Below, piece after piece: positions 1 through 64,000 of a stretch of 64,000 nt of DNA. The position numbers and the translations under genes were made by a program. The stretch's first letter is position 1, and each line of letters opens with the position of its first letter. The stretch spans positions 62,001 through 126,000 of the forward strand of contig JAHHHN010000011.1 of the NCBI GenBank assembly GCA_019359325.1, written 5' to 3'. Below the pieces are notes generated by a model. That model saw nothing but the letters and a program-made list of their open reading frames with translations, did no database searches and was not told the DNA's origin. This DNA comes from Mojavia pulchra JT2-VF2. Lineage in GTDB: Bacteria; Cyanobacteriota; Cyanobacteriia; Cyanobacteriales; Nostocaceae.

Positions 1-130
1 TAGCTTGGCGGTAAAATACAGCAGCAATCCATACTTCGTCGCGTCCGATAATTTTTTCTAAATCAGCAAAACTTAATCCTTTATTTTGCTTTGCTGCTAA
101 TAAGTTTTGTGTAATTTCGGGAATAGACAT
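1..130 (-). CDS. cynS: Cyanate hydratase (cyanase), N-terminal part, cut by window edge
   Basis: The minus strand encodes a protein that starts MSIPEITQNLLAAKQ and continues through GLSFADLEKIIGRDEVWIAA to FYRQA before leaving the window. This is the helical N-terminal domain of cyanase, which converts cyanate and bicarbonate to ammonia and CO2. Only 43 codons are present. The catalytic C-terminal region (Arg, Glu and Ser in the family) lies outside, so activity cannot be judged. It starts 42 bp downstream of the DUF433-type gene stop, on the same strand. Confidence 0.85.
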   Translation of the reverse strand, partial: MSIPEITQNLLAAKQNKGLSFADLEKIIGRDEVWIAAVFYRQA

Positions 131-171
131 CTAATAGCTCTTCTAGCCAATTAATTTTGCAAGATAAAATT

Positions 172-462
172 TTAACATAATTGGAATAGGCAATCGCTCT
201 TAGAATTATCTTCACCCGATATTTGCACTTCTTGTTGCTTAGTCAGTTGTGCTGCATAAGCAATGGCAATTTTGATATTTTCTAATGTTAGTGGAGGGTA
301 ATACTTGACTATTTCTTCAAATGTCAATCCTTCAGTTAGGTTATCAAGGATGACTGAAACCATCGCTTGTGTACCTTTAATGTGTGGCTTACTAGGACAA
401 GTTTGAGGATTAATACTAATATGTTCTTGCCAGTTAGCAATGGTTTTGAGTGCTTTTGGTTA
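172..462 (-). pseudogene. DUF433 (VapB-type antitoxin family) gene with no clear start codon
   Basis: The first ATG (363) gives a 63-residue protein with the DUF433 signature LDNLTEGLTFEEIVKYYPPL followed by LENIKIAIAYAA, a small winged-helix-like fold often paired with PIN toxins. Family members usually have about 15-30 more N-terminal residues. That missing part is present in frame upstream (residues such as INPQTCPSKPHIKGTQ), but the frame runs back to a TAA at 460-462 without an ATG, GTG or TTG. Either an ATT codon is used, the protein starts at 363 and is short, or the 5' end has decayed. No PIN toxin gene is adjacent. The family call is solid; calling it a pseudogene is an inference. 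Confidence 0.6.
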
Positions 463-593
463 AAGTGGTTTATAGGCGATCACTTTTTGGTTGTTATTAG
501 GTCAAATAAAATTAATTTTTATTAACTTGACTTGTCACTTTAATATGGTATTTAGCCATTATAGCTAAGTAAATTGTTAACAATAAACTGTAT

Positions 594-1303
594 ATGGCTG
601 ATCTAGAAAGTTTACTTAGTTACCTGCCAAATATAATTGATGAACTTAATCTTAATAACAGAATCAACAATTACAAACACAGATAAAAAATAAATCTCAG
701 AAAACATTTACTTTTAAACTTTCAATCATTATTGGTCTTTGCAGCCCAATATTGCTGTTTTTTTGTGTTTGGATAGGTCAAGATAAATTACCACAAATAC
801 AGCAAATTACCTTAAATATTAATCAAGAAGAAAGGACTAAAAATAATTTTGAATCTGCACAAAAGCTTGGCATGGAAGCATCTTTAATCGTTCAAAATCC
901 ACCCCATGCCCCAGAAGTATGGGAAAAATCAAGCATTAAATGGCAAGAAGCAATCTCTTTATTAGAGAAAATTCCTGAAGGTACATCTATTTCTGAACAA
1001 GCAAAAAAACAAATATCTAGTTATCGTATTAATAGTCAAACCATCTCTAAAAGAATCTTAAATGAAAATCAAGCAAAAGAAAATTTTGAATTTTCCCAAA
1101 AACTAGCAATAGAAGCCTCTATTTTAGTTCAAAATCCTCCTCATCCCCCAAAAGTTTGGAAGCAAGCACAATTAAAATGGCAACAAGCAATCAAGTTATT
1201 AGAAAGTATTCCGCAGAGTACATTTGTGTCTGAAAAGGCTAAGGAGAAATTATCTAGTTATAAAACTAATTATGGTGCTGTGAGTACACAGGTAAAAGAT
1301 TAA
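594..1303 (+). pseudogene. Frameshifted single-pass membrane protein with a duplicated ~70-residue domain
   Basis: An ATG at 594 opens a 30-codon frame (MADLESLLSYLPNIIDELN...) that stops at 684-686. The main frame begins after a TAA at 656-658 and reads QNQQLQTQIKNKSQKTF, then a hydrophobic segment around 720-770, then a soluble region. Joining the two needs a one-base change near 655-660, so the gene looks frameshifted (or there is a base error). The main frame could otherwise only start at TTG 752. The soluble part holds two copies of one unit: each has A-x-x-A-S-(L/I), VQNPPH, VW, KWQ(E/Q)AI, a Leu-rich turn, IP and a terminal SSY. I do not recognise a named function; such KW-AI-IP repeats occur in cyanobacterial exported or membrane proteins. 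Confidence 0.6.
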
Positions 1304-1385
1304 GTTTTTTTTTGGATTTAAAGAGATGGTAGTAGTTTAAATTCTAAGATTAGTATTAAAACTCGTGAGTCTTTAAAATATAAAC

Positions 1386-1413
1386 AAATCCCCCACCGCA
1401 AGGTGGGGGATTT
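1386..1413. terminator. Strong bidirectional terminator hairpin between convergent genes
   Basis: A perfect 12-bp inverted repeat (arms 1386-1397 and 1402-1413, CCCCCACC/GGTGGGGG core) encloses a GCAA tetraloop of the GNRA class. It is followed by T-rich sequence on the plus side and, because the arms end in AAA/TTT, on the minus side too. It lies between the end of the plus-strand gene at 1303 and the end of psaB at 1441, so it can end both transcripts. Confidence 0.85.
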
Positions 1414-1440
1414 TAATTACCTAAAACACTATTAGCCGGA

Positions 1441-3672
1441 TCAACCGAACTTGCCAGCGGTAGAGGCAATTAAAAAGGCTGCGTAGGTGAGGACATAGCC
1501 AACGGTGAAGTGAGCTAGACCAACCAAACGACCTTGAACGATAGACAGAGCAACGGGCTTATCTTTCCAGCGAACCAGGTTAGCTAGAGGAGTACGCTCA
1601 TGTGCCCAGACAAGGGTTTCAATCAACTCTTGCCAGTAACCTCTCCAGGAGATGAGGAACATGAAGCCTGTAGCCCAAACTAGGTGTCCGAACAGGAACA
1701 TCCAAGCCCAGACAGATAGGTTATTCACACCGTAGGGGTTGTATCCGTTAATCAACTGAGCGGAGTTAGCCCAGAGATAATCACGGAACCAGCCCATGAG
1801 GTATGTGGAATTTTCGTTGAACTGAGCAACGTTTCCTTGCCAAATACCTAAGTGCTTCCAGTGCCAGTAGAAGGTTACCCAACCTACTGTGTTTAATGCC
1901 CAGAAGAGTGACAGATAGAAGGAGTCCCAACCAGAGATGTCGCAAGTACCGCCACGACCGGGGCCGTCGCAAGGGAAGGCATAGCCGAAGTCCTTTTTAT
2001 CGGGCATCAGCTTGGAACCACGAGCATCCAAAGCACCCTTGACCAGAATCAAGGTAGTGGTGTGGAGACCCAAGGCGATCGCATGGTGTACCAAGAAGTC
2101 ACCAGGGCCAATTGTTAAGAAGAGGGAGTTGGTGCCAGAGTTAATGGCATCCAGCCAGCCACTCAACCAAACGTTACCGTAGTTGGGGTAGGCTGTGTAA
2201 GCAATACTATCAGGGTTAGACAGTAGGGTGTTTAAGCCGTACAGTACTTTTCCGTGAGAAGCTTGAACGAACTGAGCAAATACTGGCTCAATTAGGATTT
2301 GTTTTTCAGGAGTACCGAAAGCAACCACTACGTCGTTGTGAACGTACAAACCAAGGGTGTGGAAGCCTAAGAAGAGAGATACCCAGCTGAGGTGGGAAAT
2401 AATCGCTTCTTTATGCTTCAGCACGCGGTCGAGTACGTTGCCTTTGTTTTGTTCGGGGTCGTAGTCACGAACCCAGAAAATCGCACCGTGAGCAAAAGCA
2501 CCAACCATCAAGAAAATAGCGATGTACTGATGGTGAGTGTAAAGAGCTGCTTGGGTGGTGTAATCCTTAGCCATGAAGGCGTAAGGAGGTAGGGCATACA
2601 TATGTTGAGCCACCAAGGAGGTAACAGTTCCCAGCGCAGCTAGGTGAATACCCAACTGAAAATGCAGGGAGTTGTTATAGGTGTCGTATAGCCCTTGGTG
2701 AGGCAGGTTGAACTGACCTTCACTCTTGCTTCCGGGTACTAAACCAGACTTGGAATTCAGCATTTCTTTGATGCTGTGACCAATTCCGAAGTTAGTCCGG
2801 TACATATGTCCGGCAATGATGAAGATAACAGCGATCGCCAAGTGGTGGTGAGCCATATCGGTCAGCCACAAGGATTCTGTTTGCGGATGGAAGCCACCCA
2901 AGAAAGTCAGAATCGCCGTACCTGCACCTTGAGATGTGCTGAATACATGACCTGCTGTATCAGGATTCTGGGCATAAACACCCCAGTTACCTGTAAAGAA
3001 TGGTGTCAAGCCTGCTGGGTGGGGCAGAGTGGTAAGGAAGTTATCCCAACCTACGTGCTGTCCGCGAGATTCGGGGATTGCAACGTGAATCAAGTGTCCG
3101 GCCCAAGCCAAAGAACTGACACCAAACAGGCCTGCTAAGTGGTGGTTCAGGCGAGGTTCAGCACTCTTAAACCAAGAGAGGCTAGGACGGAACTTAGGCT
3201 GCAAGTGCAACCAACCAGCAAACAAGAACACTGCTGCCAACAGTAGGAGGAACACTGAACCTGTGTACAATTCAGTATTTGTCCGCATACCGATGGTGTA
3301 CCACCAGTGATAAACACCAGAGTAAGCAATATTTACAGGATTGCTAGCGCCACCTTGGGTAAAAGCTTCGATTGCTGGTTTACCGAAGTGGGGGTCCCAA
3401 ATTGCATGGGCGATCGGACGAATATGAACAGGATCTTTAATCCACTGTTCAAAGTTACCTTGCCAGGCTACGTGGAACAGGAGGCTGGAAGCCCACAGGA
3501 AAATGATTGCCACATGACCGAAGTGAGTAGCGAAAATCTTTTGGTAAAGATTTTCTTCTGTCATGCCATCATGGCTTTCAAAGTCGTTGCCTGTGGCGAT
3601 CGCATACCATATCCGACGTGTAGTCGGGTCCTGTGCGAGATCCTGGCTAAATTTTGGAAATTTTGTTGCCAT
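1441..3672 (-). CDS. psaB: Photosystem I P700 chlorophyll a apoprotein A2
   Basis: This 743-residue integral thylakoid protein is one half of the PSI reaction-centre heterodimer. It binds the P700 chlorophyll pair, antenna chlorophylls, phylloquinone and, jointly with PsaA, the FX 4Fe-4S cluster. The start [20 protein letters not shown] is the standard PsaB N terminus. The FX loop [19 protein letters not shown] supplies Cys568 and Cys577. Numerous HH pairs and about 11 hydrophobic helices are visible. Length matches the family. It lies 128 bp downstream of psaA on the same strand, as in the usual psaAB operon, and an AGAGGAA motif precedes its start. Confidence 0.99.
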
Positions 3673-3718
3673 AGGTTTGATAATTCCTCTGACCTTTAGC
3701 CATCAGGTATCAGCATAT

Positions 3719-3786
3719 GGAGTTTTGAGTCTGAGTTCTGAGTTTTGATTGGGCACTCAACGCTCAGTACTCAGCACTCAGCACTC
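3719..3786. repeat. Short tandemly repeated repeats in the psaA-psaB spacer
   Basis: The spacer is largely made of degenerate 7-bp-like units (CTGAGTT, CTCAGTA, CTCAGCA, CTCAGCA). The same family recurs at about 24458-24490. Such short tandem repeats are characteristic of heterocystous cyanobacterial genomes. Here they separate two genes that are normally co-transcribed. Confidence 0.75.
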
Positions 3787-3800
3787 CATATAACTGATTG

Positions 3801-6059
3801 CTATCCTACTGAAAGAATGTGTGCGTGGAAGAAAGCCCAGGTGGTGGCAATTCCTCCTAAGAGGTAGTGAGCTACACCTACAGCACGACCCTGAATAATG
3901 CTCAGAGCGCGAGGCTGTATTGTTGGAGCTACTTTCAGTTTATTATGAGCCCAAACGATGGACTCAATTAGTTCTTGCCAGTAGCCACGACCACTGAACA
4001 GGAACATCAAGCTGAATGCCCAAACAAAGTGAGCACCCAAGAACATTAGACCGTAACCAGAAAGTGCACTTCCGTAGGAGTTGATTACTTGTGCAGCTTG
4101 TGCCCACAAGAAGTCACGCAACCAGCCATTGATTGTGATGGCACCTTGGGCAAAGTTACCACCAGTGATATGAGTCACATTACCAGCTGCGTCTACAGTT
4201 CCCCAAACATCTGATTGCATCTTCCAGCTGAAGTGGAAAATAGCAATTGAAATGGTGTTGTACATCCAGAACAGTCCGAGGAACACATGGTCCCAACCAG
4301 ACACTTGGCAGGTACCGCCACGACCAGGGCCATCGCAAGGGAAGCGGAAGCCCAAGTTTGCCTTATCTGGAATCAGACGTGAGCTACGAGCAAACAGGAA
4401 TCCTTTTAACAGAATCAGCACTGTGACATGAATCTGGAATGCGTGAATGTGGTGGATCATGAAATCCGCCGTACCCAACGCAATCGGCATCATTGCCACT
4501 TTGCCGCCTACTGCCAAAATACCGCCGCCAAAAGCATAGCTTACTGGTTCGAGGGCATTAGGAGCAGTGCCACCAGGAGCCAGGGTGTGCAGGTTTTGCA
4601 CCCACTGAGCAAATACTGGTTGTAACTGAATTGCCGTATCCGAGAACATATCTTGGGGACGTCCCAAGGCACGCATTGTGTCATTGTGTACGTACAGCCC
4701 AAAGCTATGGAAGCCAAGGAATATACATACCCAGTTGAGGTGAGAGATGATAGCATCTCTGTGACGAAGCACCCGATCCAGCACGTTATTTTGGTTCACT
4801 ACTGGATCGTAATCGCGCACCATGAAGATGCTAGCGTGAGCAGCACCACCCACAATTAGGAAGGCACCGATCCACATATGGTGAGTGAATATGCACAATT
4901 GCGTTGCATAATCAGTTGCCAAATATGGATATGGAGGCATCGCGTACATGTGGTGTGCCACGATGATGGTTAGCGAACCCAGCATGGCAAGGTTAGTTCC
5001 CAACTGAGCGTGCCAAGAGGTGGTCATGTTTTCGTAGAGACCCTTATGTCCTTCACCAGTGAAAGGACCTTTGTGGTTTTCTAGGATCTCTCTGATACTG
5101 TGACCAATACCCCAGTTAGTACGGTACTGATGTCCGGCAATGATGAAGATAACAGCGATCGCCAAGTGGTGATGAGAAATATCTGTCATCCACAAGCCGC
5201 CTGTTACAGGATTCAGACCGCCCTTGAAGGTGAGGAAATCAGCGTACTGGCCCCAGTTCAACGTCCAGAAAGGAGTTAAACCATTGGCAAAGCCAGGGAA
5301 CAGGTCGATCAACAAGTCTTTGTTCAGGATGAACTCGTGGGGCAAGGGGATATCTTTTACAGCTACCCCTGCATCCAACAGCTTGTTGGTCGGTGCTGAC
5401 ACATGAATCACGTGACCAGCCCATCCCAAGGAACCACAACCTAACAACACTGCTAAGTGGTGATTCAGCATTGACTCTACGTTCTGGAACCATTCCAGTT
5501 TTGGAGCGCGCTTGTGGTAATGGAACCAACCGGCAAACAGGAATAAGCCTGCCAGTACCAAGCCGCCAATGGCAGTTACGTAGAGCTGGAATGTGTTTGT
5601 AATACCCCAGCCACGCCATACTTGGAACAAGCCAGAGGTGATTTGAATACCGTGGAAGCCACCGCCAACATCACCATTTAAAATGTCTTGTCCCACAATG
5701 GGCCAAACGACTTGAGCACTAGGCCTTACATTCAAAGGGTCGCTCAGCCAAGCTTCGTAGTTGGAAAACTTAGCGCCGTGGAATATCATCCCGCTCAGCC
5801 AAATCGTCACTATTGCTAAGTGGCCGAAGTGTGCTGCGAATACCTTGCGGGAGATGTCTTCTAGATCGCTTGTATGTGTATCAAAATCGTGGGCGAGGGC
5901 ATGCAGGTTCCAAATCCATGTGGTGGTTTTGGGACCTCTAGCTAAAGTTCTGTCGAAGTGTCCGGGTTGTGCCCATCTCTCAAATGAGGTAGGTACAGGG
6001 TCTTTATCGACTATCACTCTTGCCTTTTTTTCCTCTCGCTCCGGAGGACTAATCGTCAT
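3801..6059 (-). CDS. psaA: Photosystem I P700 chlorophyll a apoprotein A1
   Basis: This 752-residue PSI core subunit is the partner of PsaB. It binds P700, antenna pigments and half of the FX cluster. The N-terminal stretch [20 protein letters not shown] is typical of cyanobacterial PsaA. The FX-binding loop [19 protein letters not shown] supplies Cys575 and Cys584. Length is as expected. The start is supported by a strong GGAGGT ribosome binding site about six bases upstream (plus-strand 6062-6070). It is the first gene of the psaAB unit; its promoter should lie in the 534-bp spacer to the next gene. Confidence 0.99.
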
Positions 6060-6593
6060 TCGACCTCCTCTCTAGATAAGGAATGAGGAATCATGAAACC
6101 ACAAAGTGAACCATTATCGCTGCTTCCAGAATTTACCTGGGGGAGCGATGAAGAGCCTATGTGGAAGTTGTTTCTGTTGAATTATAGAGTCTTCACTTGT
6201 ACATTGTTGGAGAGAAGTTAACAATAATTCAAAATCACTGGAATAATTGTCTAATCTGCCTTTGAAGTTCAAAATAATGGTCAAAAAGTCAAGACTTTAT
6301 TCATTTTATTTACAAACAAACATAATTTGTAAAATTTATGGTTTGAATGGGTAAACTGAAAATTTTTGCTGTTATTGTTGTTGCCGGCTCATTTAATTTA
6401 CTACTGACAAAAATCGTCAAAAAAGCACTTAAATACTCAAAAGTCCTTAGTCACTACTAGTAATGGCTGATGACTAAACAACCAAGACAAGGAAAAGTTC
6501 ATCCCATCCCTTGAAGGAATAGGCTTTCCCGTCGTTTTTCTGTAAAAGTAATGAATCATCAAGGAGGTTTCACCTTTTGGGCTATAGTGCCCT
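6060..6593. promoter_or_regulatory. Divergent spacer carrying the psaA leader and promoter region
   Basis: This 534-bp AT-rich gap separates psaA (minus) from the lipoprotein gene (plus). psaA transcripts in cyanobacteria usually have long leaders, so the psaA promoter is expected here, but I could not pick a convincing -10/-35 or HLR1 element by eye. A small plus-strand frame at 6347-6460 would encode a 37-residue basic peptide with one hydrophobic segment (MGKLKIFAVIVVAGSFN...). It has no clear ribosome binding site and may be chance. Confidence 0.5.
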
Positions 6594-8282
6594 ATGGACA
6601 GTTTGATACAAAATAATCTGTCAGTTGTTAAAGGCTATCACTGGGTGGAAGGCATGAAAATGTGGCAGAAGACGGTGTTAGAGAATCTCCTTCCCAAGAG
6701 ATTCGCTCTTTTTAGATGGTTAATAACATTGTTACTAGCCTTGAGTTTGGTAAGCTGTGGCGAGAAAGCTGTAAGCCAAGACGTTTCTGTTAGCAGCTAT
6801 ACAGGAAGTCCACAGCAGATTTCCAAAGAATTTTCGGAAGTTGCCCCACCTAGTACTATTCAAGAACTACGCTCAACCCTAGAGGTTTATCAGCCACAGG
6901 TAAGTATAATTACACCGCAAGCTGAAGAAGTCTTGAAAGACAACAAAGTTACAGTTCGCTTCCAAGTTAAAGATTTACCAATATTTAAAGACCCGAAACT
7001 CGAATTAGGGCCTCATCTTCATGTAATTGTTGACAATCAACCTTACATAGCTGTTTACGACTTAAATCAGCCCTTAGCGTTACCAGACTTGTCTCCTGGT
7101 ACTCATACTTTGCGAGTCTTTGCCTCTCGCCCTTGGCATGAAAGCTTTAAAAATGAAGGCGCTTACGCCCAGACAACATTTCACATTTTAAGCAAAACTG
7201 ATGACAACAACCCCGATCCAGCCCTGCCTCTGCTAACCTACAGCCGTCCTAAAGGGGATTACGGGGCAGAACCGATACTACTGGATTTTTACCTGACTAA
7301 CGCGCCACTGCATCTCCTTGCTCAAGACAACTCCAAGAATGAATTCAGTGATTGGCGCATTCGTTGCACAATAAATGGTGAAAGCTTCGTTCTTGATCGC
7401 TGGCAGGCAATTTACCTCAAAGGCTTCAAACCAGGTAAAAATTGGGTCAAGCTAGAATTTCTCGATAACCAGGGTAATCCTGTAAAAAATGTCTTTAACA
7501 CCACAGTTGGGCTGATTAACTACCAGCCAAACGGTAAAGATACTCTGGCGAGAATTGTCAGAGGCGAACTCAAAGCTGATGAGGTACGCGGTATTGTAGA
7601 CCCGAATTATACTGCCAAGATACCAGCGGCAGAACCAGCGCCCACACCTACGCCTACTGCTACTCCTAAGGTTGAAATCACACCCGAAACACAACCACAA
7701 GAAGAAAAGCAGCCACTTCCAGAAACTGAGATTCCAATACCTCAAACACAACCAACTGAGTTAAAACAGCCAACGGTTGTGCCATCCCCCAGCTTAAGTC
7801 CTACGCCGGAACCAATTAAACCACCAAAGGCGACACCAGAACCACAGCCAGAGGTAACGCCAACACCTGAAGCTACTGAGTTACCCGAAAAAGTGGCTCC
7901 TCAACCAGACAAACGAAAATTTGGTGGGTATTTCCAGCGTCGTCCGCGTCCAACTGCTGTACCATCTCCCAGCTTGCCACCGACACTGCCAGAGGTTATT
8001 GAGTCTCCTGTACCAGAACCAACTGCACCACCAGAGGCGACACCAGCACCACAGCCAGAGGTAACGCCAACACCTGAGACTACTGAGTTACCTGAAAAAG
8101 TAGCTCCTCAACCAGAAAGACGAAAATTTAGCGAATATTTCCAACGTCGTCCGCGTCCAACTGCTGTACCATCTCCTAGTTTGCCACCGACATTACCAGA
8201 AATTATTGAATCTCCCGTACCAGAACCCCAGCTAGAGGTAACGCCAACAGGTGAGCAAACTAATGAACAGCAAGGGAGCTAA
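6594..8282 (+). CDS. Pro/Thr/Glu-rich lipoprotein with 69-residue tandem repeats
   Basis: This probable exported lipoprotein has a basic, hydrophobic leader (FRWLITLLLALSLVSC) with lipobox Cys about residue 54. The most likely start is the internal ATG at 6654 or 6660, just after a GGAAGG, because the ATG at 6594 has an AAGGAGG 27 bases away. A globular part follows (about residues 90-330, with Ig-like beta motifs such as LGPHLHVIVDNQPYIAVYD). Then comes a long low-complexity tail rich in PTPTP, PEPQPEVTP and the element RRPRPTAVPSPSLPPT. The tail contains a 207-bp unit repeated from 7842 and 8049 plus a partial third copy. It may span or bind the cell wall; the function is unknown. Confidence 0.85.
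   Translation: MDSLIQNNLSVVKGYHWVEGMKMWQKTVLENLLPKRFALFRWLITLLLALSLVSCGEKAVSQDVSVSSYTGSPQQISKEFSEVAPPSTIQELRSTLEVYQPQVSIITPQAEEVLKDNKVTVRFQVKDLPIFKDPKLELGPHLHVIVDNQPYIAVYDLNQPLALPDLSPGTHTLRVFASRPWHESFKNEGAYAQTTFHILSKTDDNNPDPALPLLTYSRPKGDYGAEPILLDFYLTNAPLHLLAQDNSKNEFSDWRIRCTINGESFVLDRWQAIYLKGFKPGKNWVKLEFLDNQGNPVKNVFNTTVGLINYQPNGKDTLARIVRGELKADEVRGIVDPNYTAKIPAAEPAPTPTPTATPKVEITPETQPQEEKQPLPETEIPIPQTQPTELKQPTVVPSPSLSPTPEPIKPPKATPEPQPEVTPTPEATELPEKVAPQPDKRKFGGYFQRRPRPTAVPSPSLPPTLPEVIESPVPEPTAPPEATPAPQPEVTPTPETTELPEKVAPQPERRKFSEYFQRRPRPTAVPSPSLPPTLPEIIESPVPEPQLEVTPTGEQTNEQQGS
7842..8260 (+). repeat. Two-and-a-bit tandem copies of a 207-bp coding repeat
   Basis: Copy 1 starts at 7842 and copy 2 at 8049, each opening with the same 20 bases encoding PQPEVTPTPE. 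Each copy encodes TELPEKVAPQP, a (K/R)RKF..YFQRRPRP basic element, and PSPSLPPTLPE(V/I)IESPVPEP. A truncated third copy begins about 8220. The copies differ at scattered positions, consistent with an older duplication. Confidence 0.85.
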
Positions 8283-8292
8283 AGAGTTAGTG

Positions 8293-9207
8293 TTAACCGA
8301 AGATACTCAAATTTAACTTCTGAGATAAAATTTCGAGAAAGGCGATCGCTGCTACAGGATTTCCGATACTATCCAAGGCAGGACTATAGCAAGCGATCGC
8401 TCCCTCTTTTGGTACTACTGCTAACAGTCCACCACCAATGCCTGACTTCATCGGTAAACCAATCTTGACTGCAAACTGGGAAGATGCCTGATACAGTCCG
8501 CAGGTTAACATTATGGCATTGACAATTTGACGATGTTGTGGTAATACAACACTGTTGTGACAAGCTAAGATTTTTCCTAGTAGAGCTAAATCTTTTACTT
8601 GCCCTGAGAGACAACATATTTGCTCGTAAGTATCAAGAGCTACTTCACTATTTTCGATCTGCTGAGTTTCGGCAAGATAGTTAGCGATCGCTTGATTGGC
8701 TATTGAGCGTTTTAAACGCACGGAGTCCAGCATGAGTTCGTCTAATTTTAGCTGGCAACCTGCTAATTGGTTCAGCCATTGACAAAATTTTTGAGTGCGA
8801 TCGCTAGCATTTTTTCCTGGTAACTTATCTGCGAGGGTAATTGCCCCACTATTAATCATCGGATTACGGGGGTGTCCGCGATCGGCAATCAGTTGGTCTA
8901 AAGAATTGAATGCTTCATCTGATGGTTCCACCCCTACCCACTTTAAAACCGTCTCTGTTCCCAAATGTGCCAGCAGATAAAGTAATGAAAACGGTTTAAT
9001 GGTACTCATTAGTGGGAACACACGAGATATATCACCTGCGCTGAAAGTTTCTCCCGTTTCACAGCAAATGTAAACCGCAAACCAACGAGGATCAGCCATA
9101 GCCAATCGTGGGGTACGGTCAGCAACTTGTCCTCGTTCAACCTGGGTTTTAGCTTGTTCTACCCAAGCTGATAACTCTGTAGTGGTTAATGCTTTAAGTC
9201 CTTTCAA
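8293..9207 (-). CDS. glsA: Glutaminase
   Basis: This enzyme hydrolyses L-glutamine to glutamate and ammonia. The 304-residue protein belongs to the serine-dependent glutaminase family, which shares the beta-lactamase fold. The catalytic S-x-x-K is seen as Ser68-Thr-Ile-Lys71 in FPLMSTIKPFSLLY. Other family blocks include NPMINSGAI, the Tyr/Gln region, and the C-terminal KSGIGGGLLAVVP loop. Length is normal. It stands alone, converging on the lipoprotein gene with a 10-bp gap and followed on the same strand by the SIMPL gene 42 bp upstream. Confidence 0.95.
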   Translation of the reverse strand: MKGLKALTTTELSAWVEQAKTQVERGQVADRTPRLAMADPRWFAVYICCETGETFSAGDISRVFPLMSTIKPFSLLYLLAHLGTETVLKWVGVEPSDEAFNSLDQLIADRGHPRNPMINSGAITLADKLPGKNASDRTQKFCQWLNQLAGCQLKLDELMLDSVRLKRSIANQAIANYLAETQQIENSEVALDTYEQICCLSGQVKDLALLGKILACHNSVVLPQHRQIVNAIMLTCGLYQASSQFAVKIGLPMKSGIGGGLLAVVPKEGAIACYSPALDSIGNPVAAIAFLEILSQKLNLSIFG

Positions 9208-9249
9208 AAGTGATACACGCTAAAACTATTTCTAGTTTATGTAAAGCAG

Positions 9250-10032
9250 TTACTCAGTAGCAGACTGATAGCGAACTTGTAGCGTTACAAAAGCTTGTAT
9301 CCGTTGTTCTCCAGCAACAACAGGTGTGCTGGCTAAATCCCCTAAAGCCGCTTTCTGTGCCAAGTTTGTTGTGTCTAGTGCTGTTGGGGTAGGCGGACTA
9401 GCACCGTTAATTTGAATGCTGACAATTTCCTGTTGCTTCAGTTGCAAAGCACCCAAAGCTGCATCTGCTTGAGAACGAGCATCTTTCGAGGCTGCATTGA
9501 TTGCTTGTTTTTGTGCAGCAGCGATCGCCTCATCTGATGCTACTAATGTTACACCATCGATTCTTGTAGCTCCGGCTTTAATCGCTTCATCCAACAATGT
9601 ACCAATTTTTTCTGGAGCAATTTGGAAGCGCACAATGTTAGTTGCAGAATAGCCAGAGATTACTTGCTTGCCATCTTTTTGGCTATAGCGAGGATTAAGA
9701 CTGATACTGGTAGTCTCCAATTTAGTCACATCCTGACGTGCTTTCAATAAATTAACTACCGCTGCCGATCGCTTTGCAAGTTCCTGTTGGACAAGTGCAG
9801 ACGTTTGGGCCTGCACCTCCACACCCAAACTTACTCGTGCAGTTGTTTTAGGAATATCTACGACTCCTCGTCCAGAAACCACAAGTGTTTGAGATGGAAA
9901 TACCACATTTGGCTCAACTCGGCCCACAGCTGCTTGGCAACCTACCAAACTCAACAACCCTAAAGTAGGTAGTAGCCATTGCAATGGTTTACCAGCATTT
10001 AGTCTAAAACTTGGCGAAGAAAATAAATTCAT
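9250..10032 (-). CDS. SIMPL (DUF541) domain lipoprotein
   Basis: This exported protein of 260 residues has a signal peptide ending in a lipobox (SLVGC, Cys about residue 32). The mature part has the SIMPL domain: VSGRGVVDIPKTTARVSLGVE, central LETTSISLNPRYSQ, then GYSATN and a C-terminal RIQAFVTLQVRYQ strand. The family is periplasmic or membrane-associated and linked to oxidative stress in some bacteria; the biochemical role is unsettled. It lies upstream of and on the same strand as glsA (42-bp gap), so the two may be co-transcribed. Confidence 0.9.
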   Translation of the reverse strand: MNLFSSPSFRLNAGKPLQWLLPTLGLLSLVGCQAAVGRVEPNVVFPSQTLVVSGRGVVDIPKTTARVSLGVEVQAQTSALVQQELAKRSAAVVNLLKARQDVTKLETTSISLNPRYSQKDGKQVISGYSATNIVRFQIAPEKIGTLLDEAIKAGATRIDGVTLVASDEAIAAAQKQAINAASKDARSQADAALGALQLKQQEIVSIQINGASPPTPTALDTTNLAQKAALGDLASTPVVAGEQRIQAFVTLQVRYQSATE

Positions 10033-10307
10033 AATTTAATCAAAAAATTTTTGTGTGTTTCCAATGTGGCACTTGAACAGTTATTGTCTGCTGGCGTTAC
10101 AGTTTTGGAAACTTAAAAAATCGCCTTTATAAAAGGAAGCCTGGATTAGGAGTGATTACGTGACAAGCTTCACAATTATGGAATTAGCTCTTAGTGCAAA
10201 GAATATCTTATGACCACAATGTGCAAAAGTATATATTGTTTGATAAACAAGGTAACAGATTCCGCCTGTATCAAGCCTTGTTTTGTATGCCTTAATTACC
10301 AATTAAT

Positions 10308-11825
10308 ATGATTCCTCGTGTTAGAGCGCCAGAATTACCGCAAAATTATCCTTGGTTTAATACTGATAAACCATTATCTATTAAAAAACTCAAGGGCAGA
10401 GTTGTAATTTTAGATTTTTGGACATACTGCTGTATTAATTGCCTGCATATCCTGCCAGACCTAAAATATTTAGAACAAAAATATCAGGATAGCCTGACAG
10501 TTATCGGTGTTCACTCAGCTAAATTTGATAATGAGAAAGAAACTGAAAATATTCGCCAAGCTATCTTGCGCTATGAGATCGAACATCCAGTTGTAGTAGA
10601 TAGTGGTTTTCGGATTTGGCAAGAGTATGCTGTACGTGCTTGGCCTACCTTAATGATTATTGATCCAGAAGGTTATGTAATTAGCTATGTTTCTGGCGAA
10701 GGTCATCGTGATGCATTAGACCAGCTAATTGAAAAACTAATTTTAGAACATCGTGAAAAAGGCACAATTAATTTTCAAGAACTCAACCTAAATTTAGAAA
10801 AACAGCGCCAAACATTAATTACACCCCTAGCTTTTCCTGGTAAAGTCTTAGCTACGCCAGCAGGATTATTTATTGCTGACTCTGGCCATCATCGTTTAGT
10901 AATGAGTAGCTTTAAAGGTGAAATTCTGCACGTAATTGGTACAGGAAAATCTGGTTTAACTGACGGTAATTTTAATAAAGCACAGTTTTCTGCACCTCAA
11001 GGAATGGTATTTGATGCAGATAATCAAATTCTCTACGTTGCTGATACAGAAAATCATGCTTTACGGCAAGTTGATTTGCAGCGTCAAGTTGTGGAAATCA
11101 TTGCGGGAACTGGTGAACAAAGTCCTAGTATTCGTCCTCATGGTGGTGCTGGTTTAGACACAGCGCTAAATTCTCCTTGGGATTTGGTGAAAGTAGGAAA
11201 TACCTTGTTTATTGCGATGGCGGGATCGCATCAAATTTGGGAAATGGATTTAGAAACTGGGGTTATCAAAACTTATGCTGGTATGGGCGCAGAAGCTTGT
11301 ATTGATGGTTCATTGATTGAATCTGCTTTTGCTCAACCTAGTGGTATTACTAGCAATAGCGAAGAGTTATATGTTGCTGATAGTGAAGTGAGTTCAATTC
11401 GCGGTGTGGAAATAGTGGAACCGCGTTTAGTTAGAACTGTGTGCGGTAGTGGTGATTTATTTGGTTTTGGTGATGTAGATGGACAAGGTGAAAATGTCCG
11501 GTTACAGCATTGTTTGGGGGTAGAATATGCTGAGAATTATTTATGGGTAGCAGATACATATAACCACAAAATTAAATTAGTTAGTCCCAACACAGGTAAT
11601 TGTCAAACAATTTTGGGTGATGGTGTGATGGGTTTGCAGGATGGACAAAGTAAGAATGCTCGATTTTTTGAACCTTCGGGATTGAGTATTATGGGTTCAA
11701 ATTTATATATTGCTGATACTAATAATCATGTAATTCGTTGTGTTAATTTGAATTCGTTTGAAGTAACAACGCTGAAGTTGGTGGGTTTGTGTGCGCCGGA
11801 TGTTTGTGTTCCGTCTAATTTTTAG
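10308..11825 (+). CDS. Thioredoxin-like domain fused to NHL-repeat propeller (NHLRC2-like)
   Basis: Residues 1-150 form a TlpA/thioredoxin-like fold with the active site motif WTYCCINC (Cys42-x-x-Cys45, plus Cys41) and the cis-Pro region AWPTLMIID. Residues 175-490 carry NHL-type beta-propeller blades, recognisable by repeated FSAPQGM, LYVADTENHALR, LWVADTYNHKIK and LYIADTNNHVIR. There is no signal peptide, so it is probably cytosolic. Homologues occur from cyanobacteria to animals (NHLRC2); the substrate is unknown. The start is the first ATG of the frame, and the length (505) suits the family. Confidence 0.9.
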   Translation: MIPRVRAPELPQNYPWFNTDKPLSIKKLKGRVVILDFWTYCCINCLHILPDLKYLEQKYQDSLTVIGVHSAKFDNEKETENIRQAILRYEIEHPVVVDSGFRIWQEYAVRAWPTLMIIDPEGYVISYVSGEGHRDALDQLIEKLILEHREKGTINFQELNLNLEKQRQTLITPLAFPGKVLATPAGLFIADSGHHRLVMSSFKGEILHVIGTGKSGLTDGNFNKAQFSAPQGMVFDADNQILYVADTENHALRQVDLQRQVVEIIAGTGEQSPSIRPHGGAGLDTALNSPWDLVKVGNTLFIAMAGSHQIWEMDLETGVIKTYAGMGAEACIDGSLIESAFAQPSGITSNSEELYVADSEVSSIRGVEIVEPRLVRTVCGSGDLFGFGDVDGQGENVRLQHCLGVEYAENYLWVADTYNHKIKLVSPNTGNCQTILGDGVMGLQDGQSKNARFFEPSGLSIMGSNLYIADTNNHVIRCVNLNSFEVTTLKLVGLCAPDVCVPSNF

Positions 11826-11964
11826 GATGATTTCTCACGCAAAGACGCAAAGGCGCAAAGCTTTTTTAGGAGCTTGATTTCAGTGCTTTTACTGAATTGA
11901 TGTTAAAAATTGTAGTTTAAAATAATTAGTTAAAATTACCAACTAGATATTAACTGCATTGTGA

Positions 11965-12378
11965 ATGAATAATAACTTTACTCCCTTAAACTGTGATGAT
12001 GATATCATCCTCATTGCCACAGACAGTTTTACGGTAAGCAGGTTAAAAGAGTTAGTTATAAAAGGAATTAGGCAAAAACAACCTTTAAGTGGTAATAACA
12101 CTACTCTTCGCACTGATTTACTTATTTCTCATTTTCAAAATTTTAAAATTTATGAACGAGATATTTACTTAAATGAAATTAAGTTCCAAATTTTAGAAAA
12201 ATGCCAATTACTAAAAATAGGTACTAAAGGTTGGCAGGCAGGAGAAATAATAATAACTTTGTCTATTTCACCGAATGGAAAGAAAAAAGATGATGTTTAC
12301 CTAGAATTTTGTCCTGATGAACCAATTGAACCTGAATCACCCTTAGACGATATTCGCAAAATGATACAAGCAACATGA
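11965..12378 (+). CDS. KGK-domain family protein
   Basis: This 137-residue acidic protein resembles the cyanobacterial KGK-domain family. It starts with the CDDDIILIATDSFTVSRLKE block, has a middle segment NEIKFQILEKCQLLKIGTKG, and then WQAGEIIITLSISP where the family usually shows W-x-K-G-K. The exact KGK tripeptide is therefore degenerate. The function of the family is unknown. Its stop overlaps the start of the DUF952 gene by four bases (ATGA at 12375), indicating translational coupling. Confidence 0.7.
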   Translation: MNNNFTPLNCDDDIILIATDSFTVSRLKELVIKGIRQKQPLSGNNTTLRTDLLISHFQNFKIYERDIYLNEIKFQILEKCQLLKIGTKGWQAGEIIITLSISPNGKKKDDVYLEFCPDEPIEPESPLDDIRKMIQAT

Positions 12379-12725
12379 GTACTATTTTCCATATTACACA
12401 AGCTGAACAATGGGAACAAGCAGAAGTAATGGGCAGCTATCGTGCTGATTCATTGGATACTGAGAGATTTATTCACTGTTCAGAAGCTAGGCAATTAGTT
12501 AAGGTTGCAAATAGGTTTTTTCGGAATCAAAAGGGATTGGTATTACTATTTATAGATACTCAGAAAGTTCAACCTGAAGTTCGTTATGAGGAGGCGGAAA
12601 TAGGCGAGTTATTTCCTCATATTTATGGTGAGTTAAATATTGATGCTGTGTTTCAGGTTATTGATTTTGAACCTGGGGAAGATGGTTTGTTTGAGTTACC
12701 GCAAGAAGTTGTAGATTTAGGTTAA
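12375..12725 (+). CDS. DUF952 family protein
   Basis: This 116-residue protein has the full DUF952 pattern: FHITQAEQWEQA at the N terminus, GSYRADSLDTERFIHCSEA, LLFIDTQKVQPEVRYEEA and FPHIYGELNIDAVFQV. The conserved His and Cys in FIHCS suggest a catalytic or nucleotide-binding site, but no activity is established for the family. It is coupled to the KGK gene by an ATGA overlap. Confidence 0.92.
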   Translation: MSTIFHITQAEQWEQAEVMGSYRADSLDTERFIHCSEARQLVKVANRFFRNQKGLVLLFIDTQKVQPEVRYEEAEIGELFPHIYGELNIDAVFQVIDFEPGEDGLFELPQEVVDLG

Positions 12726-12788
12726 CGTAGACGCGCAGCGGCTTGCCGCAGGCTACCACAGAGGCGCAAAGGACGCAGAGGAGGAGAA
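12726..12788. repeat. Interspersed GC-rich repeat (CGCAAAGG/GACGC family)
   Basis: This short spacer is made of the motifs ACGCGCAGCGGCTTGCCGC and GGCGCAAAGGACGCAGAGG. Related pieces recur at 11837-11862, 27387-27425 and 29917-29945. These are common dispersed repeats of cyanobacterial genomes. Here the repeat lies directly before the amidase pair and supplies its GGAGGAG ribosome binding site (12778-12786). Confidence 0.6.
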
Positions 12789-12977
12789 ATGGAGAGTCAG
12801 GGGTTTGATGTAGGTGGGTATGTGGATCAGATGGCGTTGTTGGTGGATTTGCAACTGAGGGATGAGTATCGTGATGGGGTGGTGGCAAATTTTGAGAGAA
12901 TTAAAGCGATCGCTCAACTTGTAAATGAATTTCCTATACCAGAAGAAATTGAAGTTGCACCAATATTTGAACCATGA
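12789..12977 (+). CDS. AtzG-like (DUF4089) small subunit
   Basis: This 62-residue protein has the DUF4089 pattern: DVGGYVDQMALLVDLQL, RDGVVANFERIKAIA and a PIPEEIEVAPIFEP tail. In the cyanuric acid pathway, AtzG forms a complex with the amidase AtzE and is needed for its stability. The gene overlaps the following amidase by four bases (ATGA at 12974), so they are translated as a pair. A GGAGGAG precedes the start by a few bases. Confidence 0.85.
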   Translation: MESQGFDVGGYVDQMALLVDLQLRDEYRDGVVANFERIKAIAQLVNEFPIPEEIEVAPIFEP

Positions 12978-14347
12978 ATGATGCTGTATCAATAGCGGCG
13001 GCTGTGTGTGAAGGTAGAGTTAGCGCGGTGGAAGTGACTAAGGCTGCGTTAACCAGAATTGCAGCACGCGATTGTGAACTCAATTGTTTTACAGCTGTAA
13101 TTGCGGAAACGGCTTTAGCAGATGCAGCCAAAATTGACAGCGAAATTGCTCAAGGTAATAATCCCGGTGCGTTGGCTGGTGTGCCTTTTGCAGCGAAAAA
13201 CCTCTATGATATTGCTGGTTTAACAACTCTAGCGGGTGCAAAAATTAATGCCGAAAATCCCCCAGCTACCCAAGATGCAACAGCAGTCGCCAAGTTGAAA
13301 CAGGCTGGCGCTATTTTGGTTGGGGCGTTAAATATGGATGAGTACGCCTATGGTTTCGTGACGGAAAATTCCCATTACGGCCCTACTCATAACCCCCATG
13401 ATTTACAGCGTGTAGCTGGTGGTTCATCCGGTGGTTCAGCTGCGGCGGTGGCGGCTGGTTTGGTGACCTTGGCGCTGGGTTCTGATACTAACGGTTCGAT
13501 TCGCGTTCCGGCGGCTTTTTGTGGAATTTTTGGACTAAAACCAACCTACGGACGCTTATCTCGTGCTGGGGTAGCTTTATTTTCGAGCAGTTTTGACCAT
13601 GTTGGCCCCTTTGCGCGTTCTGTGCAGGATATTGCCACAGTTTTTGATATTCTGCAAGGAGAAGACGATCGCGATCCGGTTTGTACAAAACGTCCTGCTG
13701 AATTATGTTTACCACAACTCAATCAAGATATCTATGGTATCAAAATTGCTATTGCCGATGATTATTTTGTTAAGGGTGCAGAACCGGAAGCTTTGGCAGC
13801 AGTAGAACAGGTTGCCCGTGCTTTGGATATTAATGAGTACGTTACGATACCAGAGGCACATCGCGCTAGGGCAGCCGCATTTGTCATTACAGCCAGTGAA
13901 GGAGCAAATCTGCATTTAGATAAATTGCGATCGCGTCCCCAAGATTTTGATCATGCAACACGCGATCGCTTTTTGGCTGGGGCGTTAATACCGAGTCATT
14001 GGTATTTGCAAGCGCAAAGGTTTAGAAGATGGTATCGCGATCGCATCCGCGAAATTTTTCAAAATGTGGATATAATTATTGCCCCTACTACACCAATTGC
14101 AGCACCATTAATTGGTCAACAAACCATGATTATAGATGGTGAAGAAATTCTAGTTCGTCCCCATCTAGGATTGTTTACTCAGCCATTATCTTTCATTGGC
14201 TTACCCGTTTTATCTATACCAATTCAGCATCCAAATTCTCTACCTTTGGGTGTGCAATTAATAGCCGCACCTTATAATGAAGCGTTGATTTTAAAAGTTG
14301 CATCTACACTAGAAGCCAAAGGTTTAGTATCAGCACCAGTCGTTTAG
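12974..14347 (+). CDS. AtzE-family amidohydrolase (amidase signature)
   Basis: This 457-residue amidase-signature enzyme has a visible Lys-Ser-Ser triad: Lys75 in PFAAKNLYD, Ser151 in AGGSSGGSAAA and Ser175 in GSDTNGSIRVPA. With the AtzG-like partner just upstream it matches the AtzE group, whose characterised member hydrolyses 1-carboxybiuret. No other cyanuric acid genes (atzD, atzH) are nearby, so the natural substrate here is uncertain; a cyanobacterial amide or ureide is possible. It could also be annotated as a GatA-like amidase, but the DUF4089 neighbour favours AtzE. Confidence 0.88.
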   Translation: MNDAVSIAAAVCEGRVSAVEVTKAALTRIAARDCELNCFTAVIAETALADAAKIDSEIAQGNNPGALAGVPFAAKNLYDIAGLTTLAGAKINAENPPATQDATAVAKLKQAGAILVGALNMDEYAYGFVTENSHYGPTHNPHDLQRVAGGSSGGSAAAVAAGLVTLALGSDTNGSIRVPAAFCGIFGLKPTYGRLSRAGVALFSSSFDHVGPFARSVQDIATVFDILQGEDDRDPVCTKRPAELCLPQLNQDIYGIKIAIADDYFVKGAEPEALAAVEQVARALDINEYVTIPEAHRARAAAFVITASEGANLHLDKLRSRPQDFDHATRDRFLAGALIPSHWYLQAQRFRRWYRDRIREIFQNVDIIIAPTTPIAAPLIGQQTMIIDGEEILVRPHLGLFTQPLSFIGLPVLSIPIQHPNSLPLGVQLIAAPYNEALILKVASTLEAKGLVSAPVV

Positions 14348-14396
14348 ACCAGTTGCTGAGAAAAATTTAATATAAAGGAATAAATAAAAGCTTAAT

Positions 14397-14473
14397 GTAG
14401 GGTGTGTTATGCCGAAGGCTAACGCACCTTGAATTATTGATGGTGCCGTACTCTCAGCGATAATACACCCTAC
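14397..14473. repeat. 77-bp palindromic element with 13-bp terminal inverted repeats
   Basis: The ends GTAGGGTGTGTTA and TAATACACCCTAC are inverted repeats with one mismatch, and the interior has GGTGC/GCACC complementarity. It sits alone between convergent genes. The GTAGGGTGTGTTA...ACACCCTAC sequence is a familiar dispersed element type in Nostoc-like genomes and probably acts as a mobile miniature element or terminator-like structure. Confidence 0.7.
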
Positions 14474-14495
14474 TCGCATGACTATTATTGCGTAA

Positions 14496-15503
14496 CTAAG
14501 GGTAAACAGTATTAGGCGGGGAAAATTTATTAGTGTACTTCTTTGTTTGGGTGATCACACTTACATTTGGATCTAAATCATCACCTGTGGAATATATATA
14601 ATCAAAAGCAACTTTGTCATTTAAAATAGTAGCACGCAAGAACAATCCACTCCAACGAGCAACGGTTTCTATTGATGCATTTTGGTCGAGGTCAGGCATA
14701 TTTTTGTCTAGTCTAGCGCCCGTAGGATTGTTAGTATTCGTAATGCCATAGTGGTTCACGCCCAAAATACTAATTAATGTCTTGGGAGGGTGTTGAATTT
14801 GTTCATAAGTTGCCTGCGCTCTTTGAGGAATAGCTATACTGTCAATAGTTCCCTGCAATAAAGCTACTTTAATGTGGGAGTTATTGATGGGAATGAACTG
14901 TTGAGTAGTTGTGTTGCGAAGATTTGCACCAAAAAATGCTCCTGCTAAGAGTTGTTTGGGACGACTAAAAGAACCTTTACATAGAAAAGGTAGGCAGAGG
15001 TTTGCAATAGCAGATAGTCCAACAGCGCCTCCTAGAGAGTGACCAAGCAAACCTAGCTTTCTTGTATTGATAATGTTAGTAATAGGCGAATTAGGGTTCT
15101 TATTTTCTAGCTTCATTTGTGCTAACACAGCTTCAATTTGTGAAGTGTCAGCAAAAAGTCCTATACCGACCTTTTGACGATTGGCTTGATGATTGGGAAC
15201 AACTACAATAAATCCGTAGCTAGCTACTATTCGGGCGAAATTTGAGTAATTTGATTTATCTACATTTGCACCTTGTAATAACAAAGCAATAGGAAATGAG
15301 CGATTCCCAATTTTATTATCTAACTGTTTGGGAAAGTAAATGTCGGCTATGTCATTATTTGCAGAAATTTTTGTAGTGTAACTATCGACATCCTTAAATA
15401 GAGGTGCAGGACTGTAAATTTCAGCCGTAGCTGTTTTTCCAATACCGCAAACAATCAAGGCTGCGCTAGCCAAAGTTACAGACAAATCTTTTAGGATAGC
15501 CAC
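14496..15503 (-). CDS. Exported alpha/beta hydrolase (chlorophyllase / PAF-acetylhydrolase-like)
   Basis: This 335-residue protein has an N-terminal signal-like segment (VTLASAALIVCGIGKTATA, cleavage plausible after ATA). The hydrolase fold shows an oxyanion region FPIALLLQGAN, the nucleophile elbow GLLGHSLGGAVG and a candidate His in SILGVNHYGITN. The order resembles chlorophyllase or acetylhydrolase-like families of cyanobacteria. The substrate is unknown. It stands alone with a spacer on each side. Confidence 0.8.
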   Translation of the reverse strand: MAILKDLSVTLASAALIVCGIGKTATAEIYSPAPLFKDVDSYTTKISANNDIADIYFPKQLDNKIGNRSFPIALLLQGANVDKSNYSNFARIVASYGFIVVVPNHQANRQKVGIGLFADTSQIEAVLAQMKLENKNPNSPITNIINTRKLGLLGHSLGGAVGLSAIANLCLPFLCKGSFSRPKQLLAGAFFGANLRNTTTQQFIPINNSHIKVALLQGTIDSIAIPQRAQATYEQIQHPPKTLISILGVNHYGITNTNNPTGARLDKNMPDLDQNASIETVARWSGLFLRATILNDKVAFDYIYSTGDDLDPNVSVITQTKKYTNKFSPPNTVYP

Positions 15504-15651
15504 AGAAAAGGCTCCTTAACGTAACTAGATTATTTGTACTTTTTCTCAAAAGTATCCAAATAGCATTTTATCCAGTATTGTAACCAAAAAATTACAATCT
15601 TTCTCTCTTACTTCTAACAAAAAAATTACTAACTGAAACGTCTAAAAAGAA

Positions 15652-16158
15652 TTACACCATCTCAAAAGCTGGGGGATAAATAACTTTTCCCTTGTGCATT
15701 TCTTGATAGCTTTGCAGTGGCTTAACCATGAAAAACTCTTCTGGTACTGAGAAGGGCGACTCGATTTTATAATTAACTGATGGCTCAAACCCAAAGCGAT
15801 TATAAAATTGGGGATGACCGAGGACGATGATTATAGCTTCTCCTCTAATATTTGCTATTTCTAAACCGACTTGTACTAGTGCGCTACCGATTCCCTGTCT
15901 TTGAAAACGTGGATGAACAGCCATAGGTGCTAAACCAAGCACCTGAAATGTTTCTTTACCTACTAGGTCAATGTAGCTGAGTAGAATGTGAGCAACTACT
16001 AAACCTTCAACTTCTGCAACTAAAGAAAGTTCTGGAATATAACGGTCAGAATGGCGAATTTCCTCAATTAATTTAGCCTCGTTATCTTGTCCAAAGGCGA
16101 GTATATTCACCTCAGTTATTGCTGGATAATCTGAGATAGTTTCACTGCGGATATTCAT
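15652..16158 (-). CDS. GNAT family N-acetyltransferase (YhbS-like)
   Basis: This 168-residue acetyl-CoA-dependent acyltransferase starts IRSETISDYPAITEVN. It has the acetyl-CoA loop region LAPMAVHPRFQRQGIGSALV (motif A, Q/R-x-x-G-x-G/A) and the C-terminal HPQFYNRFGFEPS motif of the YhbS group. The substrate is unknown. It overlaps the upstream GNAT gene by 17 bp, so the two are probably made from one transcript. Confidence 0.92.
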   Translation of the reverse strand: MNIRSETISDYPAITEVNILAFGQDNEAKLIEEIRHSDRYIPELSLVAEVEGLVVAHILLSYIDLVGKETFQVLGLAPMAVHPRFQRQGIGSALVQVGLEIANIRGEAIIIVLGHPQFYNRFGFEPSVNYKIESPFSVPEEFFMVKPLQSYQEMHKGKVIYPPAFEMV

Positions 16159-16666
16159 GTTTTAAATTCAACTCCATAAAAACCCAGTTAGCCCGATGTT
16201 CTAAAGGAATTTCAATTTTTTCAAAATATGCTTCAATATTATAAAAGCCAAGGGAATGATAAAATGACAATGCTGCTTTGGTAAACGGTGCAGTATCTAA
16301 TCGTAATTTTGCATAATCAATATGGCTTGCTTCATTGATAAGAGCTATTAATAAAGACTTTCCTATGCCTTTTCTTTGAAACTCTGGTCTAACATACATC
16401 CTTTTGACTTCGCCAATATTGTCACTAATGTTTCGCAAGCAAGCACAGCCAGCGATCTTATGGTTGTACTCTCCCAAAAGTAAGCGACCTGCTGGTGGCG
16501 CAAATTCATCAAGTTGGGTTATGTGTTGTTCTAAGAACTGAGATACATCAAAACTGATACCTAATTCATGGGTAAATATTAAGTTAGACCAGGTAAAATA
16601 TTCTTCCCAAAGTTCATGTAAATGGGATTGATGTTTGTCAGTCTCAAATTGGATAATTTTTAGCAA
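16142..16666 (-). CDS. GNAT family N-acetyltransferase
   Basis: This 174-residue GNAT protein has core motif IGEVKRMYVRPEFQRKGIGKSL, then LRLDTAPFTKAALSFYHSLGF. The acetyl-CoA-binding RKGIGKSL loop is intact. The substrate is unknown. It is the first gene of a two-gene unit, its 3' end overlapping the start of the second acetyltransferase. Confidence 0.92.
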   Translation of the reverse strand: MLKIIQFETDKHQSHLHELWEEYFTWSNLIFTHELGISFDVSQFLEQHITQLDEFAPPAGRLLLGEYNHKIAGCACLRNISDNIGEVKRMYVRPEFQRKGIGKSLLIALINEASHIDYAKLRLDTAPFTKAALSFYHSLGFYNIEAYFEKIEIPLEHRANWVFMELNLKHEYPQ

Positions 16667-16707
16667 ACTTTATCCCCCTGCTAATTAACTCCAAAACTAA
16701 TCTACCA

Positions 16708-17609
16708 ATGGTTGCAATTCCTATAATTAATTTAGCTGCGTTCAGCAAGGATAATACAACAAGGCAAACTGTAGCTAAAGAAATTTATCAAGCTTGTCAT
16801 GAATTCGGTTTTATGTACTTGCAAAATCATGGAATATCACAAGACCTGATAGAGGAAGTGTTTACACAAAATTAATCTTTATTTAATTTACCTTTAGCTG
16901 TTAAGCAGCAGCTAGCTTGGAGTGATGAATTTAATAATACAGGCTATGTAGGTATAGAAAGAGAACGCCTGAATCCTAATAAACCAGGAGATTTGAAAGA
17001 GGCGTTTAACATAGGCAAACAAATGAAAGATTTACCTGAGTTACCTTTAAATTCCGCTAGTAAAGACCTTAGTTTTATTGTATTCTATAAAGCTTGTACA
17101 GAACTGACTAACACTGTGCTACAAGCTTTTGCTTTAGCCTTGGAATTGCCAGAAGATTTTTTTACATCCAGACACAATCAAGAAAATCATACTCTGCGAA
17201 CTATCCACCGTTACAAATAACACCATTACTCGGACAAATACGTGCTGGTGAGCATTCTGATTATGGCAGTATTACTTTATTGTTCCAAGATGAAATTGGC
17301 GGGTTGGAAGTGCAAACTGCATTTGGTGAGTGGATTGCAGCACCTTCAATTCCTAGTACGGTAATAGTCAATACTGGCGATTTAATGCAACGCTGGACAA
17401 ATCATGTATTTTGCTCAACTAAGCATCGGGTAATGATACCCAGTGACAGCAGGGTGAAACAGTCGCGCTATTCTGTGGCTTTTTTCTGTCATCCTAATGA
17501 TGATACAGAAATTGCTGGTCTTGAGAGTTGCCGAAATAATTATTCTCCAATTTATCCTCCCATCCTTGCGGGAAAATATCTGTTGAGCCGTTTACAAGCA
17601 ACATATTAA
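16708..17609 (+). pseudogene. 2-oxoglutarate/Fe(II) oxygenase (isopenicillin N synthase-like), broken
   Basis: The reading starts at ATG 16708 (MVAIPIINLAAFSKDN...) with the family N terminus ACHEFGFMYLQNHGI. An in-frame TAA occurs at 16873-16875 and the same frame then continues with clear homology to a second stop at 17218-17220. Homology shifts into another frame just before that stop (YPPLQITPLLGQIRAGEHSDYG...) and ends at 17609. So there is one nonsense codon and one frameshift (a small deletion near 17200). The iron-binding His/Asp (GEHSDYG), distal His (STKHRVM) and 2OG-binding Arg-x-Ser (SRYSVAF) all remain in the 3' part, pointing to recent loss. Confidence 0.85.
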
Positions 17610-18775
17610 TGAAGACTTACGACTGGATTGTTGTTGGTGGTGGAATTACAGGTGCTGCACTTTCTTACGAACTAGCAAAGACAGGCTTTTCAGTACTGTT
17701 ATTAGAGCAAGACGAAGCACTACAAAACGCAACTCGTTATAGTTATGGTGGACTAGCTTATTGGTCAGGTACTACACCACTAACTCGCCAACTCTGCGAA
17801 GATGCGATCGCACGTTACCAAATCCTATCTCAAGAGTTAGATGCTGATATTGAATTTCGAGAATTAGATTTATTACTCACTATTCCCGCCATCAGCGACC
17901 CCAAAGCAGTTGCAGCAAACTATGCTAATTTTGCCATTCCACCCCGTTTACTCACTATTCAAGAAGCTTGTGAATTAGAACCCTTGTTAAATCGAGATGC
18001 GATCGCAGGTGCTTTAACTGTTAAACACGGTCATATCCACCCAGAAAAAACAGCACAAGCATACATCCAAGCTTTTCTGCGTGCTGGCGGTGAAATTCAG
18101 ATAGCCCAAGTCTTACAAGTATTGCGAAATGGTGTAAAAACTAATACTGCCATTTTCCACAGTGCTAATATAGTTATTTGTGCGGGTGGACTCAGCCGCC
18201 AACTATTAAAATCCGCTGGGATTCCCATCAAACTGTATTTTACCCACGCAGAAATTATTAAAACTCCGCCTGTGGATGTGCGCTTAAGTACCTTAGTTAT
18301 GCCAGCAAACCTGCAACGGTTTCAACTAGAAGCCAAATCTACCCAAGTTGATGAATTATGGGATGAACCAGGTAATGAACCATTACCGCCGATTTTAGAT
18401 GCAGGTGCAATTCAGTTTCAAGATGGTAGTTTGCGCTTAGGTCAAATTAGCCGCACACTTACAGATCCGAATGCAAAGGTAAATCCTGAAGAAAGTGAAC
18501 AGTGGTTACGCAAAAGTATCGGGCAAGTTTTACCAGCCTTAGAAAATTTACCAGGAACTTGGCATCATTGCTTAGTTGCTTTTAGTAGCGATCGCGCAGC
18601 GTGTCCTAAAGACTCTCGTTTACCTATAATTGGTGCTATTCCTAACTTTGAGAATATTCATATCTTTTCTGGGTTCAGCAACCCTTTAGTGATTGTACCT
18701 CCCTTAGCACAGCGCTTTGCTAATTTCGCAACTGGCAAGGAAGATGAAATAATTGCCCAGCTATGTTTAAGGTGA
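17609..18775 (+). CDS. FAD-dependent oxidoreductase (DAO family)
   Basis: This 388-residue protein has the Rossmann dinucleotide motif at the very N terminus (DWIVVGGGITGAALSYELA) and an acidic ribose-binding residue in LLLEQDE. The rest follows the D-amino-acid/glycine oxidase fold, with C-terminal PIIGAIPNFENIHIFSG. It probably oxidises an amine or amino acid. The start ATG shares one base with the stop of the broken oxygenase (TAATG), so the two were one operon and likely one pathway. Confidence 0.9.
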   Translation: MKTYDWIVVGGGITGAALSYELAKTGFSVLLLEQDEALQNATRYSYGGLAYWSGTTPLTRQLCEDAIARYQILSQELDADIEFRELDLLLTIPAISDPKAVAANYANFAIPPRLLTIQEACELEPLLNRDAIAGALTVKHGHIHPEKTAQAYIQAFLRAGGEIQIAQVLQVLRNGVKTNTAIFHSANIVICAGGLSRQLLKSAGIPIKLYFTHAEIIKTPPVDVRLSTLVMPANLQRFQLEAKSTQVDELWDEPGNEPLPPILDAGAIQFQDGSLRLGQISRTLTDPNAKVNPEESEQWLRKSIGQVLPALENLPGTWHHCLVAFSSDRAACPKDSRLPIIGAIPNFENIHIFSGFSNPLVIVPPLAQRFANFATGKEDEIIAQLCLR

Positions 18776-18787
18776 TGATTTATTGTG

Positions 18788-19558
18788 TTACGAATTAGTA
18801 TTAAACCATTTGGTAGTAGTTAGTTGTTGGTGTATATCATCAGTGATTGTGCCTGAAGCAATCAAGTTTGCGGCCTCTTGTAAAAGCTCATGCTGTTCCT
18901 TTTGAATTGCTTCTAAGCGATGAGAAATTTCTGCCAATCTTTGCTGTTTATCTGGATAACCTATTTGATAATTTTCAGGTAATAGATTTGAAATATTATC
19001 AGTCTTTTGAACTACCGTAATTTTTTGAAGCGCAAAACTACCAAACTTGCTCACCGATGAAAAACTAACTTTAATAAAAGCCTGAATTAATTTTAATGGA
19101 ACTTGCAAGATTGACCAACTAGCGGTCTCAATCAAGCGCATTATTGCTTTAATAATGCTCCAAACTAACGCTAAGATAAACAGCAGCAGCACAGAACTAA
19201 TAATTGGATGATTAGCTGCCCAGCCTAGTATTTGAAATAGTCTAAAAATTGCCGGGTGTTGTGTCAGCCAATCATTCATAGAAGAAGCAATCGCACCTTT
19301 TACAGCTACCGATGTTGTAGTCTTAATTTGATCGGCAGTTTGCAAACTTTGTTCTACAGAACCCTTAGTTTGTTCCCAGGTTGTCGTAACTGTATTAATT
19401 GCTTTATCAGTAGCTTGATCTGCCGTTTCTGTTAAAGATTGTCCAGCTTGTTGTGCTGAGTTCGTTAAAGACTTAACACTTTCATTGACAAAATCTTTCG
19501 CTTGTTGCCAGCGTTGCAAAAGTCCTTGAGACAAATGCATATCTATTTGAGTTGCCAT
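18788..19558 (-). CDS. Coiled-coil membrane protein downstream of the P450
   Basis: The start chosen is ATG 19558 (MATQIDMHLSQGLLQ), which lies 8 bp after the P450 stop; longer readings would overlap the P450. The 256-residue protein has a polar helical N-terminal half rich in Ala, Thr and Gln (apolipoprotein-like, with TETADQATDKAINTV). Two hydrophobic segments follow (about NHPIISSVLLLFILALVW and the next amphipathic stretch), then a C-terminal coiled coil RLAEISHRLEAIQKEQHELL. I do not recognise a family. The tight spacing suggests co-expression with the P450. Confidence 0.75.
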   Translation of the reverse strand: MATQIDMHLSQGLLQRWQQAKDFVNESVKSLTNSAQQAGQSLTETADQATDKAINTVTTTWEQTKGSVEQSLQTADQIKTTTSVAVKGAIASSMNDWLTQHPAIFRLFQILGWAANHPIISSVLLLFILALVWSIIKAIMRLIETASWSILQVPLKLIQAFIKVSFSSVSKFGSFALQKITVVQKTDNISNLLPENYQIGYPDKQQRLAEISHRLEAIQKEQHELLQEAANLIASGTITDDIHQQLTTTKWFNTNS

Positions 19559-19566
19559 AAAACATC

Positions 19567-20883
19567 TCACAGGGGTTGAAATCGAACCCGCAACCCATCT
19601 TTGGGACGATTGGTAGGAATTCGTACCGACTCTAAACTTTGATTGGGTAATATTTTCCAATCATAGTTACGTAGCAGATGAGCAGCAACAATTTTCATTT
19701 CCATTTTGGCAAAGGCTATGCCAATACAGATCCGTGGCCCACCACCAAAACCAATCATACTAAAAGGATACTGTTTGTTTTCTTGACGCTGAGGACTAAA
19801 TCTATCTGGATCAAAGCGTTCTGGTTCAGGATAAATTTCTTCTAGACGATGAGTTACAAAAGATGAATACAACAGTTGCCAACCAGCCGGAATATGAAAG
19901 CCATGAAATTCAAACTCTTTAATCACACCACGAAAACCACCTCCAACTGCTGGATTTAGTCTTTCAACTTCTAACAAAACCTGCTCTAAATAAGGCATTT
20001 TTCCCAATTGTTCTAAGCTCAAGCTACCTTGACTAGCAAGTTGCAATTGTTCTGCTCTAGCACGTTCCATTACTTCTGGATGACGCGCTAATTCTAAACA
20101 CAACCAAGTTAGCATTGAAGAGGTAGTTTCATGTCCAGCAAAGATTAACAGTACTGCTTGGGCAATAAGTTCCTTTTCACTCATCCTATTGCCTTCTTCA
20201 TCTCTAGCTTGAATTAACAAACTAAGAGCATCTTTAGTGGGGTTTTGCTGGCGTTCTCTAACAACCTGAGTTATATGCTCTAGAATTTGATTGCGAGCTG
20301 CTACAGCTTTTCCAAATTTAGTAAATGGTAATGGTAATCTATTAATCGAAAAGAAACCATTGGTTAAAGATTTGAATAACTGGCTCAAGCGAGCATTTTC
20401 TTTGCCAGGATTAGTACCTAACAATAACTGACTCGCAATATCAAATGTCAATTGTTTAAATTCATCAAACCAAGTAAACTCCTGTTTTTCTTCCCACTTT
20501 TTAAGATAGCCACGTGTAATATCTTCCATTGTCGAAACATAATTGGCTAATGCTGGCCCATGTAAAGCTGGCATCATCAGGCGGCGATTTTTGCGATGTT
20601 CTTCTCCGTCTTGCAGAAACAATGATTCGCCCAACAATATTTTGAAATTCTCAGGCCATCCCTCACGCCAAGAAAAATATTCCATGTGACTAGAAAGAAC
20701 GAACTCAATAGCTTCTGGCCCTACCATCACTACAGTCGGTCTACCCAAAATATTAGTTTGAAATATTGAGCCATAGCGCTGATAGCGTTGTTTGACAAAA
20801 TTGTAAGGGTCGACAACAAAACCAAGCGTCTCACCTAATATAGGTAAACCAGAGTTTCCAGGTGGTAGTTGAGAACTTTTCAT
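19567..20883 (-). CDS. Cytochrome P450, CYP120-like
   Basis: This 438-residue soluble P450 starts at the proline-rich PPGNSGLPILGETLGF. The I-helix oxygen-binding motif is AGHETTSS, the K-helix E-x-x-R is EVER, and the heme loop FGGGPRICIG provides Cys386. The overall sequence recalls Synechocystis CYP120A1, a retinoic acid hydroxylase, including the GGGFRGVI and RPKDGLRV blocks. The substrate is therefore perhaps a retinoid or apocarotenoid, by inference. A redox partner is not encoded nearby. Confidence 0.93.
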   Translation of the reverse strand: MKSSQLPPGNSGLPILGETLGFVVDPYNFVKQRYQRYGSIFQTNILGRPTVVMVGPEAIEFVLSSHMEYFSWREGWPENFKILLGESLFLQDGEEHRKNRRLMMPALHGPALANYVSTMEDITRGYLKKWEEKQEFTWFDEFKQLTFDIASQLLLGTNPGKENARLSQLFKSLTNGFFSINRLPLPFTKFGKAVAARNQILEHITQVVRERQQNPTKDALSLLIQARDEEGNRMSEKELIAQAVLLIFAGHETTSSMLTWLCLELARHPEVMERARAEQLQLASQGSLSLEQLGKMPYLEQVLLEVERLNPAVGGGFRGVIKEFEFHGFHIPAGWQLLYSSFVTHRLEEIYPEPERFDPDRFSPQRQENKQYPFSMIGFGGGPRICIGIAFAKMEMKIVAAHLLRNYDWKILPNQSLESVRIPTNRPKDGLRVRFQPL

Positions 20884-21049
20884 TAGTTAGATTATTTTCT
20901 AGCAAGCGCAATAGACCTATCTTCAAAATAACGCAGCAGGCAGATAACAGAATGTTTATGTTCAAAATGAATAAGGGAAGCAGTCCGTCTTCGCTGAACG
21001 CCAAAGCCGGAAAGATTCTGCCTCCAGTCAGAGAGTTAATAACTAATTA

Positions 21050-22738
<1,689 letters not shown>

Positions 22739-22882
22739 CTTCTTTCCTTGTTTGCCATCATCGCAACAGTTGCGATTGTCTCACTGATTTTCTCATGCAC
22801 AAGAAGCACATAAAAAGAAAGATATCACTTTTGTAGGAAGCGAAAAATACCAGCTATGTTGATATAAGTTTTCGGGTTGTTG

Positions 22883-23962
22883 CTAATTGTGTTTTGGTTG
22901 AGTTCCCCAAATCTTAATTTGTTTATCAAAGCCGCCACTAGCAAGCATTTGTCCATTCGGACTAAAAGCGATCGCACTTACCCAGTCAGTATGCTCGTTA
23001 AGTGTATTAATTAATTCACCTGTATTTAAATTCCACAGCTTAATTCCATCTTTACCAGCACTGGCAAGGGTCTGTCCATTAGGGTTAATAGCAATAGCAT
23101 TTACCCAATTTTTGTTTTCTGCCAGGATGCGGACAAGTTCATTATTATTAATATTCCAAATTTTAATCGTGCGATCGTGGCTAGCAGTAATTAAAGTTTC
23201 TCCATCTGGTGTAAAACCTAAACTACTGACGGTATTAGAATGCGCTACAAATTCACGGATTAATTTACCTGTACTTAAGTCCCATAGTTTAATTACTCCC
23301 TTGTAGTCGCCACTAGCCAAAATTTGACCATTAGGGCTAATTGCCAAAGTATGAATCAAGTTATCAAAGCTTACTAAAGTAGCAAGGGGTCGCTGCTGTG
23401 GCAAATCCCACAAACGTATTCCATCTAAAGCACCACTGGCAAGAAGTTTACTATCAGAGGATACAGCTAAAGACATCACATTACTAGTATGTCCAACAAA
23501 AGAACGGCTAAATTTATGATTTTTCAGGTTCCACAGGTTAATAGTATTGTCAGTACTGCAACTAGCGAGGGTTTGTCCATCTGGTGAAATCGCCAAAGAT
23601 TCCACAGATGTTTTATGGGCTTTGCGAATAGTCCCTACCCTGCTGCCATTTTCTAAATTCCACAAGCGAATTACACCCTCGTTCTCAGCACCACCACTAG
23701 CAAGGATTTTGCTATCTGGACTAAAAGCTAAAGATTTAACAGTTCCCGCGTGACCCTTTAAGGTATAAAGTAACTGAGGATTAGCAAAACTTTTTCTAAA
23801 TGAGAAGTTTAATGCTGTTTCTGTGGCAGCATCAGCAGTATGAATGTAAAACCCCTCCCAAAGGGTGATGGGAAGGGTAACAGATGCCATGAATGCTAGG
23901 ACAATACATGGACTAAGCACAGAATAGCCCCTACCTCTTCCCTCACTCTTCACTGTTTTCAC
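22883..23962 (-). CDS. WD40 repeat protein with N-terminal membrane/signal segment
   Basis: This 359-residue protein has a hydrophobic segment (about residues 18-45, ending near TADAATE) that may be a signal peptide or anchor. Seven WD40 blades follow, recognisable by repeated SLAFSPDSKILASGG, IRLWNLENG, TINLWNLK and IKIWNINN patterns. It would form a single beta-propeller outside the cytoplasm or on the membrane. It has no enzymatic domain, so a scaffold role is likely. Such proteins are abundant in Nostoc-type genomes. Confidence 0.93.
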   Translation of the reverse strand: MKTVKSEGRGRGYSVLSPCIVLAFMASVTLPITLWEGFYIHTADAATETALNFSFRKSFANPQLLYTLKGHAGTVKSLAFSPDSKILASGGAENEGVIRLWNLENGSRVGTIRKAHKTSVESLAISPDGQTLASCSTDNTINLWNLKNHKFSRSFVGHTSNVMSLAVSSDSKLLASGALDGIRLWDLPQQRPLATLVSFDNLIHTLAISPNGQILASGDYKGVIKLWDLSTGKLIREFVAHSNTVSSLGFTPDGETLITASHDRTIKIWNINNNELVRILAENKNWVNAIAINPNGQTLASAGKDGIKLWNLNTGELINTLNEHTDWVSAIAFSPNGQMLASGGFDKQIKIWGTQPKHN

Positions 23963-24492
23963 TCACTTTTTAATATAGAAGCGGGTACGTAAATTATCTT
24001 TTTGAGTTATCACTCAGCACCAGTAACCTCAAGCCAGGAAGGGCGTTCGTTTCACCTGCGCGAAACCCTTCTTTTGTCAAAGATGCTTGACAGGTACTTT
24101 ATCCTAGCCTAACCTCCGGCAAGCTGCGCTCCGCACATCTACGGCTTCTGAGTTGAAAGAGTGCTGAGTAACAGGCAATAGTCATTAAAATTATTCTCTT
24201 GTTCCCTTGTCCCTTATCCCCCCGCTCCCAGCCTTTAGTCAAAGCGCCCTTTTTTCATACATGGTGATGAGGCGCGCGGTGAGTGCAATGATCAAGTATT
24301 CAAACGGGCATAATATCACATAGCCACCTGAGTCAGGCTAACCCTAACTAAAACACTACAAAATATGCAGAAACTTCAGGGCTACCGAAACAGCGCTGAG
24401 TAAGGAAATAGAAATATTTTTAACTCAATACATAAGTCTGAAATCTTAATATTAGATTCACTCAGCACTCAGTACTCAGCACTTCACACTCT
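23963..24492. other. 530-bp spacer with repeats and a hairpin, no gene seen
   Basis: The spacer holds an inverted repeat with GAAGGG and CCCTTC arms plus inner GTTTCG/CGAAAC complementarity followed by TTTT (about 24039-24077). It also has a CTCCGGCAAGCTGCGCTCCGC-type dispersed repeat and, at its right end, tandem heptamer repeats. No open frame with coding character was found. Confidence 0.5.
24458..24490. repeat. Short tandem repeats (CTCAGCA/CTCAGTA type)
   Basis: About four 7-bp-like units of the same family as those in the psaA-psaB spacer lie directly at the 3' end of the small membrane protein gene. Confidence 0.7.
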
Positions 24493-24789
24493 TTACTGGG
24501 GTGGCTTTTTCTTGGTAACGGTCAGCATGGGTAAAGTTGGACTAGATGAGCGGGAAGGCAAGTAATGTTGCACCACAGGCTCCTCTGACAAGGGACGACG
24601 TTGCTGGATACGCCACAACTTAAAACCCAGGCTTATCCCTGCTATCCCCAAGCCAAAAGCGAACAACGACCAACTATCATCTAATCCCCCAATCAGTGCA
24701 TCTACTATACCCATAGTAATTAATACACTGATTAATGGTTCTTTCCGGTAGGATGACTTTAACAACCGAGGTAATACAGCATTCATCAC
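24493..24789 (-). CDS. Small membrane protein of unknown function
   Basis: This 98-residue protein has a basic N terminus (MNAVLPRLLKSSYRKEP). Two hydrophobic segments follow: ISVLITMGIVDALIGG and WSLFAFGLGIAGISLGFKLW. A proline- and serine-rich basic tail completes it. The layout suggests a two-pass membrane protein. I do not recognise a family; similar small proteins are common in cyanobacteria. A second ATG lies one codon after the first, either usable. Confidence 0.65.
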   Translation of the reverse strand: MMNAVLPRLLKSSYRKEPLISVLITMGIVDALIGGLDDSWSLFAFGLGIAGISLGFKLWRIQQRRPLSEEPVVQHYLPSRSSSPTLPMLTVTKKKPPQ

Positions 24790-25126
24790 AGCTTGGTTTA
24801 ATCCAGTTTAGCTTTTGTGTCAATTTACCGAGAATACCTAGCCCGCGATCGGACTGTTCTTGGCCCTTCTTTCTGATGAAAGGCATCTAAAAGTATTATA
24901 ATTTTCTTCAGTAGTAGAGGATGTGTAGTAATTAACCACCTTGCTTATAGTAATTGCAAGGCTAGGATAACACTGACGCTTTTTAAGATACCTCATAGCT
25001 ATAGATGGTAAATCGTGGCAGGTATTTTACTATCAATTTACTAAGTTAAAACCAGCTGGTTGTTCCAGCTGGTCAAAACTCTTCTAATTACTAGCTTACA
25101 ACTTGAGCGCCTGTGCTTTCACAGCA
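24790..25126. other. 337-bp spacer between small membrane gene and hli
   Basis: Apart from the hairpin at 25051-25073 nothing clear is seen. It should hold the promoter of the small membrane protein gene. Confidence 0.4.
25051..25073 (-). terminator. Intrinsic terminator downstream of hli
   Basis: A perfect 9-bp stem ACCAGCTGG/CCAGCTGGT with a 5-base loop lies 54 bp after the hli stop. Read on the minus strand it is followed by TTTTAACT, a short T tract. Confidence 0.75.
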
Positions 25127-25300
25127 CTACTTCAGACCGAGCCATGATAGCACGCCTTGGTTGGTGACGTATTCAATTACCACCATCAAGATGAAGCCAA
25201 TCATGGCAGCTCGGCCATTCAAGCGCTCGGCATATTCATTAAAGCCAAATTTAGGCTCCTCTAGTTTGGGCGTAATAGTTGGCTTTGGTTGTGTCATCAT
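25127..25300 (-). CDS. hli: High-light-inducible protein (Hlip/SCP)
   Basis: This single-helix chlorophyll-binding protein of the LHC superfamily associates with photosystem assembly and protects from excess light. The signature is FNEYAERLNGRAAMIGFILMV, with the chlorophyll-binding E-x-x-N-x-R intact. The start is placed at ATG 25300 (or 25297) after AGAGGAA. The upstream frame extension is not needed, giving 57-58 residues, normal for the family. It has its own terminator and is divergent from ald. Confidence 0.95.
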   Translation of the reverse strand: MMTQPKPTITPKLEEPKFGFNEYAERLNGRAAMIGFILMVVIEYVTNQGVLSWLGLK

Positions 25301-25809
25301 CAAAAATTCCTCTCTTGTTTTCGGCAAACGAAACTTGACATTGAGAACTCTGTAGAAGCTTCTGCGGTGAGGCAGTGCGCCCTTGCTTGAAGCAACTGCT
25401 GTAAATTCCTACGGGCATGGCTGCGCTTACCGCGTAGGTCTCCGAAGGAGATACCCGTAAAAGTCTTGGGAATTTCCCGCAAAAGTTCGGCTTTATCAAT
25501 AAAAATAGAGCCGTTAGTCGTCAGACAAACAACTTTCTTAGGTGTCGAACTGAGTAGCTATGCTTGAATGCCAAGACAGCTTGAGGAATTCAGCAGCAGC
25601 TTTGTAAAACAGAATTATGTAAACTATTTGTTTACAATTTTTCATTATTCTTTATATATTCTAGAAAGACTGGAGCAATAGTCAAGGGCAAGAGTTGGAA
25701 CCACTGCAGGTGGAGTTAAGAAGGCAATGATTTAGCTATCCCTAATACGGAAGTAGCCAGTGTAAGACTGGCAGGCTAAAGTTAAACAAAAATTCATCAG
25801 AGGCTTTAC
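25301..25809. promoter_or_regulatory. Divergent spacer between hli and ald
   Basis: This 509-bp spacer contains the hli and ald promoters, which I cannot place exactly. Within it, 25410-25459 is an inverted repeat element (TACGGG...CCCGTA ends). Its interior, CATGGCTGCGCTTACCGCG, is almost repeated at about 27266-27284, marking it as a dispersed repeat. Inserted upstream of hli, it could form part of the hli leader. Confidence 0.5.
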
Positions 25810-26901
25810 ATGGAAATCGGCGTTCCCAAGGAAACCAAGGATCAAGAGTTTCGGGTAGGGTTAAGTCCTTCGAGCGTGCGGGTGTTGCACGAAAATGGTC
25901 ATACCATCTTCGTCCAGACGCAAGCAGGTAATGGTGCTGGATTTACTGATGATGAGTACAGAAGCGCTGGGGCTGAAATTGTCCCTAAACCAGAAGCTGC
26001 CTGGAACCGGGAATTAGTTGTTAAAGTCAAGGAACCTCTAGCATCTGAGTATAAATTTTTACAAAAAGGACAGATATTATTTACTTATCTGCATCTAGCT
26101 GCCGATCGCAAATTGACTGAAAGTTTAATTGATTGTGGCACTTGTGCGATCGCTTATGAAACTGTAGAACAACCCGGTGCTAACAAATTACCGTTGCTCT
26201 CTCCCATGAGCATCATTGCCGGTCGGTTATCTGTACAATTCGGGGCAAGGTATTTAGAACGCCAGCAAGGTGGTCGAGGTGTTCTTTTAGGTGGTGTCCC
26301 TGGAGTGAAACCAGGCAAAGTCGTAATTTTAGGTGGTGGTGTTGTCGGTACAGAAGCAGCTAAAATTGCCGTAGGCATGGGCGCTGGCGTGCAAATTTTA
26401 GATGTTAGTGTCGAGCGCTTATCTTATTTAGAAACTTTATTTGGCTCTAGAGTTGAATTGCTTTACAGCAACTCCGCCCATATTGAAGCCGTAGTCAAAG
26501 AAGCTGACTTGCTCATTGGTGCGGTATTAGTGCCAGGACGCAGAGCACCAATACTAGTATCCCGCGAATTGGTCAAACAAATGCATCCTGGCTCTGTAAT
26601 TGTGGATGTTGCTGTTGACCAAGGTGGCTGTGTGGAAACTTTACGCACTACCTCACACACTAATCCCGTTTATTTGGAAGAAGGTGTCGTGCATTATGGC
26701 GTTCCCAATATGCCAGGCGCAGTACCTTGGACAGCTACTCAAGCACTCAACAACAGTACATTACCTTACGTTGTCCAGTTAGCAAACTTGGGCATTAAAG
26801 CGCTAAATGTTAACCCAGCATTAGCCAAGGGTTTGAATGTTCATAATCATCGCTTAGTGCATCCTGCTGTACAGGAGGTATTCCCAGATTTAGTAAATTA
26901 A
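25810..26901 (+). CDS. ald: Alanine dehydrogenase
   Basis: This enzyme catalyses reversible NAD-dependent deamination of L-alanine to pyruvate and ammonia. The 363-residue protein starts MEIGVPKETKDQEFRVGLSP. The NAD-binding motif is VVILGGGVVGTEAAKIA, the substrate region contains KVKEPL and FTYLHLAAD (catalytic His), and DVAVDQGGCVE is the family motif. Length is as expected. It is monocistronic. In heterocyst-forming relatives the enzyme helps alanine catabolism during diazotrophic growth. Confidence 0.97.
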   Translation: MEIGVPKETKDQEFRVGLSPSSVRVLHENGHTIFVQTQAGNGAGFTDDEYRSAGAEIVPKPEAAWNRELVVKVKEPLASEYKFLQKGQILFTYLHLAADRKLTESLIDCGTCAIAYETVEQPGANKLPLLSPMSIIAGRLSVQFGARYLERQQGGRGVLLGGVPGVKPGKVVILGGGVVGTEAAKIAVGMGAGVQILDVSVERLSYLETLFGSRVELLYSNSAHIEAVVKEADLLIGAVLVPGRRAPILVSRELVKQMHPGSVIVDVAVDQGGCVETLRTTSHTNPVYLEEGVVHYGVPNMPGAVPWTATQALNNSTLPYVVQLANLGIKALNVNPALAKGLNVHNHRLVHPAVQEVFPDLVN

Positions 26902-27482
26902 TGCCATACAAGTAAACTCAATGGTCAAAACACCCACCTACTGGTAACTTTTGAGAGATATCTAGCTTACGGTGACAGAAATCGCTATCAATAACTCCAA
27001 CCTGCTGAGTAAATAACTCAATCATGTTTACCATGAGTTTATAGGCGATCGCTATTTAGCTAAGAACTCAAAAGGTGGTGTGTATAAGCCTTTGGGTAAA
27101 AATTAAAGCTATATCAGGACTTACGCAAATTTATGAAAAAACCTAGACGGAAAGCGTTGAACCAGCGCGGTCTTGAAGGTTTCCACGCCACTTGCTCTAC
27201 TTGGGGAGACCCCTGCGTACCCGTCAGTGGCTCCCCATGAGCGACTGGCGTAAAGCTCTGTGGACATGGCTGTGCTTACCGCGCAGCGAATTTGTAGGAT
27301 TCACCCGTTCGGCGTTCGCCCTTGGCGTTGCCGAAGGCTAGCCGTTCTCGTTCGCGTAGCGTCTCCGACAAAAGAAGAGTAGGGCTTCACGACGCGTACC
27401 GCAAAGGGCGCAAAGTACACGAAGGATAAGAGTTTCAGAGAGTTTTTGCGTAAGTCCTAATATATCCTACTAACATAAGACT
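26902..27482. other. 580-bp gene-free region largely made of a repeat element
   Basis: About 214 bp after ald shows no gene. The rest is the 343-bp element with terminal inverted repeats described separately. It lies just upstream of the antitoxin gene. Confidence 0.6.
27116..27458. mobile_element. 343-bp MITE-like element with perfect 14-bp terminal inverted repeats
   Basis: The ends AGGACTTACGCAAA (27116-27129) and TTTGCGTAAGTCCT (27445-27458) are exact inverted repeats. The interior has no open frame and is built of dispersed GC-rich repeats (CATGGCTGTGCTTACCGCG, CGTTCGGCGTTCGCCCTTGGCG, CGTTCGCGTAGCGTCTCCGAC, CGCAAAGGGCGCAAAG). Flanks share ATAT-like bases, but a clear target duplication is not certain. 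It may be a non-autonomous transposon or a composite repeat. Confidence 0.65.
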
Positions 27483-27734
27483 ATGGTTATGGCTATGGTC
27501 ATTATGAAATCAATTTCTAAAAGTAAACTCAAAGCTCAGTTGCTTGAGTTCTGAAGGTTTGTAGAGTCACAAGGGGAAGAAATTATAGTTACCGATCGCG
27601 GTAAGCCAGTGGTGAGAATTTCTAAATACGCACAGACACCTTCAACAGAGGATTTATTTGGAGGGATGCGTGGGAAAGTGAAGTACTTTGAAGATTTAAC
27701 TACACCAACGACTGAGGAATGGACAGAATCGTGA
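27483..27734 (+). pseudogene. Phd/YefM-type antitoxin gene with an internal stop
   Basis: The frame begins at ATG 27483 or, more typically for the family, ATG 27504 (MKSISKSKLKAQLLEF). It hits TGA at 27552-27554 and then continues in the same frame with the canonical VESQGEEIIVTDRGKPVVRI block and a toxin-binding tail ending EEWTES at 27734. Only one codon is abnormal. No good start codon follows the TGA before the conserved core, so the DNA-binding part is cut off. The tail overlaps the toxin start. Nonsense mutation, sequencing error or recoding are the options. Confidence 0.8.
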
Positions 27735-28123
27735 AGATAGTCCTCGACACCTGCGCCCTGATTTGGTGGAGTTTAGACCCAGCAAGACTTTCTCAACGAG
27801 CTAAAGAAGCGGGCAACGAGATGGAAAAGGATAAAAATGGTCTTGCCCCATCCATAGCTATCTGGGAAATCGCTATCAAAATCAAAAATCAAAAACTTGA
27901 TTTAGGAGTTAATCTTAACGAGTACGTAGCAGCACTGAAAAATTCTAGTGTCGTCCAGATTGTAGCCATTGATGAAAATATCTGGATGGAAAGCGTCAAG
28001 TTAGAATGGGGTCATCAAGATCCAGTAGACCGAGTAGTTGTAGCCCTAGCCAAAAGTAATCAAGCTGCAATAATTACAGCCGATAAACAGATAACAGATT
28101 TCTACACACAGGTAATTTGGTAG
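27719..28123 (+). CDS. PIN-domain toxin (VapC-type)
   Basis: This protein of up to 134 residues is a probable ribonuclease of the PIN fold. The acidic metal site is visible in VLDTCALIWW, SIAIWEIAIK, DPVDRVVVALA and IITADKQI. Two starts are possible: ATG 27719 or GTG 27731. The latter overlaps the antitoxin stop as GTGA and gives the usual MKIVLDT start. The toxin frame itself is intact although its antitoxin has a nonsense codon. Confidence 0.9.
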   Translation: MDRIVKIVLDTCALIWWSLDPARLSQRAKEAGNEMEKDKNGLAPSIAIWEIAIKIKNQKLDLGVNLNEYVAALKNSSVVQIVAIDENIWMESVKLEWGHQDPVDRVVVALAKSNQAAIITADKQITDFYTQVIW

Positions 28124-28433
28124 ATTACTCACTCACCCACCTATTACTTCATCGCCTTAATCTGCTTATTCGCTTCATTCTGTGCATTTAGCATTGCTTG
28201 TTTTATAAAGGCGATCGCCATTACGAGTCAGGAAAAGTTACACAACCTGCTTTTGCTCACATATTCATGACTGAATAAGTGTACTTCTCTCTTTCCTCAC
28301 TTATATCGTCTGTAACTGAGAAATGATATTTAACTCAGCTGTATTTTTATTGAGAAATGCAAGATAAAATAACGAAAAATTATCAGCAACTAGATTTATA
28401 CTACGGTGCACTATCCGTAAATATATTTAATCT
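28124..28433. other. 310-bp spacer before the MFS gene
   Basis: Nothing certain is present. A minus-strand frame of 24 codons (about 28147-28221, ending QIKAMK) may be a remnant of a small coding region. The MFS promoter must lie here. Confidence 0.35.
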
Positions 28434-29903
28434 ATGACTTCTGTTCAGGTTGAAATACCAGTGCCTTTAACTCTGGAAATCCCCCAGATTAACACACCCC
28501 CAACACCACTTTCTCCTAACAAAAAACCAAATCCTCAAGCTTATAAGGATGCTATTCGCACCAGTTTGAGGGCATCAACCGTAGATGCTGTTTTCGCAAC
28601 AGTTTTCTGTGTTACTACTGGCGGAATCTTACTCAGTAATTTCCTGCTAGAGTTGGGTGCCAGTCCCGTGGTATTTGGGATGCTATCCTCTTTCCCCATG
28701 CTGGTGAATTTAATTCAGCCTTTGGGTGCTTATTTTTCCGAACGAACTAGCAGCCGCTTCCAGTATTCTCTTAAAACTCATGGGATAAGTAGGCTACTGT
28801 GGCTGATTCTGGCAATTAGCATTATCAGCTCAAGCTGGTTAGGAGTTACTTCTCACCAGTTAATAGTTTTAACACTTGTGATTGTCCTATTTAGTCATCT
28901 TTTGGGAGGACTAGGAACTGCATCTTGGTTTAGTTGGCTAGCAATGATAGTACCTCGAAGATTGCGAGGTAAGTATTTTGGCATCCGTAATAGTTTAGCT
29001 AGCTTGACCAATTTGCTCTGTGTACCTTTGGCGGGGCTGGCTGTATCACATTGGTATGGTGGAACTCTACAAGGTTACGGTGTAGTTCTGCTTGTAGGCA
29101 TCGTGTTTGGGATAATTAGTATCGGGTGTCAGTACTTCAAAATGGATATAAATCCAGCATTGCAAAACACTGAGTTTGTGAAGTGCGAGCAAACAAAAAA
29201 CATTCAACTAGTTAATGAAAGCTCTGACACTGACAAGAAGGAAACTTGTGAGGTAAGTGAGATACAGCTAGATGCCTCATGTCTACTCAATTTGACCATT
29301 CCATCAAACCAGTTTGCTAGCAGCATTTGGAATAACTTTAACTTTTTAATGTTTCTAGCCTATTTCGGCTTATGGATGCTAGCTGTTAACCTCAGCGCCC
29401 CCTTTTTTAACTTCTACATGCTAGATACTTTGGATCTAGATGTCAGTTGTGTAACACTCTACGGTAGCCTTCAGGCAGGGGCTAATCTGCTGCTGATCAT
29501 TCTGTGGGGTAAGTTGGCAGATAAGATAGGCAATCGTCTCATCCTGATTTTTATTGGAATTCTAGTCGCACTTACGCCTCTGCTGTGGTTGGGCATTAGT
29601 GCTAATCATCTGGATATTTGGCTGTGGTTGCCGCTATTACACATTTTTACAGGAGGGACTTGGGCAGCCATCGATCTATGCATTAACAATATGCAATTGG
29701 GAATCGCACCAGTAAAAAATCAGTCGATCTATTTTGCAATCATATCTGCCGTGGCTGGAGCTAGTGGTGCTTTAGGCACAACTATAGGTGGTTTTATAGC
29801 CCAATTTGCTGAACATGGAGGTTTACCAACATTGTTTGCTCTCTCTAGTTGCTGCCGATTAGCAGCGATTGTCCCGCTCATATTTGTCAAAGAGCCACGT
29901 TAG
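28434..29903 (+). CDS. Major facilitator superfamily transporter
   Basis: This 489-residue integral membrane protein has about twelve hydrophobic helices in two halves. They are separated by a polar loop (about residues 235-290, containing TKNIQLVNESSDTDKKE). MFS-type loop residues are seen in VPRRLRGKYFGIRNS and GKLADKIGNRLI. A soluble, proline-rich N-terminal tail of about 45 residues precedes helix 1. The substrate is unknown. The gene is monocistronic and converges on accD. Confidence 0.88.
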   Translation: MTSVQVEIPVPLTLEIPQINTPPTPLSPNKKPNPQAYKDAIRTSLRASTVDAVFATVFCVTTGGILLSNFLLELGASPVVFGMLSSFPMLVNLIQPLGAYFSERTSSRFQYSLKTHGISRLLWLILAISIISSSWLGVTSHQLIVLTLVIVLFSHLLGGLGTASWFSWLAMIVPRRLRGKYFGIRNSLASLTNLLCVPLAGLAVSHWYGGTLQGYGVVLLVGIVFGIISIGCQYFKMDINPALQNTEFVKCEQTKNIQLVNESSDTDKKETCEVSEIQLDASCLLNLTIPSNQFASSIWNNFNFLMFLAYFGLWMLAVNLSAPFFNFYMLDTLDLDVSCVTLYGSLQAGANLLLIILWGKLADKIGNRLILIFIGILVALTPLLWLGISANHLDIWLWLPLLHIFTGGTWAAIDLCINNMQLGIAPVKNQSIYFAIISAVAGASGALGTTIGGFIAQFAEHGGLPTLFALSSCCRLAAIVPLIFVKEPR

Positions 29904-29974
29904 TGAGTTTTCAAGAGCAAAGGTGCAACGGCGCAGGGGGAGAAAGAATAATTCTTTGATCTCCCCTATTCTAC

Positions 29975-30925
29975 TTACTCAGCAGCTGTGGAACTTAAGC
30001 TCATCGTTTCCCACAAAACCATATGGGGCGCTGTTGGTATGGGCTGATGCAAGGCAATCAACTGCGCTAGGGTATTCTTTAACTGAGTCCGAGGCACAAT
30101 TTCATCTACAAAACCGTGCTTGAGTAAATCTTCCGCACTTTGGAAATCTTCTGGCAATTTTTCCCGTAGGGTTTGCTCAATCACTCGCCGACCAGCAAAA
30201 CCTATGGTGGCTTTTGGTTCTGCAAGAATGATATCGCCTAACATAGCAAAGCTCGCGGTAACACCACCTGTAGTGGGATTAGTCAAAATTGGAATATATA
30301 AAAGTCGTGCATCCCGATGGCGTTGTAGGGCTGCGGAGATTTTAGCCATCTGCATGAGGGAAAGCATTCCTTCTTGCATTCTAGCCCCACCAGAAGTGCA
30401 AACGATCAATACAGGATACCGCCGTTGAGTTGCTTGCTCAATCATGCGGGTGAGTTTTTCGCCTACAACTGAACCCATGCTTCCACCCATGAAGCGGAAG
30501 TCCATGACCCCCAAAGCTACGGGCAAACCGTTGATTTGTCCTAAACCTGTTTTAACTGCATCTATTAAGCCAATTTTTTCTTGCATTTCTCGGAGGCGAT
30601 CGCTATAGGGTTTGCGATCGCGAAATTGCAGGGGATCGGTGGGGCGTAGATGCTCGTCCATCGGTCTCCAAGTATTCTGATCTATTAATTGGCGGATGCG
30701 TTCATCGCTATCGACGCGATTATGATGACCACATTCGACGCAAACCATCTGATTCGCCCTAAGGTCTTTCGTATATGCCAATACGCCACACTTAGAACAC
30801 TTGTGCCATAACCCATCAGCAATTTCACGTTCTTGACGTTCGAGGCTGATAGTTCCTGATTTTCGCCGATTTGCAAACCAATCTAATAGAGACTTTAAAC
30901 CGCGTGTTTCTTCGTTGTTTGCCAT
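29975..30925 (-). CDS. accD: Acetyl-CoA carboxylase carboxyltransferase subunit beta
   Basis: This subunit transfers the carboxyl group from biotin to acetyl-CoA, making malonyl-CoA for fatty acids. The start chosen is [12 protein letters not shown] at 30925 (316 residues); the frame is open 44 codons further upstream but that part has no family resemblance. A four-Cys zinc ribbon is at Cys43, Cys46, Cys62 and Cys65. The crotonase-like core shows [17 protein letters not shown] and [10 protein letters not shown]. As usual in cyanobacteria it is not next to accA, accB or accC. Confidence 0.97.
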
Positions 30926-31528
30926 TTTTATCTTATCAAGTGGGTAATGAGGTCGAAAACAGGTCAAGAAGTTACGGGGCGTACAGGGTAAAAAGTTCTC
31001 GTTCCATAGTCGCTCATTGGGACTTTGGGCTGGATACGGAGTTTTTGGTGGTTCCACTGTGGAAATGACACGCTTGTTTATCCCGTTTCGGATCTTGACT
31101 ATTGACTACATTGTCAAATTACGCTTGTAAGCAATTCAGACCTGATTTTGCATCTTTGGTTGCCAGCTTAACGAAAATGCTTATGCCAATACAAGTCTCT
31201 TGTTAGTCTGATATTGTGAAGGTATCGGCAAAGCCGTTGGAATCTTAACCTCTAAACAGGATGTTCCTTCCCAACCCCTCCAGGGGATACTTGCTCCCAA
31301 ATCAAGAATTCGTGATGCTAGGTTATGAGCAATCAGCTCGTTAAGAGTAAGAGGGTGATACAGGTCACAGGATGATATTACCAAAATCTGAAGGGCCGAT
31401 AGCGTAATGACAGTTACAGTCATGGAGGGTAGAAATTTCTTATGATGAGCAATGGAATGGTAAAAGCAGGTATCCTAAATTTTGAATTTTGAATAAGTGA
31501 ATTTTGAATTGATTTTTACCTCCTATAT
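30926..31528. other. 600-bp region between accD and pilD, possible small gene
   Basis: A minus-strand frame at 31181-31423 would encode 80 residues (MTVTVITLSALQILV..., with IPWRGWEGTSCLEVKIP). The Trp-rich middle looks more protein-like than chance, but I recognise no family and see no good ribosome binding site. The rest of the spacer shows no clear RNA gene or hairpin. It should contain the accD promoter. Confidence 0.35.
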
Positions 31529-32365
31529 TTAACTTACTGGAAAAAATAACCGTAGGTAAGCCGATAAAATTGCTTCGCCGCCAAACAGAGCGATCGCAGC
31601 TCCTAAAGCGAGAAAAGGGCCAAATGGTATCTTTTGTCCGAATCTGCGCTGGGATAGTGCAATTGCACCGCCACCTACTAATGCTCCCACCGCACAGGCC
31701 ATAAAACCAGCTAGAAGCAAATACTTCCAACCTAACCAAGCTCCCATCATGGCGGCTAATTTGGCATCTCCTGCTCCCATTGCGGTTTTACCTAAGATCA
31801 TTGAACCGACTATGGCGATCGCATCAAATAACCACAAGCCCAGTACAGCTCCGACGATCCCCATCATGAGATGTTTGATTAATCCTACCCAGCTAGCTTC
31901 AGGGAGAAACCCTACAATCATTTGAAATACAATCCCTAATACCAAACCCGACTGCGTAAGTTGATTGGGTAAGGTCATTGTATCTAAGTCTATAAGTGAT
32001 AACGCTAATAACCAGCTACAAAAAGCCCAATATCCAATTGTATAAATAGAAACTTTAAATATTAAAAATACTAACAAAAAAATTATGCCCGTTACCGCTT
32101 CTACCACAGGATAACGGACAGAAATTTTGCTTTTACAATAACGACATTGGCCTCTTAACCACACCCAGCCAAGCACTGGTACATTATCGTAAGCTTTTAA
32201 CTGGTTGAGGCAATGGGGACAGCGTGAGGGAGGCCAAAGAACCGACAATCCTGCCGGGAGTCGATAAACTACAACATTAATAAAGCTGCCAATAGATGCA
32301 CCCAAAGCGAAGACGATAGCGCTCGCCGGGACAATTAGTAAAATGTCCATATAGTCAGTTGTCAT
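31529..32365 (-). CDS. pilD: Prepilin peptidase (type IV, A24 family)
   Basis: This bifunctional membrane enzyme cleaves and N-methylates type IV prepilins. The 278-residue protein has a zinc-binding cytoplasmic loop (Cys49-x-x-Cys52 and Cys74-x-x-Cys77). The catalytic aspartates sit in LSLIDLDTMTLPNQLT (Asp126/128) and GAGDAKLAA (Asp200, GxGD type). About eight hydrophobic helices are present and length is typical. Cyanobacteria need it for motility and natural competence. It is monocistronic, upstream of a tandem-repeat spacer. Confidence 0.96.
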   Translation of the reverse strand: MTTDYMDILLIVPASAIVFALGASIGSFINVVVYRLPAGLSVLWPPSRCPHCLNQLKAYDNVPVLGWVWLRGQCRYCKSKISVRYPVVEAVTGIIFLLVFLIFKVSIYTIGYWAFCSWLLALSLIDLDTMTLPNQLTQSGLVLGIVFQMIVGFLPEASWVGLIKHLMMGIVGAVLGLWLFDAIAIVGSMILGKTAMGAGDAKLAAMMGAWLGWKYLLLAGFMACAVGALVGGGAIALSQRRFGQKIPFGPFLALGAAIALFGGEAILSAYLRLFFPVS

Positions 32366-32428
32366 GAGTCCTGTGTCATTTGTCGTTTATCTTTTGTGCT
32401 TTGTCGAGAGTTAATTAATATCCACTCT

Positions 32429-32466
32429 TGACAACTGACAACTAACACCTGACAACTAACAACTGA
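32429..32466. repeat. Tandem TGACAACTAACA-type short repeats
   Basis: Units ACAACTGAC/ACAACTAAC occur five times in about 38 bp between pilD and the next minus-strand gene. It is another short tandemly repeated family, different in sequence from the CTCAGCA repeats. Confidence 0.65.
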
Positions 32467-32736
32467 CTAATACATATAAGATTCAATTTGACTCAAGGGC
32501 ACAAAACATTCTTCCGGCAACAAGACTGGATGATTCGTAAAAATCACCTTGCCCCGATGATTTGTGCGGTTAATTGCTACTCCTGTAGGTTGTCCAGCTA
32601 CTTCAGGATGTACCTCACATAGAGTGTAGTAAATTTTACCAGCAGCCCTAATGACAGCGGGATCAACCAAGGGAGGCTGAAGAGGCTGGTTTTTGGGATT
32701 GGTAAAGTTTGCTTGTCCTTGTCGTAAAGCGTGCAC
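32467..32736 (-). CDS. Small conserved-looking protein of unknown function
   Basis: This 89-residue soluble protein reads LVDPAVIRAAGKIYYTLCEVHPEVAG, then GVAINRTNHRGKVIFTNHPVLLPEECFVPLSQIESYMY. The even composition and the dense C-terminal part look like real coding. No family is recognised and no hydrophobic segment is present. It lies 91 bp downstream of leuB on the same strand and could be co-transcribed. Confidence 0.65.
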   Translation of the reverse strand: MHALRQGQANFTNPKNQPLQPPLVDPAVIRAAGKIYYTLCEVHPEVAGQPTGVAINRTNHRGKVIFTNHPVLLPEECFVPLSQIESYMY

Positions 32737-32827
32737 TATTTGCTGCTATTTGCTTGCTAGATTTCTCTTTAGTTTATCCGAAAGTTTCCGCAACGGTTGC
32801 CAAAATGGTCAAACTGTGGCAGAAAAA

Positions 32828-33916
32828 TTATTTTGCTTGTAGAGCTTGAATGAGTGCGTCGCCCATAGCACGGCAACCTAAAAGTTTGGTTCCTGGTGAA
32901 AGAATATCGCCTGTGCGATCGCCCTGTTCTAAAACTTGGAATACAGCGTTTTCGATGGAGTCTGCTGCTTCTGATTGATCTAAACCGTAGCGTAACATCA
33001 TTGCTGCACTCAAAACCTGTGCTAGAGGATTTGCCTTATCAAGTCCTGCGATATCTGGGGCGGAACCATGAACAGGTTCAAAAACTCCTGGCCCAGAAGC
33101 ACCCAAACTAGCAGAGGGTAACATTCCAATACTACCCGTGAGCATGGCAGCAGCATCAGAGAGAATATCGCCAAACAAATTGCCTGTAACAATCGTATCG
33201 AACTGCCTGGGAGCGCGTACTAGCTGCATGGCAGCATTATCTACATAGAGATGAGATAGTTCAATATCGGGATATTCTTGGGATAGTTTAGTGATGCGAT
33301 CGCGCCATAACTGCGATACTTCTAACACGTTTGCTTTATCTACCGAGCAGAGTTTCTTACCGCGTTTCCGGGCGGCTTCAAATGCTACTCGCCCAATGCG
33401 ATCGATTTCCGATTCGGTGTAAACCATTGTATTTACACCACGTTTTTCTCCAGTCTCAGTTTCAAAAATTCCTTTGGGTTTACCGAAGTAAATTCCACCA
33501 GTGAGTTCGCGCACCACCATAATATCTACGCCTTCCACAACTTCTCTTTTCAAAGTTGAAGCGTCAATGAGTTGAGGCAAAATTTTCGCTGGGCGCAAAT
33601 TGGCGAATAATCCCAAACCTGCACGCAACCCCAGCAAACCTGCTTCTGGGCGGCTATGAGATGGTAGGGAATCCCACTTATAACCACCAATCGCAGCCAG
33701 TAATACAGCATCACTGTTACGACAAGTATCTAAGGTAGCAGATGGCAAAGATTCGCCTGTAGCGTCAATCGCCGCACCACCAATTAAGGCTTCTTGGAAT
33801 TTAAACTGAATATCAAATTTTTTCCCTACGACTTTCAGCACGTCTACCGCTACTGCCATAATTTCAGGGCCAATGCCATCGCCAGGGAGTAGGGTAATGC
33901 GGTAGTTCTGTGACAT
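32828..33916 (-). CDS. leuB: 3-isopropylmalate dehydrogenase
   Basis: This NAD-dependent oxidative decarboxylase works in leucine synthesis. The 362-residue protein starts [17 protein letters not shown]. Substrate-binding arginines are in [21 protein letters not shown], the metal aspartates lie around [10 protein letters not shown] and [10 protein letters not shown], and the NAD-binding GSAPDIAG is present. Length is normal. It is not adjacent to leuA, leuC or leuD in this window. Confidence 0.98.
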
Positions 33917-33976
33917 AGCTGTTTCTTACTAGGTAAATGCTTGCAGATTAAATATCATACCGAGCAAGATGTACTT

Positions 33977-34438
33977 ATGGAGTTTTCAATTTATTTAGAT
34001 GTCTGTTGTCTGAATCGCCCTTTCGATGACCAGACACAGGAAAGAATTCGTTTGGAAGCTGAGGCTGTGCGACTCATCTTAACGAATTGTCAACGCGGTG
34101 AGTGGTTGCTACTGACAAGCCAAGTTATTGAAGTTGAACTGAAGCGTACCCCTGATAGCGCAAGAAAAGACCAGATGAGATTATGGACTGCTTTTGCGAC
34201 GAGCAAAATTATGATTAACGAACAAATTGAGTCTCGTGGTTCCCAACTTGCTGAACTGGGATTTAAAAACTACGATGCATTGCATATTGCTTGTGCGGAA
34301 GCAGGGAATGCCGATATCTTTTTAACCACAGATGACAGAATGTTGCGTTTGGCTGCAAGGTGCAGGAACTTGCTACAAGTAAGATTAGAAAACCCACTTC
34401 AATGGGTAATGGAGGCGACACATGATAGACGTGACTAA
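33977..34438 (+). CDS. PIN-domain protein (VapC-like toxin)
   Basis: The start chosen is ATG 33977 (MEFSIYLDVCCLNRPFDD); the upstream TTG adds twelve residues without family resemblance. The 153-residue protein shows PIN acidic residues Asp8, the Glu in SQVIEVELK, the Asp in NYDALHIACAEAG, and TTDDRML. It is a probable RNase toxin. Its 3' end overlaps the next small gene by 17 bp, the arrangement toxin-first, which is common for this PIN subgroup in cyanobacteria. Confidence 0.88.
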   Translation: MEFSIYLDVCCLNRPFDDQTQERIRLEAEAVRLILTNCQRGEWLLLTSQVIEVELKRTPDSARKDQMRLWTAFATSKIMINEQIESRGSQLAELGFKNYDALHIACAEAGNADIFLTTDDRMLRLAARCRNLLQVRLENPLQWVMEATHDRRD

Positions 34439-34652
34439 ACTTTCCCAGGTTGAGATTAGGCGGCTGGGGATAGAAGCCCTTACTAAGGCCCTTGGCCCAG
34501 CTGGGATGGCACGATTTATGCAGCAATTTGAGATGGGAAGTGGGGATTACACACGAGACAGAGATCAGATTTTGGGAAACCCCACTATAGAAGAAATAAT
34601 TTCGGAAATTAAAGAAATGCAAAAAGATGAGCAAGAGCAAGACGAAACGTAA
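34422..34652 (+). CDS. Putative antitoxin partner of the PIN protein
   Basis: This 76-residue protein (MIDVTKLSQVEIRRLGIEALTK...) has a helical N terminus and a middle LGPAGMARFMQQFEMGSGDYT. An acidic C-terminal helix (IEEIISEIKEMQKDEQEQ) follows, such as could bind a toxin. Small proteins of this kind are found next to PIN genes in cyanobacteria. No DNA-binding motif is obvious. The overlap with the PIN gene implies coupled translation. The antitoxin role is inferred from context. Confidence 0.7.
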   Translation: MIDVTKLSQVEIRRLGIEALTKALGPAGMARFMQQFEMGSGDYTRDRDQILGNPTIEEIISEIKEMQKDEQEQDET

Positions 34653-34728
34653 AAAAGCTGTGTTTAGTTGCGATGAGCTGAACTTGAAAAATCCAGCTAA
34701 TCGCTATAAATACCGCGCTATTTTATGA
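34627..34728 (+). CDS. 33-residue basic peptide overlapping the antitoxin gene
   Basis: The frame ATG 34627 to TGA 34728 encodes MSKSKTKRKKAVFSCDELNL followed by KNPANRYKYRAIL. It overlaps the previous gene by 26 bp and also touches the end of the convergent EcsC gene. A purine-rich AAATGCAAAAAG precedes it without a classical ribosome binding site. It may be a third cistron of the PIN locus or a chance frame; the strongly basic start followed by a compact tail makes it worth noting. Confidence 0.35.
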   Translation: MSKSKTKRKKAVFSCDELNLKNPANRYKYRAIL

Positions 34729-35331
34729 CCTATTCCAAGCTTTGATGAAGGCAATTACTGAATATCCGCAAGCATTCATCATGACCCCATTGACTGTACC
34801 ACCAACAGCAGACCCTACAAAAGGCATCATTTTTGCTACGTTAACTAAAGTTTTTTCACCTGCTTTGGAGATTAACTTAATTCCCAAAGCTTTATTTATT
34901 TCAACAAATGTTTTACCAGGGATAGACATCAAAGCTTTTTGAATAGCTTGTGAGCCAACTTTAGTCCCTAATTCATTAGCAAGTTCTGCTACAGTAATTC
35001 CCGCAGCCGCAGCTAAAACTAAAGGACGTGAAGATGGGCTTCTGATATCAATTCCATAAATGGTAAAAAGGGCAGATGCTAGCTTTACTTGAGAATACAA
35101 CGTAATTGCAATCTCAGTTGGTATTCCTGCGAATCCTAAAACACCATTGAGAATACCGTTGCCGACTGACCAAACAGTTGATTCTAAGATCATCAAGTTT
35201 GCAATGTTATCTTTGTTACCTGCCCAATAAAAATTATTAGCAAAGGATTGTCCCCACTGCCTTCCATCTTCGATAGCATAAGCAATAGTTTCCCCGATGA
35301 CTGGCATCTGCATGAGCGAATCAAAATCCAT
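34723..35331 (-). CDS. EcsC family protein
   Basis: This 202-residue protein matches the EcsC family. It has the alanine/glycine-rich middle LVLAAAAGITVAELANELGTKVG, then SIPGKTFVEINKALGIKLISKAGEK and VPFVGSAVGGTVNGV-like C-terminal glycine helix (MMPFVGSAVGGTVNG). It probably associates with the membrane through amphipathic helices. The exact function is not established. It stands alone in the minus strand. Confidence 0.85.
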   Translation of the reverse strand: MDFDSLMQMPVIGETIAYAIEDGRQWGQSFANNFYWAGNKDNIANLMILESTVWSVGNGILNGVLGFAGIPTEIAITLYSQVKLASALFTIYGIDIRSPSSRPLVLAAAAGITVAELANELGTKVGSQAIQKALMSIPGKTFVEINKALGIKLISKAGEKTLVNVAKMMPFVGSAVGGTVNGVMMNACGYSVIAFIKAWNRS

Positions 35332-35552
35332 AACTGTTACAGTTGATTAGCTGTGAAGATCTAGAGTTTTCTTGTTTTAAAATTCCCAATATTTTGATAA
35401 TATTTGTTAACTTTATTAAGACTTTAATTTAAGTATTTTGCGTAATAAAATTAAGATTGTGTAAACTTGGTTTCTATTTCTGAAACAAGCTCGGCAAAAA
35501 CTGTAGAGACAGGTTAGTGTAAGCGTTAATCACAAGCCGCACTCTGGCAGCT

Positions 35553-36503
35553 ATGGTAAAAGAATTAGCAATTCGCACCTGTGGACTTACTAAGCAATTT
35601 GACCGACATATTGCTGTTAATAACGTGGATTTAGAGATCCAAGCGGGTGAAGTATACGGACTGATTGGCCCTAATGGCGCAGGTAAGACAACTCTCATCC
35701 GGATGTTAGCAGCCGCTGAGGAGGCTACTACTGGTGAGATTTATATTAATGGCGATCGCCTGCTACGTGACAAAAGCAACCCCACCCTCAAGCGTCGTCT
35801 TGGCTACTTACCTGATGACTATCCGTTATATGAGGATCTGACAGTCTGGGACTACCTAGATTATTTTGCACGACTGTATCGCTTGCGGGAACCGCGTCGT
35901 ACTCAACGGCTACATGAAGTGTTGGAACTGATACAACTCGGCAATAAGCGTAATAGCTTGATTTCTACACTTTCACGAGGGATGAAGCAGCGCTTGAGTT
36001 TAGCGCGAACGATTATTCATGAACCAATTTTACTGCTGCTGGATGAACCAGTATCAGGGCTTGACCCCATCGCTAGGATGCAGTTTCGTGAAATTATCAA
36101 AGCTTTGCAAGAAGCTGGGATGACGATATTGATTTCCTCTCATGTTCTCAGTGACTTAGCAGAACTGTGTACTTCTGTCGGAATTATGGAACTTGGCTTC
36201 CTAGTAGAAAGTGCTTCGTTAAAACAACTTTACCAGCGTCTTTCTCGCCAGCAAATTGTGTTATCAACTCTAGGGAAATTAGAGCCACTTTTGAGCGAAT
36301 TGAAAAATCATCCTGCGGTGGATGAGTGGCAGGTAATTACAGGAAAAAATAGTGTACGAGTGAATTTTTCTGGCAAGGAGGAAGATTGTGCAGATTTGTT
36401 GCGATCGCTCATTCATGCTGGTATTCCCGTAACTGATTTTCACTGCACCCAAGAAGACTTAGAAACCATTTTCTTGAAATTAGGTCATAAGCAAGCATCT
36501 TGA
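35553..36503 (+). CDS. ABC transporter ATP-binding protein (ABC-2 type)
   Basis: This 316-residue ATPase has Walker A GPNGAGKTT, a Q-loop region near LGYLPDDYPLYEDL, signature LSRGMKQRLSLAR, Walker B LLLLDEPVSGLDP and switch SSHVL. The C-terminal 90 residues form the regulatory-like extension of CcmA/DrrA-type exporters. The permease gene follows 41 bp downstream. Substrate is unknown; the pair resembles exporters of drugs or polysaccharide-type products. Confidence 0.95.
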   Translation: MVKELAIRTCGLTKQFDRHIAVNNVDLEIQAGEVYGLIGPNGAGKTTLIRMLAAAEEATTGEIYINGDRLLRDKSNPTLKRRLGYLPDDYPLYEDLTVWDYLDYFARLYRLREPRRTQRLHEVLELIQLGNKRNSLISTLSRGMKQRLSLARTIIHEPILLLLDEPVSGLDPIARMQFREIIKALQEAGMTILISSHVLSDLAELCTSVGIMELGFLVESASLKQLYQRLSRQQIVLSTLGKLEPLLSELKNHPAVDEWQVITGKNSVRVNFSGKEEDCADLLRSLIHAGIPVTDFHCTQEDLETIFLKLGHKQAS

Positions 36504-36544
36504 TTATTTAATAATTATCACTTCCAATTTACGGAGATTTTTCT

Positions 36545-38245
36545 ATGATGCTCAATTTATTAGACAAGATCGGTGATTGGAATCCCCAACTTTTACGTGA
36601 ACTCAAAGGCCGTTTAAAATCACGTAATATATTGTTGGCAATTGCTATTTCTCTGCTGGGTCAATTTCTAATTTTTATGGTTTGCCAAATCGAGCTACCA
36701 ACTCGTAATACAGTATTTCAAGGTTATTCTAATAAATATTGTACGGGAGAGATGCTCTACAATTTACCAAAATGTATTAAGGATGAATTTGGTAATGTGG
36801 TTGTCAATTGGCAATTGTGGTCGCTAGATTTATTTACACATTTGAGTATTATTGGCACTTTTACACTTTTAGTAGCAGGAACTTATCTACTAATCAGTGA
36901 TTTGGCTTCTGAAGAACGGCGTGAAACACTCAATTTTATTCGCCTTAGTCCCCAATCGCATCAAAGTATTTTCTCAGGCAAAATTTTGGGTGTTCCTATT
37001 TTGCTTTATGTTGTAGTACTACTAGCTGTTCCTTTGCATTTATGGTCAGCTTTAAATGCTAAAATTTCTTTGCAACTAATCTTAAGTTTTTACGCAGCTG
37101 TGGTTGCTGCTAGCATTTTATATTATAGTGGTGCATTGCTATTTGGCTTAGTTAGTTCTTGGTTGGGTGGTTTCCAAGCTTGGTTAGGTAGTGGCGTAGT
37201 TTTAGGATTTCTCCTAATCAGTCTGCGATTAGTCATGCCGGAAATATCAGATGATTATCCACTTGTTTTTTTGAGGCTGGTTAACCCTTGTTATTTAATT
37301 CCTAATGCAGACATGAGTTCTGTATTCAGGCCGATTAGTTCAAGACTTACTAATTTCCATTGGTTTGCTTTACCTTTAGGCGATAGTGTTGTAAATACGC
37401 TTGGCTTTGCTCTATCTATTTACGGTATAGGAACATATTTTATCTGGCAATCTTTACAACGTTGCTTTCGTGACCCTAATACTACTATGTTGAGCAAGCA
37501 GCAGAGTTATTTATTAACGGCTTGTTTTACAGTTATTACTTTAGGTTGTGCGAATTGGCAAAAATTAGCATTCGATGATTCTCCTGGTTCATATCTACTG
37601 GCCGAAAATATTGTGTGCTTATTTTTCTTGAATTTTTGGCTATTATTATATCTCATTGCTGCTCTTAATCCTCATCGCCAAATACTACAAGATTGGGCAA
37701 GATATAAACGGACTTCTACTAGCAAAGGCTTGGTTAATAGTACATTATTTCAGAATTTAATTTGGGGTGAAAAGAGTCCAGGATTAGTAGCGATCGCCAT
37801 AAATGCAATGATTGCTATTATCGGTTTATGTGGATTAATATTCCTCTCTCGTGTCCCCCTTGATAACAAAATTAATGCTATTTTCGCTCTGGCTTTAGCT
37901 GGGAGTTTAGCTATGATATATGCAGCCTTAGCTCAACTACTTTTATTCAGCAAAAATAAGCATAGAGTATTTTGGACTAATGCTACCATCGCTGCTGTAA
38001 TTGTATTACCAGTGATAATTATGGCCATCTTTTCTTCTTACTCCAGAGACAACAATTTTCTCTGGCTGTTTTCAATACTTGCACCAATTTATGCCATTTC
38101 TCCTGAAGCCAACTCACTGTCACCGATAAAAGCATTCCTAGCCATACTTGTTCATTGGAGTACTCTAGGTTTATTAGTTTTTCAACTAAGGCGAAATTTG
38201 AGAAAAGCAGGAGAGTCAGCTACAAAAGCACTGCTTGCAAGTTAA
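36545..38245 (+). CDS. ABC transporter permease
   Basis: This 566-residue membrane protein has about twelve hydrophobic segments. It includes the ABC-2-like block LLISDLASEERRETLNFIRLSPQS near residue 125, where the ATPase typically contacts the permease. It starts MMLNLLDKIGDWNPQLLRELKGRLKSR, a pattern known from cyanobacterial ABC-2 permeases. It forms an operon with the ATPase upstream. Confidence 0.9.
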   Translation: MMLNLLDKIGDWNPQLLRELKGRLKSRNILLAIAISLLGQFLIFMVCQIELPTRNTVFQGYSNKYCTGEMLYNLPKCIKDEFGNVVVNWQLWSLDLFTHLSIIGTFTLLVAGTYLLISDLASEERRETLNFIRLSPQSHQSIFSGKILGVPILLYVVVLLAVPLHLWSALNAKISLQLILSFYAAVVAASILYYSGALLFGLVSSWLGGFQAWLGSGVVLGFLLISLRLVMPEISDDYPLVFLRLVNPCYLIPNADMSSVFRPISSRLTNFHWFALPLGDSVVNTLGFALSIYGIGTYFIWQSLQRCFRDPNTTMLSKQQSYLLTACFTVITLGCANWQKLAFDDSPGSYLLAENIVCLFFLNFWLLLYLIAALNPHRQILQDWARYKRTSTSKGLVNSTLFQNLIWGEKSPGLVAIAINAMIAIIGLCGLIFLSRVPLDNKINAIFALALAGSLAMIYAALAQLLLFSKNKHRVFWTNATIAAVIVLPVIIMAIFSSYSRDNNFLWLFSILAPIYAISPEANSLSPIKAFLAILVHWSTLGLLVFQLRRNLRKAGESATKALLAS

Positions 38246-38458
38246 GAAAAGTTTGGGCAAACCTAATTCGCTACTACACAAACAAGTAAGTCCTTAATAA
38301 TTAAGGATTTAAAACCCGCGTAGGCGGCCTTCTCTCCCGAAGCCCCTACGCGTCTTGTTTGCGTGCAAGATTAACTGCGGCTTCCAGTCGTCAAGGAGAG
38401 TTTCTAGCGAAATCACCGCATAATGTGACATAAAGCCAATCTCGACTGCTAGTTACCT
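38246..38458. repeat. Spacer with AT-rich hairpin and CGCGTAGG...CCTACGCG element
   Basis: The region contains TCCTTAATAATTAAGGA (about 38291-38307), a possible weak terminator for the permease. It also has an inverted repeat CGCGTAGG (38317-38324)/CCTACGCG (38345-38352), typical of dispersed cyanobacterial repeats. Confidence 0.55.
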
Positions 38459-39214
38459 ATGCCGCAGAATCAAATTGCTGTAGAGTTCCGCAATGTCACC
38501 TTTAGCCGCAACCATCGTCCTTTAGTATCAAATCTCAATTTCAGCATTCATCAAGGTGAAGCGCTAGTATTACTCGGACGCAGTGGTAGTGGTAAAACTA
38601 CTACTATGAAATTAATTAATCGCCTCTTCACACCCACCCAAGGGGAAGTTTTATTTGATGGTGTTCCTACAACTCAATGGGATGAAATTAAACTGCGGCG
38701 CAAGATTGGTTATGTAATTCAAGAAACGGGTTTATTTCCTCACTTCACAGTTGAACGTAATGTAGGTTTAGTCCCCGCTTTGGAAGGTTGGAAACCGAAA
38801 CAAATTAAAACGCGGGTTTACGAACTGTTGCAATTGGTAGGTTTAAATCCAGAACAATTTGCTAGGCGCTATCCCCATGAACTTTCAGGAGGGCAAAAGC
38901 AACGGGTTGGTGTAGCCAGGGCGCTAGCAGCTGATCCGCCTGTATTATTAATGGATGAACCATTTGGCGCACTCGATCCAATTACACGCTTAGAAATTCA
39001 ACAGGAGTTTCGACGGTTACAACAAGAATTAGGCAAAACCGTTGTGTTTGTCACCCACGATATTCAAGAAGCTTTTGTTTTGGCTTCAAGAATTGGTTTA
39101 ATTTATGGTGGAGAATTGGTAGTATTAGGGACAAAGGATGAATTTATCAACTCTCAACATCCAGAGAGTCTTGCTTTTGTTCAATGTCTGCGTTCATTGC
39201 AAGACACATTATGA
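38459..39214 (+). CDS. Osmoprotectant/quaternary amine ABC importer, ATP-binding protein
   Basis: This 251-residue ATPase has Walker A GRSGSGKTT, signature LSGGQKQRVGVARAL, Walker B PVLLMDEPFGALDP and switch VTHDIQEA. The order ATPase, permease, binding protein and the sequence match the ProV/OpuCA/YehX group that imports glycine betaine, choline or related solutes. There is no CBS domain extension. Its stop overlaps the permease start (ATGA at 39211). Confidence 0.93.
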   Translation: MPQNQIAVEFRNVTFSRNHRPLVSNLNFSIHQGEALVLLGRSGSGKTTTMKLINRLFTPTQGEVLFDGVPTTQWDEIKLRRKIGYVIQETGLFPHFTVERNVGLVPALEGWKPKQIKTRVYELLQLVGLNPEQFARRYPHELSGGQKQRVGVARALAADPPVLLMDEPFGALDPITRLEIQQEFRRLQQELGKTVVFVTHDIQEAFVLASRIGLIYGGELVVLGTKDEFINSQHPESLAFVQCLRSLQDTL

Positions 39215-39843
39215 AAGATTTCTTCCTCATCAAGTACGCCCCAGAAATTCTTCAGCATACGCTGGAACATTTATTTATGGTGGGCATTGCTATTAGTATC
39301 GCCATACTGATAGGCATCCCCTTAGGTATTTTAATTACACGCCAAACAAACCTCCGTCAACCGATTCTGGGTATTGCCAATATTCTGCAAACTATTCCTA
39401 GTTTGGCTTTGTTTGGTTTACTTATTCCTGTACCTGTAATTGGTGGTATTGGCGTAGTACCAGCAATTGTCGCATTAATTTTATATTCTTTGTTACCGAT
39501 AATTCGCAATACTTATACTGGTATCACTGGCGTTGATTCTGCAATTCGGGAAGCTGGGCGAGGTATGGGAATGACTGATCAACAATTGTTGTTTCAAGTA
39601 GAAATTCCTTTGGCGGTGGGAGTAATTTTAGCAGGGGTGCGTGTAGCAACTGTGATTGCTATTGGAATTGCAACTATAGCCGCAGCGATTGGTGCTGGTG
39701 GTTTAGGTGTATTTATTTTTCGTGGAATCGCAGTCGTGAATAATCAGTTAATTTTAGCAGGGGCAGTTCCTGCGGCAGTAATTGCATTAATTGCTGATTT
39801 GGCTATTGGTTGGATGGAAAAAAGATTAAAAGTTAAAAATTAA
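39211..39843 (+). CDS. Osmoprotectant ABC importer, permease
   Basis: The start chosen is ATG 39211, overlapping the ATPase stop, giving 210 residues. About six hydrophobic helices are present. The binding-protein-dependent transport motif is seen in SAIREAGRGMGMTDQQLLFQVEIPLA (the EAA loop). LQTIPSLALFGLL is typical of OpuCB/YehW-like permeases. It forms the transmembrane pore with the ATPase gene before it. Confidence 0.93.
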   Translation: MKDFFLIKYAPEILQHTLEHLFMVGIAISIAILIGIPLGILITRQTNLRQPILGIANILQTIPSLALFGLLIPVPVIGGIGVVPAIVALILYSLLPIIRNTYTGITGVDSAIREAGRGMGMTDQQLLFQVEIPLAVGVILAGVRVATVIAIGIATIAAAIGAGGLGVFIFRGIAVVNNQLILAGAVPAAVIALIADLAIGWMEKRLKVKN

Positions 39844-39870
39844 CCAAGCCTAGAGGTAACTTAGGATAAT

Positions 39871-40797
39871 ATGCGCCTAAAATACCCAACAGAGACAATA
39901 AAAACATTTGTACTTTTTTGCCTGTTAACTGTTGCTTTGGTAGTTGCGATCGCCAGTTGCAACCCAAATTCAACTACCAATAACAGTGGTGATATTATCG
40001 TAGCTTCTAAAGATTTTACTGAACAAGATATTTTAGGTGAACTCTTAGCACAACAAATTGAAGCAACCACTAATTTAAAAGTTGCGCGTCGTCCCCGCTT
40101 AGGTGGTTCTTTCGTTTGTCATAGTGCAATTACTGCTGGCAAAATAGACGCCTATATTGAGTATACAGGTACAGCTTTTACTGGCATTTTAAAACAAAAA
40201 GCAATTAGTGATCCAAAATTAGTTTACGAAAAATTAAAACAAGCATACGCCCAGCAATTCAATTTAGAAGTAATGCCAAGCTTAGGTTTTGAAAATACAT
40301 TCGCAATAATTATTCGGGGTGAGGATGCCAAGCGCTACAATCTTCAAACTCTCTCGGAAGCTACTAAATATACACCCCAATGGCGTGGCGGCTTTGGCTA
40401 TGAATTTTTGGAACGGGAAGATGGTTTTCCGGGATTAGCGAAAACCTATAACTTACATTTTGCTAAACCACCCCAAATTATGGATTTAGGTTTAATCTAT
40501 CGAGCATTGCTGCAAAAGCAGGTAGATATGGTAGCAGGTAATTCTACCGATGGGCAGATTGCTCGCTTGGATTTAGCGGTTTTAAAGGATGATAAACAGT
40601 ATTTTCCCCCTTATGAAGCAGCACCGATTGTGCGCAAAGAAACTTTAAAAAAATATCCGCAATTAAGACAAGCGATCGCTCAAGTCGCTGGAAGAATTAC
40701 AGCAGATGAAATGCGACAATTAAACTACTTAGTTGAGGGCGAATTACAGAATATTAAAGATGTTGTCCACGAGTTTCGTAAATCTAAAAAATTATAA
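39871..40797 (+). CDS. Osmoprotectant ABC importer, substrate-binding lipoprotein
   Basis: This 308-residue protein has signal peptide and lipobox ALVVAIASC (Cys30). The mature domain is of the OpuAC/OsmF type: ASKDFTEQDILGELLAQ, RRPRLGGSFVCHSAITAGKIDAYIEYTGTA and a C-terminal DEMRQLNYLVEGELQ. It captures the solute outside the inner membrane. It begins 27 bp after the permease. The ligand (glycine betaine or another) cannot be read from sequence alone. Confidence 0.93.
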   Translation: MRLKYPTETIKTFVLFCLLTVALVVAIASCNPNSTTNNSGDIIVASKDFTEQDILGELLAQQIEATTNLKVARRPRLGGSFVCHSAITAGKIDAYIEYTGTAFTGILKQKAISDPKLVYEKLKQAYAQQFNLEVMPSLGFENTFAIIIRGEDAKRYNLQTLSEATKYTPQWRGGFGYEFLEREDGFPGLAKTYNLHFAKPPQIMDLGLIYRALLQKQVDMVAGNSTDGQIARLDLAVLKDDKQYFPPYEAAPIVRKETLKKYPQLRQAIAQVAGRITADEMRQLNYLVEGELQNIKDVVHEFRKSKKL

Positions 40798-40899
40798 GTT
40801 TTTTACACCAAAGGGTGAAAAATGTTCTTTATAAGGTAATTTTTTAACTTGTTTTACACAGGTAGGTATGAGCTATAAACAAATGTGAAATCAAAATTT

Positions 40900-41115
40900 T
40901 TATTGAATACTTGTTGCTGAAAGTGTGTAATAACCAGCAATCAACCTAGAATCTTTTTCTATTAAGACGAAGGGAGCAGCCACACGTTTACGCCCATCTT
41001 GTCCTGCTTGCTGTTTTAAATAACGGTCTAGTTTCTCAACACCGCAAGAAAAAGCCGCTTGGTCATGCTTCCCCAGCGGCTCTATTAAATAATCAAAAGT
41101 ATCAGGGAACGGCAC
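40900..41115 (-). pseudogene. Truncated TacT-like GNAT toxin fragment
   Basis: The 71-residue frame reads YLIEPLGKHDQAAFSCGVEKLDRYLKQQ, then KRVAAPFVLIEKDSRLIAGYYTLSATSIQ. This is the N-terminal part of the TacT/AtaT-type acetyltransferase toxins. Full-length members are about 160-170 residues, and the acetyl-CoA-binding R-x-x-G-x-G/A motif is absent because the frame ends right after the second strand. No remnant of the C-terminal half is seen downstream. No antitoxin gene (RHH type) is adjacent. Confidence 0.75.
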
Positions 41116-41189
41116 TTACACACCCATATTTTGTTTGTAATGCACTCCCAGGCGCTAGCCTAAGAAATATAAAACACAATGGCATAAAA

Positions 41190-43019
41190 ATGCATATAGT
41201 AGGCAATTACCAGCGAGTTGCGATCGCTGTCTTTTCTCTTGGTATTCTGTGTTACAACTCTGTCGCATCAGCCGCCTTCATTTTACCCTTACGTAGCAAA
41301 AAGGGAATGGTAGTTTCAGCCCATCCCCTAGCAAGTGAAGCGGGAATTTCTATGTTAGTTAAGGGTGGTAATGCAGTTGATGCAGCCGTAGCTACAACCT
41401 TTGCGATTTCTGTAGTAGAACCTTTTTCAGCAGGAATTGGCGGCGGTGGCTTTTTATTGATGCATTCACAGAAAACTGGTGAGATGAAAGCGTTAGATTT
41501 CCGGGAACGCGCACCGCTAAAAGCTACAAGAAATATATACTTGGATGCACAAGGTAAGGTGCGTCCGAATGCAAGTGTTAATGGCTATTTGGCAGTAGCG
41601 ACACCAGGAACAGTGGCGGGAATGTATGAAGTGCATCGTCGCTATGGTAAATTACCTTGGCAAGAGGTAGTAAAACCTGCGATCGCTCTGGCTAAGGATG
41701 GTTTTCTTCTCAGCCGTGTGGTAACCTACCGCTCTGTGCAAGTGAATCGAACACGTAAGCAGGTAATTCTCAACAATCCGGCGGCGCGAGAAATTTTTAC
41801 ACGCAACGGTGAATTTTACGGCCCTGGAGAAAGATTGGTACAACGTGATTTAGGGCGAACTTTAGAAGCAATTGCCCAGAATCCGCAAAGTTTTTATACT
41901 GGCAGTATCGCCCAGGCGATCGCCTCTGATATGGCAAAAAATGGTGGTTTAATTACACTCGAAGACTTAAAAACCTACAAACCAATTTGGCGTAATCCCT
42001 TGTGTGGTACTTTCCGCAAAGCTAAAATCTGCTCTATGCCACCACCTTCATCAGGAGGTGTTCACCTATTGCAGATTTTAAATATTATCGGCGACACCGA
42101 TTTAAAATCTTTAGGATGGCATCACCCCAATGCTTTACATTTAATCGCAGAGGCGATGAAGATTGCTTATGCGGATCGTTCACAATATTTAGGCGATCCA
42201 GATTTTGTCAAAGTCCCTGTACAAGAACTGATCAGTCCAGCATACGCCAAACAACGCCGTCAACAAATCAAGATGGAAAGGGCTAAACCCTCAATGGGGG
42301 TAAAGCCAGGACTCTTAAGAAAGCAGGGGGAGTACTTTCTGACGTGGTTAACAAGCGTCCCGCTACGTACTCAACTTGATATTATTCAAAATTCCAGATG
42401 TCCTCTTGTTCTATTGTCTTCTTGTTCTAAATATGAATCTCCTGAAACTAGTCATCTAACAGTTGTGGATGAGCAGCATAATGCCGTGAGTTTAACTTTT
42501 ACAATTAACCTTGGCTTTGGTGCTGGGGTGGTGACTCCGGGAACTGGGATTGTACTTAACAACGAGATGGATGATTTTTCCATAGCGCCAGGAGTGCCTA
42601 ATGATTTTGGTTTGATTGGTAACGAAGCAAATGCGATCGCACCCCGCAAAACCCCTTTATCCAGCATGACTCCAACAATTGTCACGGAAAACAATCGTTT
42701 ACGCCTGGCAGCAGGAACCCCTGGTGGTAGTACCATCATTACCCAAGTGCTGCAAGTAGTATTAAACGTGCTGGAATACAATTTGGATGTTGGTGCAGCT
42801 GTTTCTGCCCCACGCATACATCACCAATGGCTTCCCGATGAGTTGCGAGTGGAACCTTGGGGTTTAGATATTCTCACTCTGCAAGAGTTGCGTCGTCGGG
42901 GACACAATATTAAAGAAACAACTCCTTGGGGCAATGCTAACGCGATCGCCGTCACAGCAGATGGTATTTTAGAAGGAGCAGCCGATCCTCGTGGCGAAGG
43001 TTCTCCAAAAGGTTTGTGA
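41190..43019 (+). CDS. ggt: Gamma-glutamyltransferase with an unusual insertion
   Basis: This enzyme transfers or hydrolyses the gamma-glutamyl group of glutathione. The 609-residue precursor has an N-terminal signal-like segment (VAIAVFSLGILCYNSVASAA). Family motifs are GGNAVDAAVAT, GIGGGGFLLMHS and PPPSSGGVHLLQIL. The autoprocessing Thr is Thr420 in ESPETSHLTVVD, and the small-subunit SSMTPT and GTPGGS motifs follow. About 42 residues (374-415) just before the processing site are not typical of the family. The frame remains open, so processing may still work. Confidence 0.93.
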   Translation: MHIVGNYQRVAIAVFSLGILCYNSVASAAFILPLRSKKGMVVSAHPLASEAGISMLVKGGNAVDAAVATTFAISVVEPFSAGIGGGGFLLMHSQKTGEMKALDFRERAPLKATRNIYLDAQGKVRPNASVNGYLAVATPGTVAGMYEVHRRYGKLPWQEVVKPAIALAKDGFLLSRVVTYRSVQVNRTRKQVILNNPAAREIFTRNGEFYGPGERLVQRDLGRTLEAIAQNPQSFYTGSIAQAIASDMAKNGGLITLEDLKTYKPIWRNPLCGTFRKAKICSMPPPSSGGVHLLQILNIIGDTDLKSLGWHHPNALHLIAEAMKIAYADRSQYLGDPDFVKVPVQELISPAYAKQRRQQIKMERAKPSMGVKPGLLRKQGEYFLTWLTSVPLRTQLDIIQNSRCPLVLLSSCSKYESPETSHLTVVDEQHNAVSLTFTINLGFGAGVVTPGTGIVLNNEMDDFSIAPGVPNDFGLIGNEANAIAPRKTPLSSMTPTIVTENNRLRLAAGTPGGSTIITQVLQVVLNVLEYNLDVGAAVSAPRIHHQWLPDELRVEPWGLDILTLQELRRRGHNIKETTPWGNANAIAVTADGILEGAADPRGEGSPKGL

Positions 43020-43076
43020 AGTGTTTTGTGAAGTTTAAATTAATAGTCCACAGTTATTCAAGTAGACTGTAGACTA

Positions 43077-43334
43077 TTAATTTTGGACTATTGACTCTGA
43101 GTAGTGGCTAGCAAACTCCTGTGCCCGTGCGCTAGGAACCAATGTCCAGCCAGCTTTTAACAGTTTTTGATAAGTTGCCCAACCTTTTGAGCCACCTGGT
43201 ATTTGATAATCTGGCACTGCGTATTGCCCAAAAGCTGTGTAGGGACGCCAGGGTTGATTGGGTGCGATCTGCAAATGCAAAATTTTCTCCCCATCACCAC
43301 TTGAATTAGATAACCAGCACATTTGTCGATGCAT
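43077..43334 (-). CDS. Small protein of unknown function
   Basis: The start chosen is ATG 43334 (MHRQMCWLSNSSGDGEK), giving 85 residues; an upstream start adds eleven residues. The middle reads ILHLQIAPNQPWRPYTAFGQYAVPD, then GGSKGWATYQKLLKAGWTLVPS. The aromatic and glycine pattern looks like a compact real protein. No family is recognised. It has no membrane segment and stands alone, converging on ggt. Confidence 0.65.
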   Translation of the reverse strand: MHRQMCWLSNSSGDGEKILHLQIAPNQPWRPYTAFGQYAVPDYQIPGGSKGWATYQKLLKAGWTLVPSARAQEFASHYSESIVQN

Positions 43335-43702
43335 GGTAAACTCCTTTGCGTTTAGCCTATTTTGCATATTGGCAGAAATTTGTCAATACCCGCCTCACCC
43401 TTATGGGATAATTTTTGCCCGATAGTTGTGGATAGCTGTCAAACTTAAGGCTGCGTAAAGCAGATTAATACTCAGCAAATTTAACCCCATCGGATGTTTT
43501 CCGTGGAATATAAACAACAACAGCCTTAACTAGCATTTATCCCCCTGCCGTGATTAAAGGGTAAGATTTATTAATACTACTTGCGGTTTTCGCCAGAGTA
43601 TGTAGCGAGAAATACTATTTTGCAACAGACCTAAAGCATATACGATTTGTTTTTCTGGTTACACAATTTTGAATTACTTATACTACCTACTGTTACATCT
43701 CT
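43335..43702. other. 368-bp spacer with a possible tiny membrane frame
   Basis: On the minus strand a frame of about 38 codons (roughly 43408-43523) encodes FHGKHPMGLNLLSINLLYA followed by ALSLTAIHNYRAKIIP. It looks like a membrane fragment, but the family is not recognised and there is no strong start site. The rest holds no clear signals. Confidence 0.3.
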
Positions 43703-44296
43703 TCAGAAAGCAGGAACATACAGCTTATCACCAACAATGGCGCGAATCTCTGCTACTAACTGCTGATAACTCGACTCAGATAAAGCTGGTTCTGCTTGCT
43801 GTACGTTAAGAGATTGAGCTATATCAATCCATGACTTGCAACCACCGTATTCAGCACGGTAAGGAATTTCTTGCGCTTCGGGTAGTTTATAAGTCCGCAA
43901 CAGGAGAATATACAGTGGCTGACGGGCTTTCCACTTGAGGCGATCGCTAATAAAATGCTCGTTCCAAATATGGAAGGGCAGCAAAGAGTTCACAACTGAC
44001 TCGTCACTGACTGGCAAAATATCTGTAATTTCAGCCCAGCTACCAATGCGAACCGTCTCTGGATGCCAACCCGATGTCACCGGGCAGACAAGATTGGCAT
44101 ATTCAGCTTTCAACAAAAAAGGTTGTTGATGCTCAAAAGTAGGGTAGAGCAAAACTTGCTCATGAGCAACTTGAAAACGTCCATTTTGTTCATGGATACC
44201 ACCTTTACGCAACAACATAATTGTGTTGCCTTGTTCTAAAGCATTTATGGCAACTGCCCATTCTTTGAGCGCATGAAAAGTCGTAGTCAATTTCAT
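43703..44296 (-). CDS. DUF1802 family protein
   Basis: This 197-residue protein starts with the family pattern FHALKEWAVAINALEQGNTIMLLRKGGIHE. It continues with FQVAHEQVLLYPTFEHQQPFLLK, then WHIWNEHF-like FHIWNEHFISDRLKWK and a C-terminal helix. Members are widespread in cyanobacteria; the function is unknown. Length is normal. It is divergent from the aldo/keto reductase gene with an 86-bp spacer. Confidence 0.88.
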   Translation of the reverse strand: MKLTTTFHALKEWAVAINALEQGNTIMLLRKGGIHEQNGRFQVAHEQVLLYPTFEHQQPFLLKAEYANLVCPVTSGWHPETVRIGSWAEITDILPVSDESVVNSLLPFHIWNEHFISDRLKWKARQPLYILLLRTYKLPEAQEIPYRAEYGGCKSWIDIAQSLNVQQAEPALSESSYQQLVAEIRAIVGDKLYVPAF

Positions 44297-44382
44297 CAGT
44301 ATCTACTTTAACTCTGATTTAATTTCACGTTAAGACCGATACAGTATGGAACTATCCAGGGAGATGAATTTAGGAACTAATA

Positions 44383-45342
44383 ATGGAAAAGCGAACACTA
44401 GGAACATCAGACGTACAAATCACACCCATCCTCATGGGAACTTGGCAAGCAGGTAAAAAAATGTGGGTGGGAATTGAAGACGCTGACTCGATTAAAACAA
44501 TCCGAGCGGCATTTGAAGCGGGTATTACTACAATTGATACTGCGGAAGTTTATGGTGAAGGACATTCTGAACGCATTGTAGCTGAAGCTTTATCTGATGT
44601 CCGCGAGCGCGTAGAGTATGCTACGAAAGTTTTCGCCAACCATCTTAAGTATGATCAAGTGATTCGGGCTTGTGAAGGTTCTTTGAAAAACCTCAAAACA
44701 GACTATATAGACCTTTATCAAATTCATTGGCCCTCTGGCGCTTTTAATAGTGAAATAGTACCAATTGAAGAAACTATGAGCGCTCTTAACTCCCTCAAAG
44801 AGCAAGGTAAAATTCGAGCAATTGGTGTTTCTAATTTTTCCCGCGAACAAATAGCAGAAGCAGCAAAATATGGTCGGATTGATAGTTTACAACCACCTTA
44901 TTCTCTCTTTTGGCGGCAGGTAGAAAAAGATGTAATGCCTTACTGTATCGAAAATAATATTTCTATCCTTGCCTATTCGTCCTTAGCACAGGGATTATTA
45001 ACAGGTAAATTTGCTCCCGGACATAAATTCGATCCGGCAGATAACCGTGCTAAAAATAAACTGTTTCAAGGCGAAAACTTTGAACACGCCCAACAAGCTT
45101 TAGAAAAACTGCGTCCTATAGCTGACAAACATAATGCTACCCTTGCTCAGTTGGCATTGGCATGGTTAATTGCCCAACCTCAAACAAATGCGATCGCAGG
45201 TGCGCGTTATCCCCAACAAGCAAAAGACAACGCATTAGCAGCCGAGGTTAAACTTTCTGCTACTGAACTTGCAGAAATTGATGCCATTGGACGCATTGTC
45301 ACTGATAATCTTGACGAGAGTACAGTCATGTGGGAATGGTAA
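44383..45342 (+). CDS. Aldo/keto reductase
   Basis: This 319-residue NADPH-dependent reductase of the TIM barrel type has the catalytic tetrad Asp52, Tyr57, Lys82 and His115 (TTIDTAEVYGEG, ATKVF, LYQIHWPS). Cofactor motifs such as GVSNFSREQI and the C-terminal AGARYPQQAKDNA are also present. The substrate is unknown. The short spacer to the divergent DUF1802 gene should hold both promoters. Confidence 0.95.
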   Translation: MEKRTLGTSDVQITPILMGTWQAGKKMWVGIEDADSIKTIRAAFEAGITTIDTAEVYGEGHSERIVAEALSDVRERVEYATKVFANHLKYDQVIRACEGSLKNLKTDYIDLYQIHWPSGAFNSEIVPIEETMSALNSLKEQGKIRAIGVSNFSREQIAEAAKYGRIDSLQPPYSLFWRQVEKDVMPYCIENNISILAYSSLAQGLLTGKFAPGHKFDPADNRAKNKLFQGENFEHAQQALEKLRPIADKHNATLAQLALAWLIAQPQTNAIAGARYPQQAKDNALAAEVKLSATELAEIDAIGRIVTDNLDESTVMWEW

Positions 45343-46068
45343 TTAATTACTGCGTTACTAGCGGAGCATTCCAAAAATTTTCCGCTTGTCGCCAATAAGG
45401 CCAAATCCCTAATCCCCAATCCCCAGTCCAGACCCTTTTACTAGGGATCTATTCTCAACGGATTTCCAACATTGGGGATCAAATTTCCATCCCCAATAAT
45501 TGGAAGTTGTAAAACCTGTTTGTGTCAAGATTTTGTTTTGTATTGCAAAATTATACAGAATATCAACTTTAGTAAATAAGGGTTTGCGGCTCATTATTTG
45601 AGTGATAGATTATATTTATAGACACCAAATAAAGCAAAACCAAAAAGGGCAAATGACACGGTGTCTCCCGTCAGCAGCCCAAGTAAATTTCAGCAAATTA
45701 ATGAAGTGGCGCAAAGTCTTTTAAGAAAGGCAAAGCCAAATCCCAAAGCGGAAAAACAAAGAATGCTGAGTTTGCTAGTTGTTATGTCCACCCTAGTTGT
45801 TGATTTTTGTAATTACCTAACGAGTTAACGATTTGAAAACTGCGAATTCGAGCGAACCTGGTCACAACTGACCAGGTTTTTGAGTTTTATAGTGATATTT
45901 ATTACAACTAATAGTATAATCACTGCTCAGTACGGTCAGAATTACCGGAATTTATGATTGAGGAGCTAGCTGTAAGGCTAGGATAATGCTGACCACAAGT
46001 TATAAATTTGGGCAATCTTCTAGCAGGGTATAAAATAGAACGGCTAAATATCTTGCTAGGAGATTTTA
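45343..46068. other. 725-bp region with a strong terminator and a possible small gene
   Basis: The frame GTG 45661 to TAA 45828 encodes 55 residues (SPVSSPSKFQQINEVAQSLL..., then a hydrophobic LSLLVVMSTLVVD). The terminator at 45855-45881 directly follows it, which gives some support for a transcript here. Upstream, 45343-45600 shows no gene. No family is recognised for the small frame. Confidence 0.4.
45855..45881 (+). terminator. Intrinsic terminator
   Basis: A perfect 10-bp stem AACCTGGTCA/TGACCAGGTT with a four-base loop is followed by TTTTT on the plus strand. It lies 27 bp after the small frame ending at 45828 and far (about 510 bp) from the aldo/keto reductase, implying a separate transcript. 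Confidence 0.8.
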
Positions 46069-46788
46069 ATGATTCATAAGAAATTTTTGAATAAAATTAC
46101 TACAGCTATAGTTCTAAGCACATTTACTCTTTCTTGTGAAGCGAGTGTTACTAGAAGAATAGAAAAGACACAAGTAAAAGCTGCTGAAGAACAAAAGCTA
46201 GAACCAAATATTATATATAGTGACATCATCATCAAAGAACAATCAGATTATTTGATGATTCCAGTTTATCTAGCAGAACATAATCAAGATAAAGAAAGTA
46301 ATTATGGACTTTCACGTTCTTATGTTAGAGATAACAAACTGTATAATTTTATTTTTTATCATAAGCAGGATGGCGAAAGTCATCTTTTATTAAATAAAAA
46401 AGCAATAATAAATTCTTTCGAGTTATTGGAAACAAAATCAGCAAGTAAATCGCCTATAAGATTTTGGTTATATAAAATCCTTGAGCAGGATACTAACACA
46501 GACAAAAAACTCAATTCAGAAGATGCATTAATTGGATATTTATCTGATTTATCTGGTAAAAATCTCCAGCAAATTACCCCGAATAATACTCAAGTCATTA
46601 ATTGGGTAATTGTCCCCAGCCAAAATGCTTTATTTATCAAAATAATTAAAGATTCTAATAATGATAAAAAATTTACAGAAAGAGATAAGACAAATTTTAT
46701 TAGAGTTAATCTTGATAAACCTGCTATGGGAAGCGAAATTATAAGTGATTCTATGGAGCAAGAAATTAAATCATATATTTTGAAATAA
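46069..46788 (+). CDS. Lipoprotein with two EF-hand-like calcium loops
   Basis: This 239-residue protein has a short signal peptide and lipobox TFTLSC (Cys23). Two 12-residue loops match the EF-hand/dockerin spacing. The first has Asp141, Asn143, Asp145 and Asp152 (DTNTDKKLNSED). The second has Asp195, Asn197, Asp199 and Asp206 (DSNNDKKFTERD). Lys-rich and low in GC, it looks less like its neighbours in codon use. No named family is recognised. It could be an envelope calcium-binding protein. Confidence 0.8.
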   Translation: MIHKKFLNKITTAIVLSTFTLSCEASVTRRIEKTQVKAAEEQKLEPNIIYSDIIIKEQSDYLMIPVYLAEHNQDKESNYGLSRSYVRDNKLYNFIFYHKQDGESHLLLNKKAIINSFELLETKSASKSPIRFWLYKILEQDTNTDKKLNSEDALIGYLSDLSGKNLQQITPNNTQVINWVIVPSQNALFIKIIKDSNNDKKFTERDKTNFIRVNLDKPAMGSEIISDSMEQEIKSYILK

Positions 46789-46885
46789 AAAATATAGGAA
46801 AAAATGAGCAGCATCTCGTTTTGAAAAATAGTCGTTACGCTAGAAGCTTTGTCATTAACCACATCTAATAAATCTTTGCTTCGTT

Positions 46886-47007
46886 GCTATTAGCCTCGGA
46901 ATTCCATTCCAAGGCTAATAGCGAAAGTCCTCTAAAGCGGACTGAGTGAATCATTTTAGTCCACTTAAGTGGACTAAAGCTCTCAGCCTTGCACTCAAGT
47001 GCAAGGC
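46886..47007. repeat. Cluster of three perfect hairpins between convergent genes
   Basis: Hairpin 1 has arms GCTATTAGCCT (46886-46896) and AGGCTAATAGC (46912-46922) with inner GGAAT/ATTCC pairing. Hairpin 2 is a perfect 24-bp palindrome at 46955-46978 centred on TTAA, with TAGTCCACTT as its left half. Hairpin 3 has arms GCCTTGCACT and AGTGCAAGGC (46986-47007). It is a dispersed structured repeat of a kind known from Nostoc-type genomes and may also end transcription of both neighbours. Confidence 0.75.
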
Positions 47008-47065
47008 GGGATGTCAATCATTGCAATAGTTTGGTTGTTACAAGTTCCTAATATATTTCCCTACA

Positions 47066-47998
47066 TTACTGGGAAATAGACAATACCCAATCTCGCAAAA
47101 GCGGATTCACTTGATCTGGTATTTCATCATGGGGACAATGACCAGCCTTGAGAAAATATTCTTTTAGTTGAGGGTAATATTGTTGAAACTTCTGCGATCG
47201 CTCTCTAGCTTTCATCCAAGGATCAGCTTCTCCCCACAATAGTAGTAAAGGGCAAGTTAATTGCTTCAGCAGTACATCAACTTTTTCACCTTGGGGAGTA
47301 TTAAACACTGAAACAAATACATCCAACGCACCTGCATCATAAGCAGGACGATAAATTTCCTCTATCAATTGGTCTGTAATTGCACTTTTATCTAGATAAA
47401 CTTTCTCTAGAGTTTGGCGAATTACCCAACGTTGTCGCACGTATTGAAATAATAAAAACTGGGCTAAAGGTTGTTGAAACATCCACTTAACGCTATCACC
47501 CAGTAACTTCTGCAATCCAGATTCTTGCTTGGGAGGCTGAATTTGGGTTTGCAAAGCTTCAGGTTCTGATGTAGGTTGCTCATTAAAGGGGCCTGCACTG
47601 TTAAGTAAGACTACACCAGCTGCACTATCGGGGCGTTGGGCTGCAACACACAACGAAGCATACCCACCAAGGGAGTTACCTACTAAGACTGCTTTTTGCC
47701 CGATGATTTCATTAATAAAATCGTAGAGTTGATCACGCCACAAGTCGCCGCCGTACTGCAATTTCGGTTTGGCTGAACGTCCGAATCCCAATAAATCGAT
47801 CGCAAATACTTGAAAATCTTGGCACAGTCCTGTGATATTCTTGCGCCAGTGGTCTGTAGAAGCACCAAACCCATGTACTAATAGTAAGGGTGGGCGTTGC
47901 GATTTCTCTCCTGCTCGTACATAGTAAACTTTGTGCCCTCGCCACTGCCAGTACTGGCCAGGAATGGGAGTTGTAGAGGGGGCTGTGGTTACCTGCAT
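47066..47998 (-). CDS. Alpha/beta fold hydrolase
   Basis: This 310-residue hydrolase has the nucleophile elbow VGNSLGGYASL, the oxyanion region LLVHGFGASTDHWRKN, the acid in LLLWGEADPWMK and the catalytic His in AGHCPHDEIP. It is of the haloalkane-dehalogenase/epoxide-hydrolase-like type with a cap around residues 140-210. The substrate is unknown. Close relatives are widespread in cyanobacteria and plants. It is divergent from aroE with an 80-bp spacer. Confidence 0.9.
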   Translation of the reverse strand: MQVTTAPSTTPIPGQYWQWRGHKVYYVRAGEKSQRPPLLLVHGFGASTDHWRKNITGLCQDFQVFAIDLLGFGRSAKPKLQYGGDLWRDQLYDFINEIIGQKAVLVGNSLGGYASLCVAAQRPDSAAGVVLLNSAGPFNEQPTSEPEALQTQIQPPKQESGLQKLLGDSVKWMFQQPLAQFLLFQYVRQRWVIRQTLEKVYLDKSAITDQLIEEIYRPAYDAGALDVFVSVFNTPQGEKVDVLLKQLTCPLLLLWGEADPWMKARERSQKFQQYYPQLKEYFLKAGHCPHDEIPDQVNPLLRDWVLSISQ

Positions 47999-48078
47999 AA
48001 TCTAAAGAAGTGTGAAGTAGCTTTTAATAATTGTAGGCTAGTACAGGAATGTAGGAAGACGCAGGGACACGGGGAGTT

Positions 48079-48960
48079 ATGACTAAAGAAATATCAATTA
48101 CAGGTAAAACTAAGCTTTTAGGAGTGATTGGGCATCCGGTGGAACATTCATTGTCGCCGGTAATGCACAATGCTGCGATCGCTCAGTTGGGATTAGATTA
48201 TGTTTATCTTCCATTTCCCATAGAACCACAAAATTTAGAAGTAGCGATCGCAGGTTTTGCTGCGGTAGGAGTTGTCGGCTTTAGTGTGACAATTCCTCAT
48301 AAACAGGCAATTATGCCCCTACTCTCAGAAATTACCCCTTTGGCTCAAGCTATAGGCGCAGTGAATACTGTCACCCGCAAGGATGATCAATGGGTGGGAA
48401 CAAACACAGATATAGAAGGATTCATCGCCCCACTGCAAACAACATATCAGCAAGATTGGAGTCAGAAGGTAGCAGTAATTTTAGGCAATGGTGGTGCAGC
48501 TAGGGCAGTTGTAGCAGGTTGTAGCCAGCTAGGTTTTGCTGAAATTCATGTCGTTGGGCGCAATGAGCAAAAGTTAAAAGAATTCCAAAATAGCTGGGGT
48601 ACACCCCTAGCTGAGAACTTGCAAGTGCATACATGGGAGAAACTAGCACAACTGATTCCCCAAGCTAACTTGCTAGTTAACACAACTCCTATTGGTATGT
48701 ATCCCAAGGTAGATGAATCTCCTTTAAGTGCAACGCAAATGGAGAATTTACCAACAGAAGCGATCGCCTATGATTTGATATATATACCTCAACCGACACA
48801 ATTTCTCCAACAAGCTCAAAAACAAGGTGCAATTGCGATCAATGGATTAGAAATGCTTGTCCAACAAGGAGTAGCAGCATTAAAAATCTGGTTACAACAA
48901 GAGAATGTACCTGTAGAAGTGATGCGCCAAGCACTGCGAAATCATTTAGGTTTAGGATGA
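48079..48960 (+). CDS. aroE: Shikimate dehydrogenase
   Basis: This NADPH-dependent enzyme reduces 3-dehydroshikimate to shikimate. The 293-residue protein shows GHPVEHSLSPVMHN (substrate serines), the catalytic Lys in TIPHKQAIMP, TNTDIEGF and the NADP motif VILGNGGAARAVV. The C terminus has NGLEMLVQQGVAALKIW. Length is normal. Its last nine bases overlap the end of the convergent sensor kinase gene. Confidence 0.97.
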   Translation: MTKEISITGKTKLLGVIGHPVEHSLSPVMHNAAIAQLGLDYVYLPFPIEPQNLEVAIAGFAAVGVVGFSVTIPHKQAIMPLLSEITPLAQAIGAVNTVTRKDDQWVGTNTDIEGFIAPLQTTYQQDWSQKVAVILGNGGAARAVVAGCSQLGFAEIHVVGRNEQKLKEFQNSWGTPLAENLQVHTWEKLAQLIPQANLLVNTTPIGMYPKVDESPLSATQMENLPTEAIAYDLIYIPQPTQFLQQAQKQGAIAINGLEMLVQQGVAALKIWLQQENVPVEVMRQALRNHLGLG

Positions 48961-50619
48961 ACGCTCCAACGACAAAGTTAATGGTAGCTGGACTGTGAAG
49001 CTTGTCCAGCCTTGAGCGCTAGTCACTGCGATCGTGCCTTGAATATATTTGACTAGCTTCTTCACCAATGCCAGCCCCAATCCTGCACCGCTAGGTTGCC
49101 ATGTACTACTAATCGGTATCTTTTTAATCAGGTTAGAAATAGGAGGTTGTTCTGTTGTATTCCTATTAGGAATTCGGTAAAACGGTTCAAAGATGCGAGA
49201 TTGTTCATTGCTAGGAATTTCTACCCCAGAATTGCTGATTGTAATTTGAAAGCTCGGAATTTGAGTATCTTGATTTATTATGCTAGTTGGGTTTTGGACG
49301 AGGTGGACAGTTACCGTAATCTGTTCTTGAGGAGGAGTGTATTTGCAAGCATTGTTGAGTAACTCCGACACAATTTGAGTCAGGATACTTAAGTCTGAAA
49401 TCAGAGGTGGTAAGTCTGGATGAATGTTAAGCTCTAAAATTTGTTGTTTAGCTTGAGCTAGTTCTTGAAAACCTTCAGCAATATGAGGTAGCCACAATTG
49501 AAGTTGAATCGAAGTCAATTCCAATGGATACATATCTGCATCAATGATTCGCATCTTCAGCAAATCATCGACCAGATTTAACTCTCGTTCGCACTCAGAA
49601 CGTAGAATACCCAGGTAGCAAGATACAGACTCAAGTTTAGAAGATGCTTCTAATTGTCCTATTTCCTGCTGATCAAGAATATTTTCTAGTAAAGAAATTG
49701 TCATTTTGATATTTGACAAGGGCGTTCGCATTTCATGAGAAGTGGCTGCCAATAGATCCACTTTCAACTGGTTCAGTAGTTGGAGTTCCGTTATTTGCAT
49801 TTCTAGTTTTCGGGTACGTTCAGCCGCGAGGTTGCGTTCTTCGGTTAACCTGCGTTGGGTGTCATCCCGAAAAACCATGACAGCGCCTGTAATCGCACCG
49901 TTGTTGTCTCTTAGGAGAGTAGCGCTATCAGCTACAGGTATCTTTGTTCCATCCTTGGCAATTAGTAGAATGCGATCGCTTAAATAAATAGTGGTTTCTT
50001 GTTGGAAGGCCCAGATGATGGGATTTTCTACTCTTAGCTGAGTTTGTTCATCAATGAGTTGAAAAACATCGTCTAACATTTGGTCTTTCGCTTCATCCAG
50101 TCGCCACCCTGTGAGTGCTTCCCCTGCCTGATTCAAGTACTTGACGCGTAACTGTGGATCTACCACAATCACCCCGTCCCCCATACCTCGAAGCACACTA
50201 CTCAAAAATTGCTCGCGTTCATAGCGATTGAGTGCTGTTTGAATAGCAACATACAGTTCTTGCTCCCTCACAGGTTTGAGAATGTAACCAAAAGGTAATG
50301 TCAGCGTTGCCCGCTCTACAGTACTTTTATCAGAGTGCCCTGTAACGTAGATAACGGGAATTTGTAAACGATTCCAGATGTGTTCTGCTGCTTGGATGCC
50401 GTCCATTTCGCCCCGCAGCCGAATATCCATTAAAATCAAGTTTGGGCGCAGTTTGTTTGCTTTCTCAATTGCTGCTTCTGCGGAATCTGCGATATCTACG
50501 ACCCTGTATCCTAAAGACTCTAAGCTTTCTTGTAAATTGATAGCCAGAATATACTCATCTTCAACAACAAGAACCCGAATCGTCTTTGTTGTCTGCGTGT
50601 TTGATGAGATATTGGTCAT
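48952..50619 (-). CDS. Hybrid response regulator/histidine kinase (REC-PAS-HisKA-HATPase)
   Basis: This 555-residue protein begins with a receiver domain (about residues 14-130). Its phospho-acceptor Asp is in LILMDIRLRGEMDG and the conserved Lys in ILKPVRE. A PAS domain follows (about 133-255), then the dimerisation helix with His in ATSHEMRTPLSN (about 296), and an ATPase domain with ELLNNACKYTP and GAGLGLALVKKL. There is no membrane segment. It starts 2 bp after the larger sensor kinase stop, so it probably receives a phosphate from that kinase via its own receiver and signals on. Confidence 0.95.
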   Translation of the reverse strand: MTNISSNTQTTKTIRVLVVEDEYILAINLQESLESLGYRVVDIADSAEAAIEKANKLRPNLILMDIRLRGEMDGIQAAEHIWNRLQIPVIYVTGHSDKSTVERATLTLPFGYILKPVREQELYVAIQTALNRYEREQFLSSVLRGMGDGVIVVDPQLRVKYLNQAGEALTGWRLDEAKDQMLDDVFQLIDEQTQLRVENPIIWAFQQETTIYLSDRILLIAKDGTKIPVADSATLLRDNNGAITGAVMVFRDDTQRRLTEERNLAAERTRKLEMQITELQLLNQLKVDLLAATSHEMRTPLSNIKMTISLLENILDQQEIGQLEASSKLESVSCYLGILRSECERELNLVDDLLKMRIIDADMYPLELTSIQLQLWLPHIAEGFQELAQAKQQILELNIHPDLPPLISDLSILTQIVSELLNNACKYTPPQEQITVTVHLVQNPTSIINQDTQIPSFQITISNSGVEIPSNEQSRIFEPFYRIPNRNTTEQPPISNLIKKIPISSTWQPSGAGLGLALVKKLVKYIQGTIAVTSAQGWTSFTVQLPLTLSLERSS

Positions 50620-50621
50620 GT

Positions 50622-53600
50622 TTATGCCCTATTTTTTGTAAAAGTAATTTTAAATTCTGTTCCCTGCTGGCATTTAATTTCAAGCGTTCCCCTTAGTTGC
50701 TTGACTAACCCCTGAACAAGGTTTATACCCAGTGTTTTAGCTTTCTTGCTATCAAAGTTTTCAGGAAGCCCAACACCATTATCTCGAATAATGAGTATCA
50801 AATTTTGGTTGTATTGTTGATATAATCTGACCTGAATTTCACCTTCACGATGAACAGGAAAAGCATATTTCAAAGCATTAGAAACTAGTTCGTTGATAAT
50901 CAAACCACAAGGAATGGCAGTTTCAATGTCTAACTTAGCATCATCAACTTGAATATTCAATCGAATATCGCTGGATCTGTCATTATAGGAATCGAATAAA
51001 TGAGTTGTTAAATCAGGAATGTATTGAGCGAAATTAATATCGGCAAGCTCTTCAGAACGGTATAGTTTTTCATGAACCAAAGCTATAGAAGCAATTCTGT
51101 TTTGACTATCGCGCAGGATTGCAATTGCTTGCGGCTCTTTTGTACGTCTGCACTGCATCTCCAGCAAACTGCTGACAATTCCTAAATTGTTCTTCACGCG
51201 ATGGTGGATTTCTTGAAGTAATACCTCCTTTTCTTTGAGAGATGCTTTAATTTGTTCGTCTGCTTGCTTGTGTTCGGTAATGTCTTGTTGAACGGCAACA
51301 AAAACGTTTCCAAATTCAGGATGCTCAAAAACAGATGTGGCGGCGCGACACCAAAAGGAAGTGCCATCTTTCTTCACATTATGGACTTCGTAACTTGCTT
51401 CACCGTGTTTCAGAATCGTAGCCATAATCGCCTCTGTCACCTGTTCAGAAGTACTGTATTCCTCTTCGTAGTTGAGAATTGATACATGCTGACCTGTGAG
51501 TTCACCATCTTCATAGCCAAACATTTGCTCAAATTTATGATTGGCGTAGACAATAATTTTATCAGCGGCTCGAATTAAGCAAATTCCCTCTGCTACATTG
51601 CGAGTGATGATTGCTTGCAACTCCAACATCTTTTCAGCACGTTTGCGTTCTGTAATTTCTACCACAACAATGCCCAGACCAATGGGTTGATCGGCTTCAG
51701 ACTCAATTGCAAAGTAAGAAGCTAGCCAAGTCCGGATCACACCAGGCAGTTTTGGAGTTTCTCCACTGATCTCAAAATCTAAAATTGGTTCACCCGTTGT
51801 CAGAACATACCGGAAGACCTGTTCCTGCTTTGGTGCTATATCAGGGACAATCTCCCACACTGTCTTGCCAATATGCATTGCTGCTGGAATGCCATTCATT
51901 TCCGCCAATGCCTCATTGATTAACGAGTAACGCAGTTGCTGGTCGAGGACGGTTATACCAACAGGTGCGCTAGTGATAAAGGCATCCAACAACTCTTGCT
52001 TGTGAGCTAGTTCCCGCTCTAGAATTTTACGCTCTGTAATGTCAATTGCTACTCCTCCAACTAATTTTTGTTCAGATAATCCAGGAATCGGAAATTTATA
52101 TACCAAGAACTCACCGAGGGTGCCGTCTGTTCGGGGAGCTACCTCAATCACCCCAAGAACCTGATTTGTCTCAGCAACTATTAGACTGTTACTCATAAAC
52201 TGTTGAGCAATCTCAAGCGGGTAGAGGTCAAAAATAGACTGTCCGATCGCCTGATTAGGTAATAATTCAAATGTCCGCAGGTAGCTTTGACTTAAGTAAA
52301 CTACACGCCCAGTTGCATCCGTAATCCAAGCTAGTGCTGGGCTGTTGTCCATAAATGCCTGAAAGCGAGCTTCACTTTCTTGCAAAGCTTCTTCTGTACG
52401 TTTGAGTTCAGTCATGTCCCGAATGCTAACTAATACACCTGAGATGGTTTGGTCTGCTTCGAGGTAAGGTGCATAGGTAATATTTAAAAATTGAGATTCT
52501 TTATCTGGATAGTTAAACCACATTTCATATTGAATCTTCTCTCCAGCCAAACACTTATTTAACCGGGGTTTAATGACGCTCTCAAACATCTCCTGCCCCA
52601 CAATTTCATCCAGACAATGCCCGACAATTTCTTCTTTAGGCTTGCCACACCAATTCTGATACGCTTGATTCACCACCTGATAAATATAATTGCGATTCAG
52701 CAGCGAAATAGCATCCGTCGTTGTAGCTACAATTCGCTCATATCGCCGTAGTGATTCTTCCGCCAGTTTTTGCTCGTTGATATCAATGATTACACCTAGC
52801 ATCCGTATTGGGTCGCCTGCTTCGTTGTAAATTCCGCGTCCTTTGCCAAGCAGCCAGTGAACCTTGCCACTTGGATGAATTACACGATGTTCGGCTTCAT
52901 AATTAGTATGTTGTTTCAGCGCCTTGAACAAAATCTGTTGAACTTGGTCAACATCTTCTGGATGAATAGAATCACGCCATAGCTCAAATGAGGGTGTTGC
53001 TGTTTTTGGCTCTAACCCTAGCAAGCGAAAGTGGTTGTCGTTCCAAATTACTTCTCCTGTTTGAAGATTCCAATCCCAGATACCAATGTTTGTAAACTCC
53101 AAGGTTAGCCGGAATTGCTCTTCACTTTTGGCTAAGGCTGATTCGGCTTGTTTGCGATCGCTAATATCCCGATGAGTACCAGCCATTCGTAAAGCTCTGC
53201 CATTGTCATCACGCATTACAACCTTGCCATAGTCTGCAATCCATTTCCATTCACCAGACTTGGTTCCCAGTCGATAGTCAAATTTGTAGGGTACTGAGTT
53301 GTCCTTGAGATGGGCTGCCAAAATTTTCTCAACCCAAGGTTTATCATCTGGATGAACTAATCGCTCCCAGGTACTCAAATTCTTTGGGAGTTCATCGCAG
53401 CTATATCCGAGCATTTCCAGAAAGCAGGGGCTATAATACACCTCTTGAGTTACGAGATTCCAGTCCCAAAAACCATCTCCAGAAGCTTCAAGAGCCAGTT
53501 GCAGACGTTCCTCACTTACTTGCAGGGCTATCTGTGCCTGTTGGCGTTCGGTGACATCCTGGGCAGTTCCATAAAGACGGATGACCTGTCCTTGTGCATT

Positions 53601-54752
53601 AAATTCTACATTTCCAATGGCCTCGAAATAGCGATAAGAGCCATCTGGCTGAGGTACACGTAGAATTAGCTTGTAGGACTCGCCAGTTGCGATCGCTCGT
53701 TCTACGGCTTGGTGGAGTTTTTGCCGATCCTCTGGGTGGTATAACTCAAGCAGTTCCTTATAGTTTGGCTCTAGTTGGGCTAAATTTCGATTGAAGAGGC
53801 TGAAAAGCTCTTTTGACCAGGTAAGTTTGCCAGTGGCAAGATTATGCTCCCAATTACCAAGGCGAGCGACTCGCTGAGATTCTTCTAGGAGGGCTTCACT
53901 TTTTCGTAGTGTTTCTTCAGTATGCTTGATTTCGGTTACATCCACCACCAATCCATCGCATACCACACGTCCATTCGGCAACTGACGTGGGGTGGAACGG
54001 AAATGTAACCATTTCAGCTGACAACTGGGTGTTTTGATTTGCAGTTGAATATCAAATACAGATAGATTCCTCACAGACTCTTCAACGCCTGCCTGAAAGC
54101 GGGCAGTATCCTCTGGGATAAACTGGCGATACAGCAAACTTGGATCTCTAAGAGCATCTTCAGCACTGACTTCCATCAGTCTTTCAATCCCTGCACTGAG
54201 GTAAGAGAAGCAATCGCTGCCATCCAGTTCGCGGATCGCCTGATAAACTGCGCCATTGGGCAGGTTATCCCCAATTCTCCGCAACATTGCTTCACGCTCA
54301 TACAAGGCGAGTTCTGCCCGTTTGCGATCGCTGATTTCACGCTCTAGTTCTCGGTTAGTTGCTTCCAGTTGTGTAGGACTGGGGAGGGCAAGTGCCTTTG
54401 GCACCAATGGTATCAGAGCAAAAGCTGTATACAGTGAAATTAATGCGGTGATGGCTTTAATAGAGCCACTTAGCCAATAGGTGGGATGCCAGAGTGTCCA
54501 AATTTCCATTAAGTGGGTGGTACCACAAGTAACGATAAATGTGGCAAACAGCAGAAACATCCAGTTAAATGGTAAGCTTTGGCGCTTGCGGACAAGATAA
54601 AGCAGCGTGATGGGAATTGAATAATAAGCAAGTGCAATTAAACAGTCGGATACAATATGTAGCCCTACTAACTCCGGTTTCCAGAGGTAGCAATGACCGT
54701 GGGGAATAAACTGTTTAGAAGTAAGGAAAGTTCTTAAAAGTTCCAGCATCAA
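50622..54752 (-). CDS. Ethylene-receptor-like multi-PAS histidine kinase
   Basis: This is a 1376-residue sensor kinase. The N-terminal 120 residues hold three membrane helices and match the plant ethylene receptor domain. Residues equivalent to the ETR1 ethylene/copper site are all present at a constant offset of 11: Asp36, Tyr43, Ile46, Pro47, Ile73, Cys76 and His80 (context TCGTTHLMEIW). Eight PAS/PAC domains follow (about 150-1150). The C-terminal HisKA_2/HWE-like part has the His in LQEIHHRVKNN and the ATPase ELVSNALKYAF and GVGLP. The second kinase gene follows 2 bp downstream. Ethylene or a similar small ligand is the likely input; PAS domains may add others. Confidence 0.92.
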   Translation of the reverse strand: MMLELLRTFLTSKQFIPHGHCYLWKPELVGLHIVSDCLIALAYYSIPITLLYLVRKRQSLPFNWMFLLFATFIVTCGTTHLMEIWTLWHPTYWLSGSIKAITALISLYTAFALIPLVPKALALPSPTQLEATNRELEREISDRKRAELALYEREAMLRRIGDNLPNGAVYQAIRELDGSDCFSYLSAGIERLMEVSAEDALRDPSLLYRQFIPEDTARFQAGVEESVRNLSVFDIQLQIKTPSCQLKWLHFRSTPRQLPNGRVVCDGLVVDVTEIKHTEETLRKSEALLEESQRVARLGNWEHNLATGKLTWSKELFSLFNRNLAQLEPNYKELLELYHPEDRQKLHQAVERAIATGESYKLILRVPQPDGSYRYFEAIGNVEFNAQGQVIRLYGTAQDVTERQQAQIALQVSEERLQLALEASGDGFWDWNLVTQEVYYSPCFLEMLGYSCDELPKNLSTWERLVHPDDKPWVEKILAAHLKDNSVPYKFDYRLGTKSGEWKWIADYGKVVMRDDNGRALRMAGTHRDISDRKQAESALAKSEEQFRLTLEFTNIGIWDWNLQTGEVIWNDNHFRLLGLEPKTATPSFELWRDSIHPEDVDQVQQILFKALKQHTNYEAEHRVIHPSGKVHWLLGKGRGIYNEAGDPIRMLGVIIDINEQKLAEESLRRYERIVATTTDAISLLNRNYIYQVVNQAYQNWCGKPKEEIVGHCLDEIVGQEMFESVIKPRLNKCLAGEKIQYEMWFNYPDKESQFLNITYAPYLEADQTISGVLVSIRDMTELKRTEEALQESEARFQAFMDNSPALAWITDATGRVVYLSQSYLRTFELLPNQAIGQSIFDLYPLEIAQQFMSNSLIVAETNQVLGVIEVAPRTDGTLGEFLVYKFPIPGLSEQKLVGGVAIDITERKILERELAHKQELLDAFITSAPVGITVLDQQLRYSLINEALAEMNGIPAAMHIGKTVWEIVPDIAPKQEQVFRYVLTTGEPILDFEISGETPKLPGVIRTWLASYFAIESEADQPIGLGIVVVEITERKRAEKMLELQAIITRNVAEGICLIRAADKIIVYANHKFEQMFGYEDGELTGQHVSILNYEEEYSTSEQVTEAIMATILKHGEASYEVHNVKKDGTSFWCRAATSVFEHPEFGNVFVAVQQDITEHKQADEQIKASLKEKEVLLQEIHHRVKNNLGIVSSLLEMQCRRTKEPQAIAILRDSQNRIASIALVHEKLYRSEELADINFAQYIPDLTTHLFDSYNDRSSDIRLNIQVDDAKLDIETAIPCGLIINELVSNALKYAFPVHREGEIQVRLYQQYNQNLILIIRDNGVGLPENFDSKKAKTLGINLVQGLVKQLRGTLEIKCQQGTEFKITFTKNRA

Positions 54753-54877
54753 GTGGTCTCAAACACCAGTTGCCTCAAATAATTAGTCGCTAATTCTACT
54801 ATTTTGACAAGCCGGGAGTCTGGAGCGATCGCAGATCATCTCAAAGCTTAGAAAAACTTCTCAATTTCTCTGTTCCC

Positions 54878-55486
54878 CTACTTCTGCGGCCAGCGCCAAT
54901 TGTAGCGATTCCATTCATAGATGCCTTGAATTTCATACTCACCGCCGTTATAGAAGCGAACAACGCAATTGGTGCATGAATCATTGCCATCCCTGATTTC
55001 ATCCACCTGAATCACAATGCAGGGGAACCATTCACGCTTACAGGGGCCATCATCTTGTACCCATTCCCATAGTGCATTGGAAATTTCAATGCGATCGCCT
55101 AGTCTCAGTTTCAGTGCATCCTCAAAATAAGCATATTTATCAAAATGATATGACTGAACACGATTTAACCACTGTAGACCATAGCGCTCCCGGATAAATT
55201 GTACTTCTCCAGAGTCATTCTCATGCAGCCAATCGTTGAGTAGTTGCACTTTCCAAGTGCGGTTGTATTGTTCCTGTGTCTTGACGAACTGTAAAAATGC
55301 TTCCAATTCTTCTGCGGTAAGATCGTCTAAGGGATTGGCAATATCTGACACCCCATTAGAATTTCCCTGAATTTGCTCGACCGCTTGCAGTAATATCTGT
55401 TTCTGCCTATCAGTGAGAGGACAGCTGGCTACATCACAACTTTTAAAGGCTGCTTGCAAAGCTGCTTCAATCTCATCTGGAGTCAT
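54878..55486 (-). CDS. Cyanobacterial protein of unknown function
   Basis: This 202-residue acidic soluble protein has an N-terminal helical part LTDRQKQILLQAVEQIQG, then LDDLTAEELEAFLQFVKTQEQ. The C-terminal half reads VRFYNGGEYEIQGIYEWNRYNW and contains several cysteines (DDGPCKREWFPCIV, DSCTNCVV) that might bind metal. I recognise no family. It lies 126 bp upstream of the sensor kinase gene's 5' end, on the same strand. Confidence 0.75.
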   Translation of the reverse strand: MTPDEIEAALQAAFKSCDVASCPLTDRQKQILLQAVEQIQGNSNGVSDIANPLDDLTAEELEAFLQFVKTQEQYNRTWKVQLLNDWLHENDSGEVQFIRERYGLQWLNRVQSYHFDKYAYFEDALKLRLGDRIEISNALWEWVQDDGPCKREWFPCIVIQVDEIRDGNDSCTNCVVRFYNGGEYEIQGIYEWNRYNWRWPQK

Positions 55487-55601
55487 AAGTTAATAGCAAC
55501 TAAGGGTTGATTTCCCTAATTATTGCAAAAGTTATATTAAAGTCTCTAATCTCTAAAGTAATGAAATTCAGGTAAGCTGAATTTAAAAACAGTTTTTAGA
55601 T

Positions 55602-56132
55602 ATGGAAAAGAACAGCAGCATAACATCTTTGTTGAATTTACTAGCTTTAGCTAGGACACAATCCTCTATACTGAAGCAAATAATTACAAATTTTCAGTAT
55701 TTATACTTAATAAACCTGAAAGTAATCTTTGTTGCCAGTTTTTTCGGGGTTCTATCTTGGATGTTTACTCCCTCTGCTATAGCGCTGACACAACTTAGAC
55801 TATTTGATATTTCTTATAAAGATTGTCCACCAGAACTAGCACAAGGAGCTGTGATAAGTAGTGGTTCTGGGGCTGCTAACTGTTTTATTGTCACAGGTAA
55901 AGCTGAAAATGCTACTTACAAAACTGTCTACGACGCAGACATTTTTGGCCGCATTTATGATGCTAACAACGACTCAGTGATGCAAAATCGTACCCGTTTA
56001 GGTTCGATTGCTGAAGTACCTCCAGGCATCAGTGATTTTGAATTGAGAATTTCTGTACCTGCAAATCAGCCTACTCCCTTGAAGCTGAAGCAGTTTAAAG
56101 CTGCTGGGTTTAGCGGTCAGGTACGTAAGTAA
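55602..56132 (+). CDS. Exported protein of unknown function
   Basis: This 176-residue protein has an internal hydrophobic segment KVIFVASFFGVLSWMFTPSAIALT (about residues 40-64) ending in an AIA-type cleavage site. The mature part has LFDISYKDCPPELAQGAVISSG and FELRISVPANQPTPLKLKQF, beta-rich and resembling small extracellular FxLYD-like domains. The Cys pair in DCPP and ANCF may form a disulfide. The function is unknown. An alternative shorter start inside the long N terminus is possible. Confidence 0.75.
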   Translation: MEKNSSITSLLNLLALARTQSSILKQIITNFQYLYLINLKVIFVASFFGVLSWMFTPSAIALTQLRLFDISYKDCPPELAQGAVISSGSGAANCFIVTGKAENATYKTVYDADIFGRIYDANNDSVMQNRTRLGSIAEVPPGISDFELRISVPANQPTPLKLKQFKAAGFSGQVRK

Positions 56133-56185
56133 GCCGTCCTTATGAGCTAATTAAACTATATTAGTGGTTTAGAAAAACGAGAAAC

Positions 56186-56218
56186 TGTAGAGACGTTTTC
56201 ATCTTTAACGTCTCTACA
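56186..56218. terminator. Hairpin repeat / terminator between convergent genes
   Basis: Perfect 12-bp arms TGTAGAGACGTT (56186-56197) and AACGTCTCTACA (56207-56218) enclose a 9-base loop. The TAGAGACGTT hairpin is a widespread repeat in Nostoc-type genomes. The position between converging gene ends fits a terminator role. Confidence 0.7.
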
Positions 56219-56240
56219 TCAGCCTGTATTTGAGTGTTAA

Positions 56241-56519
56241 CTAAAACCCCTGTACAAATGGCAGTCTAGTTAGATTTTGCAACAAGTCACCAGCTAAACT
56301 AAGTACAATGAAGGCTAAGATTGGAGAAAAATCCATACCTCCCAAAGGGGGGATGATTGAGCGGAAAAGATTCAGATACGGATCGGTTATCTGAGCTAAC
56401 GCGGCAAAGGGTTGACTATAAAAGTCGATATTCGGGAACCAGGTTAATAGCACGCGAATAATCAGCAAAACATTGTAAATCTGGATGAAAGTAACCAGTG
56501 TGGTAATCAGCAAATTCAT
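56241..56519 (-). CDS. YggT family membrane protein
   Basis: This 92-residue protein has two hydrophobic helices (FIQIYNVLLIIRVLLTWF and LAFIVLSLAGDLLQNL). Between them is the family signature ITDPYLNLFRSIIPPLGGMDFSP. Members occur in bacteria and plastids (YCF19/CCB3 relatives); several are linked to cytochrome b6f assembly or cell shape. Length is typical. It stands at the end of a minus-strand group with the YtxH-like gene and upp. Confidence 0.92.
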   Translation of the reverse strand: MNLLITTLVTFIQIYNVLLIIRVLLTWFPNIDFYSQPFAALAQITDPYLNLFRSIIPPLGGMDFSPILAFIVLSLAGDLLQNLTRLPFVQGF

Positions 56520-56645
56520 GGATGGTTTGGTTTCCTGCTAAGTGTCGAAAGAAGTCTTATCATAGATTTTAATTTAGTCTGTGTGATGGCGTCTGCTGCT
56601 GCGACACCTACCAAAGTTCGGTTATTTCGCCACTGGATAAGTGTT

Positions 56646-57002
56646 TTAAGCATCTTTGGTAAAGGAGCGCTCATTCATGGCTTGCGGTGAACTGCCATTC
56701 ACATTTCCGAGCTGCTTGCGTACATCATCTATTGTGGCATTGAGTTGGGCAATTTTATCTTCTAGCGATCGCCGTGCCGTTTCCATTTCCATGCTTTGAT
56801 TTTCGGAGGCTTTCATCTGACGTCGCTTCGCTGATATTCTCTTGCCTTCATCTGAGTTATTAGTCAGTTCTGTCTCCTCATCTGCTAATAATTCTGAATC
56901 ATCGCGTCGGGAAGCAATCAAGGCACCTAGTACGCCCCCCACAACACTACCAAAAACTGCCCCTGCTAAAAAACCACTGGCAAAACCATCACGCTGACTC
57001 AT
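56646..57002 (-). CDS. YtxH-like small protein with glycine-rich membrane helix
   Basis: This 118-residue protein starts GFASGFLAGAVFGSVVGGVLGALIASRRD, a Gly-rich single hydrophobic helix of the YtxH/general-stress type. An acidic linker and a coiled coil RRSLEDKIAQLNATIDDVRKQLG follow. It is probably anchored in the membrane with the coiled coil in the cytoplasm. The function is unknown; homologues are frequent in cyanobacteria. It lies 77 bp downstream of upp. Confidence 0.8.
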   Translation of the reverse strand: MSQRDGFASGFLAGAVFGSVVGGVLGALIASRRDDSELLADEETELTNNSDEGKRISAKRRQMKASENQSMEMETARRSLEDKIAQLNATIDDVRKQLGNVNGSSPQAMNERSFTKDA

Positions 57003-57078
57003 ATCCTTAACCGCCTTGAAGAAACTTGGTGACTTTTACACTAGTTAAGTTATTTTTCTGCTCTAGCTGCATACTAGC

Positions 57079-57729
57079 TTAAGTCCCAAAGGTGCGATCG
57101 CCTGCATCTCCCAATCCCGGTACAATATACCCCTGGTTGTTGACTATTTCGTCGATAGTAGCAGTGTAAATAATTAAACCTGGATAAGCAGCACTCAGTT
57201 TTTGTAAAGCTGGTGGAGCTGCTACTACACATACAATTCGTGTCAAGGCTGGGTCAACACCCCGCTGTGTCAATTCTGCCATTGCTGTCATTATTGATCC
57301 TCCCGTTGCTAACATTGGATCGGTAATTAACACTCTAGTTTGCGAATCAAATTTTTCTGGCAATTTGTTCAGGTAACACGAAGGTTGTAGTGTTTCTTCA
57401 TTTCGCACTAAACCAAGATGGTAAATCGAGGCTAAGGGCAGCAAAGTTTGCGCTCCCTCTAATAATCCTAATCCTGCCCGTAGAATCGGCACAACTGCCA
57501 CAGGCACTTGTGGATCAATCAACGTTGCAGGAGCAGAATCTAAGGGACTCTGCACAGTTGTCTCTTGAGTTGGTAACCACTCTCGTGACGCTTCATAAGT
57601 CAACCATCTCCCCAACTCAACCATGGCACTACGAAATAAAACTGAAGGTGTGCCAGCATCACGAGCAACTGCCAGCCAATGCTTGATTAGGGGATGGGGT
57701 GGAACATAAACACGCAGTTGTAGCGTCAT
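57079..57729 (-). CDS. upp: Uracil phosphoribosyltransferase
   Basis: This salvage enzyme makes UMP from uracil and PRPP. The 216-residue protein shows the PRPP-binding loop VLITDPMLATGGSIMTAM, the PVAVVPILRAGLGLLEG block, and the C-terminal uracil-binding IVPGLGDAGDRTFGT. Length is normal. It stands first in a minus-strand group followed by the YtxH-like gene. Confidence 0.97.
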   Translation of the reverse strand: MTLQLRVYVPPHPLIKHWLAVARDAGTPSVLFRSAMVELGRWLTYEASREWLPTQETTVQSPLDSAPATLIDPQVPVAVVPILRAGLGLLEGAQTLLPLASIYHLGLVRNEETLQPSCYLNKLPEKFDSQTRVLITDPMLATGGSIMTAMAELTQRGVDPALTRIVCVVAAPPALQKLSAAYPGLIIYTATIDEIVNNQGYIVPGLGDAGDRTFGT

Positions 57730-57817
57730 AGCCAGAATTAGGCAATTTTTTATTATATAAGAACTGAAACATCATAATACTCTTTCCTGCCTACGACTGA
57801 CAGCGAAAATCACTCAT

Positions 57818-58033
57818 CTAAAAATTATTGATAATTACTTTCATTAATAGTTGACATCTATTCTCAACCAAGGTTATATTGTTATCCAGTGTTCTCCTCT
57901 CTTTAAGGATCGGCAGACGGGATTGGCCAGCAGTAGCAGGCTTGTCCCTCTTTTTTTGGGTAGAAACGAACAAATCTAAAATAGAAAAGCTGAATTTCAT
58001 AGGAATTTCGCCTATTGAATTTATATAAACCAA
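57818..58033 (-). CDS. Doubtful small frame facing away from crtH
   Basis: The minus-strand frame encodes 71 residues, or 60 from the internal ATG 58000 (MKFSFSILDLFVSTQKKRDKP...). It has a hydrophobic start and then basic polar sequence. No family is recognised, no good ribosome binding site is seen and the gene could be chance. It is mentioned because it begins only 30 bp from the palindrome described upstream of crtH, and would be the divergent neighbour regulated by it. Confidence 0.3.
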   Translation of the reverse strand: MVYINSIGEIPMKFSFSILDLFVSTQKKRDKPATAGQSRLPILKERRTLDNNITLVENRCQLLMKVIINNF

Positions 58034-58062
58034 ATCTGCAACAGCAATTACGCATTATTTTA

Positions 58063-58094
58063 ATAATAAATGTAATCTAGATTACATTTATTAT
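58063..58094. promoter_or_regulatory. Perfect 32-bp palindrome with ideal NtcA-type core
   Basis: The arms 58063-58078 and 58079-58094 are exact reverse complements. The centre holds TGTAATCTAGATTACA at 58071-58086, which is TGTA-N8-TACA, the consensus for the nitrogen regulator NtcA. A TATAAT lies at 58094-58099, and a TTGACA follows at 58112-58117. The spacing of 8 bp to TATAAT is shorter than usual for NtcA-activated promoters (about 22), so if used it may repress, or activate another start. It lies 105 bp upstream of crtH. Confidence 0.55.
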
Positions 58095-58198
58095 ATAATT
58101 TTATGCAAGTCTTGACATCTGCTTTTAATTGCTGAATTTGCATCAATCAAAGTTACCAGTATGCTGACAAAGATTAAGCTTTTTAATTTTTAATTGTT

Positions 58199-59701
58199 AT
58201 GTCTCCTAATTCCCTATTTGATGTGATTGTCATTGGCTCTGGAATTGGTGGGTTGGTGACAGCAACCCAACTGGCAGCAAAGAAAGCTAAAGTGCTGGTA
58301 TTAGAAAGTTATCTAATACCAGGTGGTAGTGCTGGCTACTTTGAACGTCAAGGCTATCGCTTTGATGTGGGAGCATCAATGATTTTTGGGTTGGGGCATC
58401 TAGGCACAACTAATTTACTTACCCGTGCCTTTGACGCTGTTAACGTCAACCTAGAGACAATTACCGATCCTGTGCAGATTCACTATCATCTGCCCAACGG
58501 CTTTGAGCTTAAAGTTGACCGAGTTTATGAAAAATTTTTGCAAAATCTTACTGCTAATTTTCGCCATGAAGAACAAGGTATTCGTCACTTTTATGACGAA
58601 TGCTGGAAAGTATTTCATTGCCTTAACAGTATGGATTTGCTGTCATTGGAAGAACCTCGGTATCTGATGCAGACATTTTTCCAGCATCCTTTAGCTTGTC
58701 TTGGTTTAGTAAAGTATTTGCCTCAAAATGTTGGGGATGTGGCAAAACGCTACATCAAAGATCCCCAGTTATTAAAATTCATTGATATGGAGTGCTATTG
58801 CTGGTCGGTAGTTCCAGCTAACATGACACCAATGATTAATGCTGGAATGGTATTTTCTGATAGGCACTATGGCGGAGTTAATTACCCAAAAGGCGGAGTT
58901 GGAAGAATTGCTCAAACACTGGTAGCAGGACTAGAAAAGGCTGGAGGTCAAATTCAGTATCAAGCTAGAGTTACAAAGATTATTACAGAACGAGGGCAAG
59001 CCGTAGGCGTGCAACTGGCTAATGGTAAAGTCTATCGGGGTAAACGCATAGTTTCTAATGCTACACGTTGGGATACATTTGAAAAATTGTTACCTGTGGA
59101 AGCAATGCCACGTAATGAGAAAAACTGGCAACAGAGTTATCAAAAATCACCCAGTTTTCTAAGTTTACATATGGGGGTAGAGGAGTCAGTTTTGCCTAAG
59201 GGGACGGAGTGCCATCATATTTTGCTGGAAGATTGGCAGCAAATGGCAGCAACCGAAGGCACAGTTTTTGTTTCAATTCCCACTTTGCTTGACCCAGATT
59301 TAGCACCAGCAGGATATCACATCATTCATGCCTTCACGCCTGATTGGATAGATAATTGGCTGGGGCTTACCGAGAGTGAGTACGAAGCACGTAAAGAAGC
59401 AACAGCATGGCGAATTATTGACCGACTAGAGAAGATTTTTCCGGGTTTAGATGCTGCATTGGATTATTTAGAGGTAGGGACACCTCGCACCCATCGCCGC
59501 TTTTTGGGGCGACAAGATGGCACTTATGGGCCAATTCCTCGGCGTAAGTTGCGGGGGTTGTTGGGGATGCCGTTTAATCGCACGGCGATTCCAGGATTGT
59601 ATTGTGTAGGAGATAGTACCTTTCCCGGCCAGGGATTGAACGCGGTAGCATTTTCCGGGTTTGCCTGTGCCCACAGAATTGCTGTAGATTTGGGCTTGTA
59701 G
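58199..59701 (+). CDS. crtH: Carotenoid cis-trans isomerase (prolycopene isomerase)
   Basis: This flavoprotein converts poly-cis-lycopene to all-trans lycopene in carotenoid synthesis. The 500-residue protein has the N-terminal FAD motif DVIVIGSGIGGLVTATQLAA followed by ESYLIPGGSAGYFERQGYRFDVGAS. The C-terminal FAD-binding part is PGLYCVGDSTFPGQGLNAVAFSG. Length and sequence match CrtH/CRTISO rather than CrtI or CrtO. It is preceded by the palindromic NtcA-like site. Confidence 0.95.
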   Translation: MSPNSLFDVIVIGSGIGGLVTATQLAAKKAKVLVLESYLIPGGSAGYFERQGYRFDVGASMIFGLGHLGTTNLLTRAFDAVNVNLETITDPVQIHYHLPNGFELKVDRVYEKFLQNLTANFRHEEQGIRHFYDECWKVFHCLNSMDLLSLEEPRYLMQTFFQHPLACLGLVKYLPQNVGDVAKRYIKDPQLLKFIDMECYCWSVVPANMTPMINAGMVFSDRHYGGVNYPKGGVGRIAQTLVAGLEKAGGQIQYQARVTKIITERGQAVGVQLANGKVYRGKRIVSNATRWDTFEKLLPVEAMPRNEKNWQQSYQKSPSFLSLHMGVEESVLPKGTECHHILLEDWQQMAATEGTVFVSIPTLLDPDLAPAGYHIIHAFTPDWIDNWLGLTESEYEARKEATAWRIIDRLEKIFPGLDAALDYLEVGTPRTHRRFLGRQDGTYGPIPRRKLRGLLGMPFNRTAIPGLYCVGDSTFPGQGLNAVAFSGFACAHRIAVDLGL

Positions 59702-59714
59702 ATTATGCTCATTT

Positions 59715-60233
59715 TCAAAAGAACATAATCCAGAGTATAAAAAGGTTAAGTAAGTTCAGTAGCAGTCCCACAATGACTTTCCATCGTCTATTTTGACTAA
59801 TGCGGCGACGGCGGGAAACTAGTAGACGCACCAACAGCCACAGCGAATATAGTTGAAAGGGTAGAAAAATCAGAATTAAACCAATGACGGCAGATCGAAA
59901 TGCTCTATCTGCTGTTTTATCTGCCGATGAAACTTTTACTATATTATCTTCATCTTCTTGAAGAAACAACTGTTCTGCTGTACTTTCATCAGCCTCAGAA
60001 ACAGGTTGATTATCCAAGTTGCCTGATTCCAGAATGGACTTAGCTAGGGCTGCGTCTGATTCATGAACTTGTAATTTAATCCAGCCTACCGCTACAGTGA
60101 GATGCCAAGCCAAATCTACAGTAGACTCGTTAGCTAAATAAGACCTGATACCTTCAGCGTCTAGAAGCTGCTTTGCCAAGTTAGCCTCAATAGAGTTGTT
60201 AAAGGTGGCTACTGTCACAAAATGATTAGCCAT
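59715..60233 (-). CDS. DUF2007 domain membrane protein
   Basis: This 172-residue protein has an N-terminal DUF2007 domain (FVTVATFNNSIEANLAKQLLDAEGIRSYLANE, then GWIKLQVHESDAALAKSIL), a small PII-like ferredoxin fold. An acidic linker and two hydrophobic helices follow (AVIGLILIFLPFQLYSLWLL and VGLLLNLLNLFILWIMF). The function of the domain is unknown; a signalling role is assumed. It converges with crtH (13-bp gap). Confidence 0.88.
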   Translation of the reverse strand: MANHFVTVATFNNSIEANLAKQLLDAEGIRSYLANESTVDLAWHLTVAVGWIKLQVHESDAALAKSILESGNLDNQPVSEADESTAEQLFLQEDEDNIVKVSSADKTADRAFRSAVIGLILIFLPFQLYSLWLLVRLLVSRRRRISQNRRWKVIVGLLLNLLNLFILWIMFF

Positions 60234-60412
60234 AAGTTTCAGCTAAATTTTTCCGGAAATTGCGATCGCCTACTTAGTTACTTCTAGCTCATGCCAAGTT
60301 TGCAACACAATAAATTGAGATATCTATAGATCAATAACTATATATATATGATTTATTATTTATCGGTGAAAATTTACAGCAGTTGCCAACTTAGTAAAGG
60401 ATAGTAACAGCA

Positions 60413-61276
60413 ATGGGTGAAATAATTAATAGTGCTGTCAACGGCGATCGCATAAATTATTTTGTACATATTCAAGAAATTTATCCTCCCTTAGGCGCTT
60501 ACATTACTCTTTATATGCTGGAAAGCTTTGGCACTACAGTTAAGATAAAGAGCCAATATCAAGCCCAAGAAATAAAGATACAAATTTGGACAAATGCCTT
60601 AAATAAATTTAACAGTGAAGGTTTTTGGCACGCTATAGACTTAGACTACCAATCCCAAGAAGAAAAAGATACATATATTTTCCAAGGTTCATTTCTGCCT
60701 ACCAGTCCAGGACAGTATCAATTTACTTACAGAATCGGGCTGAATCATGGTGATGAACAATGGCAATGGGCAGGAAGCTTTGGAGAAAATGGCTATCTCG
60801 TAGTTGAACCTCCATCTCCTACTATGACATGGACACAAGGAGCAAACCATGTTGAGTTTTTGCCTGGGGTTTATGTTGGTAACTTAATAGCAGCTTCTCA
60901 AGCGGAACAGTTGCAATTTGATGCGGTGTTAAACTTAGCCTCTGAATTTACTTTAGCTTTTGCATCTACTGCTAATCTTAATTATAAAAAGATTGGTTTA
61001 ACAGATGGAGCGCACAATTCTATATCTGATTATGCGTTGTTAGAATCTATTAACTGGATAGAAAAACAAGTTAAGCAAGGGAAGAAAGTTTTAGTCAATT
61101 GTCGAGCCGGGATTGGTAGAAGCGGCTCTGTTAGTATTGCCTATTGCTTCTACAAAAATCCTACTTGGATTTACCAGCAAACTCTAGAATATATGTGGAG
61201 CAAGAAAGCAGATATTTATCCTCACAAACATCTCCAAGAAAGCTTGGAAAGTCTATTTCCCCGCAGTAACTTGTAA
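60413..61276 (+). CDS. Dual-specificity phosphatase with glucan-phosphatase signature and N-terminal beta domain
   Basis: This 287-residue protein has two parts. Residues 40-133 look like a beta-sandwich of carbohydrate-enzyme type (KIQIWTNAL..., FWHAIDL, IFQGSFLPTSPGQYQFTYRIG, WQWAGSFGENGYLVV). Residues 145-285 are a DSP phosphatase (GVYVGNLIAAS, FDAVLNLASE, KIGLTDGAHNSISDYALL with general acid candidates Asp198/Asp206). The loop is VNCRAGIGRSGSV: Cys230 to Arg236. This fits the CxAGxGR signature known for glucan phosphatases (laforin, SEX4, LSF2). The usual His before Cys is Asn229. It may dephosphorylate glycogen; that is inference. A terminator lies 82 bp downstream. Confidence 0.85.
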   Translation: MGEIINSAVNGDRINYFVHIQEIYPPLGAYITLYMLESFGTTVKIKSQYQAQEIKIQIWTNALNKFNSEGFWHAIDLDYQSQEEKDTYIFQGSFLPTSPGQYQFTYRIGLNHGDEQWQWAGSFGENGYLVVEPPSPTMTWTQGANHVEFLPGVYVGNLIAASQAEQLQFDAVLNLASEFTLAFASTANLNYKKIGLTDGAHNSISDYALLESINWIEKQVKQGKKVLVNCRAGIGRSGSVSIAYCFYKNPTWIYQQTLEYMWSKKADIYPHKHLQESLESLFPRSNL

Positions 61277-61357
61277 GTGAAGATTCAGATGTATCTGGTG
61301 TTGAAGAAGGCAGAAAAAAGTGCAGGCTTGAGGTTTCCCCAAGTAGAGTAACTCCAA

Positions 61358-61391
61358 AGAGGCAGAAGGAATACTGCCCTCTACCTTTTTT
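61358..61391 (+). terminator. Intrinsic terminator after the phosphatase gene
   Basis: The stem AGAGGCAG/CTGCCCTCT (one bulged C) has an 8-base loop and is followed by ACC and TTTTTT. An alternative pairing GTAGAG (about 61343-61348) with CTCTAC (61379-61384) overlaps it. Confidence 0.75.
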
Positions 61392-61512
61392 GATAATATT
61401 GTATGGAGTTAAGCTTATACAAATTCAAATAATGTTTACGACACATAAATTAATCGTAAGCACAACATTGTTCCCTACCCATCTGTCGCATTCTTTTTTT
61501 AAATTGGTTAAA

Positions 61513-62682
61513 TTAAATCAATTTAATTCTATTAGCTGCTCTAGTAGCCTTTTCCCTGGCTTCTTGTACATTTAGCCCTTTAGCCAAAGCTACTCCCATT
61601 CTGCGATAAGGATGGGCAGTTGGTTTACCAAATAATCTGATATCTACATCTTTTTCAGATAAAGCATCTGCTACACCTGCAAATGCAATAGAATCTGATT
61701 TTTCTGAAGCTAAAATTACGGCACTAGCTGATGGGCCGAATTGTTCTATATTAGGAATAGGCAAGCCTAAAATAGCTCTTAAGTGTAATTCAAATTCGTT
61801 GAGATTTTGAGATATTAATGTCACCATTCCTGTATCGTGGGGTCTGGGTGATAGTTCCGAAAAAATAACTTCGTCTTTGGTAATAAAAAACTCCACGCCA
61901 AAAATTCCAGCTCCACCCAAAGCATCGGTAACTTTTTTAGCAATTTCTTGAGATTTTAATATCTTATCTTCTCCAATTTCTGCTGGTTGCCAAGACTCTT
62001 GATAATCTCCTCTTTCTTGGCGATGGCCAATAGGAGAACAGAAAATTGTTGGTGCATTCCACTGCTTAATTGTCAGTAGAGTTATCTCAATTTCAAAGTT
62101 AATAAATTCCTCAACAATTACCTTTTGGGTATCACCACGAGAATTTGCGATCGCATAATTCCAAGCTGTCTCAACTTCACTTTTACTTTGCACTACAGAC
62201 TGACCTTTACCAGAAGATGACATGACAGGCTTAACAACATTAGGAAACCCAATATCATTAGAAACTGCTATTAGCTCTTCCAAAGTTTTGGCATAACCAT
62301 ATTTAGCGGTTCTAATGCCTAATTCCTTATGCGCTAATTCCCTAATTCTGTCACGATTCATGGTGTAATTCGTAGCCGCCGCCGTAGGAATAACTTTAAT
62401 CCCACGCTGCTCAAATTCCACAAGTTTTTCTGTTCTAATTGCTTCTATTTCCGGTATTATAAAATCAGGTTTATGTTTGCCAACAATAGTTTCTAAATCA
62501 TCGCCACTGAGCATAGAAATTACTTCCGAGCAGTCAGCAACTTGCATAGCCGGAGCATTTGCATAGCGATCAACAGCAATTATATAATTACCAAGGCGTT
62601 GAGCTGCAATCACAAATTCTTTGCCGAGTTCCCCCGAACCCAGCAACATCAATTTTTGGGGTAACTTAATTGAATTATTCAT
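61513..62682 (-). CDS. purT: Formate-dependent phosphoribosylglycinamide formyltransferase
   Basis: This enzyme makes formyl-GAR from GAR, formate and ATP in purine synthesis. The 389-residue ATP-grasp enzyme starts LPQKLMLLGSGELGKEFVIAAQRLG. It has MNRDRIRELAHKELGIRTAKY, the ATP loop VVKPVMSSSGKGQSVV, VEEFINFEIEIT and the C-terminal RPHDTGMVTLISQ with metal Glu in VIFSELSPRPHD. Length is normal. Its start is ATG 62682; the pentapeptide gene lies 49 bp upstream on the same strand. Confidence 0.97.
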   Translation of the reverse strand: MNNSIKLPQKLMLLGSGELGKEFVIAAQRLGNYIIAVDRYANAPAMQVADCSEVISMLSGDDLETIVGKHKPDFIIPEIEAIRTEKLVEFEQRGIKVIPTAAATNYTMNRDRIRELAHKELGIRTAKYGYAKTLEELIAVSNDIGFPNVVKPVMSSSGKGQSVVQSKSEVETAWNYAIANSRGDTQKVIVEEFINFEIEITLLTIKQWNAPTIFCSPIGHRQERGDYQESWQPAEIGEDKILKSQEIAKKVTDALGGAGIFGVEFFITKDEVIFSELSPRPHDTGMVTLISQNLNEFELHLRAILGLPIPNIEQFGPSASAVILASEKSDSIAFAGVADALSEKDVDIRLFGKPTAHPYRRMGVALAKGLNVQEAREKATRAANRIKLI

Positions 62683-62731
62683 AAATTTATCCAGACTAAA
62701 TTATTAACCAAAATTTTATATTATTTGGCGT

Positions 62732-63229
62732 TTAATTATCATCTTTTAAACTGCTAAACCTAGCTCCGCGTATTTGTAAATCTTTACGTTGTAGGTTAGA
62801 TAAACCAGTACCTGTACCAAACTCACATCCCTCTACTAGTGCATCTAACCAAATAGTCTGGTTCAGGGTTGCACCTGTTAAGTCTGCATTTATCAAGTCG
62901 GCTTTTGTAAAGTTGGCAAATATGAGGTCTGCATTTACTAAACTACTGCCTTGCAGGTTTGCACCTGATAGGTTACCTCGAATAAAGTTTACTCCATCTA
63001 ATTTTAAATCGGATAAATCTGCACTGCTTAAATTCGGAAACTTTAGCTGACTAGGCTTTTCCAAAAACCGCATTATACAAATTATATTCGCATCATTGAG
63101 ACGCATTTTAGTTAAAAAATCATAACGAGCTATACCAAGTTCTTGGAGAATTTCTAGACGTTGTACTTTGGTTTGTTCTAAAAAATGAATAGCGTTATGA
63201 CGAAGATTTTGAGTTGGGTTATTTAACAT
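62732..63229 (-). CDS. Pentapeptide repeat protein
   Basis: This 165-residue protein has an N-terminal helical region ([28 protein letters not shown]). About eight to ten pentapeptide units of the A(D/N)LxX type follow ([51 protein letters not shown]), forming a right-handed beta-helix. Cyanobacteria hold many such proteins; the function is unknown. It could be in one transcript with purT. Confidence 0.93.
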
Positions 63230-63449
63230 AATAAAATCAAAATATAATTAATATATTTTAATCTTAATTATGCAACATTACTATTTATTTTTTCAATTAT
63301 TTAGATAAAGGTTTTGAATCGGGCGATTGCAGTTGAGTAAGATAGCGTAAACTTTTATCAGAACTGAACAAACAGTAACACAGGGTAATTACATCTTAAT
63401 CTTCAGCCGAACTATAATCTGTTCAAAATCGAGAGTTTATTATTTTTCT

Positions 63450-63669
63450 ATGCTAACGCTTGAGCAAATTAAATCTGCTATTCTTCAACTTCCACCTGAT
63501 GAGTTTCAAAAATTCCTAGAATTGTTTTCTGATCTTGATTACCAGCGATGGGATGATCAATTAGAGAGATATTGCTGATGGTAAATTAGAAGCTTTAGCA
63601 CAGGAGGCGATCGCTGCTCTATCTGTGGCTACTAACATTAACATTAATTTAAGATTCAATCTCAGCTAA
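63450..63669 (+). pseudogene. Frameshifted small antitoxin-like gene
   Basis: The frame from ATG 63450 encodes MLTLEQIKSAILQLPPDEFQ, KFLELFSDLDYQRWDDQLER and then reads YC-stop at 63576-63578. In the next frame the sequence continues DIADGKLEALAQEAIAAL, which is the usual ending of this small family (WDxQ-E-DI-xGKL-AL). Joining needs one inserted base about 63567-63570. Such proteins often precede RelE/ParE-type toxins in cyanobacteria, but no toxin follows here. It overlaps the end of the ABC-F gene on the other strand. Confidence 0.7.
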
Positions 63670-64000
63670 TTCCAACCACCTCTCAGTCGCCGTATCAATA
63701 GCTTGCTTAAGCGCTTCCACCTGCTCGTACAATTTTTGTACTTGAGTATAATTCCCTGGCGTAACATTCAATAAAGCTTTTTCTGCTTCTGCTTTCTCAG
63801 CCTCTAACTGAGCAATTTTACCTTCCAACTGCTCAAATTCTCGCTTTTCCCAAGTTGAGAGCCTGTTCCGCTTTTTATTATCTGATTCTTTAGGTAGGGA
63901 TGCAGTTTTTTCTACTTCTACCTTGATAGCTTTTTCTTGATTAACAGTTTCTTGCTGTGCCGCTTCTTCAGCTTTTTTATAGTCAAGATAAACTGAGTAA
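63649..64000 (-). CDS. ABC-F family ATPase (Uup-like), C-terminal part, cut by window edge
   Basis: The last 116 residues of a protein end in a coiled-coil domain: RLSTWEKREFEQLEGKIAQLEAEKAEAEKALLN, NYTQVQKLYEQVEALKQAIDTATERWLELAEIES. The start of the visible part (YSVYLDYKKAEEAA) and a Lys/Glu linker match the C-terminal domain of Uup-type ABC-F proteins, which act at the ribosome or on DNA. The two ATPase domains lie outside the window. Confidence 0.85.
   Translation of the reverse strand, partial: YSVYLDYKKAEEAAQQETVNQEKAIKVEVEKTASLPKESDNKKRNRLSTWEKREFEQLEGKIAQLEAEKAEAEKALLNVTPGNYTQVQKLYEQVEALKQAIDTATERWLELAEIES

Follow-up and report, generated by a model that had tools for sequence, protein, structure and literature searches.

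An ethylene-receptor-type sensor kinase and an adjoining receiver-kinase gene in the cyanobacterium Mojavia pulchra JT2-VF2

The 64,000-nucleotide stretch of Mojavia pulchra DNA that was analysed (the window) carries a gene for a sensor kinase with an ethylene-receptor-type N-terminal domain. Next downstream, in the same orientation, lies a gene for a second kinase, with a receiver (REC) domain in its N-terminal part. The ethylene-type domain retains an intact binding site, the gene pair is conserved, and the ethylene head is interchangeable among related kinases. The locus is best read as an ethylene/copper input module on an older relay from a HisKA_2 kinase to a REC kinase, and the second kinase most likely passes the receptor's signal on. 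Of all parts of the locus, the most telling is this adjoining REC-PAS-kinase, which an earlier, sequence-only reading of the window overlooked; as an ethylene receptor the Mojavia protein is otherwise ordinary.

Table 1. Positions in the window of the receptor gene, its partner gene and their domains.
Feature	Position	Strand	Residues and remarks	Basis
Receptor kinase gene	50622..54752	-	1376 aa; start TTG 54752, ATG alternative 54749	ORF
ETR1_N ethylene-binding domain (predicted)	54384..54671	-	aa 28-123	Pfam, alignment, model
Eight tandem PAS domains	51243..54305	-	aa about 150-1170	each segment above PAS cutoff
HisKA_2 phosphoacceptor domain	50985..51212	-	aa 1181-1256; HHRVKNN motif, His1183/1184	Pfam and motif
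HATPase_c catalytic domain	50637..50903	-	aa 1284-1372	Pfam
Partner gene, 2 bp downstream of receptor	48952..50619	-	REC-PAS-HisKA-HATPase_c, 555 aa	Pfam
Partner REC domain	50242..50574	-	aa 16-126, Asp65; phosphoacceptor role proposed	Pfam
Partner HisKA domain	49549..49764	-	aa 286-357, His295	Pfam

The receptor and its seven-residue site

The Pfam family ETR1_N (PF25487) matches the N-terminal part of the receptor at 144.2 bits against a cutoff of 27 (E = 1.5e-42). An AlphaFold2 model of residues 1-131, built with 44 homologues, contains three long helices (26-56, 63-88 and 92-122) at a mean pLDDT of 70.8, which is of medium confidence, and the head thus modelled has the three predicted transmembrane helices characteristic of the ethylene receptor family. 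The eight PAS domains and the HisKA_2-type kinase of the sequence-only reading are both borne out: residues 150-1170 were divided into eight segments and scored against curated PAS-family cutoffs, each of the eight matching a PAS family above cutoff, and Pfam places HisKA_2 and HATPase_c at the C-terminus. No GAF domain is found in the receptor with Pfam at E 0.01. Among the 25 of 35 NCBIfam families listed, the generic PAS sensory-box domain is the one model above its cutoff and none names a function, and searches of solved structures with the single sequence or a profile return no sequence match at E up to 10. PAS8 was also considered as a photosensory LOV domain, an idea that was dropped because no LOV cysteine motif is seen in it by eye.

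Alignment with Arabidopsis ETR1 (residues 1-129) reveals a three-helix binding domain in common, with 37 of 96 positions identical and no gap over ETR1 17-76. The ETR1 residues D25, Y32, I35, P36, I62, C65 and H69, which are required for ethylene binding, correspond to D36, Y43, I46, P47, I73, C76 and H80 of the receptor at a constant offset of 11. An ATG immediately follows the TTG start codon; if translation begins there, the protein would lose one residue and the offset would be 10. The alignment score is 193, compared with at most 73 in 2000 shuffles within helices and loops, in which no more than three of the seven residues are matched, and at most 59 in 500 full shuffles. Because both the score and the complete match lie far beyond the shuffles, the correspondence arises neither from misalignment nor from chance; the seven identical counterparts claimed from the letters alone are confirmed, and misalignment, the failing named in that claim, is not seen. 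Published receptor work likewise speaks of seven ethylene-binding residues, in agreement with this set. In the model, D36, Y43, I46 and P47 are located on the first helix and I73, C76 and H80 on the second, and their helix-turn spacings appear to fit one face. The sequence evidence supports homology of the Mojavia receptor with true ethylene receptors and an intact binding site.

The stretch FIPHGHCYLW before helix 1 (54681-54710, residues 15-24) hardly varies among the sampled cyanobacterial sequences, with Cys21 and His18 each present in 71 of 72, and its conservation exceeds that of two of the seven binding residues. It is presumably absent from plant ETR1.

The ETR1_N domain is present in 90 of 386 cyanobacterial genomes, which span 62 of the 143 genera and carry between 1 and 9 copies each. 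Seventy-four of these 90 genomes were read at the best-scoring place (the other 16 are listed as having no usable place), and in this sample, which favours high-scoring domains, the best-scoring copy carries all seven residues in 65 genomes. The remaining nine have NYIPICH (four), a change at the Pro47 position (three), a change at the Cys76 position (one) or a missing first part (one). All seven are also found in 115 of 126 distinct domains of a second set, which is biased to close relatives and partly overlaps the first. The intact site is therefore ordinary in cyanobacteria, and the earlier view that full conservation is rare outside true receptors does not stand.

Changes recur in otherwise good domains at the positions of Asp25 (to Asn) and Pro36 (to Ser, Ala, Gly or Thr), at loci L067, L128, L130, L131, L135, L138, L165, L193-L195, L203 and L204, and the ligand could be tuned or altered in these proteins. 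Four of the five ETR1_N genes in the Mojavia genome keep all seven residues. The fifth (L009:2632-4356, contig C16) reads DYVAFCH, with three of the seven lost, and retains HisKA, HATPase_c and REC domains; its product is possibly a non-ethylene or dead receptor.

The partner gene and the conserved pair

The Mojavia pair consists of a HisKA_2/HATPase_c kinase gene and an adjacent same-strand REC-kinase gene, whose REC domain would be the phosphoacceptor for the receptor kinase. Pairing was examined with one best-scoring receptor gene from each of the 74 genomes, HisKA_2 being assigned at more than 100 bits by BLAST. All 13 genes combining the ethylene-binding domain with HisKA_2 have next to them, downstream on the same strand, a gene for a REC protein that matches the Mojavia REC domain at 92-244 bits, and 0 of the 61 other genes with the ethylene-binding domain have a downstream REC match of 90 bits, the highest being 47.

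Among 61 distinct HisKA_2 kinases, a REC neighbour accompanies 40 of the 41 headed and 18 of the 20 head-less ones, the latter having been picked mostly as best matches to the Mojavia kinase. Pairing as an ethylene-specific trait was therefore rejected: it is general to HisKA_2 kinases and says nothing on ethylene as such. The phospho-His motif is present in all 41 headed kinases and the REC Asp motif in all 40 partners, 32 of which contain a HisKA H-box, indicating a kinase module. The partner outputs differ, being a second kinase in Mojavia and L053, REC-AraC in L184 and REC-PAS-GGDEF-EAL in L268. One headed relative of the Mojavia kinase (L093:10001-13072) runs directly up to an aroE-like gene with no partner in between, and the partner gene seems to have been lost there.

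The kinase family and its N-terminal heads

The Mojavia genome contains only two HisKA_2 kinases. The second, on contig C29, has the order PAS-PAS-GAF-HisKA_2, without ETR1_N, and here too a REC-PAS-HisKA gene comes next. In a tree of 59 kinase domains, which does not distinguish gain of the ethylene head from its loss, the head label requires 7 changes, at least 4 of them forced by starred branches. The Mojavia kinase belongs to a starred clade of 10 rows, seven with the head and three without. The three head-less members (L264-L266) form a starred subclade, and they are 78-81% identical to the Mojavia protein in the kinase and 86-89% in the partner REC domain; L265 carries two CBS domains at its N-terminus and no ethylene head. 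The pairs of L264-L267 and L231 share the kinase class and partner type of Mojavia, but have no ethylene head. An aroE-like downstream gene is common to the headed relatives L052, L053, L093 and L116, and the Mojavia aroE is a shikimate dehydrogenase by Pfam; no aroE match is present within the fetched stretches of L264-L266.

These comparisons are consistent with a more general proposal, which we put forward tentatively: cyanobacteria may wire ethylene into a kinase-to-kinase cascade by means of an exchangeable head on a conserved relay from HisKA_2 to REC-PAS-HisKA. In evolution the head would have been gained, lost or exchanged (for CBS domains, among others) and the receiver output changed (a second kinase, an AraC regulator or GGDEF-EAL), while the pair of kinase and REC was kept.

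The same comparisons bear on a different interpretation, in which the ethylene-type domain is a membrane anchor and dimer module, or responds to copper, redox state or some other small molecule, the true input coming through the PAS domains. In its favour, the same kinase and partner occur in L264-L266 with a CBS head or no membrane head at all, the residues at the D25 and P36 positions are repeatedly replaced elsewhere, nine of 74 sampled genomes are without the full set, and one Mojavia ETR1_N domain has lost three of the seven residues. However, all seven residues are intact in the Mojavia receptor, and homologues with this residue set are reported to bind ethylene experimentally in other bacteria, namely AzoEtr1 of Azospirillum, which binds it directly (PMC11819568), and SynEtr1 of Synechocystis (PMC6682694). 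This interpretation is thus rather unlikely, though it has to be taken seriously, and the eight PAS domains may still dominate the input of the receptor.

It is improbable that receptor and partner are mere neighbours, with the receptor acting on an orphan regulator encoded elsewhere and another kinase controlling the partner. HisKA_2 kinases may have several possible receivers, but the close same-strand order is maintained in 40 of 41 headed HisKA_2 genes, and in several of these pairs the ends of the two genes overlap.

Known receptors and the probable signalling route

Knowledge of ethylene in cyanobacteria comes mainly from Synechocystis, whose single receptor is linked with light and with a transcription factor. 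The locus L184 encodes ETR1_N-PAS-PAS-GAF-HisKA_2 with an adjoining REC-AraC gene, and the related locus L197 has a DUF4388-REC gene farther downstream. This anatomy agrees with that of UirS, UirR and LsiR as described for Synechocystis (PMC5812497), and on it rests the identification of these loci as UirS/SynEtr1-like. L184, L197, L199 and L202 are relatives of the SynEtr1/UirS type, and since L184 also carries HisKA_2, this kinase class is shared with the known cyanobacterial type of ethylene receptor.

Like the Mojavia locus, SynEtr1/UirS (slr1212) and UirR (slr1213) of Synechocystis combine ETR1_N and HisKA_2 with a REC gene directly downstream. Of the features that set the SynEtr1/UirS subgroup apart, the Mojavia receptor has HisKA_2 and lacks GAF and an adjacent REC-AraC gene: the SynEtr1 type possesses PAS and a GAF photosensor with a REC-AraC partner, whereas Mojavia has eight PAS domains, no GAF and a REC-PAS-HisKA partner. 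A dual light/ethylene phototaxis receptor equivalent to SynEtr1/UirS would share the ethylene-binding domain, kinase class and adjoining REC gene, but is largely refuted by the absence of a GAF/cyanobacteriochrome domain, by a partner with a kinase where the SynEtr1 type has an AraC-type DNA-binding domain and by the UirS-like kinases forming a starred clade of their own with a long branch, and we regard it as very improbable. A role in phototaxis or in pili, raised in the sequence-only reading, accordingly finds no support, the GAF photosensor and REC-AraC partner of the Synechocystis system being absent.

Arabidopsis ETR1 contains a GAF domain, a classical HisKA domain and a fused receiver, with no PAS array and no HisKA_2. 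The statement that the output differs from plants therefore holds for the comparison with plants, but HisKA_2 does not set the receptor apart from the cyanobacterial type, L184 having it too. GeiEtr1 and GeiEtr2 of Geitlerinema are reported to carry, like Mojavia, a cyanobacterial ethylene-binding domain with all seven residues; unlike in Mojavia, the kinase comes after GAF or PAS-GAF, with a receiver fused in GeiEtr2 (PMC6682694). The proteobacterial AzoEtr1 likewise has all seven residues, but is 525 aa long, compared with 1376 aa and eight PAS domains in Mojavia (PMC11819568). That such a receptor integrates several signals is plausible but generic, and a review already describes the outputs of prokaryotic proteins with ethylene domains as highly varied and suggests that these proteins may combine more than one input (PMC7700396).

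In our preferred reading, receptor and partner probably form a two-gene signalling unit of this large-genome cyanobacterium, with the receptor as its membrane sensor. The three N-terminal helices would form an ethylene-receptor-type site in which, by homology, Cys76 and His80 most likely hold Cu(I) and ethylene is bound. Occupancy of the site would alter the signal that the HisKA_2/HATPase module receives through the eight PAS domains, and with it the autophosphorylation of that module. By analogy with SynEtr1, ethylene may lower the output of the receptor; in the published Synechocystis model, receptor signalling is inhibited by ethylene (PMC6508509). Phosphate would then pass from the HisKA_2 kinase to Asp65 of the partner REC domain, and the phosphorylated REC would switch the partner's own PAS-HisKA-HATPase kinase, which would act on a third regulator as the putative final target.

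Judged by titles and the openings of abstracts, the literature on ethylene receptors (HisKA_2/HWE, PAS, slr1212 orthologues, Nostoc) does not describe this pair, and a receptor wired to an adjoining REC kinase has apparently been undescribed until now. The Mojavia locus would represent a second type of wiring, one that is widely conserved and sets the receptor opposite another kinase, and the closely related head-less and CBS-headed versions offer natural controls for the contribution of the ethylene domain.

A link to viruses was rejected, viral contigs containing no relative of the ETR1_N domain, and the matches in a plasmid collection are all below 60% identity and uninformative. Three open reading frames in the window have no Pfam match at E 0.001: 6594-8282 (+), 36545-38245 (+) and 54878-55486 (-). 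Elsewhere, locus L178 carries tandem ethylene-domain genes on one strand (304-1845 and 1954-5025), and similarly close pairs are also listed in genomes G129, G099 and G336.

Follow-up and report, generated by a model that had tools for sequence, protein, structure and literature searches.

A candidate bacterial glucan phosphatase with a laforin-like domain order and a dikinase gene partner in non-cyanobacterial relatives

Do bacteria remove phosphate from their storage glucan by means of a dedicated phosphatase? Laforin and SEX4 have been described as absent from bacteria and archaea, where no protein was found with both domains, and a bacterial glucan phosphatase was considered unlikely (PMC2714694). 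A 2025 paper names laforin as the only known glycogen phosphatase (PMC12834914). In part of the text of a 2024 review on the alpha-glucan enzymes of prokaryotes the words dikinase, laforin and glucan phosphatase do not occur (PMC11046441), and a 2026 review places GWD, PWD and SEX4 in its starch scheme and names none of them in the legend to its scheme for cyanobacterial glycogen (PMC12892837). Our search of the open-access literature found no description of bacterial glucan phosphatases or dikinases, of the protein family described here or of its gene pair. The question is raised by an open reading frame at positions 60413-61276 (forward strand) of the window, the 64,000-nucleotide stretch of Mojavia pulchra JT2-VF2 DNA analysed here, for which the original prediction proposed a glucan phosphatase made of a sugar-enzyme domain followed by a dual-specificity phosphatase (DSP) domain.

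A two-domain protein with an intact phosphatase site

The reading frame is a complete gene coding for a 287-residue protein, in which a beta-sandwich of glucan-enzyme type precedes a DSP domain matching Pfam family PF00782. It is not a chance frame, since full-length homologues (47-79% identity) are present in other genomes. Their distribution among filamentous cyanobacteria is sporadic: of 193 genomes from the same taxonomic family 3 have a full-length relative, and of 293 from the order Cyanobacteriales about 19 do (49-79% identity), the cyanobacterial carriers including Microseira wollei, Xenococcus, Leptolyngbya, Baaleninema, Phormidium and Spirulina. Three non-cyanobacterial contigs (L045, L047 and L050) carry full-length orthologues with 47-50% identity, and all non-cyanobacterial full-length carriers belong to one small order. 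A scan of genome contigs with the single sequence as query gave no match. Thiomargarita (L051) has a divergent homologue, whose N-terminal domain is very divergent, and the phosphatases at L051:9869-10966 and L174:1504-2712 end in an additional Ig-like domain about 110 residues long. One close relative (L003, G041:C7:142677-143492, 77% identity) contains two in-frame stop codons and is therefore likely to be a pseudogene or to reflect a sequencing error.

The DSP catalytic domain occupies residues 143-287 (60839-61273, forward strand); the Pfam DSPc profile PF00782 spans residues 153-278 (E 6e-17) and structural comparison with many DSPs gives Z values of 17 to 19. The CX5R loop, an Asp upstream of it as general acid and the DSPc fold are all present. 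The loop NCRAGIGRS (residues 229-237; 61097-61123, forward strand), which contains Cys230 and Arg236, was confirmed at its predicted place, as were the N-terminal motifs PGQYQFTYRIG and WQWAGSFG. Cys230, Arg236, Asp198 and the segment CRAGIGRSGS are unchanged in all 18 aligned homologues. Asp198 (61004-61006, forward strand), the putative general acid, lies 32 residues ahead of the catalytic Cys and takes the alignment position of the Asp found in the D-loop of laforin, SEX4, LSF2 and the DUSPs. Judged from its sequence, the C-terminal half of the protein is thus a DSP with an intact Cys230/Arg236/Asp198 site. By analogy with the DSP family, Cys230 would attack the substrate, Arg236 would hold the phosphate and Asp198 would serve as acid/base, so that the common Cys-Arg-Asp mechanism would free glucosyl residues of their phosphate monoesters.

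The replacement by Asn229 of the His that precedes the catalytic Cys was correctly predicted and is conserved (15 of 18 homologues), yet it is not universal, as three homologues (L040, L046 and L048) have His at this position, the residue found in laforin. The invariant Tyr269 (61217-61219, forward strand) aligns with laforin Tyr304 and, to within one residue, with SEX4 Phe235 in an alignment of the homologues with glucan phosphatases, the two numbers being counted from the Cys266 and Cys198 anchors, respectively.

Next to the gene, the window encodes a carotenoid-isomerase-like oxidoreductase, a membrane protein of small size and a purT-like product (names given from sequence only), and none of these neighbours is a glycogen-metabolism gene. 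Comparison of 10-kb flanks revealed no gene neighbourhood conserved in cyanobacteria beyond close relatives.

The N-terminal beta-sandwich

The N-terminal domain comprises residues 15-133 (60455-60811, forward strand). When residues 15-140 were modelled alone with AlphaFold2 (pLDDT 92.9), the fold was a beta-sandwich, and Trp59, Trp72, Trp117 and Trp119 are invariant among the 18 aligned homologues. Searches with residues 1-140 against Pfam families and the sequences of solved structures gave no match, including none to a Pfam carbohydrate-binding module (CBM). Structural comparison with VIA-align, which has an Ig-fold background from about Z 8 upwards and in which ties within 1 Z are inseparable, matched the domain to GlgE (Z 10.3, rmsd 3.2, 111 aligned residues) and to the C-terminal domain of the glycogen phosphorylase from S. 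copri (Z 9.2, rmsd 2.4, 95 aligned residues). The GH5 mannanase ManDH5 had a Z value slightly above that of GlgE (10.5) but an rmsd of 4.3, and was rejected as the closest relative.

Profile comparisons point to the same two enzymes. In whole-genome searches with the profile of the N-terminal domain, the matches outside the family that recurred in two genomes were to the glucan phosphorylase C-terminal domain (E 0.09 and 0.15); a third weak match was L074 (E 0.16, 27 positions). With hhalign, the comparison with 19 phosphorylase C-terminal domains gave P 1.1e-4 and that with five GlgE N domains P 1.2e-3, neither score being reached in any of 150 column shuffles; the alignment with GlgE domain N opens with VHIQEIYPPLG against VQIEKIYPAID. 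Direct comparison of the phosphorylase (GT35) C-terminal domain with GlgE domain N was not significant, so the link between these two runs through the phosphatase domain only. In the long-type cyanobacterial alpha-glucan phosphorylases (GT35) L072 and L073, it is the last 110 residues that form the related beta-sandwich.

The carbohydrate-enzyme appearance ascribed to this domain by the original prediction is therefore borne out by its likeness to glycogen phosphorylase and GlgE, whereas a kinship with CBM20 or CBM48 is contradicted by profile comparison. The laforin-type CBM20 was ruled out, as 120 of 150 shuffles scored as high against the cyanobacterial CBM20 profile, and so was the SEX4-type CBM48, for which 12 of 150 shuffles scored as high and a reversed-profile control scored higher. 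CBM21 received no support from profile comparison, and a search for CBM21 in cyanobacteria gave no match, its control being likewise silent. A relation to CBM74-RFGH5 was dismissed because the PDB sequence-profile search with the domain returned chance matches only (E 0.22), and hhalign showed none to the dikinase domain Ig_N_CWD1. Predicted structure and profiles together identify the N-terminal domain as a glucan-enzyme domain that is neither laforin's nor SEX4's. The same beta-sandwich occurs in the GT35 C-terminal domain and in GlgE domain N (PF11896), which are parts of glycosyl and maltosyl transferases, not of phosphatases; neither is known to be classified as a CBM.

The domain, being common to glycogen phosphorylase and GlgE, would place the enzyme on an alpha-glucan chain. 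However, GlgE domain N is chiefly a dimer-interface domain, beside which cyclodextrin binds (PMC5076824, PMC4526890), and the resemblance is thus no proof of glucan binding. This allows the proposal that the N-terminal domain is merely structural or dimerizing and belongs to an unrelated DSP acting on lipid, nucleotide or protein, the dikinase neighbour described below being a coincidence of one ancestral arrangement. We regard this as improbable, since the likeness of the domain is specific to glucan enzymes by two independent methods. A GlgE-like domain could also recognize malto-oligosaccharide phosphates, the DSP cleaving maltose-1-phosphate, glucose-1-phosphate or phosphomaltodextrins, in keeping with the use of maltose-1-phosphate and glucose-1-phosphate by GlgE and glycogen phosphorylase. 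A small-molecule sugar phosphatase of this kind is very unlikely: carriers G000, G201 and G220 show no GlgE, anomeric phosphate is not known as a substrate of DSPs, and the dikinase partner suggests polymer-bound C6/C3 esters instead.

Relation to laforin, SEX4 and other phosphatases

The predicted laforin-like layout holds for the order of the domains, a beta-sandwich followed by a DSP, and fails for the nature of the first, which is not CBM20. In a whole-chain Foldseek search human laforin (4RKK) ranked first (E 2.2e-10, 307 columns), before all entries consisting of a DSP only; the low TM-score with 4RKK indicates that the two domains probably differ in relative orientation. As the N-terminal domain family differs, the laforin-like order presumably arose separately from laforin, the glycogen phosphatase (EPM2A) of animals and some protists. 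In SEX4 the order is reversed, the DSP being followed by a C-terminal CBM48, while the extra domain of the present family is N-terminal.

The original prediction relied on the CxAGxGR loop as a signature separating glucan phosphatases from other DSPs. The loop indeed fits, CRAGIGR being invariant across the family and CxAGxGR being shared with laforin, but the archaeal TkPTP (HCMAGLGRSG) shows the same pattern, as do numerous bacterial DSPs from other clades (L052-L063, with HCRAGIGRSG). We therefore rejected it as a diagnostic of glucan phosphatases: shared with unrelated bacterial and archaeal DSPs, it has no discriminating power.

Phylogeny did not place the phosphatase domain with the glucan phosphatases either. 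A DSP tree of 42 rows was built, in which the human anchor sequences were checked against PDB chains, and DUSP10 and TkPTP were taken from PDB alignments. In the best tree the family forms one clade (support 99/98) and laforin, SEX4, LSF2 and LSF1 form a separate one (93/88), both grouping with eukaryotic DSPs and apart from the ordinary bacterial HCRAGIGRSG phosphatases. Constraining the family to join the glucan phosphatases (p-AU 0.29), laforin (p-AU 0.147) or the DUSPs (p-AU 0.27) was not rejected. According to the best tree, the DSP domain of this bacterial family thus stands beside, not inside, the laforin/SEX4/LSF2 clade, a position that also suits an unrelated DSP with a structural N-terminal domain.

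Some residues outside the loop differ as well. The aromatic channel of LSF2 consists of Tyr83, Tyr85, Tyr135, Trp136 and Phe162 (PMC5779698). The position of the D-loop residue Phe162 is Gly in 15 of 16 family members, that of Tyr135 is mostly Phe or Tyr within a gapped region of the alignment, and the recognition-domain Tyr85 has no counterpart in the family, in an alignment of a sequence range that does not include Tyr83. Laforin itself departs from LSF2 at several of the channel positions.

The best PDB relatives of the DSP sequence profile are MKP/VHR-type DSPs and TkPTP (1e-12 to 3e-14), LSF2 reaching just 1e-5, whereas with laforin as query LSF2 and LSF1 come ahead of every other DSP. 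MKP/VHR-type DSPs and TkPTP, whose substrates are phosphoproteins, have the same fold and catalytic residues as the family and lack its N-terminal domain of glucan type. Their closeness favours a protein phosphatase tethered to glycogen, in which the N-terminal domain would be an anchor to glycogen or to glycogen enzymes and the DSP would dephosphorylate Tyr, Ser or Thr (or His or Arg) of bound proteins, comparable to the recruitment of PP1 to glycogen by mammalian PTG. The structural matches of the DSP domain, mostly protein DSPs, agree with this, as do a weak match of the N-terminal domain to the CBM21 of PTG (Z 7.9, 21% identity) and the presence of the gene in cyanobacteria without detectable GWD. 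We consider this explanation unlikely, although less so than the other two alternatives, because a protein phosphatase would not be expected to have a glucan dikinase as its gene partner, as is seen in four genomes.

The dikinase-phosphatase gene pair

Comparison of 10-kb flanks showed that the non-cyanobacterial contigs L045, L047 and L050 have an upstream and a downstream neighbour in common. Within one order, four genomes (L045/G738, L050/G739, L174/G741 and L176/G742, L176 being the same region as L047) have the phosphatase gene directly behind a homologue of alpha-glucan water dikinase (GWD), the enzyme that, with PWD, is opposed in plants by the DSP glucan phosphatases SEX4, LSF2 and LSF1. 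The dikinase homologues are encoded at L050:6834-10022, L045:6494-9955, L174:2-1411 and L176:2350-2985 (minus strand). The four intervals between dikinase stop and phosphatase start measure 8, 33, about 7 and 92 bp. The gene ahead of the phosphatase in L050 and L045 has matches to GWD1_pHisD (4e-18 and 7e-19), Ig_N_CWD1 (7e-18 and 2e-12) and PPDK_N (about 1e-36); in L174 it matches GWD1_pHisD and PPDK_N, so that a GWD phosphohistidine domain and PPDK_N are found in the adjoining gene of three relatives, and in L176 and L047 the contig ends within it, leaving only the PPDK_N end. The GWD-type histidine motif reads DRMSHFGIRAREQGV in the L050 and L174 dikinases and DRLSHFGIRAREQGV in that of L045, the pattern DR(M/L)SHFGIRAREQGV being intact in all three; in L050 the His lies in DRMSHFGIRARE. 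Flanking Lon, ArgJ, ArgC and RecD2 genes identify the contigs as bacterial. The genome of L050 (G739) also has a second, shorter GWD/PWD-like dikinase of 888 residues (L162:832-3498, minus strand; PF22973 E 1e-26, motif ILSHLSIRCRNAKV).

Downstream of the phosphatase lie genes for radical SAM proteins, MSMEG_0568-like with a score below the cut-off (L050:11133-13656, L045:10998-12245 and L174:2795-3832); that of L050 is duplicated. The order dikinase, phosphatase, radical SAM is thus seen in L174 as well. Five genomes of the order of G739 were searched and four have the phosphatase. A single event may lie behind all four pairs, and their restriction to one small order is what an unrelated DSP beside a chance neighbour would allow; against this, the three genes stay together in four of four carriers despite sequence divergence, two of the dikinases being 53% identical.

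The gene pair is the chief support for a bacterial glucan phosphatase and strengthens the function originally proposed, although the arguments from the carbohydrate-binding module, the loop motif and the clade fail or weaken. On balance, we favour the family as a candidate bacterial alpha-glucan (glycogen) phosphatase. It probably acts in the manner of laforin, but does not belong to the laforin or SEX4 families, which are defined by their carbohydrate-binding domains. In the non-cyanobacterial relatives the upstream dikinase would form the forward half of a phosphorylation cycle and the phosphatase its reversing half.

The situation in cyanobacteria is different. A PF22973 search for GWD in 293 Cyanobacteriales genomes gave no match, the control being likewise silent. 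A profile of two dikinase sequences, which does recover the dikinase in L045 and L050, gave at most PPDK_N-type matches in 13 cyanobacterial carriers, the window genome included. The transfer of function to cyanobacteria consequently rests on the 47-50% full-length identity and the identical catalytic motifs, and their glycogen phosphate would have to come from a source other than a dikinase. The wider proposal, that some bacteria reversibly phosphorylate their storage glucan by an operon of a dikinase and an independently assembled laforin-like phosphatase, and that the cyanobacterial orthologues are glycogen phosphatases whose substrate is phosphorylated by another route, seems to us about evenly balanced between true and false.

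So far only animals, plants and protists have been known to dephosphorylate storage glucan, and a bacterial kinase/phosphatase pair would bring this chemistry into prokaryotes. If true, it would offer simple genetic systems for the study of glucan phosphorylation and would bear on the origin of glycogen phosphate, a matter relevant to both Lafora disease and the evolution of starch.
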